This document shows positions 1 through 35,416 of a DNA stretch of 35,416 nucleotides, one piece after another. This stretch comes from Gammaproteobacteria bacterium (GTDB taxonomy: Bacteria > Pseudomonadota > Gammaproteobacteria > AKS1): the NCBI GenBank assembly GCA_027006175.1, contig JALTKS010000110.1, forward strand, positions 1-35,416, written 5' to 3'. A program made the translations under genes and the position numbers. Each line of letters begins with the position of its first letter. Position 1 is the stretch's first letter. Under the pieces are notes generated by a model, which was not told the DNA's origin, ran no database searches, and saw only the letters and a list, made by a program, of their open reading frames with translations.

Positions 1-314
1 TAGCGAATTTTCGCTTCCTTGGAAGCAGACTCACCCTTGTTATCGACCCAGCTGATTTTAATGCTGTCACCCTTGGCGCCACCCTTAAACTTGAACGACA
101 AGTAAGGATTTTTTGAGATAGCCGGTCCCCAAAGGGCGGTCATCATTTCAGTGCCATTGTGCTCAGCTTTCACTTCTTGAATGTAGTGTGCCGGGATCTT
201 CTTGCCGGTTTTCTTGTTTTTACGAAGACCGGTGTGCATTGGATGGCTCATTAAGGCTTTGACTGTTGTCACGCCTTTCTTTGCCTGTGCACGGATTTTT
301 ATACCTTTAGCCAT
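1..314 (-). CDS. soxZ: SoxZ, thiosulfate-oxidation carrier subunit, copy 1 (stop at window edge)
   Basis: SoxZ pairs with SoxY to form the periplasmic SoxYZ carrier of the Sox pathway, where sulfur intermediates stay bound to the SoxY C-terminal cysteine. SoxZ has no signal peptide and is normally exported together with Tat-targeted SoxY. The 104 visible residues begin MAKGIKIRAQAKKG and contain SHPMHTGLRK, IPAHYIQEV and SKNPYLSFKFKG, all typical of SoxZ and closely matching the second copy at 974-1291. The last two bases read TA on the minus strand, so a stop codon probably lies exactly at the edge and the gene is almost complete. A ribosome binding site (GGAGAGAA) precedes the ATG. The gene follows soxY copy 1 after 15 nt, so the two form a pair. 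Confidence 0.93.
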   Translation of the reverse strand, partial: MAKGIKIRAQAKKGVTTVKALMSHPMHTGLRKNKKTGKKIPAHYIQEVKAEHNGTEMMTALWGPAISKNPYLSFKFKGGAKGDSIKISWVDNKGESASKEAKIR

Positions 315-329
315 TTTCTTCTCTCCTTA

Positions 330-800
330 TTAGCCGCCACAGCCGCCGATAGTTACTTTCACATCTTTTTTGGCCGTATATAACTTGCCATTCGCTTTGA
401 CAACCGCGATGACTTTTGATGTTTTACGGACCTTGATGCGGGTGGAGACATACCCTTCGGTATTAGCGCCCAAGTTGTAGCTTGAGGTTAATGGCGAAGG
501 ATTCGAAGAAGCCAGAATTGAAATGGACTCAACGCCTGACTGTTTAGCGGTCACGCTAACAGGGACGACTGCGCCATTTTCAGCAATATCCGGGGCTTTG
601 ATTTTAATGTCTTTACTGTCAGTGGCTTTCGCGCCGCCAAAAAGTGCCGACATGGTGCCATCGACACCTTTGGCCGTAAATGCTGCTTTTGGCCATGCCG
701 CTAGTACAGTTTGTGGGGTCAGAAGACCGGCACCAACCGCAACAGCAACAGCACCTGTGGCCATTGAGCCCTTGAGGAATGTTCTGCGTGTTTGATTCAT
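330..800 (-). CDS. soxY: SoxY, sulfur-carrier subunit with C-terminal GGCGG, copy 1
   Basis: SoxY carries thiosulfate-derived sulfur on the cysteine of a flexible C-terminal arm. This 156-residue protein ends VTIGGCGG, the diagnostic swinging arm, with the carrier cysteine at C154. It starts with a twin-arginine signal (MNQTRRTFLKG, then a hydrophobic stretch ending VLAAWPKAAF), so the folded complex is exported by Tat. The core contains PDIAENGAVVPVSV and GVESISILAS, typical of SoxY. The ATG follows AGGAG at a suitable distance. The gene is preceded by a sigma-54-type promoter (849-863) and a terminator (911-947), so it heads its own transcript with soxZ copy 1. It aligns without gaps to the 156-residue copy 2 and is identical at about half the positions or more. 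Confidence 0.95.
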   Translation of the reverse strand: MNQTRRTFLKGSMATGAVAVAVGAGLLTPQTVLAAWPKAAFTAKGVDGTMSALFGGAKATDSKDIKIKAPDIAENGAVVPVSVTAKQSGVESISILASSNPSPLTSSYNLGANTEGYVSTRIKVRKTSKVIAVVKANGKLYTAKKDVKVTIGGCGG

Positions 801-848
801 TTTTTAATAACTCCTGTGTGTGTTTTTCTTTTCACACTATTACCTATC

Positions 849-863
849 GCAATTGTTGTACCA
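849..863 (-). promoter_or_regulatory. Sigma-54 (RpoN) promoter of soxY1-soxZ1
   Basis: The minus strand reads TGGTACA-ACAA-TTGC. This has the -24 GG (861-862) and -12 GC (849-850) in exact sigma-54 spacing and fits the consensus TGGYACR-N4-TTGC. Transcription would start near 837, leaving a leader of about 36 nt that contains the AGGAG ribosome binding site of soxY copy 1. Sigma-54 promoters need an AAA+ activator, and one is encoded about 1 kb upstream (1879-3240). No comparable box with usable spacing was found before soxY copy 2. Confidence 0.75.
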
Positions 864-910
864 ACTTTCATAAACAATATAAAACAATAACTTACTGTTT
901 TTTTATACCC

Positions 911-947
911 CAAAAACAAAAATGCGGATTGCATATCGCAATCCGCA
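911..947 (-). terminator. Rho-independent terminator after soxZ copy 2; dyad may also be an activator site
   Basis: A perfect 10-bp stem, TGCGGATTGC pairing with GCAATCCGCA (923-932 and 938-947), encloses a 5-nt loop. On the minus strand it is followed by a U-rich tract, TTTTTGTTTTTG (911-922). It lies 26 nt beyond the soxZ copy 2 stop and should end that transcript. The dyad is centred about 98 bp upstream of the predicted sigma-54 start of soxY1, which is also a usual position for an enhancer site. A terminator role, a binding-site role, or both are possible. Confidence 0.8.
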
Positions 948-973
948 CATTGCAAAATCAATACACTGTCTAT

Positions 974-1291
974 TTAACTAACAGTGACATCCGTAGAGGC
1001 TTGTTCGCCTAAGTTATCCAACCAGCTAATTGAAATTGGATCACCTTTGACTGCACCATCAATTTCAACGGAGAGATAAGGGTTCTTGGATACTGCAATA
1101 CCCATATTAACCTTAATTACTTCAGCATCTTTATGCTTAACAGAGACTTCTTGAATGTAATGAGCAGGAATGACTTCACCTGTTTCTTTGCTCTTACGAA
1201 GACCGGTTTCCATTGGGTGGAATAAGATTGCTTTAATAACAGCGTAACCCTTCTTACCACTCGCGCGTACTTTTAATTTTTTCTTAGCCAT
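974..1291 (-). CDS. soxZ: SoxZ, thiosulfate-oxidation carrier subunit, copy 2
   Basis: This is the second SoxZ partner of the SoxYZ sulfur carrier, 105 residues, starting MAKKKLKVRASGKKGYAV. It shares FHPMETGLRKSKETG, IPAHYIQEVSVKH and SKNPYLSVEIDG with the first copy and with the family. Like other SoxZ proteins it has no signal peptide. It starts 12 nt after soxY copy 2 with GGAGAGATAGAC before the ATG, so the two are translated as a pair. A terminator follows at 911-947. Small charge and loop differences from copy 1 may reflect a different SoxY or enzyme partner; this is inference. Confidence 0.95.
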   Translation of the reverse strand: MAKKKLKVRASGKKGYAVIKAILFHPMETGLRKSKETGEVIPAHYIQEVSVKHKDAEVIKVNMGIAVSKNPYLSVEIDGAVKGDPISISWLDNLGEQASTDVTVS

Positions 1292-1303
1292 GTCTATCTC
1301 TCC

Positions 1304-1774
1304 TTAACCGCCACAACCGCCAAGTGTTACCTTGACTGTCTTTGTTGCACCGTAAAGCTTGCCATTCGCACGAACTACGGCAATCACCTTAGAGGTTTTA
1401 CCTAATTTGATACGTGTAGCAAGAACTGGGCGTGCTTTCGCACTCATATCTGCTGAAATAGCCAGTGGGCGAGCATTTTCCATTGCGAAGATACTAATAG
1501 ACTCTACACCCGTAATTTTAGTTTTCACAGTAACCGGTACAACAGAACCGTTTTCTGCAATATCAGGTGTACGAAGTTTAATTTTATTTGTTTCTTCGAA
1601 CCCTTCGCTACCTAATAAACCTTTCATCGCTTGTTTGGCATCTTTCGAATCAAAAGCGGCTTTTGGCCATGCTGCCAACACGCGTGATGGTGTTAATAAA
1701 CCTGAAGCGACAGAGACAGCAACTAGACTACCTGCCATTGAGTTACGCAAAAAACTGCGTCGTTGGTTATTCAT
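1304..1774 (-). CDS. soxY: SoxY, sulfur-carrier subunit with C-terminal GGCGG, copy 2
   Basis: This second SoxY is 156 residues from the chosen ATG. It has a Tat signal (MNNQRRSFLRNSM, hydrophobic stretch, VLAAWPKAAF) and ends VTLGGCGG with carrier cysteine C154. The frame is open upstream to 1861, but the strong AGGAGG at 1784-1789 and the Tat motif place the real start at 1774 (nine-base spacing) or at the adjacent ATG at 1777. Starting at 1774 gives exactly the same length as copy 1. Its core (TPDIAENGSVVPVTV, GVESISIFAM) is close to copy 1. The middle region around residues 110-125 and the stretch after the signal peptide differ most, which could alter partner choice. No convincing promoter was found in the short gap after the hairpin at 1838-1862. 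Confidence 0.95.
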   Translation of the reverse strand: MNNQRRSFLRNSMAGSLVAVSVASGLLTPSRVLAAWPKAAFDSKDAKQAMKGLLGSEGFEETNKIKLRTPDIAENGSVVPVTVKTKITGVESISIFAMENARPLAISADMSAKARPVLATRIKLGKTSKVIAVVRANGKLYGATKTVKVTLGGCGG

Positions 1775-1837
1775 CATTATTATCCTCCTAATTTCTAGTT
1801 TGTACTGTACCAGAACTTGTAAATCGTCTCTGACTAT

Positions 1838-1862
1838 AAAAAACGGTGCATCTCGCACCATT
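1838..1862 (-). terminator. Terminator-like hairpin after the response regulator gene
   Basis: On the minus strand GGTGC and GCACC (1855-1859 and 1845-1849) pair around loop GAGAT. Flanking A-U and G-U pairs extend the stem, and a run of six U (1838-1843) follows. It lies 17 nt beyond the regulator stop and looks intrinsic. Little room remains between it and the soxY copy 2 start, so it could instead be a leader attenuator for a promoter further upstream. Its core TGCGAGATGCA nearly matches the loop region of the hairpin at 923-947. Confidence 0.6.
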
Positions 1863-1878
1863 TATAGTGCAGACTGCA

Positions 1879-3240
1879 TTAAGTCTTTGACTCTTCACTT
1901 TTCTGGTATTGCTGTAACCGTCGCCATAAAGTTGATTTATTGATCCCAAGGGCTAAGGCTGTTTTTTCTCGGTTACCCGAGTATTTTTCTAATAATTTCA
2001 ATATGTAACGTCTTTCTAGTTCTTCTAATGAAGGCAAATCTGCATCAATTGAGTCACCTCTAGACATTGTTGGCAGTGCTTCAAGCGTCAAAATATCCTT
2101 CTCAGCCAATGCGACATGTCGCTCAACCAGGTTTCTCAGCTCTCTTACATTGCCTGGCCACTCATATTCACACAATTTCTGCATGGATTTAGCATCAAAA
2201 CCTTTCACATCCCGATTAAAGCGATCCGCGAAATGATTTATAAAATGCTGCACCAATTCAGGTACGTCATCTCGCCGTTCTCGCAATGCTGGCATGCGCA
2301 AATTCACCACATTAAAACGATGATAAAGATCATGCCTAAATTTATTTTGCGCGACCATTTCTTCAAGATTACGATTGGTTGCCACCACAAAACGCACATC
2401 AATTTGTACTGGTTTGATACCGCCCACTCGTTGCACCGTTTGTTCCTGTACAACACGCATTAATTTTGTTTGCATCGCATCTGAAATATTACAGATCTCA
2501 TCCAGAAACACTGTGCCACCGCTTGCCATTTCCAATAAACCTGGCTTGCTTTGAGATGCGCCGGTAAAAGCCCCCTTTTCATGACCAAATAGTTCCGATT
2601 CAAGTAAGCTATCGGTCAATGATCCACAATCTATAACAATAAATGGCCGATCAGCGACACTGCTCTGATAATGAATCGCACGCGCCGCTAATTCCTTACC
2701 ACAACCCGACTCACCTTCTAAAATCACATTACACCGAATGTCGGCTATTTTCTCGATTGTTGCGTAAACTTTATGCATCGCCTCGCTTTGACCTAACATG
2801 CCATAGCGGTGCTGCTCATCACTCAATTGTCGTTTTAATAATAAATTTTCTGTTTCAAGTTGATGGTGTTTCAAGGTTTTATCAATCAACACTAACAACT
2901 CATCCATGTCGTATGGTTTTTTAATAAAATCAGCTGCCCCTAAACGCAAGGCTTCAATGGCATTATCAACGGTGGAAAATGCTGTCATCATGATCACTGG
3001 CAAATCATCATTATGATTTTTAATTTCTGCCAACAAATCCATCCCTGTCATCCCCGGCATGCGTAAATCTGTGATAACTAAATCAACCTGATTTTCATTA
3101 ATAAATTCCATCGCATGATCCGGGTTTTTAAACACTTCACAGCGGTATTTCTTATCATCAATAAATCGCAACATCAGCTCACCGGCTTTTGCATCATCAT
3201 CAACGAAAACGATTAATGGACGTTCTTGCTTTTCTGTCAT
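1879..3240 (-). CDS. NtrC-family response regulator, sigma-54 activator
   Basis: This 453-residue cytoplasmic regulator has three parts. The receiver domain (about 8-125) has the acidic pocket D14-D16, phosphoacceptor D58 in VITDLRMPG, T86 and K108. The AAA+ domain (about 148-375) has Walker A GESGCGKE at 176-183 and the sigma-54-contacting loop GAFTGA at 223-228. A C-terminal Fis-type helix-turn-helix lies at about 409-449 (NREKTALALGINKSTLWRRL). Phosphorylation would drive oligomerisation and open complex formation at sigma-54 promoters. The usual Walker A threonine is replaced by C180. It follows the kinase gene by 4 nt. The nearest sigma-54 promoter lies before soxY copy 1, so sox control is its likely job; this rests on context only. 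Confidence 0.95.
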   Translation of the reverse strand: MTEKQERPLIVFVDDDAKAGELMLRFIDDKKYRCEVFKNPDHAMEFINENQVDLVITDLRMPGMTGMDLLAEIKNHNDDLPVIMMTAFSTVDNAIEALRLGAADFIKKPYDMDELLVLIDKTLKHHQLETENLLLKRQLSDEQHRYGMLGQSEAMHKVYATIEKIADIRCNVILEGESGCGKELAARAIHYQSSVADRPFIVIDCGSLTDSLLESELFGHEKGAFTGASQSKPGLLEMASGGTVFLDEICNISDAMQTKLMRVVQEQTVQRVGGIKPVQIDVRFVVATNRNLEEMVAQNKFRHDLYHRFNVVNLRMPALRERRDDVPELVQHFINHFADRFNRDVKGFDAKSMQKLCEYEWPGNVRELRNLVERHVALAEKDILTLEALPTMSRGDSIDADLPSLEELERRYILKLLEKYSGNREKTALALGINKSTLWRRLQQYQKSEESKT

Positions 3241-3244
3241 AGCG

Positions 3245-5167
3245 TTAACCTTGTTTCGCCTTTGTCGGCAATGTCATCACCGCCAATACACCTACTTCGT
3301 TATTACGAATTGTTAATTCGCCATTATGCTGTTCCATAATACCCATACTAATCGACAGCCCTAATCCGTAACCCTCGCCCACTTGCTTACTACTGTAAAA
3401 TGGATCAAAGATTTTATCTAAATCATCTGACTCAATTCCAATACCGCTATCTGAAACAGAAATAGAAACGGTTTCTTCATTTGCATCAACAAGTACTTCT
3501 ACCACACTATCGCGCGCACTCGCCTGAATAGCATTCAATAACAAGTTAATAAGTACTTGTTGCAGCTGCCCTCGATCACCATAAACCGTAGGCTCTAAAT
3601 TACCACCCGATACAAGCAAAATAGCATTTTTATTCGCCTGTTGTTGTACGAGCGCAAAGGTATCTTCAATCCATGCTGAAATTTTAAACTCGGAAAAATT
3701 AGGTGGAACCTGGCGTGCAAAATTTAAAATGCCCTGAACAATGCCGGATGCGCGCAATGTTTCTTCGCGTAATGAAATAATATCCTGCTTACTGCTTTCA
3801 TCAGCACAGTTTACATTCCGTTCCAATAATTTACTTAAGGTTAAAATATTATTTAACGGATTATTGAGTTCATGGCCAATGCCTGCTGCCATTTGACCAA
3901 TGCTCGCCAGCTTATCCTGCTGCAACATAATATGCTGCGTCCGATCGCGTTCCTCTGCTGCTTTATCTAATGTATCTGCCATGTAATTAAATGAATGAGC
4001 AAGCGCTTCGATTTCCTGGCTACTGTCTTTTATATCGACACGCACCTTGCTGCGTCCATTAGCATAATCTTTAATTGTTTTCGCTAATTGTGTCACCGGC
4101 CTGGCAATTTGATTGGCAGTGATGCCCGCCAACCATAAACTTATAATTAATATCACTGCCACCACGATCAAACTAATAATACGTACTTGTTTGAAGGGTG
4201 CATCAATCGCAGTTTGATCCACTCGTAACATCACTATCCAGTGTGCTAATAAATCCGGATACGGCATATATTCCACAAAATAAATCGACTCTGAATTATC
4301 CTGACTGGTTACATAGCCTTCTGGTTCACCAATAATCTGTTTATACAAATCTTCCGGTAAAACATTTTTTAAACGTCTTTCCAGTGATTTATTATCTGTA
4401 AAACTTAATGACTGGCTATCATCATAAAGAATCACTTCATGGCGATCCGTTTCTTCCGGGTTTATCTCTGCAATCAAAATCTTTGCCTTGCGCGGGCGAT
4501 GCGTATATTCAAGAATACGATTTATCTGTTCACCCAACATATTCACCACCAAATACCCGACAAAGATTCCATCACGTGACATCGGTAAAATATAATCAAG
4601 CATCGGTAAGCTGGTATTTTCTTCTTGCTCGGATTTCGTTTGATTCAGTAGCGTTACACCCACCTCATTGTTGGGTAATTCATAAAGACGATTTAAATAT
4701 TGTTCATCATCTATTTCCTCTTCCGCAAAAGGAAAACTTTCAATGCCATCAAAGGATGCTGGTGCACTCTGCCCAAATCTTACCTTCACCAGAGTGTTTG
4801 CCTGTGAATCAAGTACCCGCAAGGTATTCATCGATGGCACAACCTTCTGAAAGGCTTCTAAAAAACGATTAATACTGTCGGTGCGTTCAAAAAATTCCGG
4901 GTGTAATTCACCTTCTGCCGCGGCCTGCATCACAGGTATGTATTGTTCAATCGCCGGTGCGGTTGCCAATGCCGCGAACATCTCGCGGTCGGATGCCAAA
5001 CGACGGTCAATCTCACCGGTTAAACTCTCGAGACTACCTGCCAGCTCAATACGCACGCCTTCTTCATAACGTTGCTCCGTGTAATAGGTTGCTGCCAACA
5101 CCAATACCGTCATCGGCAATAGAATTGACAAGGCAACACGAAGAAATATGTCATTTTTAAGCTGCAA
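3245..5167 (-). CDS. Membrane sensor histidine kinase (NtrB/DctB-like)
   Basis: This 640-residue inner-membrane kinase should sense a periplasmic signal and phosphorylate the adjacent regulator. TM1 is at about 10-26. A periplasmic sensor of roughly 300 residues follows, then TM2 at about 328-350. A HAMP linker (about 351-403) leads to a dimerisation/phosphoacceptor domain with H432 in GIGHELNNPLNN, and an ATPase domain with the N box (N545), DSGIGI (573-578) and GEGYGLGLS (597-605). The sensor size suggests a double-Cache fold, but the ligand cannot be read. The start is TTG at 5167 behind AGGA; no good in-frame ATG sits near it. The 4-nt gap to the regulator gene implies one operon. Thiosulfate or another sulfur compound is a plausible but unproven signal. 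Confidence 0.93.
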   Translation of the reverse strand: MQLKNDIFLRVALSILLPMTVLVLAATYYTEQRYEEGVRIELAGSLESLTGEIDRRLASDREMFAALATAPAIEQYIPVMQAAAEGELHPEFFERTDSINRFLEAFQKVVPSMNTLRVLDSQANTLVKVRFGQSAPASFDGIESFPFAEEEIDDEQYLNRLYELPNNEVGVTLLNQTKSEQEENTSLPMLDYILPMSRDGIFVGYLVVNMLGEQINRILEYTHRPRKAKILIAEINPEETDRHEVILYDDSQSLSFTDNKSLERRLKNVLPEDLYKQIIGEPEGYVTSQDNSESIYFVEYMPYPDLLAHWIVMLRVDQTAIDAPFKQVRIISLIVVAVILIISLWLAGITANQIARPVTQLAKTIKDYANGRSKVRVDIKDSSQEIEALAHSFNYMADTLDKAAEERDRTQHIMLQQDKLASIGQMAAGIGHELNNPLNNILTLSKLLERNVNCADESSKQDIISLREETLRASGIVQGILNFARQVPPNFSEFKISAWIEDTFALVQQQANKNAILLVSGGNLEPTVYGDRGQLQQVLINLLLNAIQASARDSVVEVLVDANEETVSISVSDSGIGIESDDLDKIFDPFYSSKQVGEGYGLGLSISMGIMEQHNGELTIRNNEVGVLAVMTLPTKAKQG

Positions 5168-5297
5168 ACGGCTTCCTTTACTGTTAATAGTGATGCTAAT
5201 TTACACAATTATATAGCGAAGATCGTGCCAGACGCGTGCATAGCAGCAAGTTTCGTTTATACTGCATCAAAATGACTGTTCTGCCAGGATTTTATTG

Positions 5298-5423
5298 ATG
5301 AAAACACACATTATTGGTCTTATATTACTCGTTGCACTGCCTCTGCTGCTCACTGGTTGTGGTCAAAAAGGTAAACTTTACCTGCCTGACGAAGCATCAA
5401 GCCACACACAACAGCAAGCCTAA
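5298..5423 (+). CDS. lptM: LptM (YifL-like) small lipoprotein
   Basis: This 41-residue lipoprotein has a short basic start, a hydrophobic segment (residues 5-18) and lipobox LLTGC with the lipidated cysteine at C21. CGQKGKLYLP follows, matching the CGxKGxLYxP signature of LptM/YifL. In E. coli LptM helps the LptD-LptE lipopolysaccharide translocon acquire its native disulfides. It sits 12 nt before lysA and two genes before dapF, close to the yifL-dapF order of enterobacteria. The mature part is only about 21 residues and ends in a polar Q-rich tail. A possible -10 element, TATACT, lies at 5258-5263, but no convincing -35 was seen. Confidence 0.9.
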   Translation: MKTHIIGLILLVALPLLLTGCGQKGKLYLPDEASSHTQQQA

Positions 5424-5435
5424 TGGAGAATCACC

Positions 5436-6692
5436 ATGACTGATACTGCATTTCACTATGCAGACGGAACGCTGCTTGCTGAACGTGTCCCGTTAAATGA
5501 AATAGCGGCTCAATTTGGTACGCCGAGCTATGTTTATTCGCGTGCAGCCATTGAATCCACCTGGCGGGCTTATGCTGATGCGCTGGCGGATTGCCCTCAT
5601 TTAATCTGCTATGCCGTCAAAGCCAATTCCAATATTGCGGTACTCAATATCCTTGCTCGTCTTGGTTCTGGCTTCGATATTGTTTCAATAGGTGAGCTGG
5701 AACGTGTGCTTGCAGCAGGTGGTTCAGCAGATAAGGTGGTTTTTTCCGGCGTTGGTAAGCAGGTTATCGAAATTGAGCGTGCACTTGAGGTGGGCATTCA
5801 CTGCTTCAATGTTGAATCTGAAGCAGAGTTACAGCGTATTAATGAGGTAGCAGGGGCATTGGGTAAAATTGCTCCCGTTTCGCTGCGCGTTAATCCGGAT
5901 ATTGATGCCGGCACCCATCCTTATATATCAACCGGATTAAAAGAGAACAAATTTGGTATTCCAATTGAGCAGGCACTGGATGTTTACAAAATCGCGGCTG
6001 AACTCGAACATTTAGAGATTCGTGGCATTGATTGCCATATTGGCTCGCAATTAACCGAATTATCACCCTATGCCGAAGCCATGCAGCGCACGCTCGCCCT
6101 GGTCGATAAACTCGCTGAAACAGGTATTCAGCTACACCACATTGATATTGGTGGCGGCATTGGGATTCGTTATGCCAATGAAACACCCCCTTCAGCGGCT
6201 GACTATGCCGCTATTATTAAAGATGCTCTGGCTGGTAGGAATTTATCTGTGGTGCTGGAACCAGGTCGCTCAATCGTGGGCAATGCCGGCGTATTACTCA
6301 CCAAAGTTGAGTACCTCAAGCACGGTGATGATCATAATTTCGCCATCATCGATGCGGCGATGAACGACCTGATGCGCCCAGCCTTATACGGTGCATGGCA
6401 GGCTATCGATGCGGTTACTCCACGACCAGCACCCATGGCGCAGCTTTATGATGTAGTTGGCCCTATTTGTGAAACCGGTGATTTTCTGGGTAAACAGCGT
6501 TTATTGTCGCTTGAACAAGGCGATTTACTCGCCGTACGCTCAGCCGGTGCCTATGGGTTTACCATGAGTTCTAATTACAATTCTCGTCCACGCGTGGCTG
6601 AAATCATGGTGGATGGCAGCGAACTGCATGTTATTCGTGAACGCGAAACGCTCGCCAGCTTAATAAACGGCGAACATTGCCTACCTGAATAG
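5436..6692 (+). CDS. lysA: Diaminopimelate decarboxylase
   Basis: LysA decarboxylates meso-diaminopimelate to lysine, the last step of lysine synthesis, using pyridoxal phosphate. The 418-residue protein is a normal family length. It has the PLP lysine K62 in CYAVKANSN, the TIM-barrel motif HIDIGGGIGI, a glycine-rich EPGRSIV phosphate-binding stretch, and the substrate-binding cysteine in GPICETGDFLG near residue 350. A GGAGAATCACC ribosome site precedes the ATG. It lies between lptM and dapF on one strand with short gaps, so the substrate producer (DapF) and consumer (LysA) are probably co-transcribed. Confidence 0.97.
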   Translation: MTDTAFHYADGTLLAERVPLNEIAAQFGTPSYVYSRAAIESTWRAYADALADCPHLICYAVKANSNIAVLNILARLGSGFDIVSIGELERVLAAGGSADKVVFSGVGKQVIEIERALEVGIHCFNVESEAELQRINEVAGALGKIAPVSLRVNPDIDAGTHPYISTGLKENKFGIPIEQALDVYKIAAELEHLEIRGIDCHIGSQLTELSPYAEAMQRTLALVDKLAETGIQLHHIDIGGGIGIRYANETPPSAADYAAIIKDALAGRNLSVVLEPGRSIVGNAGVLLTKVEYLKHGDDHNFAIIDAAMNDLMRPALYGAWQAIDAVTPRPAPMAQLYDVVGPICETGDFLGKQRLLSLEQGDLLAVRSAGAYGFTMSSNYNSRPRVAEIMVDGSELHVIRERETLASLINGEHCLPE

Positions 6693-6727
6693 CGGCAAGG
6701 GCTTAAAAACCTGCTAACCTGTGCAGC

Positions 6728-7558
6728 ATGAATTTTTCATTCTCAAAAATGCATGGCCTCGGCAATGATTTTGTTGTCATCAATGCCATTGATCAAACGC
6801 TTTCTCTAGATAGCGAGATCATTATGCGCATAGCTGATCGCCATCGCGGCATTGGCTGCGATCAAGTTCTGATCGTTGAAGCCCCGCGTAGTGAAGAATT
6901 TGATTTCTTCTACCGTATTTTTAATGCCGATGGCAGTGAAGTTGAACAATGCGGCAACGGCGCCCGCTGCTTTGCCCGCTTTGTGCGAGACAAAGCACTC
7001 ACCGATCAAGACACGATTCGCGTTGAAACCATTTCAGGACCGATGAGCCTACAAATTGAAGCGAATGATCAAATTACCGTCAACATGGGTGTGCCTCGTT
7101 TTGAGCCTGACGATATTCCCTTACAACGTGAACAACGCCAACTATCTTACAATATGGATATTGATGGCGAGGTGATCCAGTTTGGTGCTGTATCAATCGG
7201 TAACCCGCATGCAGTGATCCGTGTTGATGATATTGATGCGGCACCTGTATCAACGCTCGGCCCCCTTCTTGAGTCGCATGAAGATTTTCCGCAACGCGCC
7301 AATATTGGTTTTATTCATGTTGCCAATGAAAACCAACTTAACTTACGCGTTTACGAGCGTGGCGCCGGTGAAACGGAGGCCTGCGGCAGCGGTGCCTGTG
7401 CGGCGATGATTATTGCTCGCCAACAAGGGTGGGTTAGTGATAGTGTTACAGTTACGTTACGTGGCGGGACGCTTCGTATTAGTTGGAAAGGTGAAGGCGA
7501 ACCCGTCTGGATGACAGGACCGGCAACGCACGTTTTCGATGGTCAAATTACATTATGA
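6728..7558 (+). CDS. dapF: Diaminopimelate epimerase
   Basis: DapF interconverts LL- and meso-diaminopimelate, supplying peptidoglycan and lysine synthesis. Both catalytic cysteines are present: C75 in [15 protein letters not shown] and C219 in [13 protein letters not shown]. The 276-residue length and the start [17 protein letters not shown] are typical. No strong Shine-Dalgarno sequence precedes the ATG, but the conserved N-terminus fixes the start. Its stop overlaps the next gene by 4 nt (ATGA), indicating translational coupling. Confidence 0.97.
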
Positions 7559-8259
7559 GTTCACATCAAGAACAAGATTTAAATATCGATGGCATTGCTG
7601 AAAAAGACGTTATTGAATTTTTACAAAAGCACCCGCGTTTTTTTGAAAACAATCTCGATATTCTATCCGAGCTTCGCTTGCCCCATCCTAGCGGAACCGC
7701 TATTTCGTTAATTGAACGTCAAGTAGATGTGCTGCGCGATAACAATCATAATCTTGAACAAAAACTCAATAACCTGATTCAAATTGCGCGTGATAATGAT
7801 CGCCTCAATGGACGTATCCAGAAAATGGCTCTGGCGCTAATGGAAACGACCGAGCTTGATGAAGTGTTTTACGCCGTACAAGTTATTTTACGTAGTGAAT
7901 TCGATGCGGACACCACAACCTTGCGTTGCTTCGGTACGCCCAAATCACCAACAAGCCTGGACGAAAATTCATTTGTTGAACGTGACGCTGCACTAGAAAA
8001 ACAATTTGGTAAATTCTTTGACAAAAACAAACCTGTTTGCGGCCCGCTCAATGCATCACAAGCCCAATATTTATTTAGTGATAATGCAGAGTCTATTATT
8101 TCTGCCGCATTAGTTCCGATTAATGGTCAACAAGATCTCATTGGCATGCTTGCCATTGGTAGCTTTGATATTAATCGCTTCCACCCGGCTATGGGAACCG
8201 TGTTCCTGACCTACATTGGTGAAATGATTGGTCGTAGCCTCGAGCCCTACTTAAAATAA
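7555..8259 (+). CDS. DUF484 family protein (GAF-like)
   Basis: This 234-residue cytoplasmic protein belongs to the DUF484 family, recognised by its N-terminal [22 protein letters not shown]-type region, by the following [18 protein letters not shown], and by its fixed place between dapF and xerC. A coiled segment (about 45-80) links to a GAF-like domain containing [18 protein letters not shown]. No catalytic residues are apparent. The molecular function is not established. Co-transcription with xerC is conserved in many proteobacteria. It starts within the dapF stop (ATGA) and ends 7 nt before xerC. Confidence 0.9.
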
Positions 8260-8266
8260 CCCGATT

Positions 8267-9166
8267 ATGAGCTCACAAGCAGAATGGACCCAACGTTTTC
8301 TGCAACACTTACAGCACGAGCGACGCCTTTCTTTACGCACAGTTGAAAACTATCAACGCGATCTTATACGCATTCAAGCCTACTGCCATGACAGAAAAAT
8401 AACCGCATGGGATCAACTCGACATTCATCAGGTGCGCGCACTGGTTGCACACCTGCATCGACAAGGTTTACACGGGCGTAGTATTGCTCGCTTGCTTTCT
8501 GCGCTACGAAGTCTGTTTAAATTCTTACTTCGCGAAGATCATGTCACGCATAATCCTGCTGAAGGTGTGAGTGCCCCCAAAGCAGAACGGCCTCTCCCTA
8601 AGGTGCTCGATGTCGATCAAATGTCTCGACTCCTCGACATTAAAGGCAAAGAGCCATTAACCTTACGCGACCGCGCTTTAATGGAATTAATGTATTCTTC
8701 CGGGCTTCGTCTTTCCGAACTGGTTGGCTTGAATCTTAATGATCTTGATTTACGTGATGCACTGGTGACCGTTACCGGTAAAGGCAATAAAACTCGTGTG
8801 CTGCCGATAGGTAAACTCGCCTTGCAGGCAATTCAAATCTGGCTAAAAGCCCGAAGCCATTTAGCCGCTATTGATGAAACAGCATTATTTGTTAGCCGAA
8901 AAGGAACCCGACTATCTGCACGCGCTGTGGAAGCACGTTTACGCCAATGGGGACTAAAACAGGGTCTTGATGCCAAGGTACACCCGCATCGACTCCGCCA
9001 CTCTTTTGCCAGCCACATGCTCGAATCAAGCCAGGATTTGCGTGCTGTGCAAGAACTACTGGGTCATGCTGACATAGGAACGACCCAGATATACACTCAC
9101 CTTGATTTCCAACACCTTGCACAGGTTTACGATACCGCCCATCCACGCGCAAAACGCCGCAAATAA
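8267..9166 (+). CDS. xerC: Tyrosine recombinase XerC
   Basis: With XerD, XerC resolves chromosome dimers at dif near the terminus during division. This 299-residue protein has an N-terminal SAM-like domain (about 5-92) and a catalytic domain. The full active-site set is visible: R148 in SSGLRLSEL, K172 in GKGNKTR, H241 and R244 in HPHRLRHSFASH, H267 in LLGHADIGTTQIYTH, and nucleophile Y276. Its position in a dapF-DUF484-xerC string supports a chromosomal XerC rather than an integron or phage integrase. Confidence 0.96.
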   Translation: MSSQAEWTQRFLQHLQHERRLSLRTVENYQRDLIRIQAYCHDRKITAWDQLDIHQVRALVAHLHRQGLHGRSIARLLSALRSLFKFLLREDHVTHNPAEGVSAPKAERPLPKVLDVDQMSRLLDIKGKEPLTLRDRALMELMYSSGLRLSELVGLNLNDLDLRDALVTVTGKGNKTRVLPIGKLALQAIQIWLKARSHLAAIDETALFVSRKGTRLSARAVEARLRQWGLKQGLDAKVHPHRLRHSFASHMLESSQDLRAVQELLGHADIGTTQIYTHLDFQHLAQVYDTAHPRAKRRK

Positions 9167-9208
9167 GGGTTAACCCCTGATTTAACACGGAAAACTCACC
9201 CTTTTCGC

Positions 9209-9237
9209 CTTGAAAAATCGCGTCCTTGCCACAAGAT
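9209..9237 (+). promoter_or_regulatory. Possible sigma-32 heat-shock promoter of hslVU
   Basis: CTTGAAA at 9209-9215 is an exact sigma-32 -35 element. After 13 nt a weak -10 match, CCACAAGAT (9229-9237), stands against CCCCATNTA. hslVU is a classic sigma-32 operon, and this is the only sizeable gap upstream of it. The poor -10 keeps confidence low. Confidence 0.4.
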
Positions 9238-9283
9238 CGTGTACAATCGTCTGCCTTTTCAGCACCAAAGTAAGGAAATCAGC

Positions 9284-9817
9284 TTGGAACAGTTTCGAGG
9301 TACCACCATCCTGTCAGTTCGCCGTAACGGAAAAGTCGTTGTCGGTGGTGATGGACAAGTGTCTATGGGCAATACCGTGATGAAAGGTAATGCACGTAAA
9401 GTTCGCCGTCTTTATAACAATCAAGTACTCGCTGGTTTTGCCGGCGGTACCGCCGATGCCTTCACTTTATTTGAACGCTTTGAAGGCAAACTGGAAAAAT
9501 ACTCAGGTAACCTCACTCGCGCTGCCGTGGAGCTCGCCAAAGATTGGCGTACTGATAAAATGCTGCGCCGACTTGAAGCACTGCTTGTCGTAGCTGATGC
9601 AGAAGCCTCCTTAATCATATCGGGTAATGGCGATGTGATCGAACCTGAAAACGATATTATGTCGATTGGTTCAGGCGGCCCATTTGCACAAGCGGCGGCC
9701 ATTGCCCTGATGGAAAACACCGAACTCAGTGCACAAGATGTCGTCACCAAAGCACTTAATATTGCTGCTGACATCTGTGTTTACACTAACCGCAATCTGA
9801 CTATTGAAGAATTATGA
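9284..9817 (+). CDS. hslV: HslV (ClpQ) protease subunit
   Basis: HslV is the proteasome-like peptidase of the HslUV heat-shock complex, with an N-terminal threonine nucleophile. The frame is open from 9239, but TTG at 9284, 7 nt after AAGGA, gives [16 protein letters not shown]. The catalytic threonine would be T7 after removal of six residues. This makes a 177-residue protein, close to the E. coli length. Conserved segments include [27 protein letters not shown] and [12 protein letters not shown]. The stop overlaps hslU by 4 nt. Confidence 0.95.
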
Positions 9818-11157
9818 CCACACCACTTACTATTGATGCCGCCTCCATGACGCCACGCGAAATCGTGCAGGAACTCGACAAACACATCATCGGTCAAGCC
9901 GATGCTAAACGCGCGGTCGCTATTGCCTTACGCAACCGCTGGCGTCGCATGCAAGTACGCGATGATCTGCGAAATGAAATTACCCCAAAAAATATTTTAA
10001 TGATCGGACCTACCGGTGTCGGTAAAACCGAAATTGCACGACGTCTGGCAAAATTAGCTAACGCCCCTTTTATAAAAGTTGAAGCAACCAAATTTACCGA
10101 AGTGGGTTATGTCGGACGCGATGTCGAATCCATTATTCGTGATCTTTCAGATATCGCGATTAAAAATATTCGCGAGCAGGAAAAAGCCAAAGTAAAACAC
10201 CGTGCTGAAGATGCTGCCGAAGATAAAGTACTTGATGCCTTGCTCCCGCCGGCTCGAGGGATTGATGAAGAAGAAAAAGAAAACGACACCCGTCAGAAAT
10301 TTCGCAAAATGTTTCGTGAAGGAAAACTTGATGACAAGGAAATTGATATTGAGTTAAGCGCTGCCTCTATGGGTGTAGAGATAATGGCGCCTCCCGGCAT
10401 GGAAGACATGACCTCACAATTGCAAAACATGTTTCAAAACATCGGCAGTGATAAAAAACGTAACCGTAAATTAACAGTTCGCGAAGCCTTTAAACTTCTT
10501 GTCGATGAAGAAGCCGCAAAACTGGTTGACGAGGAAAATTTAAAAATCATTGCCATGGAAAATGTTGAACAAAATGGCATTGTGTTTCTTGATGAAATGG
10601 ACAAGATCACCAAGCGCGGCGAATCAAGTGGTCCGGATGTTTCACGCGAAGGCGTGCAACGTGATTTACTGCCACTGGTTGAAGGCTGTACTGTTTCAAC
10701 CAAACTTGGCATGATCAAAACCGATCATATTTTATTTATTGCTTCGGGTGCGTTTCATTTATCAAAACCTTCTGACTTGATTCCTGAATTACAGGGCCGC
10801 TTGCCCATCCGTGTTGAACTCGATTCACTCGGCAGTGAAGAATTCAAACGCATTCTTACCGAACCGGATGCCTCGCTAACGGAACAATACAGCGCCTTGC
10901 TTGAAACAGAATCACTAACACTGAAATTTGCTGACGACGGTATTGCTCGCATTGCTGAGGTTGCCTTTCAGGTTAATGAAACAACTGAAAATATTGGTGC
11001 ACGTCGCCTCCACACTATTATGGAACGTTTACTCGAAAACATTTCATACGATGCTTCTGAACACAGTGGTGAAACTGTCACCATTGATGCCGACTATGTT
11101 GACGAGCATCTTGGCCCACTCGCCGAAGATGAAGACATGAGTCGCTACATACTTTAA
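9814..11157 (+). CDS. hslU: HslU (ClpY) ATPase subunit
   Basis: HslU is the AAA+ unfoldase that feeds substrates to HslV. The 447-residue protein has the N-terminal [16 protein letters not shown] region, Walker A GPTGVGKT (65-72), pore loop GYVG (98-101), a charged intermediate domain (about 115-235), Walker B in [11 protein letters not shown] (about residues 250-260), and a C-terminus ending MSRYIL that docks into HslV. It overlaps hslV by 4 nt, so the subunits are translationally coupled. DUF971 and ubiquinone genes follow at short spacing. Confidence 0.97.
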
Positions 11158-11167
11158 GGAATTTATT

Positions 11168-11542
11168 ATGTCGAACACACCCATCCCTACCGAGATCAAA
11201 TTAAACAAACAGGCACGTATGCTCGAGCTGACGTTTGATGATGGTCAGAAATTTGAACTCAGTTGTGAATACCTGCGTGTTAATTCACCTTCTGCCGAAG
11301 TACAAGGTCATGGACCGGGCGAAGGCGTACTGCAAGTTGGTAAAGAAAATGTCGGCATTGACGGTATTGAAGCTGTCGGCAGTTACGCCGTATTACTTCG
11401 ATTTGATGACGGTCATGACACCGGCATCTATGCATGGGATACACTCTATAAACTGGGCGCGAATAAAGAAGCGATCTGGAAAGATTATTTAGAACGCCTG
11501 GAAGCCGCCGGCCATAAACGTCGCGAGCCTACTGCGCTATAA
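11168..11542 (+). CDS. DUF971 family protein
   Basis: This 124-residue protein has the DUF971 pattern: [20 protein letters not shown] near the start, [17 protein letters not shown] in the middle, and [17 protein letters not shown] near the end. The same domain occurs alone beside hslU and ubiE in many beta- and gammaproteobacteria, and fused to other proteins linked with iron-sulfur or molybdenum cofactor handling. Its function here is unknown. The gene lies 10 nt after hslU and 29 nt before ubiE, so it is probably in one operon. Confidence 0.88.
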
Positions 11543-11571
11543 TAAACCCACACAGTGTCGGGATAACGGTC

Positions 11572-12333
11572 ATGGAAACAAATAAAGAATCATCATCAAA
11601 GACGCATTTTGGCTTTGAGCAGGTCGATACCGCTGCAAAACAAGAACGAGTTGCGGGTGTATTCCATTCCGTTGCCAAACAATATGATGTGATGAATGAC
11701 TTAATGTCGTTCGGCATTCACCGTCTTTGGAAACGTTTTACTATAGAAGTCAGCGCCTTACGTCCCGGTCAGCATACGCTGGATATTGCCGGTGGTACCG
11801 GTGATCTAACCGCGTTGATGGCTGATCGTGTTGGCCCTACCGGCAGTGTCATTATCAGCGACATTAACGGCAGTATGCTGGGTGTCGGCCGGGAAAACCT
11901 CACCGATCGTGGTTATGTGGGCAATATTGAGTATGTTCAAGCCAATGCTGAATCTCTGCCCTTTCCGGACAATAGCTTTGACTGCATTACCATCGGCTTT
12001 GGGCTGCGTAATGTTACCGACAAAGACAAAGCCCTCCGCGCCATGTATCGTGTGCTTAAACCGGGTGGTAAATTACTGGTATTGGAATTCTCAAAGCCTG
12101 TCGTGCCAGGTCTTAGCAAAATCTACGATGTTTATTCGTTCAAGCTACTGCCACTCATGGGCAAACTGGTTGCAAATGACAGCGATAGCTACCGCTACCT
12201 CGCAGAATCTATTCGTATGCACCCCGACCAAAACACGCTCAAAGGCATGATGGAAGATGCCGGTTTTGAACGCTGTGAATTCTACAACCTGACCGGCGGT
12301 GTTGTGGCACTGCATAAAGGTTACAAACTCTAA
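11572..12333 (+). CDS. ubiE: Ubiquinone/menaquinone C-methyltransferase UbiE
   Basis: UbiE C-methylates the ring of demethyl-ubiquinone (or menaquinone) precursors with S-adenosylmethionine. The 253-residue protein has the SAM motif [11 protein letters not shown] (71-78 at its core), the family signature [18 protein letters not shown], and [20 protein letters not shown]. The C-terminus [15 protein letters not shown]-type end (here [14 protein letters not shown]) is characteristic. Its TAA overlaps the ubiJ ATG by one base. With ubiJ and ubiB it forms the usual gammaproteobacterial ubiquinone cluster. Confidence 0.97.
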
Positions 12334-12947
12334 TGCATGTTCCTGTACCGCTCATTATTGCCATCGATAAAGCCATTAATGCCTACCTGCAATTGGGCGA
12401 CGACGTTGCCAGCAAGCTAAACCAACTAGATGACAAACTTGTCGCGATTGAATTACGCGGCCTAAACATGAGCCTGTACTTTCTACGTGACGGAGACAAA
12501 CTTAGCGTACGTAGTTTTGCTGACGAAACACCGGATGCCACCATCAGTGCAACACCGCTTGCACTGGCTCAAATGGCAGTACAAAAAAATACCGATAAAG
12601 CTCTGTTTGCAGGACAAATGAAAATCAGTGGTGATCTGGAAGCGGCTCAAACACTACAAGATATTCTTTCTGGCGCCGACATCGATTGGGAAGAGCACCT
12701 TTCAGGGCTTGTTGGTGATGTAGTTGCCCATCAAATAGGTCGTGGTGTACGAGGGCTTTTTAATTGGGCAAATAATAGCCAGTCTTCATTACACGCAGAT
12801 TTATCTGAATACCTGTTACACGAAGCCAAATTATTACCCGATCGAGAAGATCTCAATAATTTTCTTAATGATGTCGATACGCTTCGTTCTGACATTGAAC
12901 GCTTTTCGGTGCGACTGGATCGTTACGAATCAATGACAAAAGCATAA
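12333..12947 (+). CDS. ubiJ: Ubiquinone biosynthesis accessory factor UbiJ (SCP2 domain)
   Basis: UbiJ binds lipid intermediates through an SCP2 fold and, with UbiK, assists the soluble ubiquinone-synthesis complex. This 204-residue protein has an N-terminal SCP2-like domain (about 20-110, including SFADETPDATISATPLAL and MKISGDLEAAQTLQDIL). An amphipathic C-terminal part (about 150-204) is compatible with coiled-coil contact to UbiK. Length and position between ubiE and ubiB match E. coli UbiJ. The start overlaps the ubiE stop (TAATG). Confidence 0.93.
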   Translation: MHVPVPLIIAIDKAINAYLQLGDDVASKLNQLDDKLVAIELRGLNMSLYFLRDGDKLSVRSFADETPDATISATPLALAQMAVQKNTDKALFAGQMKISGDLEAAQTLQDILSGADIDWEEHLSGLVGDVVAHQIGRGVRGLFNWANNSQSSLHADLSEYLLHEAKLLPDREDLNNFLNDVDTLRSDIERFSVRLDRYESMTKA

Positions 12948-12957
12948 GCGAGTAACT

Positions 12958-14616
12958 GTGCCCGGATTTCAACAAATATTACGCCTTATCTATATTAACT
13001 TTGTCCTGACCCGACACGGACTGGATGAATTTATTTTCGCCACCCATCTTTTTCGACCTGTACGCTACCTTAACCTGTTATTACCTTGGAACTGGTTACG
13101 CCGGGTCAACGCACCACGCGGTGAACGTATTCGACTGGCACTAGAAGACCTGGGTCCGATCTTTGTTAAGTTTGGACAAATACTCTCTACTCGTCGCGAT
13201 CTGCTGCCTGATGACATCGCAGATGAACTCGCCAAATTACAAGATAATGTACCGCCGTTTCCTAATCAGCTGGCTCGTGACATTATTGAAAAAGCTTACG
13301 GTGAAAAAATTGAGAACGTGTTCAGCCAATTTAATGAACAACCCCTGGCCTCAGCGTCTATCGCACAGGTACATGCGGCAACATTACCCAATGGTGATGA
13401 CGTCATTATTAAAGTACTGCGCCCCAATGTAGAAAAAATTATTCGACGTGATTTAATTATTCTTAATTATATGGCACGGCTCGCTGAACGCTTCTGGGCA
13501 GATGGTAAACGTTTACGCCCTGTCGAAGTTGTTGAAGATTACAAGCACACTATTCTCGATGAACTTGATCTTATGCGTGAAGCGGCTAATGCTTCTCAAT
13601 TAAAACGCAACTTTCGTGACTCTAATGATCTTTATGTACCGGAGATTTATTGGTCACTTGCACGTAAAAATGTCATGGTGATGGAACGTATTCATGGTCA
13701 CCCAGTTAGCGACATCAATAGTCTTAAAAAACACGGTGTCGATTTAAAAGAATTATCTGAACGCGGTGTTGAAATATTTTTTACTCAGGTATTCAAACAT
13801 AATTTCTTTCATGCTGACATGCATCCTGGCAATGTCTTTGTTTCTGATAGCGGTCAATACATCGCAATTGATTTTGGCATCATGGGTACACTTAGTCACG
13901 ATGACCAACGCTATTTAGCAGAAAATTTCCTTGCCTTCTTCAACCGTGATTATCATCGTGTGGCTGAGCTGCATGTAGAATCTGGCTGGGTACCTAAAAC
14001 AACGCGTATTGAGGAATTTGAATCAGCCATTCGCAGTGTTTGTGAACCTATTTTTGAACGTCCATTAAAAGAAATTTCATTTGGTAATTTATTACTACGC
14101 CTGTTCCAGACTGCACGACGTTTCGATATGCCAATTCAGCCACAGTTGGTTCTGCTACAAAAAACGCTTCTTAATATTGAAGGTCTGGGTCGTCAACTCT
14201 ATCCTGATCTGGACTTATGGCAAACCGCCAAACCCTTTCTAGAACGCTGGATGAATGAGCATCTGGGCGTACGTGGCTTGCTCAAATCACTTAAGAAAAA
14301 TACCCCGCTTATGGCAGAGAAGCTTCCAGAACTGCCTCTGTTTCTGCATGAAGTCCTTGATAAAGCTCAACATGGCAAACTAGAAATTAAGTGGAAATCG
14401 GAAGAACTAGAAAAATTGCGCCATGATTTACGTCGCAATAGTCGCCGCAGCTATGCCACAATTACCGGTGCAACCCTGCTTATTTCAGCCTCTATTTTTA
14501 TTACCTTAGGCAATCAATCTTCCAGCCTGATTGAAAACTTACCGTTAGTCGGTTGGGTACTGGCGGGTTTAGGTGGGTTTATATTACTTGCGGCATGGCC
14601 TTCACATAAAGACTAA
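12958..14616 (+). CDS. ubiB: UbiB, atypical kinase/ATPase for ubiquinone synthesis
   Basis: UbiB is an ABC1/ADCK-type atypical kinase-like ATPase needed for ubiquinone synthesis and lipid handling at the membrane. The 552-residue protein contains the KxGQ motif at K71-Q74 (FVKFGQILSTRRDLLP), the ExD/invariant lysine lobe, HADMHPGN (285-292) as catalytic loop, and DFG (305-307). Two hydrophobic segments near the C-terminus (about 500-520 and 526-546) should anchor it in the inner membrane. The start is GTG at 12958, ten bases after the ubiJ stop, and the protein begins MPGFQQILRLIYI as expected. Confidence 0.96.
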   Translation: MPGFQQILRLIYINFVLTRHGLDEFIFATHLFRPVRYLNLLLPWNWLRRVNAPRGERIRLALEDLGPIFVKFGQILSTRRDLLPDDIADELAKLQDNVPPFPNQLARDIIEKAYGEKIENVFSQFNEQPLASASIAQVHAATLPNGDDVIIKVLRPNVEKIIRRDLIILNYMARLAERFWADGKRLRPVEVVEDYKHTILDELDLMREAANASQLKRNFRDSNDLYVPEIYWSLARKNVMVMERIHGHPVSDINSLKKHGVDLKELSERGVEIFFTQVFKHNFFHADMHPGNVFVSDSGQYIAIDFGIMGTLSHDDQRYLAENFLAFFNRDYHRVAELHVESGWVPKTTRIEEFESAIRSVCEPIFERPLKEISFGNLLLRLFQTARRFDMPIQPQLVLLQKTLLNIEGLGRQLYPDLDLWQTAKPFLERWMNEHLGVRGLLKSLKKNTPLMAEKLPELPLFLHEVLDKAQHGKLEIKWKSEELEKLRHDLRRNSRRSYATITGATLLISASIFITLGNQSSSLIENLPLVGWVLAGLGGFILLAAWPSHKD

Positions 14617-14618
14617 TA

Positions 14619-15158
14619 CTATCTGACTAATCCCTTTTCGACTTCTTCACGCTTTTCTTTACCAACTAATTTTTCAATCAAAGTCAGCGCAAAATCCATC
14701 GCAGTCCCTGGACCACGCGATGTAATGATATTTCCATCTTCTACGACTGCTGTGGCTTCTGAATTAACACCAATGGCATCCAGCACACCCGGATAACAAG
14801 TGGCTTTTTTATCTTTAAGAATACCTGTGCTGGCTAATACTTTTGGTGCAGCACAAATCGCAGCAACATATTGACCCTCATCTGCCATTTGTATTAAACG
14901 CTCACGAATACGTGAATCAGCATCTAAATGATCTGCACCGGGAAGCCCGCCGGGTAAAACAATCATGTCGTACTGTTTTTGTAATGCGCTATCTATATCT
15001 GTATCGGGAACCAACACAACACCACGACTTGCCTTAACATGTTTTTCGTCTAAACCGGCACTGGTTACATCTACACCTGCACGGCGCAGCAAATCTATAA
15101 TAGTAATCGCTTCGAGTTCTTCGCAACCTTGAGCTAACGGGACAAGAACGCTTGCCAT
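14619..15158 (-). CDS. yajL: DJ-1/PfpI family protein YajL
   Basis: This 179-residue DJ-1 superfamily protein has the nucleophile elbow AAICAAP with C102 and the conserved acidic residue E14 in GCEELEA. SRGVVLVPD and a C-terminal SRGPGTAMDFALTLIEKLVG are close to E. coli YajL. YajL has been linked to protection against oxidative and carbonyl stress; its exact chemistry is debated. The gene is last in the minus-strand set from gpmI, and its start lies 25 nt inside the end of yibQ. It converges on ubiB with a 2-nt gap and no visible terminator. Confidence 0.9.
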   Translation of the reverse strand: MASVLVPLAQGCEELEAITIIDLLRRAGVDVTSAGLDEKHVKASRGVVLVPDTDIDSALQKQYDMIVLPGGLPGADHLDADSRIRERLIQMADEGQYVAAICAAPKVLASTGILKDKKATCYPGVLDAIGVNSEATAVVEDGNIITSRGPGTAMDFALTLIEKLVGKEKREEVEKGLVR

Positions 15159-15901
15159 GCTGAATTACCTTTCCGGTATTTAAGGAGTGTTGAAACAGGG
15201 ACTAAATCTATTTGTTCTGAATCAAGTTGTAACAGTTTTTTCTTTAGGACTTTCATCGTGGCTGGATAGGGATGACCAATTGCAAGAGCATAGCCATGTA
15301 CTCGAGCTATTTTTAATAAGCGGTCAAACTGCTTTTCAACAAATTCCTCGCCTTCGTCTGCATCAAGAAATACGTCTCGGGTTAAACTTGGCACATTATT
15401 CTCGTTCGCCACCATACGCGCAACGCTATGTGCTGTTGTACGACTATCAACAAAAAACAAACCACCTTGACGATTAATTTCCTGCATTAACCAAAGCATG
15501 TGCCCGGGGTGCCTTGTTAACAAACTACCCATGTGATTATTGATACCTTGCACATGCGGAACAGACGCCAGGTCACTTTGCAGTGTTTTAATAAATTCAG
15601 CTTCGTTCATGTCAATAGTCAAACTACCCGGACCCAGCTTTTTATCATCATGTATTGATTGCATCGGCGCATGCAGTAAAATTTCTTTATTATTGGCATG
15701 TGCTAGCTTTGCCAGATGTGGTGTATGCGGTGTATGTGGAAGAAATGCCAGGGCAACAGCGCCAGGTAATCGAATAGCCTGTTCATCACTGCTCTTGTTT
15801 CCAAGGTCATCAATAATAATCGCGATCACAGGTCGCTGTGCCTGTGCAGCTAGCTGCCAGAATAAAAATAGACAGCCAATAATTATTCTGATGCTAGACA
15901 C
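15134..15901 (-). CDS. yibQ: YibQ-like divergent polysaccharide deacetylase, exported
   Basis: This 255-residue protein has a signal peptide (hydrophobic residues 5-20 ending AAQA) and a divergent polysaccharide deacetylase fold. Motifs include IIIDDLGN, LLHAPM, INNHMGSLLT, FFVDSRTT and IGHPYPAT, which hold the metal-binding aspartate and histidines. Its substrate is unknown. In E. coli it lies downstream of gpmM and envC, and the order is kept here apart from an inserted ctpA. The start is GTG at 15901, 6 nt past the ctpA stop. Confidence 0.88.
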   Translation of the reverse strand: MSSIRIIIGCLFLFWQLAAQAQRPVIAIIIDDLGNKSSDEQAIRLPGAVALAFLPHTPHTPHLAKLAHANNKEILLHAPMQSIHDDKKLGPGSLTIDMNEAEFIKTLQSDLASVPHVQGINNHMGSLLTRHPGHMLWLMQEINRQGGLFFVDSRTTAHSVARMVANENNVPSLTRDVFLDADEGEEFVEKQFDRLLKIARVHGYALAIGHPYPATMKVLKKKLLQLDSEQIDLVPVSTLLKYRKGNSAWQAFLSR

Positions 15902-15907
15902 GTGAAC

Positions 15908-17230
15908 CTATCGTGCCATACGGGCATGTAGCAAGTTCATGCCTTTAAGCAAGTTAAGCGCTTCATAAAGCTGAAAGTCTTTTTCAGACAAAGGAAGCTC
16001 TTTGTTTTCCTTATCTTTTGATCTGGATTTTTTCTTTTCCTTGCGGCCATTACCATTACTTAAATGACCTGACAGATCGGCTTCTTTAATACGTTCAAGT
16101 TGTTTTTCAGTATGCGCAATTTTCAGTGGTTCAACTTTAATGTCTGGCACAATTCCTTCAGCCTGAATTGAACGACCATTCGGAGTAAAATAACGTGCTG
16201 TGGTTATTTTAATCGCCGTACCGTTATTCATAGGCAGGATTGTTTGCACCGAGCCTTTACCGAAACTTTGTGTACCGAGAATAACAGCGCGTTGATGATC
16301 CTGTAACGCCCCTGCCACAATTTCTGATGCGGAAGCCGAACCACCATTAACTAATACTATAAGAGGCGCACCTTTAAGCAAATCGCCTGAGGTAGCGTGA
16401 AATTTATTGTCTGAATCATTCGTACGGCCTTCAGTATATACAATCAGGCCTTTATCAATAAAGGCATCTGATACCGATACTGCAGCATTTAACACGCCGC
16501 CCGGATTATTTCGTAAATCCAGTACCAATCCTTTCAGGCCATCATTTTCGTCTTTAAGCTTACTGATTGCCTCTGCAAGGTTATCGCCGGTACGACTCTG
16601 GAATTGCGTAATACGAACATAGCCATAACCTTTTTCCAGACTACGTGACTTAACACTTGTCACCTTGATAATGGCACGTGTTATGGTAATTTTAAGTGGC
16701 TTGTCTGCACCTTCGCGCACAACCGTTAACTCAATATCTGAACCCGGCTCACCACGCATTACCTTGACTGCATCACTTAGACTCATTCCCTTAACGGTTT
16801 TATCATCAAGGCGAATAATTAAATCACCTGCTTTCATACCGGCTCGCTGTGCGGGGGTGTCATCAATCGGGGTAACAACTTTTACAAAACCATCTTCCAT
16901 ACTGATTTCAATACCAAGACCACCAAATTGCCCTGATGTTCCTACCTGTAATTCTGTGAAGGCTTCTTCATTCAGAAAAGCGGAATGAGGATCAAGACTA
17001 GATAACATACCGCCGATTGCATACTCAATAAGGTCTTTATCGGTACGTGTTTCTACATAATCATTCTTGATTTTTTCAAAAACCTCGGTGAAAACCCGTA
17101 AATCCGCCAGTGGTAACGGCGATAATTCTGCCTCTGCACGCTCCGCCAGCCCAATGCGCCCCAATGATATAGAGACACCTAAAACTAAACCAACGAATAA
17201 AATCAAAGTGTTACGGGTAAATGTGTTCAT
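15908..17230 (-). CDS. ctpA: Carboxy-terminal processing protease (S41, CtpA)
   Basis: CtpA proteases trim or degrade periplasmic proteins, often peptidoglycan hydrolases or lipoproteins. The chosen ATG at 17230 follows GGAG with 6-nt spacing; the frame is open to a TTG at 17251 with no better signal. The 440-residue protein has an N-terminal membrane/signal segment (about 7-24), a PDZ domain (about 97-185), and the S41 domain with catalytic dyad S300 (NGGSASASE) and K325 (FGKGSVQT). A charged lysine-rich stretch of about 25 residues lies near the C-terminus (about 390-415). The position between envC and yibQ suggests a link to cell-wall hydrolase control. Confidence 0.95.
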   Translation of the reverse strand: MNTFTRNTLILFVGLVLGVSISLGRIGLAERAEAELSPLPLADLRVFTEVFEKIKNDYVETRTDKDLIEYAIGGMLSSLDPHSAFLNEEAFTELQVGTSGQFGGLGIEISMEDGFVKVVTPIDDTPAQRAGMKAGDLIIRLDDKTVKGMSLSDAVKVMRGEPGSDIELTVVREGADKPLKITITRAIIKVTSVKSRSLEKGYGYVRITQFQSRTGDNLAEAISKLKDENDGLKGLVLDLRNNPGGVLNAAVSVSDAFIDKGLIVYTEGRTNDSDNKFHATSGDLLKGAPLIVLVNGGSASASEIVAGALQDHQRAVILGTQSFGKGSVQTILPMNNGTAIKITTARYFTPNGRSIQAEGIVPDIKVEPLKIAHTEKQLERIKEADLSGHLSNGNGRKEKKKSRSKDKENKELPLSEKDFQLYEALNLLKGMNLLHARMAR

Positions 17231-17328
17231 TAACTGCTCCGTGCAGATCAAAGTTTAAGTATTTTCGATAATCGCCTGATATACAAGTTATTACCAGCTT
17301 ATTTTTATCGGAACGCCAAAAATAGCGA

Positions 17329-18522
17329 TCAGTTCCGTTTTACCCAGCGCATTGGGTTGGTCGGCTTACCATTGTGGCGTATTTCAAAGTAAAGCGCTGG
17401 TTTTTTTCTACCGCCACTGCGCCCAACCGAGGCTATTTCTTCTCCGGCCTCAATCCAATCTCCGGTTTCTACATAAAGACTATCATTATGACCATAAAGA
17501 CTCATGTATCCCTGCCCATGATCAACAATAACCATTAAACCAAAACCACGTAACCAATCTGCAAAAGCAACGCGACCATGTGAAATGCTACGCACACTCG
17601 CCCCTTGCCTGGCACGAATAACCACCCCTTGCCAACGCAGACCGGTACTACCTCGGCGACTCCCATAACGCGAACTAATACGCCCTCTAACCGGTAAACG
17701 AAAACGTCCTTTTTGACTACGGAAGGATTTCCGTACACCCGCATTTGCTGGGACATCTGCAAGCGCACGTCTTAAGCCTTGCATTAAATCTTCTAATTGT
17801 TTTGCATCTGTTTTTACTTGCGCTAATTTTTGTTTTCGGGTGCGAATTTTTTTATTAAGCGCCTCTAATACGCTTGCACGTTTTTTTCGATTTGATTCCA
17901 GTGCCTGTTTTTGCTTTAAACGTTTTTGGCGTGTTGAATTTAATTTTACTGTTTGTAAATTTATCTTTTCTTCAACCGACTTTAATTCTGTAACTTTTAA
18001 TGCAATTTCACTAATGCGTTCTGTTCTGGCTCGATTCAAATAATCATAAAGCACCAGCGTTCGGCCCATCAAGGCTGGATCCTGTTGATTCAGTAATAGC
18101 TTTAAATATTCTTGTCTGCCTATCGCATAAGAGGTACGTATTTGTCCTGCTAATGCATTGCGCTGCTGATTAAGTGCAAAGTTTAAATTTTTCTTTTGTT
18201 TATTTAATTCAGATAATTGTTTTTTTTGCTTACTTAATTTTCGATTTATTGTTTTTAATTGACGGTTTACTTTGCCAATTTTCTTTTCTGATTTTTTTAA
18301 TTTTTTACGTAAGCGACTATGTTTATCTTTTTGTTTATCAAGTTTGGTTTGAAGTTTTTCAATTCGTAAACGTAACTCATTCAGTTTTTGTTGTTGTAAA
18401 GTAACATCAGCATTAACATGAGAAGGAATGGCTGTTGTTAAAGCAAATAGAAAGAAAAAAATAATGACACTTGTAAATCGATACACAACTCTGGAGTTCA
18501 GGTTATGAATTAATTTCTTCAC
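17329..18522 (-). CDS. envC: EnvC murein hydrolase activator (degenerate LytM)
   Basis: EnvC recruits and activates periplasmic amidases (AmiA/AmiB in E. coli) at the septum under FtsEX control. The 397-residue protein has an N-terminal signal/anchor (about 15-38), a long lysine-rich coiled coil (about 40-255), and a C-terminal LytM/M23 domain (about 270-395). The zinc ligands are lost: the family HxxxD position reads WQGVV and the HxH motif reads LYFE. This is expected for an activator without its own peptidase activity. The start is GTG, overlapping the gpmI stop in GTGA, so the two are coupled. Confidence 0.93.
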
Positions 18523-20081
18523 GCGTTATCTTGTTCCACATCTATTTCAATAAGCTGTTTACCGTTCATTTCATACGGTGGCTGTAGGCCCATTAGATAA
18601 AGCATAGTGGGAGCGATATCTGATAAGGTTCCGCCATCAACAATAAATTTAGCCGCGCGTTTACTATAGTAAATTAAAGGGACTGGATTCATGGTATGTG
18701 CAGTATGTGGCTGACCGGTTTCCGGGTTCACCATCATTTCAGCATTACCATGATCGGCCGTCATAAGCATTTCACTGCCCGTTTTATCCAGGGCAACACA
18801 AATTCGTGCGATACAGGCATCGAGTGCTTCAATCGCCTTAATCGTTGGCTCTAATTTACCCGTGTGCCCAACCATGTCCGGGTTTGCATAATTACAAATA
18901 ATCGCATCATACTTACCACTTTCAATAGCTTCGACTAATTTATCTGTTAATTCAGGTGCGCACATTTCAGGTTGTAAATCATATGTCGCAACATTCGGTG
19001 AATTAATTAAAATACGATCTTCACCTTCAAAAGGTTCTTCTTCACCACCATTAAAAAAGAACGTAACGTGTGCATATTTTTCTGTTTCTGCAATCCGTAA
19101 CTGGTGCATACCTAAACTGGATAAATAAGCACCAAATACATTATTCAGTCGTTCCGGTGGGAAGGCGACAGGTACGTCAAAATCATCTTTGTATTCAGTC
19201 AAACTGACAAAGCTGGCTAATTTTGGAAATACCTCACGCTCAAAGCCATCAAAATCCTGTTCAATAAACGGTCGTGTAATTTGGCGAGCACGATCTGAAC
19301 GGAAATTCATAAAGATAAGCACATCACCGTCTTCTATTTTGACGAGGGGTTGTCCTTGCTCAACAATGGCTGTCGCTTTTACAAATTCATCTGTTTCATC
19401 ACGCGCATAAGCCTGTTCCAAGGCAGATAACGCAGTAGTTGCAGTAAAGTCTGCCTTACCTTGTGTCATTACATCGTACGCAGCCTGAATGCGGGGCCAG
19501 CGATGATCACGATCCATCGCATAATAACGACCAATTATTGATGCAAACCGACCTTCACCCAATTCTGCGAAAACACCTTCCATTGCCCGAATTGATGCTT
19601 CAGCACTCTTGGGTGCCGTATCACGTCCATCAAGGAAAGCATGCAAATAGACCTTACTCATGCCGCGTTCTACCGCTAATTTTACAATCGCTTGAATGTG
19701 TTCTTCGTGACTATGAACGCCACCATCTGAGAGCAAACCAAGAACATGAATCGCTTTATCCGCGTCTTTAGCTAAATCGACTGCATCCGTTAGGGTCTGA
19801 TTATTAAAAAAGGAACCGGTCTTAATTGCGCGAGAAACACGGGTAAATTCCTGATAAACCACCCGACCGGCACCTAAATTAAGATGTCCAACCTCGGAAT
19901 TGCCCATTTGCTCTGCGGGTAAGCCCACATCTGCGCCTGAGCCACGGATTAAGGTATGTGGTCGCGTTTTCCACAAATTATTCCAAACGGGCTTATTTGC
20001 AGCATTCACCGCATTCGCTTCTGAATTTTCACTGTACCCCCATCCATCAAGGATAAGGAGCAACATTGTCTTAGGAATCAA
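18519..20081 (-). CDS. gpmI: Cofactor-independent phosphoglycerate mutase
   Basis: GpmI interconverts 3- and 2-phosphoglycerate using two manganese ions and a phosphoserine intermediate. The 520-residue protein has metal ligand D12 in LDGWGYSE and phosphoserine S62 in [39 protein letters not shown] and [13 protein letters not shown] are typical. The chosen start is TTG at 20081, giving [16 protein letters not shown]; an ATG five codons later (20066) is possible but less well placed. It heads the minus-strand run of envC, ctpA, yibQ and yajL and diverges from the ArsR gene. Confidence 0.95.
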
Positions 20082-20241
20082 TGAGTTATTTCCAAGTAAT
20101 TAATATTGGGGGTGCTATTCTACCCAAAAGTAAAGCAAATTTGTATCATTTAGACTAAGTCAAAATTCGACATTATCTTCTGTAGCAAAGTATATCACAG
20201 CGACTTTAGACTATTCCTCACTAAAGATGGTGACAAAATGC

Positions 20242-20268
20242 TTTCCAAGCAGTACATTATTGTATAAT
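20242..20268 (+). promoter_or_regulatory. Possible sigma-70 promoter of the ArsR-type gene
   Basis: A perfect -10 hexamer TATAAT lies at 20263-20268. The best upstream -35 candidate is weak (TTTCCA at 20242-20247, 15-nt spacing). A transcript would start near 20275, just before the ATATG repeats. Confidence 0.35.
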
Positions 20269-20279
20269 CTTTTTATTAT

Positions 20280-20300
20280 ATATGAACATATGAAAATATG
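20280..20300 (+). promoter_or_regulatory. Candidate operator: three ATATG repeats with 8-bp period
   Basis: ATATG occurs at 20280, 20288 and 20296, exactly 8 bp apart, between a TATAAT box and the ArsR start codon. The middle copy is part of palindrome CATATG. The position over the expected transcription start fits autorepression by the downstream regulator. It was recognised by eye only. Confidence 0.4.
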
Positions 20301-20344
20301 GGTTGTATAAATAAACAGCAAACAGACAATATAGGGTAGTCAGT

Positions 20345-20668
20345 ATGAATATGGTCGCACTTGATAATATTCTCATTTCACGGGACGAAGATATCGACCG
20401 CGCTTCACGTTCACTCAAAGCAATGTCTCATCCGCTTCGATTGAAAATTCTCTGTACGTTGGGTGATCAGGAAATTAGTGTTCAGGATATTGTTGAACAT
20501 GTCGGTACATCGCAGAGTAATATCTCTCAACACCTTGCTATTTTACGTGATAAAGGCATTTTAGCATCGAGAAAAGATGCTAACCGTGTTTATTACCGTG
20601 TTGGTGATGAGCGTACCTTACGTTTGATTGGTATGATGCGCGAAGTATTTTGCCATACATCCCTATAA
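20345..20668 (+). CDS. ArsR/SmtB-family regulator, BigR/SqrR/YgaV-like (persulfide-sensing type)
   Basis: This 107-residue winged-helix repressor has the ArsR core KAMSHPLRLKILCTLGDQEISVQDI followed by recognition helix SQSNISQHLAIL. The metal-binding ELCVC motif of classic ArsR proteins is absent, reading EISVQ. Two cysteines remain, C37 in the ILCTL helix and C103 in VFCHTSL at the C-terminus. These correspond to the cysteine pair of BigR, SqrR and YgaV, which form a disulfide or polysulfide bridge and release DNA when persulfides appear. A rhodanese gene follows on the same strand. The gene is inserted between the gpmI and yibN blocks, which are adjacent in E. coli. The persulfide role is inference from these residues and the neighbours. 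Confidence 0.85.
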   Translation: MNMVALDNILISRDEDIDRASRSLKAMSHPLRLKILCTLGDQEISVQDIVEHVGTSQSNISQHLAILRDKGILASRKDANRVYYRVGDERTLRLIGMMREVFCHTSL

Positions 20669-20771
20669 GTATTAATTCAGCTAATTATTGTTCGACTGTA
20701 CTGCCAGGTTCCCTGTGTAGTCATACTGACATTTAATTTTTAACCAACTTTACCCAAATAGACACTTTAAA

Positions 20772-21197
20772 ATGGACCAACTTCTAACATTTATCTCTAA
20801 TCACTGGGATTTATTTACTGCTCTTATCATTATTATTGCCTTATTGTTTGGCAGTACTTTCCTTGATGCCTTACGTGGCATAAAGCAAATTGGTCCCGCT
20901 GAAACAACTCGTCTTATTAATCATGAAAAAGCCATTGTGGTTGATGTACGCGAAGACAAAGAATTCGCAACTGGCCATATTATCAACTCGCTACATATTC
21001 CAATGAGCAAGGTTCAAGAACGTTTAACGGAACTTGAAAAACATAAATCATCCCCGATTATTGTTAGCTGTCGAAGCGGAGCTCGCTCAAATAGTATTTG
21101 TGGCCTGCTTCGTAAGAATGGTTTTGAAAATGTATCAAACCTTAAAGGCGGTTTAATTGCATGGCAGAATGCCAATATGCCTGTTAGCAAAAACTAG
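20772..21197 (+). CDS. yibN: Membrane-anchored rhodanese YibN
   Basis: This 141-residue protein has one N-terminal transmembrane helix (about 12-33) and a cytoplasmic rhodanese domain with catalytic cysteine C100 in VSCRSGARS. Rhodanese domains move sulfane sulfur as a cysteine persulfide. The order yibN-grxC-secB-gpsA is the E. coli order. Being next to a persulfide-type regulator, it may act on sulfane sulfur here. E. coli YibN has also been reported near the translocon, so a membrane biogenesis role is possible. The 103-nt gap after the ArsR gene may hold a separate promoter. Confidence 0.9.
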   Translation: MDQLLTFISNHWDLFTALIIIIALLFGSTFLDALRGIKQIGPAETTRLINHEKAIVVDVREDKEFATGHIINSLHIPMSKVQERLTELEKHKSSPIIVSCRSGARSNSICGLLRKNGFENVSNLKGGLIAWQNANMPVSKN

Positions 21198-21236
21198 TCT
21201 GTACAATATTTAATTTTATAATGAGATCTTATTACT

Positions 21237-21497
21237 ATGCCTGAAGTGATTTTATACGGAACTTCTTCCTGCCCCTACTGCATACGTGCACGAATGATGC
21301 TTGATAAAAAAGGCGTCAACTATGAATACATTGGTTTGGATCAAACACCTGAACGACGTGCTGAAATGGAATCCAGATCAAACGGTCGCACCAGCGTTCC
21401 ACAAATTTTTATTGATGACCGTCATATCGGTGGTTTTGATGATATGGCTGAACTGGATATCGATGATGAACTCGATCCATTACTCGGTATTAACTAA
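21237..21497 (+). CDS. grxC: Glutaredoxin 3 (dithiol)
   Basis: GrxC reduces disulfides and glutathionylated proteins using glutathione. The 86-residue protein has the dithiol active site CPYC (C12, C15), the TSVPQIF cis-proline region and the GGFDDMAEL glutathione-binding end. Length and neighbours match E. coli grxC. It lies 39 nt after yibN and 31 nt before secB. Confidence 0.96.
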   Translation: MPEVILYGTSSCPYCIRARMMLDKKGVNYEYIGLDQTPERRAEMESRSNGRTSVPQIFIDDRHIGGFDDMAELDIDDELDPLLGIN

Positions 21498-21528
21498 TAC
21501 TTAACCTAAATTATTGCGAAAAAATATC

Positions 21529-22005
21529 ATGACTGAAACCAACGAAGCTGCATCTAACAATGAACAAGCCTTTGCGATTCAAAAAATATTTGTTAAAGAT
21601 ATTTCTTTTGAGTCACCTAACTCACCCAATATTTTTCTAGAAAAAGATTGGCAGCCTGATGTAAACCTTAATCTGCAAAGTACTTCTCGTGCGCTGGATG
21701 AAGATGTTTATGAAGTTGTTTTGAGCATTACCGTAACGGCCAAACTTAATGAAGAAACTACCGCCTACCTTGCAGAAGTGCAATACGCCGGTATTTTTAA
21801 TATTAAAAATTTCCCGGATGATGACAAAACCTATATGTTAGGGAGTTATTGCCCGAACTTATTGTTCCCCTATATTCGCGAAGCAATCTCCGATGTTGTT
21901 GCAAAAGGTGGTTTCCCGCAATTATTGCTGGCACCTGTTAACTTTGATGCCTTATTGCAACAGAAACTAGAACAACAAAAAGCAGAAGGCGCGACAGTTC
22001 AATAA
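21529..22005 (+). CDS. secB: SecB protein-export chaperone
   Basis: SecB is a tetrameric cytoplasmic chaperone that keeps preproteins unfolded and hands them to SecA. The ATG at 21529 gives 158 residues, close to the usual length; a TTG at 21514 would add five residues without support. Conserved segments are FAIQKIFVKDISFESPN, LAEVQYAGIFNI, LGSYCPNLLFPYIREAISD and GGFPQLLLAPVNFDALL. The gene lies between grxC and gpsA as in E. coli. Confidence 0.96.
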   Translation: MTETNEAASNNEQAFAIQKIFVKDISFESPNSPNIFLEKDWQPDVNLNLQSTSRALDEDVYEVVLSITVTAKLNEETTAYLAEVQYAGIFNIKNFPDDDKTYMLGSYCPNLLFPYIREAISDVVAKGGFPQLLLAPVNFDALLQQKLEQQKAEGATVQ

Positions 22006-22021
22006 GCCCCAAAAGGATAAT

Positions 22022-23020
22022 ATGAAGGCAGGTAGTATTTGTGTTCTGGGAGCAGGATCGTGGGGAACAGCCCTTGCGATCTTGCTTGCCCAACAAAACA
22101 AATCCTGTTTACTCTGGGCGCATAATGCCGAGCACCTGCAACATTTGCAAAATGAACGCAGCAATCAACGTTATTTACCCGATATCACCTTTCCCGATAG
22201 TCTGACGATAGAACCTGAACTAAAATACTGTATTGAAAATAGCGAAATAATTTTAATTGCTGTGCCTAGTCATGCGTTTCGCCAAACACTGCAAACCATT
22301 TCTGCCTATATTCAGCCCAATCAAAAAATTGCCTGGGCAAGTAAGGGGCTCGAGGCTGAGTCACATAAACTACTTAGCCACATTCTTGTTGAAGAGCTGA
22401 GCGATAATACCGCTTTTGCCGTGGTATCCGGTCCAACTTTTGCCAAAGAAGTGGCTAAGGGTCTTCCCACTGCAATAACTATTGCCTCTAACGATGATAA
22501 TTTTTCGCAGCAACTTGCCGATCGGCTTCATACCGATACGTTTCGTGCTTATACCTGTCGTGATGTGATTGGTGTACAAATTGGTGGCGCGGTTAAAAAT
22601 GTTCTCGCCATTGCTGCCGGTATTGCAGATGGATTAGGATTTGGTGCGAATACGCGTAGCGCGCTTATCACACGGGGGCTGGTAGAAATGTCTCGTCTTG
22701 GTCACCAACTAAACGCGGAGCCCACAACCTTTATGGGGCTTGCAGGTCTGGGTGATCTGGTTCTGACGTGTACGGATGACCAATCACGTAATCGCCGTTT
22801 TGGTAAAGCACTTGCAGCAGGGTTAAGTACCGAACAAGCTTTTGCTGAAATAGATCAGGTCGTAGAAGGCGCATTAACCGCCAAGGTCATTTATGAATTT
22901 GCCGCTAAACTCAATGTTGATATGCCCATCTGCGAACAGGTTTATCACATCATTTACGATGGCTTACCCGCCAAACAAGCCGTTACTGATTTGCTCCTGC
23001 GTACGCAAAAAGCAGAATAA
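22022..23020 (+). CDS. gpsA: Glycerol-3-phosphate dehydrogenase [NAD(P)+]
   Basis: GpsA reduces dihydroxyacetone phosphate to sn-glycerol-3-phosphate for phospholipid synthesis. The 332-residue protein has the Rossmann motif GAGSWG (10-15), VSGPTFAKEVAKGLPT, catalytic lysine K192 in GGAVKNVLAIAAGI, and GLAGLGDLVLTCTDDQSRNRRFG. A clear ribosome site (AAAAGGATAAT) precedes the ATG. It closes the yibN-grxC-secB-gpsA set and converges on trmL with a 3-nt gap. Confidence 0.97.
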   Translation: MKAGSICVLGAGSWGTALAILLAQQNKSCLLWAHNAEHLQHLQNERSNQRYLPDITFPDSLTIEPELKYCIENSEIILIAVPSHAFRQTLQTISAYIQPNQKIAWASKGLEAESHKLLSHILVEELSDNTAFAVVSGPTFAKEVAKGLPTAITIASNDDNFSQQLADRLHTDTFRAYTCRDVIGVQIGGAVKNVLAIAAGIADGLGFGANTRSALITRGLVEMSRLGHQLNAEPTTFMGLAGLGDLVLTCTDDQSRNRRFGKALAAGLSTEQAFAEIDQVVEGALTAKVIYEFAAKLNVDMPICEQVYHIIYDGLPAKQAVTDLLLRTQKAE

Positions 23021-23023
23021 TTT

Positions 23024-23488
23024 TTATTGACCGCCAGCAAACCCTTGTTGACGCCATGCCTCATATAACATCACTGCGACGGTATTTGATAAATTCAAAC
23101 TACGAGAATCTGCTTGCATCGGTACCCGTAGGCGTTGCTCTGCTGGCAAGCCATTGATCACTTCTTCGGGTAATCCTCGTGTTTCTGGTCCAAATAACAA
23201 AGCATCACCGGCTTGATAGGACACCTCAGCATAATTTTGTCTGCCCTTGGTCGTGCAAGCAAACATTCGCCCGGGTTGAATCTCCTGAAGAAACTCATCG
23301 AGGCTGTCATGCTCAGTGATTGTCGCCGTATCACGATAATCCATTCCGGCACGGCGTAACTTTTTATCATCTAAAACAAAACCCAATGGATGAATAAGAT
23401 GTAATCGTGTACCTGTGTTGGCGCATAAACGCATCACATTACCCGTATTAGGCGGTATCTCGGGTTCAAATAACACAATGTGAAACAT
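23024..23488 (-). CDS. trmL: tRNA (cytidine(34)/uridine(34)-2'-O)-methyltransferase TrmL
   Basis: TrmL 2'-O-methylates the wobble base of certain leucine tRNAs. This 154-residue SPOUT enzyme has [18 protein letters not shown] at the N-terminus, [13 protein letters not shown] and the knot-forming end [26 protein letters not shown] (key residues N-L-S-N), giving the trefoil-knot SAM site. Length matches E. coli TrmL. It stands alone on the minus strand, diverging from the dihydroorotate dehydrogenase gene. Confidence 0.95.
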
Positions 23489-23539
23489 AATTTAGCCTTA
23501 GTGGTGATTTATTGATAAGTATACGTGTAAAATAATGCT

Positions 23540-24490
23540 ATGAATCCTTTAGCTGTCGAATTTTGTGGTCTTAATTTTAATACACCGCTGGTGCTTCTTT
23601 CAGGTTGCGTTGGTTTTGGACATGAATATACCCGTGTTGAAGGCTATTCGAATGCCGATGTTGGTGCGGTGTGCCTGAAAGGGACAACACTTGAACCGCG
23701 TCTGGGCAATATACCGCATCGTGTTTATGAAACACCGGCAGGCATGTTAAATGCCATTGGTTTACAAAATCCCGGCACTCCCCATGTGATCAACACTATT
23801 TTACCAACACTGGATTACACGGAAACGCGTTACATCGCTAACGTATCTGGCTCAACTATTGAAGAATATGCAGAAGTTGTATGTTTATTCGATGACTCAC
23901 CAATTGATGCCATGGAAATCAATATTTCCTGCCCAAACGTTAAAGAAGGCGGTGTTGCCTTTGGTAATGATCCGGATATGTCTCGGCGAGTTGTTGAAGC
24001 CTGTCGTGCGAATACATCAAAACCATTAATCACCAAATTATCACCGAATCAAACCGATATTGCCGGAAATGCTAAAGGCTGTATTGAAGCCGGTACAGAT
24101 GGTCTGGCTGTGATTAATACCCTGATGGGCATGGCAATTGATATTGATAATCGCCGACCCATCATCGGTAATGGTCAAGGTGGTTTATCCGGTCCGGCGA
24201 TTAAGCCCGTTGCCCTACTTAAAGTACATCAGGTATCACAAGTTGCGAAACCGCACGGGATTCCAATTATTGGTCAAGGTGGTATTTGTTCTGCGAATGA
24301 TGCAATTGAATTTTTGATTGCAGGTGCAACCGGTATTGGCGTGGGGACAGCTTTATTTTATGAGCCACTCGCATGTAAAACAATCAATCAGGGTATTAAC
24401 GACTACCTTGTTAAACATGACTTAAGCTCTGTTAAAGACCTTATTGGCACATTGGATATGAACCCCAACCCACCGGCTTGCGGTAATTAA
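23540..24490 (+). CDS. pyrD: Dihydroorotate dehydrogenase, class 1B-like
   Basis: The enzyme oxidises dihydroorotate to orotate in pyrimidine synthesis using FMN. The 316-residue soluble protein has the class 1 active-site cysteine C131 in NISCPNVKEGGVAFG, K47 in CLKGTTLEPRLGN, ETPAGMLNAIGLQNPG, TKLSPN and IIGQGGI for FMN phosphate. These wordings are those of class 1B PyrD, which works with the iron-sulfur/FAD subunit PyrK. No pyrK lies in this window. E. coli-type gammaproteobacteria use membrane-bound class 2 PyrD, so this is an uncommon variant. Another possibility is a paralogue acting on a related substrate. Its 3' end overlaps the next gene, on the opposite strand, by 4 nt. Confidence 0.85.
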   Translation: MNPLAVEFCGLNFNTPLVLLSGCVGFGHEYTRVEGYSNADVGAVCLKGTTLEPRLGNIPHRVYETPAGMLNAIGLQNPGTPHVINTILPTLDYTETRYIANVSGSTIEEYAEVVCLFDDSPIDAMEINISCPNVKEGGVAFGNDPDMSRRVVEACRANTSKPLITKLSPNQTDIAGNAKGCIEAGTDGLAVINTLMGMAIDIDNRRPIIGNGQGGLSGPAIKPVALLKVHQVSQVAKPHGIPIIGQGGICSANDAIEFLIAGATGIGVGTALFYEPLACKTINQGINDYLVKHDLSSVKDLIGTLDMNPNPPACGN

Positions 24491-24831
24491 CCCGTCACAG
24501 AAAAAATACCCTGCGCCGTTTGTTTATTGATCGTTAAGCGCATTTCACAATAAGCATTTATCATTGCAGGATCATCACCACAACTACATCCGCTAATAAT
24601 TTCTGTAAAAAATACCGCTAGCTTAACCTCAATATCGGCATCATTTTCATGATGTGTTAACACCGTTACTTTCGTTGGCTGTTCAGATGCCATATCACCC
24701 TGCGTTAAACCCTGCTGCAAAGGCAACACACCTGTTTCAAACGACATAATTTCATTGATTAAAGTCTGTGCAAATAAATCTGTATTCCAGGCATCTAATG
24801 ATGCTCTCAACATAACGTTTTTTACATTCAT
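24487..24831 (-). CDS. Hypothetical protein with CxC motif
   Basis: I do not recognise this 114-residue protein. It has no signal peptide or membrane segment. The C-terminal half contains SGCSCGDDPAMINAYCEMRLTI, with C82, C84 and C95 able to bind a metal or form a disulfide. The N-terminal part (LDAWNTDLFAQTLINEIMSFE) looks helical and the middle (KVTVLTHHENDADIEVKLAVFF) looks beta-stranded. It follows the chemoreceptor gene on the same strand after 27 nt, so the two may be co-transcribed. The start codon is uncertain because no clear ribosome site was seen. Confidence 0.65.
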   Translation of the reverse strand: MNVKNVMLRASLDAWNTDLFAQTLINEIMSFETGVLPLQQGLTQGDMASEQPTKVTVLTHHENDADIEVKLAVFFTEIISGCSCGDDPAMINAYCEMRLTINKQTAQGIFSVTG

Positions 24832-24858
24832 CAGCTACGTTATACACAACTAAACGAT

Positions 24859-25971
24859 TTAAACAAACTTAATATTTGCATTTATCTCCGCTGATAATGC
24901 CGTTAACAAATCTACCACCTTCATGCTTGCATCTTCCATATCGGCTAAACAAGTAACCACCTCGGATTTATTACCATCTGCAACGGCTTGTAAGGCATCA
25001 ATACCATTTGTATGAACATACATATGCGGTTTCTCAAGGTTACGAAAAGCATTCTTCGCAGAATATTTGTTAGCACCTTCGCCTTCATAATACCATTTAC
25101 CTAAACGACACATCGTATGATCTGCAAATTCATCTATCGGCTTATCTGACTGGCCTAACATGACCTTATAGACATCTAATTTCCAAACAACATGATCCAT
25201 TTTAACTGTTTGTATAAATGCATTGTCTGTTGATTGAGTAATCACGGCACTCATATTTTTTGCCATATCAACAATACGTTGAGTCGTAGCTTCTATTGAG
25301 GATGTATTTTCATGAACTCGATTACTGACTTCACTAACATGCTCAATATCTAAAACAACTGTCTCCATTTCCTGATTAACCTGATCAATTAGACTCGAAA
25401 TTTCATTCGTTGCTTCAGACGATCGTTGCGCCAATGTTCGAACTTCATCAGCAACCACGGCAAAACCGCGACCCTGTTCACCAGCACGCGCTGCTTCAAT
25501 GGCTGCGTTTAATGCCAATAAATTGGTTTGCTCGGAGATACCTCGAATCATATCAACAAAACTATTAATACCTAACGTTACTGATTTAAGGTGATTAACC
25601 GAACTTGATAATTTGGTCGTATCTGAATTAATGGTATTGGTTTCAGAACTTGTTGTTGCAAGTAACTCCATTGTTTTATTAAATAGTTCGTGTGTAGATT
25701 CAAAGCTATTTCGGTGCTCAATCAATTCCATTGAACTTGCTGCAATATCTTCCCTAATGGCATTTACAATCGATGAAGAGCCCAACCACAAATTATTGAG
25801 CTGACGTTGATAACTTGAATCATCTCGGAGTGATGCTATTTCAGAATGTAACTGCTGATTTTCCGCTTCAAGCGTATCAATTCTGGCCTGTAGCGAATCT
25901 CTTTCCGCCACTGCCGACTTTGCCAATTCTACTTGTTCATCAAGCTTCTTCTTTAACCCAAAATTCAACAT
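24859..25971 (-). CDS. Soluble chemoreceptor (MCP signalling domain) with C-terminal CZB domain
   Basis: This protein of about 370 residues has no transmembrane segment. From a start at 25971 it runs through an N-terminal coiled coil (about 5-55), an MCP signalling hairpin with tip [22 protein letters not shown] and a C-terminal chemoreceptor zinc-binding (CZB) domain. Zinc-ligand candidates, counted from the longer start at 25983, are H264 (MDHVVWK), H289 and C292 ([10 protein letters not shown]), and H320 or H324. CZB domains bind zinc through three histidines and one cysteine and can sense zinc or hypochlorous acid. The start at 25971 was preferred because GGGGA sits 6 nt before it. A sigma-28-like promoter lies upstream, and the gene diverges from the MSHA cluster. 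Confidence 0.92.
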
Positions 25972-26277
25972 GCTAATCCCCATTAACTTAAGATATTCAC
26001 GATCTACAGCATTACCAATATCGGTACCGATTCGTTTTACTTAAATTTCATTTATTCATACATCTCTATTGCATATATGGAATATTTTATATTACATAAA
26101 ATCAATTAGTTACATGCGATCTCTGCTTATTTCTCATGAAAACTGCACTTCTGACGATACTTAGATGAAATAGCACTCTATATTTAATACAGGTTATTAA
26201 CACTATTCTCTAAACTGCTTGATTTTATTCGATATTTAAGTAAATCTTATTGCAGTGCAAGACAAGAGGCAAAACCA
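25972..26277. other. AT-rich divergent intergenic region, chemoreceptor / mshE
   Basis: About 300 bp without a gene. It holds the sigma-28-like promoter of the chemoreceptor near its left end and the ribosome site of mshE (AAGAGG, 26264-26269) at its right end. I could not find a convincing sigma-70 or sigma-54 promoter for mshE in between, although the stretch is AT-rich and must drive the pilus genes if they start here. Confidence 0.6.
26018..26044 (-). promoter_or_regulatory. Sigma-28 (FliA)-type promoter of the chemoreceptor
   Basis: The minus strand reads TTAAGTAA, an 11-nt spacer, then ACCGATAT. This compares with the flagellar sigma consensus TAAAGTTT (or TCAAG in other gammaproteobacteria)-N11-GCCGATAA: five of eight and six of eight matches with exact spacing. 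The expected start near 26010 leaves a short leader. Chemoreceptor genes are common FliA targets. Confidence 0.6.
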
Positions 26278-28056
26278 TTGGCAACGCAGGTCCGTAAAAA
26301 AATAAGACTCGGTGATTTACTTGTTGAGCATAAAGTTATTTCTGAAAGTCAGCTCATGCAGGCGCTTGCGGCACAGAAAACCAGTGGTCGAAAACTGGGT
26401 AAGGTATTAATAGAAGAAGGGTTTATCGATGAAGATAAAATGCTTGACTTCCTTTCTCGCCAATTACGCATTCCTTTTATTGATCTGAAATACTATAAAT
26501 ATTCTACCGATACCGTCAGATTACTTCCCGAAACATACGCTCGTCGTTACCGTGCCATTAGCCTGGATACAACAGAAGATGACATTTTAGTCGGCATGGC
26601 CGACCCTACCGATATTTTCGGCTACGATGAAATTGCCAACATCCTCAAGCGCCCCATTCGTCAAGCCCTTGTGCGCGAAACTGACTTACTCCAAACCATT
26701 GATACGGTTTACCGTCGTACCGAGGACATTTCAGCATTTGCCGAAGAATTAGGTGAAGAGCTTTCAGAAAACGACTTTGATGTCAGCCAACTCGGCGATA
26801 CAACGGATGTGGCTGATGCACCTGTCGTTAAATTATTACAATCCCTTTTTGAAGATGCGGTACAAGTTGGCGCCTCAGATATTCATATTGAACCTGATGA
26901 AAACCAATTAAGAATACGCCAACGTATCGATGGTGTATTGCACGAAACCGTCATGAAAGAATCACGCATTGCTACAGCATTAGTGTCACGATTAAAGCTC
27001 ATGGCAAACCTTAATATATCTGAACGACGACTACCACAAGATGGTCGCTTTAATATTGGCGTTAGCGGTAAAAATATTGATGTACGCTTATCAACCATGC
27101 CAATTCAAAATGGTGAATCGGTGGTCATGCGGTTACTTGATCAATCTCAAGGTTTACTCGATTTAGATCACCTCGGTATGCCTGAAGATATTCATGAACG
27201 TTTCAAAAAAATTATCACCCGACCGCATGGTCTGGTTTTAGTAACCGGTCCAACCGGTAGTGGTAAAACCACCACACTTTACTCTGCTTTAAATATTTTA
27301 AACAAACCTGAAACTAAAATTATTACTGTTGAAGATCCGGTCGAATATCGTCTACCGCGTATCAATCAGGTTCAGGTTAAACCGCAAATCGAACTTACTT
27401 TCGCGCGTGTATTACGCACTGCCCTGCGGCAAGATCCAGATATTGTTCTTGTCGGCGAAATGCGCGATCACGAAACAGTCGAAATGGGCTTACGTGCTGC
27501 AATGACCGGTCATCTGGTTCTTTCAACCTTACATACAAATGATGCCATCAGTACCGCTTTACGCTTACTTGATATGGGTGCGGAAGGGTATCTTGTTGCT
27601 TCTGCGCTGGATGCCGTGCTCGCACAACGTCTGGTACGCCGTATTTGTGAAAGCTGTGTTGAAGAATACAAACTCAGCACACATGAATGGGCATGGGCAC
27701 AACAAATCATTGGCGACAAAACTGATAAAATTCAATTTAGACGTGGTTCTGGTTGCCCTCACTGTAATAATACCGGTTATCACGGTCGGATTGGTGTTTA
27801 CGAATTACTGGAAATTAATAATAGCCTTGCTGATGCACTGCGTAAAAATGATGCTGCCGCATTTAATCTTGCCGCCGAACTCCAGACATCATTCAGACCA
27901 TTAGTGCTATCTGTTATGGATCTCGCACAACAAGGTATCTCAACTATTTCTGAAGCCATGCGAATTGCGGGTGATATCTCTATTGATATTGATCAACCTG
28001 ATATTTCCACAACTGACATTGATATTGATCCTGATGGACTACAAACTGAATTTTAA
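26278..28056 (+). CDS. mshE: MSHA biogenesis ATPase MshE (GspE/PilB family)
   Basis: MshE is the cytoplasmic hexameric ATPase that powers MSHA pilus extension and is activated by c-di-GMP. This 592-residue protein has an N-terminal MshEN domain with two motif halves, RLGDLLVEHKVISESQLMQAL (key residues R, L, G, Q) and KLGKVLIEEGFIDEDKM. Walker A GPTGSGKT is at 324-331 and Walker B in DPDIVLVGEMRD. The zinc tetracysteine site is C457, C460, C493 and C496. An acidic Ile-Asp-rich tail occupies about 565-592. The start is TTG at 26278, 8 nt after AAGAGG. It is the first pilus gene in this window. Confidence 0.92.
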   Translation: MATQVRKKIRLGDLLVEHKVISESQLMQALAAQKTSGRKLGKVLIEEGFIDEDKMLDFLSRQLRIPFIDLKYYKYSTDTVRLLPETYARRYRAISLDTTEDDILVGMADPTDIFGYDEIANILKRPIRQALVRETDLLQTIDTVYRRTEDISAFAEELGEELSENDFDVSQLGDTTDVADAPVVKLLQSLFEDAVQVGASDIHIEPDENQLRIRQRIDGVLHETVMKESRIATALVSRLKLMANLNISERRLPQDGRFNIGVSGKNIDVRLSTMPIQNGESVVMRLLDQSQGLLDLDHLGMPEDIHERFKKIITRPHGLVLVTGPTGSGKTTTLYSALNILNKPETKIITVEDPVEYRLPRINQVQVKPQIELTFARVLRTALRQDPDIVLVGEMRDHETVEMGLRAAMTGHLVLSTLHTNDAISTALRLLDMGAEGYLVASALDAVLAQRLVRRICESCVEEYKLSTHEWAWAQQIIGDKTDKIQFRRGSGCPHCNNTGYHGRIGVYELLEINNSLADALRKNDAAAFNLAAELQTSFRPLVLSVMDLAQQGISTISEAMRIAGDISIDIDQPDISTTDIDIDPDGLQTEF

Positions 28057-28058
28057 TT

Positions 28059-29282
28059 ATGGCTACTTTCTTTTATAAAGGTCGCACCAATCGCGGTGAT
28101 TCCATTGAAGGCAACATAGAAGCCTCCAATGCAGATGCGGTTGCAACGCAATTATTTAACAGTGGCATTACCCCCATTGATATTTCGGAACAGCAACAAC
28201 AAAAACCAATTGACCTGTCCCTTAGTAATCCGTTTGGGAAAAAAGTTGGCCTTGATGAATTAATTTTATTTAGCAGACAAATGTATACCTTAATGAAAGC
28301 GGGTGTGCCTATCACTCGCTCTATTACCAGTCTCGCTGAATCATCACAAAATGCAATGCTAAAACAAACGCTTTTAACCATTGTTGAAGACCTAGAATCT
28401 GGTCGAGAACTTTCATCTGCAATGAGTCCCTTTTCAAAAATATTCAGCCACCTTTATATTAGTATGATTCAGGTTGGAGAAAATACCGGTCGGCTTGATG
28501 AATCTTTTTTACAAATATCGGAATATCTGGAATTAGAAAAAGGCACACGTGATCGAATTAAAGCCGCCTTGCGTTACCCTGTGATTGTCATGGTCGCCAT
28601 TGCTGCCGCCATTGCCGTTATTAATCTATTTGTTATTCCTGCCTTTGCCAAAGTGTATGCCGGGCTTCATGCTGAATTACCCTGGGCAACGAAAGTACTT
28701 ATCGCGACCTCTAATTTTACGGTGAATAACTGGCATTTTATTTTATCAGGATTAATCCTCACTGTTGTTGGCATCGTCATGTATTTACGTACCGATGAAG
28801 GTCGCTACAAATGGGATAAATATAAACTTCGACTGCCTATTGTTGGCAGCATTATTAATCGTTCACTCCTGGCGCGCTTTTCACGCTCTTTTGCAATGGC
28901 AACACGAGCCGGTGTGCCCCTCATACAAACCATGACCGTCGTTTCTCGCGCGGCTGATAACGCCTATATCTCCGAACGTATTCTGGATATGCGTAATGGC
29001 ATTGAACGTGGCGACACCTTAACTCGCACCGCCGCTGCAACAAACTTATTCACACCACTGGTATTGCAAATGATGGCCGTTGGTGAAGAAACCGGTGCCG
29101 TTGATGATTTATTACAGGAAGTCGCTGAATATTACGAACGCGAAGTTGACTATGACCTTAAAAATCTCAGCGCCGCCATTGAACCAATTTTAATTGTCGC
29201 TATCGGCATCATGGTATTCATACTTGCTCTTGGTGTATTCCTGCCAATGTGGGATCTTGCCGGTGCCTATAAAAATCGCTAA
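28059..29282 (+). CDS. mshG: MSHA platform protein MshG (GspF/PilC family)
   Basis: MshG is the inner-membrane platform protein of the pilus machine. The 407-residue protein begins with an ATFFYKGRTNRGDSIEG domain. Two GspF repeats follow (about 70-195 and 273-397), each with the FSRQ/FSRS and AGVP signatures. Three membrane segments are at about 174-195, 226-243 and 374-395. It starts 2 nt after mshE, so the ATPase and platform are coupled. Confidence 0.93.
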   Translation: MATFFYKGRTNRGDSIEGNIEASNADAVATQLFNSGITPIDISEQQQQKPIDLSLSNPFGKKVGLDELILFSRQMYTLMKAGVPITRSITSLAESSQNAMLKQTLLTIVEDLESGRELSSAMSPFSKIFSHLYISMIQVGENTGRLDESFLQISEYLELEKGTRDRIKAALRYPVIVMVAIAAAIAVINLFVIPAFAKVYAGLHAELPWATKVLIATSNFTVNNWHFILSGLILTVVGIVMYLRTDEGRYKWDKYKLRLPIVGSIINRSLLARFSRSFAMATRAGVPLIQTMTVVSRAADNAYISERILDMRNGIERGDTLTRTAAATNLFTPLVLQMMAVGEETGAVDDLLQEVAEYYEREVDYDLKNLSAAIEPILIVAIGIMVFILALGVFLPMWDLAGAYKNR

Positions 29283-29347
29283 TGCTTGATGCAATAATTA
29301 ACTATTTACGCTCTAACTCATTGAACTTATAGAGAAGGTGTCTAAGC

Positions 29348-29902
29348 TTGTTTAAACAACGTGGTTTTTCTCTGCTTGAACTGATTCTGGTTGTTACCAT
29401 TATTAGCGTGTTATTTGTCATTGCAGTGGATCGACTGGTTATTTTAAAAGTTGAAGCTGAAAAGACGGCCATGCAACAGGTACTGGGTACTTTGCGTAGT
29501 GCCATGAATATTCAGGTAGCAAAGCATATTGCGAGAAATAATTTAGCAAATTTAAGTGCGGCTGAGGGTCAAAACCCAATGGAATGGCTGTCAACAAAGC
29601 CAGAACGCTATATTGGTATTAAAGATGAGCCTGATCCGTCCGATATAGAAGGTTATCGGTGGTATTTTGATAGTTATAACAGATGGTTAGTCTATCGCGT
29701 TGGCAATAGTGACTACTTCAAAAGTTCACTAAAAGGACCTAAAAGAGCGCGCTTTCAGGTAATTCTTGACTATACTGACAGTAATAATAATGGAATTTAC
29801 GATACAAACACTGAAGAAATCAGCGGTTTAAGGCTACAAAACCTTGAGCCATATGAGTGGTTAAACGAGCCCATCACTATTGATGACTACGTTAAACCTT
29901 AA
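29348..29902 (+). CDS. mshB: Type IV pilin-like protein, probable MshB
   Basis: This 184-residue prepilin has the processing site QRG|FSLLELILVV, with G6, F7 and E11 at the +5 position, followed by the hydrophobic helix. The globular part is acidic and contains DYTDSNNNGIYDTNTEE, a calcium-loop-like stretch (D/N-rich, about 143-159). The start is TTG at 29348, 9 nt after GAAGG. Position between mshG and the major pilin fits MshB, a minor pilin needed for MSHA assembly in Vibrio. The MshB call rests on position and should be read as provisional. Confidence 0.8.
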   Translation: MFKQRGFSLLELILVVTIISVLFVIAVDRLVILKVEAEKTAMQQVLGTLRSAMNIQVAKHIARNNLANLSAAEGQNPMEWLSTKPERYIGIKDEPDPSDIEGYRWYFDSYNRWLVYRVGNSDYFKSSLKGPKRARFQVILDYTDSNNNGIYDTNTEEISGLRLQNLEPYEWLNEPITIDDYVKP

Positions 29903-29949
29903 TACAACTAACAACTGTTCTACTGAGCGAAAATTTAAGGAGTTCTAGC

Positions 29950-30393
29950 ATGAAAAAGCAACAAAGTGGTTTTACACTCATTGAATTGGTCATCGTGATC
30001 GTTATTTTGGGTCTTTTAGCAGCGACAGCACTCCCTCGCTTTGCCAACCTAACGGTTGATGCTCGTGTTGCTGCTCGCGCAGGTGCTGAAGGCGCAATTC
30101 GTTCTGCTTCTTCAATTGTTCATGCAAAAGCTCTTGTTGAGGGAGATGCAAGTACGGCAAGTGGTCAAAGCGTAACAATTGAAGGCGGTACTGTAGCGCT
30201 TGCTTACCTTTATCCTGCCTCAACAGCAGCAGGCATAGAGGCTGCGCTGGATTTAAGTGGCGCCTCTGTCAGTAGTACCGGTGGTACCACAACCGTTACT
30301 ATTGATGGGAATAGTAACTGTACTGTAACTTATACTGCTCCAACAGCAACAAATACCTTGCCAACATTTGGTGGTACCAGTACTTGCCAATAA
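29950..30393 (+). CDS. mshA: Major MSHA-type pilin (MshA)
   Basis: This 147-residue prepilin has leader MKKQQSG, cleavage before F8, and E12 at +5, followed by the conserved helix ELVIVIVILGLLAATALPRF. The mature part is small, rich in Ala, Ser, Thr and Gly, with two cysteines, C124 and C146, that can form the C-terminal disulfide loop of type IV pilins. It has a strong ribosome site (AAGGAG) and its own terminator (30421-30450), consistent with the most highly expressed gene of the cluster. Confidence 0.9.
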   Translation: MKKQQSGFTLIELVIVIVILGLLAATALPRFANLTVDARVAARAGAEGAIRSASSIVHAKALVEGDASTASGQSVTIEGGTVALAYLYPASTAAGIEAALDLSGASVSSTGGTTTVTIDGNSNCTVTYTAPTATNTLPTFGGTSTCQ

Positions 30394-30420
30394 TGAGTAA
30401 CTTGTAAAACTGTTAATAAT

Positions 30421-30450
30421 AAAGGGCGCTTACGGCGCCCTTTTGCTTTA
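30421..30450 (+). terminator. Rho-independent terminator after mshA
   Basis: GGGCGC (30424-30429) pairs with GCGCCC (30435-30440) around loop TTACG. AAA/TTT pairs extend the stem to nine base pairs, and TTTT with a T-rich tract follows. It sits 28 nt after the major pilin stop and 20 nt before the next pilin gene, so it should lower minor pilin expression relative to mshA. Confidence 0.85.
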
Positions 30451-30469
30451 TTTTCATCATTGATTATTT

Positions 30470-30955
30470 ATGAATAAATTTTACAAAATGAAAATTATGC
30501 AAGCATCACGTGGCTTTACCATGATTGAGTTAGTCACTGTTCTGGTGATTATTGGCATCATCTCGGCTGTTGCCCTACCGCGTTTTTTTAGTGCCGATAG
30601 TTTTAATGATCGTGGTTTTTACACTGAAGTCATTAATGCCATGCGGTTTTCGCAACAGCTTGCCGTGGCGATCAATTGCAATACACGCGTTGTGTTAAAC
30701 AGCAACTCATACAATATAACTCTGGATGATGATCCCTCAACTTGTTCTGGCAACTCGTTTACAACACCGGCCCGAAATCCTGTTACAGGTGAAAGTGGTT
30801 TTAGTGGTAGTAGCTCTAATGTCTCCATCACCCCTGCTACCGTCACGTTTAATGCATTAGGCGCGGTTGCCAGCGACACGACTATTACGGTTGGTGGTCG
30901 TAGTTTTTGCATTCATGCAACCACCGGATATATCAGCGAGGGTGGAGGATGCTAA
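30470..30955 (+). CDS. mshC: Minor pilin, probable MshC
   Basis: This prepilin has the processing site ASRG|FTMIELVTVLVIIG with the +5 glutamate, a conserved ALPRFF after the helix, and cysteines including C70, C92-like and the final GGGC. It is 161 residues from ATG at 30470. In-frame ATGs at 30488 and 30497 would give shorter leaders (the last gives MQASRG), and no ribosome site clearly decides between them. Position after mshA and before mshD fits MshC. The stop overlaps the mshD start by 7 nt. Confidence 0.82.
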   Translation: MNKFYKMKIMQASRGFTMIELVTVLVIIGIISAVALPRFFSADSFNDRGFYTEVINAMRFSQQLAVAINCNTRVVLNSNSYNITLDDDPSTCSGNSFTTPARNPVTGESGFSGSSSNVSITPATVTFNALGAVASDTTITVGGRSFCIHATTGYISEGGGC

Positions 30956-31416
30956 GTTCTCTACGCCAACAAGGCACGACACTGATTGAATTAATCATTT
31001 CAATCGTCATTATTGGTGTCGCACTCTCCGGTATTCTTTTAGTGATGAATCAGAATACAGGCGCGAGTACTGATCCGCTTATTCAGCATCAAGCTATTGC
31101 GATTGGAGAAGCGTACCTGGAAGAAATTCTTGAAAAACCGTTTGCTGATCCACAAGCACCTGACGGTGAAACCAACCGCAATCAATATGATGACATTGAT
31201 GACTATAATGCAATTGTTGCCCAGGTACCCCGTGATCAAAATGGCAACGCTATACCCGGGCTTAGTAATTACAGCGTTACCGTTACAGTTGTAAACGAAG
31301 CGATCGGCCCTGCCGGCGATCAAGCACCTGCCGGACAATCTTTTCGTGTTACTGTTTCTGTTGCCACACCGATCAATTCTACTATCCAAATCAGCGGCTA
31401 TCGGACGGATTTCTGA
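30949..31416 (+). CDS. mshD: Minor pilin, probable MshD
   Basis: This 155-residue prepilin from ATG at 30949 follows GAGGG with 6-nt spacing. The frame is open from 30907, but the pilin leader fixes the later start. The processing site reads RQQG|TTLIELIISIVIIG: glycine and the +5 glutamate are kept, but the first mature residue is threonine instead of phenylalanine. The mature part contains a D/N-rich stretch, GETNRNQYDDIDDYN. Its gene overlaps mshC by 7 nt and mshO by 1 nt. Confidence 0.85.
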   Translation: MLSSLRQQGTTLIELIISIVIIGVALSGILLVMNQNTGASTDPLIQHQAIAIGEAYLEEILEKPFADPQAPDGETNRNQYDDIDDYNAIVAQVPRDQNGNAIPGLSNYSVTVTVVNEAIGPAGDQAPAGQSFRVTVSVATPINSTIQISGYRTDF

Positions 31417-32282
31417 TGGCTATGCGTTACTCAAATGGTTTTTCGCTAATTGAATTAATCATAGTGATTGTCATCAGCGGCATTCTTGCCGGTATTATTA
31501 CGACATTTATAACCCAACCTGTTCAAGGTTTTATTGATCTATCCCGACGTGCCACGCTCGTTTATTCTGCCGAAAGTGCCATGCGTCGTATGCAGCGCGA
31601 CATTCGGCGCGCCTTACCCAATAGCATTCGTGTCACCGGTGGCGGTACCACCATTGAAATGATTAACACGGTTGCCGGCGCGCGCTATCGTGCCGCCCCT
31701 CCTGGAGCACCCAGTACCATTCTTGATTTTGATAGCCCTGACAGTGACTTTGATGTCCTTGGAAATTTAACGGAACTCATTAATAAAAACGGTCTAAGAG
31801 TATCTGTTTACAACACCGGTGATGTTGATGCTTCCGGTGTTCCTATGCCAGGTCATAATGCCTATGCCGCCCCAAATACTGATGGTGAAAATGTCATTAC
31901 ACCCGCAAGCGGTACAGGCAGTGTCGTAACGATTAGCGATTCCGGCAATGAAGACAGCGTTAATATCGCCGGTGGTTTTGAGTTTACCGAAGAATCGCCC
32001 AGTAATCGTGTTTATTTTATCGATACCGCGATTACATACCGTTGCAGTGGAGGAGAATTGCTTCGTTATACAAATTATAACTTTACTAATGCCAACCAGC
32101 CTGATCCACCCGCAGTCACGCCTGCGTTAATGGCCGACAATATTGGTAATTGCAGTTTTACCTATGATGCAGGTAGCCCATCACGTTCAGGGCTAATGAC
32201 ACTTGATCTGACTATCACCGATGCTTCAAGTAATGAGTCTGTCCGACTCTTGCATCAAGTGCATGTGGATAATGTGCCATGA
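31416..32282 (+). CDS. mshO: Large minor pilin, probable MshO
   Basis: This 288-residue prepilin has processing site YSNG|FSLIELIIVIVISG and is much larger than the other pilins, as expected for MshO (PilW/GspJ-like). After the helix come FITQPVQGFIDLSRRATLVYSAESAMRRMQRDIRRALPNSIRV, a stretch typical of the PilW/MshO type (key features: basic, RRM..RDIRRALP). The start codon shares one base with the mshD stop (TGATG). Confidence 0.88.
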   Translation: MAMRYSNGFSLIELIIVIVISGILAGIITTFITQPVQGFIDLSRRATLVYSAESAMRRMQRDIRRALPNSIRVTGGGTTIEMINTVAGARYRAAPPGAPSTILDFDSPDSDFDVLGNLTELINKNGLRVSVYNTGDVDASGVPMPGHNAYAAPNTDGENVITPASGTGSVVTISDSGNEDSVNIAGGFEFTEESPSNRVYFIDTAITYRCSGGELLRYTNYNFTNANQPDPPAVTPALMADNIGNCSFTYDAGSPSRSGLMTLDLTITDASSNESVRLLHQVHVDNVP

Positions 32283-32722
32283 TTATGATGCATCGACAAC
32301 ATGGCTTTTCACTTATTTCTGCCATCTTTATTCTGATTGTACTGGCGGCATTAGGTGCCTACATGGTGAGTGTCGGTGGAACAAATCGTGCTGCAAGCAC
32401 GGCTGCACTTCAAGGTGCGCGGGCTTATCAAGCCGCTAGAAGTGGTATTGACTGGTCTGTGTACACCATTATTACGGCTGCCGATCAGGCAACCGCCCGG
32501 AACAAATGCAGCAATATTATTAATGCAAATAGTTTTACATTAACGGCTGTTGGCTTAAGTGGTTTTAGTATTAATACGCTTTGCTCTTTTACCACGCATA
32601 GCCAACAAGGCAACAATAACGTGACTGTTTACAACATTACTAGCACGGCAACTTTTGGTGGTACCTATGGTAACCCTGACTTTGTACAACGACGTATTTC
32701 AGCGACCATTTCACCACCATAA
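32279..32722 (+). CDS. mshP: Minor pilin-like protein, probable MshP
   Basis: This 147-residue protein has a prepilin-type N-terminus, RQHG|FSLISAIFILIVLAALG, but serine replaces the +5 glutamate. Loss of this glutamate is typical of MshP, PilX and GspK, which are thought to sit at the pilus tip. The helix continues with VGGTNRAASTAALQGARAYQAARSG, also typical of PilX-type proteins. It overlaps mshO by 4 nt (ATGA). Confidence 0.85.
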   Translation: MIMMHRQHGFSLISAIFILIVLAALGAYMVSVGGTNRAASTAALQGARAYQAARSGIDWSVYTIITAADQATARNKCSNIINANSFTLTAVGLSGFSINTLCSFTTHSQQGNNNVTVYNITSTATFGGTYGNPDFVQRRISATISPP

Positions 32723-32779
32723 TGGGGCACACTCTGTTTGATATAACTTTATTTGCTGAATGAGCATTGAGACAAAATT

Positions 32780-35416
32780 ATGATGCAAACAACTAATCGT
32801 TATCTTTTATTATGTATCTGTTTTCTATTGTTGCTAACACAAAGCGTGTTTGTTAATGCGGCAGTGTGTGGACTAATTCCCTCAACTTATCCTGTTTATA
32901 GTGCAGGTGATAATCTTGAGATTGATGAAGATGTCACTATCGACGTTGGTGGTGGAGCAGTTCCAGTACAAGAAGGCGAAAATAATGGCAATGCCATTGA
33001 TGTTACTACCACCGTAGGTGACGTTTTCACTGCGAGTCAAACCTTACCAACAATTGATCCGGCAACATTTCCAACCAACAGTTCAAACGATAATCAAACC
33101 GTTAATAACAGCAATAGTCCTTTTACGTTTAATAGCACAGTTAAAAACACCTATAACAAAATTACTGTTACCAACAACACAACGGCTAGCTTTATCGGCG
33201 GCGGGCCTTTCTATATTGATAACCTGGACATCAATAAAAATACTACTGTGAACCTTGCAGCAGGTGATTATTTTATTAATGATTTAACCATTGATGATAA
33301 TAGCGTTATTAACATTACTTCCGAACGCGTTAACCTCTATATCAATAATAGTGTTGATGTAAAAGGCTCAGATGTCACCATCAATGGTAGTGGCAACGTC
33401 GGTGGCTTAGTTGTTTATCTTTATGGTAATGCTGAATTTAAAGCCGAAGAAGATAACTTTGGTTTTACCGGCGTCATCTATGGGCCCAATTCGGGTGAAA
33501 TTGAATTTGGCGAAAATGCCAATATTCGTGGAGCGATTATTGGTGGTGATGAAGTTAAGTTTGATGAGGACAGTACGATTACCTATACACCGGCCGATGC
33601 GGCCATAGTCGGTAGTATTTCAACCTGTGCTATCACAGTAAGCCATTACGCCATCAGCCATGCTGGAACCGGTATTACCTGTTACCCAACAGAAATAACC
33701 ATTGTTGCTCATGATCAAAATCATGCCGCCACATTACCCGCGGCCGGAACAACAATTAACTTAAGTACGACCGTTGCCTCAACTTCACGAGGCAGCTGGA
33801 CCAGTATCGTCACCGGTTCAGGCACCTTAACCGACACAACACTCGGTGATGGCTCAGCAAGTTATGTATTTAACGGTGCAGAGACGTCTGTTATTTTAAA
33901 CTTTGATTATCCAGGTTTATTAGGTGCCAATTCAGACACGGTGAGTATCAATGTTGCTGATGGCGCGCTAACAGAACAAGAAGATCCAGACTTAGTTATC
34001 TCTCTAGCTGGATTTATTATTGACAGCATTCCAACTCAACTATCTGGCAAACCTTCTGATACCGGCTTTAATGCTACCACTATCAATATACAAGCCGTTC
34101 GCGCCTCACCGGTTGATACCTCTGTTTGCGTTCCTGCCTTTCCATCCGGTCAGGCACGCACGGTTGAATTTGGGGGAGAATGCCTTGATCCAGGTACCTG
34201 TGCTAGTAAACAAATCAGCGTTAATAGCACTAACATCGCAACTAATAATGATAATGCAGGGGCACTCACCACAAATTACACTGGCGTTAGTCTTAACTTT
34301 GGCGCAAACGCAAGCACCAGCCTCATTCTTAATTATCTCGATGCTGGTCAAATGCAATTACATGCGCGTTATAATATCCCGCTCTCTAATGGCAATCCAT
34401 CAGGCGAATACATGACCGGTTCATCAAACCAATATGTTGTTAGACCCCTCGCCTTACGGATTCCCGCTATCACTGGTAACAATGCCGCCACAAACAATAC
34501 TGGAGCAGCCTCCTTTACAGCCGGCGTTAATTTTAACTTTAATTTAGAGGGTATTCTCTGGCAGCAAAGCGATGATACTAATAATGACGGTATTGCAGAT
34601 GGATTCAATGATAGTGACCCAACAACGAACCCTGCTAATATCTCTGACAACAGCATAGCAACTAACTTTAATGCCTCTGCAAGTTTAACAACAACACTGT
34701 TAGCGCCGAGTGGCGGCGCGAACCCGGCACTCTCTTCTGCTTCTGCTTCCATTACTAACGGTTCAGGAACAGCCACAACCAGTTGGCCCGAAGTCGGTAT
34801 TATTGAACTTAATGCTGCTGTAACAAACTATCTCGGTAGCGGTGAAAATATTCTGGGTCGAAGCAGCTATGTGGGTCGATTTATTCCGGATCGATTTACT
34901 CTTAACGATAATGCTCCAGGTCTTACTGATAGTTGTGGTGCTTTCAGTTATATGGATCAACCTATCAACTTCACAACAAACCCTGTTATCACTTTAACCG
35001 CGCTTGAAGAAGGTGGTAGCCAAACGACTAACTATGACCTCGGCGGTTTCTGGAAATATACGGCTAATTTGTCTGGTCGAAGCTATTCTAATAATGCCAC
35101 AACACCCGCCACACTTGATGCACCTGCATCCGGTACCGTGACTTTAACTAGCGATACTGACAGTAATGCTCAGGGTTTACTTACTATTACAAATGAACAA
35201 ATTATGTACCAACGCCCAGCCGACCCAAGAGATACCGCCGGTGGCGGAACAAATCCTGCAATACCTTTCGCAGGTGACATTGATCTTAACTTTACTACCG
35301 CCGATCTAACCGATACCGATGGCGTTTGTTATGACTCAAACAATGATGGTAATTGTGAAACCTACTCTATTTCCAATATTACTGGAACCCAACTTCGCTT
35401 TGGACGACTTAATATT
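32780..35416 (+). CDS. mshQ: Large exported MshQ-like protein, incomplete at right edge
   Basis: A single frame stays open from ATG at 32780 to the window edge (879 codons, no stop), with shorter ORFs in other frames being shadows. The protein has a Sec signal (hydrophobic residues about 8-25 ending VNA). Residues about 110-280 are beta-rich with repeated short strands (FYIDNLDINKN, DYFINDLTIDDN, NLYINNSVDVKG, GVIYGPNSGEIEFGENANIRGAIIGG), resembling a beta-helix. Later parts are Thr/Asn/Gly-rich, and GRFIPDRFTL, CGAFSYMDQP and LRFGRL match the MshQ (DUF6701) region. MshQ is a large MSHA-associated surface protein of unclear role. ATG at 32783 is an equal start alternative. Confidence 0.85.
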   Translation, partial: MMQTTNRYLLLCICFLLLLTQSVFVNAAVCGLIPSTYPVYSAGDNLEIDEDVTIDVGGGAVPVQEGENNGNAIDVTTTVGDVFTASQTLPTIDPATFPTNSSNDNQTVNNSNSPFTFNSTVKNTYNKITVTNNTTASFIGGGPFYIDNLDINKNTTVNLAAGDYFINDLTIDDNSVINITSERVNLYINNSVDVKGSDVTINGSGNVGGLVVYLYGNAEFKAEEDNFGFTGVIYGPNSGEIEFGENANIRGAIIGGDEVKFDEDSTITYTPADAAIVGSISTCAITVSHYAISHAGTGITCYPTEITIVAHDQNHAATLPAAGTTINLSTTVASTSRGSWTSIVTGSGTLTDTTLGDGSASYVFNGAETSVILNFDYPGLLGANSDTVSINVADGALTEQEDPDLVISLAGFIIDSIPTQLSGKPSDTGFNATTINIQAVRASPVDTSVCVPAFPSGQARTVEFGGECLDPGTCASKQISVNSTNIATNNDNAGALTTNYTGVSLNFGANASTSLILNYLDAGQMQLHARYNIPLSNGNPSGEYMTGSSNQYVVRPLALRIPAITGNNAATNNTGAASFTAGVNFNFNLEGILWQQSDDTNNDGIADGFNDSDPTTNPANISDNSIATNFNASASLTTTLLAPSGGANPALSSASASITNGSGTATTSWPEVGIIELNAAVTNYLGSGENILGRSSYVGRFIPDRFTLNDNAPGLTDSCGAFSYMDQPINFTTNPVITLTALEEGGSQTTNYDLGGFWKYTANLSGRSYSNNATTPATLDAPASGTVTLTSDTDSNAQGLLTITNEQIMYQRPADPRDTAGGGTNPAIPFAGDIDLNFTTADLTDTDGVCYDSNNDGNCETYSISNITGTQLRFGRLNI

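Follow-up and report, generated by a model that had tools for sequence, protein, structure and literature searches.

In the stretch of gammaproteobacterial DNA analysed here (35,416 nucleotides, hereafter called the window), a small protein of the ArsR family is probably a persulfide-sensing repressor that forms a sensor–enzyme pair with the membrane-anchored, YibN-type rhodanese encoded by the next gene. Judged by the comparisons below, arsR and the rhodanese gene look like a local, self-regulating sensor–enzyme unit resembling ygaVP of Escherichia coli; DNA binding, persulfide chemistry, repression, induction and the control of the rhodanese by ArsR are predicted from these comparisons. The literature searched contained no paper describing an ArsR gene next to yibN, and the supplements of PMC12423496 and PMC10509353 may list the pair. 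The following features of the window are referred to throughout.

18519–20081, minus strand: gpmI (divergent), cofactor-independent phosphoglycerate mutase, used as context marker (TIGR01307, 742.7 bits, cut-off 330.65)
20253–20287, plus strand: conserved upstream site, a probable operator (predicted), scoring 33.7 bits and holding the dyad and the −10-like hexamer
20256–20268, plus strand: dyad ATTATTGTATAAT, inside the conserved upstream site
20263–20268, plus strand: TATAAT, −10-like hexamer, inside the conserved upstream site
20345–20668, plus strand: arsR, predicted repressor of the ArsR/SmtB family, 107 aa, two cysteines (C37, C103); ATG-start open reading frame, profile matches and alignments
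20772–21197, plus strand: gene of the YibN-type rhodanese, 141 aa (PF00581, 73.3 bits; CRSGAR loop)
21237–21497, plus strand: grxC, glutaredoxin 3 (CPYC), possibly co-transcribed (TIGR02181, 105.3 bits, cut-off 90)
21529–22005, plus strand: secB, protein-export chaperone, possibly co-transcribed (NF004393, 217.5 bits, cut-off 180)
22022–23020, plus strand: gpsA, glycerol-3-phosphate dehydrogenase, possibly co-transcribed (from gene order and comparison with E. coli)

The gene block around arsR

The gene following arsR had been called a rhodanese in the initial annotation, and both its Pfam score and its canonical active-site loop confirm this. The protein carries C100 within the CRSGAR loop and a hydrophobic stretch at residues 14–32; by its sequence it is of the YibN type, with a predicted N-terminal membrane anchor. 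It is separated from arsR by 103 bases, and the gaps ahead of grxC, secB and gpsA measure 39, 31 and 16 bases, short enough that they would allow read-through from the rhodanese gene into these three. A possible tie of arsR itself to grxC–secB–gpsA is read from the gene order and these short gaps. Searches against Rfam returned no match within the window.

In E. coli K-12 the corresponding block reads gpsA–secB–grxC–yibN / gpmM–envC; the gap measures 244 bp and an ArsR gene is absent, in agreement with the initial annotation, which had described gpmM and yibN as neighbours lacking it. E. coli YibN resembles the window rhodanese in gene order and in the combination of an N-terminal anchor and a rhodanese domain, as described in PMC12282094. 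It differs in that D (locus L178) occupies the position of the canonical cysteine and no ArsR gene adjoins it.

Kinship with persulfide sensors

The window ArsR matched the Pfam model HTH_5 (PF01022) with 51.5 bits (cut-off 22) and passed the general NCBIfam ArsR model termed “metalloregulator” (88.9 bits, cut-off 55), and it failed the BigR equivalog NF040642 (79.6 bits, cut-off 155). Metal-sensing ArsR relatives carry the motif ELCVC. In the window protein ILCTL stands at this position with a single cysteine, C37, so that helix 3 has no CxC; C37 and C103, the latter within VFC, are the only cysteines of the protein, just as the initial annotation had it.

Searching with the single sequence, the best solved relatives were BigR (top, 65 bits), HlyU, YgaV, NolR and SqrR. 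A profile search gave 72.8 bits for HlyU, 72.7 for BigR, 68.6 for YgaV and 64.7 for SqrR, and at most 43 bits for the metal sensors SmtB, CadC and CzrA. In structural alignments, an AlphaFold2 model of the protein (pLDDT 80, pTM 0.71) was nearest to HlyU (Z 16.0, 92 residues, rmsd 1.5), followed by SqrR (Z 15.3, 95 residues, rmsd 1.9) and CzrA (Z 14.8, 93 residues, rmsd 2.4); with CzrA this close behind, the fold alone is not decisive. Model residues 12–106 aligned with SqrR 16–110 and residues 13–104 with HlyU 14–105, both without gaps, which places C37 and C103 on residues 41 and 107 of SqrR, presumably its sensing residues, and on residues 38 and 104 of HlyU. Cys38 and Cys104 are the cysteine pair described for HlyU (PMC4330345). 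In the sequence alignment, C37 lies opposite Cys31 of YgaV, a residue named in PMC9774250. The proposal that both cysteines occupy the sensing positions of BigR, SqrR and YgaV is thus borne out by gapless alignment of sequence and model alike. As far as sequence and model can tell, fold, cysteine positions and closeness place the protein in the SqrR/BigR/HlyU/YgaV group (“SSN cluster 4”), within which it forms a new group of orthologs of an already known sensor type, found in a gene context that is also new.

According to PMC12423496, rhodanese genes seem to be among the targets of two-cysteine ArsR regulators, and ygaVP of E. coli is like the arsR locus of the window in that a two-cysteine ArsR gene precedes a rhodanese gene and the cysteines align. 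YgaV, 38–40% identical to the window protein in the fold alignment, represses its own operon including the rhodanese gene ygaP; it binds over the polymerase site, and sulfide weakens this binding (PMC9774250). Unlike in ygaVP, the window rhodanese is of the YibN type, has an N-terminal anchor and lies inside the grxC–secB–gpsA block. The published SqrR-like box, ATTC-N8-GAAT (PMC9774250), also differs from the upstream site of the window. SqrR of Rhodobacter capsulatus shares the fold and the cysteine pair at 34–37% identity, but no sulfide:quinone reductase gene adjoins the window arsR. HlyU of Vibrio, the best profile and structural match with equal cysteine spacing, forms a tetrasulfide and leaves DNA; unlike the repressor proposed here, it has been characterised as activating a haemolysin gene (PMC10509353). 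BigR of Xylella, the best single-sequence match, likewise has equal cysteine spacing; its operon includes the gene for Blh, a sulfur transferase/dioxygenase (PMC5823870). As the window enzyme is a single-domain rhodanese of 141 aa and not a Blh-type fusion, and as the curated BigR cut-off was missed, the term “BigR-like” used in the initial annotation is apt as a description of resemblance and goes too far as an assignment.

Conservation and age of the arrangement

Among 369 genomes of the class, 183 had an ArsR match at E 1e-20 and 171 at E 1e-35, the level we used for orthologs. A family set was composed of one genome each from 80 of the 81 ArsR-positive families, leaving out family 134. Within this set every family keeps C37 (80/80) and all but one keep C103 (79/80), so the cysteine pair is conserved by more than chance. 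The sole exception (G107, locus L311) has V at position 103; its rhodanese loop is also altered (C, T), with the usual arginine gone, a single case. In the family set, median identity to the respective window protein was 82% for ArsR, a value somewhat raised because the set was picked for close ArsR matches; SecB reached 52% and the rhodanese 43%. ArsR identity exceeded that of SecB in 78/78 and that of the rhodanese in 79/79 comparisons; ArsR is the best conserved protein among those tested at the locus.

In 76 of the 80 carrying families a rhodanese gene lies directly downstream of arsR on the same strand, at a distance of 10–469 bp (median 107.5). In the four others (G029, G124, G281, G234) it is 6 kb away (two cases) or on another contig (two cases). 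According to the initial annotation, arsR had been inserted into the gpmI / yibN gene order. Since the order including arsR is common to 76/80 families and the absences are scattered on the tree, repeated loss, for instance in E. coli, is simpler, and an insertion in the window genome alone was rejected as the simplest reading. Fitch parsimony on a tree of SecB and rhodanese required ~19 changes in arsR presence, compared to a mean of ~50 after shuffling. We conclude that the arsR–rhodanese arrangement is old in the class and was probably lost repeatedly, a direction we infer from a tree without an outgroup.

The window genome encodes a second two-cysteine ArsR (L002, G000:C27:56635-56910), which is 54% identical and stands alone; TAATATTA repeats occur some distance upstream of its gene. 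Second arsR copies were present in 15 of the 80 family genomes.

Co-occurrence with genes of sulfur oxidation

The window genome possesses soxB and dsrA. Across the 369 genomes, with kinship ignored, an ArsR ortholog was found in 110 of 118 genomes with dsrA (odds ratio 43) and in 126 of 149 genomes with soxB (odds ratio 21), lists that include some strong partial matches below the curated cut-off (147 genomes pass for soxB and 111 for dsrA). For fliF, chosen as control gene, the corresponding figures were 115 of 194 and an odds ratio of 3.1. The association has exceptions on both sides: 25 sox or dsr genomes are without ArsR at the ortholog level, and, at the thresholds used, 33 ArsR-positive genomes lack both soxB and dsrA. 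Absences of ArsR within families (f3, f103, f117, f145) do not track sox.

Twelve class genomes (e.g., G112, G228, G326, G182) had a weaker ArsR match (E ~1e-27 to 1e-33), several soxB or dsrA carriers being among them; these matches are either diverged orthologs or a second copy. The twelve were counted as ArsR-negative in the association with soxB and dsrA and placed in neither class in the rhodanese test described below. Many sulfur oxidisers appear among the named loci, which come from the best 80 matches and are hence a biased set, for example Chromatiales, Thiohalobacter, Thiogranum, Thiohalocapsa, Sedimenticola and tubeworm symbionts. Conservation at this locus, a point raised in the initial annotation, is found in 76/80 carrying families, and carriers of the gene are mostly concentrated among Gammaproteobacteria that oxidise sulfur.

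Linked loss of the sensor and the rhodanese active site

At the canonical cysteine position of the YibN-position rhodanese, C was present in all 122 ArsR-positive loci and in 57 of 73 ArsR-negative loci. Counted by family, at least one C was found in 75/76 ArsR-positive and 31/43 ArsR-negative families. The full C-x4-R loop was intact in 70 of 76 ArsR-positive families vs 16 of 73 ArsR-negative loci. The positive side comprised 76 of the 80 family genomes, the four without an adjoining rhodanese (G029, G124, G281, G234) being left out. For the negative side, 73 of the 186 ArsR-less genomes were used, picked for having fliF; 72 of the picks gave a SecB locus and, together with E. coli, made up the 73 tested.

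To account for kinship, 18 disjoint pairs of ArsR-positive and ArsR-negative loci were compared on a tree calculated without the loop columns, from which G042 was absent as it has no SecB. The loop was present only in the ArsR-positive partner in nine pairs and never the reverse, with nine ties (sign test on the 9:0 independent pairs, p 0.004). The ratio was 18:0 on a tree of SecB alone and 7:0 on a masked rhodanese tree, and among 50 changed pair orders per tree the reverse direction never exceeded two. Also among genomes without sox or dsr the loop was intact in 11/14 ArsR-positive vs 11/61 ArsR-negative cases. The glutaredoxin of the same block served as a control and kept its CxxC in 23/23 ArsR-positive and 31/31 ArsR-negative cases, these being the matches obtained from 40 and 73 loci, respectively. 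Loop decay is structured by clade (17 Fitch changes vs a shuffle mean of ~48).

There are exceptions. Sixteen ArsR-negative loci have an intact C-x4-R loop. Conversely, a genome of ~1.1 Mb (G144, locus L313) keeps both sensor cysteines while its rhodanese cysteine is replaced by A, which leaves room for a different target of the regulator in this genome. Together, the comparisons show a linked loss of ArsR and the rhodanese active site, which suggests that sensor and enzyme work as a pair. We found no report of a joint decay of ArsR and the YibN active site in the literature searched.

A conserved site upstream of arsR

From 135 loci (L001–L135), the 126 with an ArsR of at least 65% identity were kept, containing 117 distinct arsR sequences; after removal of short, N-containing and identical upstream regions, 115 remained. 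A block close to TATTATTGTATAATGTTTTATTAATAAA scored above 8 bits in 101 of these 115 regions and in 0/115 shuffles, using a model refined on the very regions scored. In the family set the site reached at least 8 bits in 45/79 (shuffles 2/79), hence site and ArsR protein are not conserved together everywhere. The site lies over the arsR promoter, suggestive of self-repression (predicted). Because TATAAT overlaps it, promoter and operator are not separable in sequence; the persistence of TTATTATTGTAT in some Chromatiaceae without TATAAT favours a protein site. The best dyad in a palindrome analysis was weak (score −1.8) and centred on ATTATTGTATAAT. In the window genus the site extends, at 20279–20295 of the window, into an extra AT-rich repeat, ATATGAACATATGAA, not seen in other families; we take this repeat to resemble ArsR-family operators of the CzrA type.

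When 12 genomes were scanned with a 34-position model made from 37 sites, the best match was the arsR promoter in 11 of them and one genome had none. A convincing second promoter with the site was found in none of the 12, the other matches being weak and several of them inside genes. Three genomes of the genus contain ATTATTGTATAAT exactly, in each case solely in front of arsR, and copies of this 13-bp sequence with one mismatch were no commoner than those of the reversed control in four genus genomes. The single arsR-promoter match per genome and the dyad control favour a local circuit. Between arsR and the rhodanese gene, no second site above 1.5 bits was detected in 117 loci. The 103-bp gap ahead of the rhodanese gene could hold a promoter of its own. 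A promoter scan gave no more matches than shuffled sequence. A terminator-like match inside arsR was not taken as real.

Proposed mechanism and alternative readings

Modelled on E. coli ygaVP and on HlyU, we propose that the reduced ArsR dimer would sit on 20253–20287, over the −10 region of arsR, and hold down arsR and the genes behind it. A rise in glutathione persulfide or polysulfide would lead to a sulfur bridge between C37 and C103, upon which the bridged dimer would release DNA and rhodanese output would go up. With the rhodanese moving sulfane sulfur at the membrane, the signal would then fall.

The ligand cannot be read from a cysteine pair alone, and ArsR might instead be a general thiol-redox switch in which a C37–C103 disulfide forms under oxidative or other electrophile stress and the natural signal is something other than persulfide. 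Such a switch would fit the neighbouring thiol-redox gene grxC and the disulfide of BigR and polysulfide cross-link of YgaV described in PMC9774250. We nevertheless consider it unlikely: HlyU, with an equal pair, reacts with persulfides but not with peroxide or glutathione disulfide (PMC10509353), and the rhodanese adjacency in 76/80 families, the linked active-site loss and the enrichment with dsrA and soxB point to sulfur. That ArsR senses a metal or metalloid and kept its two cysteines by chance is highly improbable, as helix 3 has no CxC, the sequence scores of SmtB and CadC are far lower than those of the persulfide sensors, and the flanking genes are gpmI and rhodanese–grxC–secB–gpsA, with no adjoining metal transporter; the pass of the general “metalloregulator” model (88.9 vs 55 bits) and the closeness of CzrA in fold (Z 14.8) are what speak for it.

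To each of two further readings we give a slightly smaller chance than to the thiol-redox switch. ArsR could regulate sulfur oxidation more widely (sox, dsr and others), the rhodanese being just one of its targets, consistent with its very highly conserved recognition helix and its strong co-occurrence with dsrA and soxB. According to PMC10451225, SoxR is linked with complete Sox systems more often than with truncated ones, and the Sox systems of several gammaproteobacterial families are mostly truncated, which would suit this role. The genome scans argue against it, with the arsR promoter as best site match in 11/12 genomes, no convincing second site and one-mismatch dyads no commoner than the reversed control in the four genus genomes, as do the 33 carriers without soxB and dsrA. 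Alternatively, arsR could simply have long been part of a stable gene block without any regulatory link to the rhodanese. Such a neighbour effect would fit the synteny of the whole block and the clade structure of both ArsR absence and loop decay (19 and 17 Fitch changes vs shuffle means of ~50 and ~48); however, the tree-aware pairs all run one way (9:0, 18:0 and 7:0), and Grx in the same block lacks such decay. A persulfide-sensing repressor paired with the rhodanese thus remains our preferred reading.

Implications for sulfur oxidisers and for YibN

How sulfur oxidisers sense inorganic sulfur compounds is little known, as stated in PMC10451225. The ArsR described here offers a conserved candidate sulfur sensor: its gene occupies one place in 76/80 carrying families, the site upstream is conserved, and an enzyme is paired with it. 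A wider and rather doubtful extension is that ArsR serves sulfur oxidisers throughout the class as a sensor of sulfane sulfur that has been overlooked, and that it was paired early with YibN as a working persulfide-handling membrane enzyme; in lineages that lost the sensor, E. coli among them, YibN would have lost its sulfur chemistry and taken another role, e.g., as a partner of YidC. The link between the missing cysteine of E. coli YibN and the loss of ArsR may exist and is a proposal of the present analysis. The linked decay thereby provides a testable reason why E. coli YibN is without the usual cysteine, namely that the protein may be left over from a sensor–enzyme pair.
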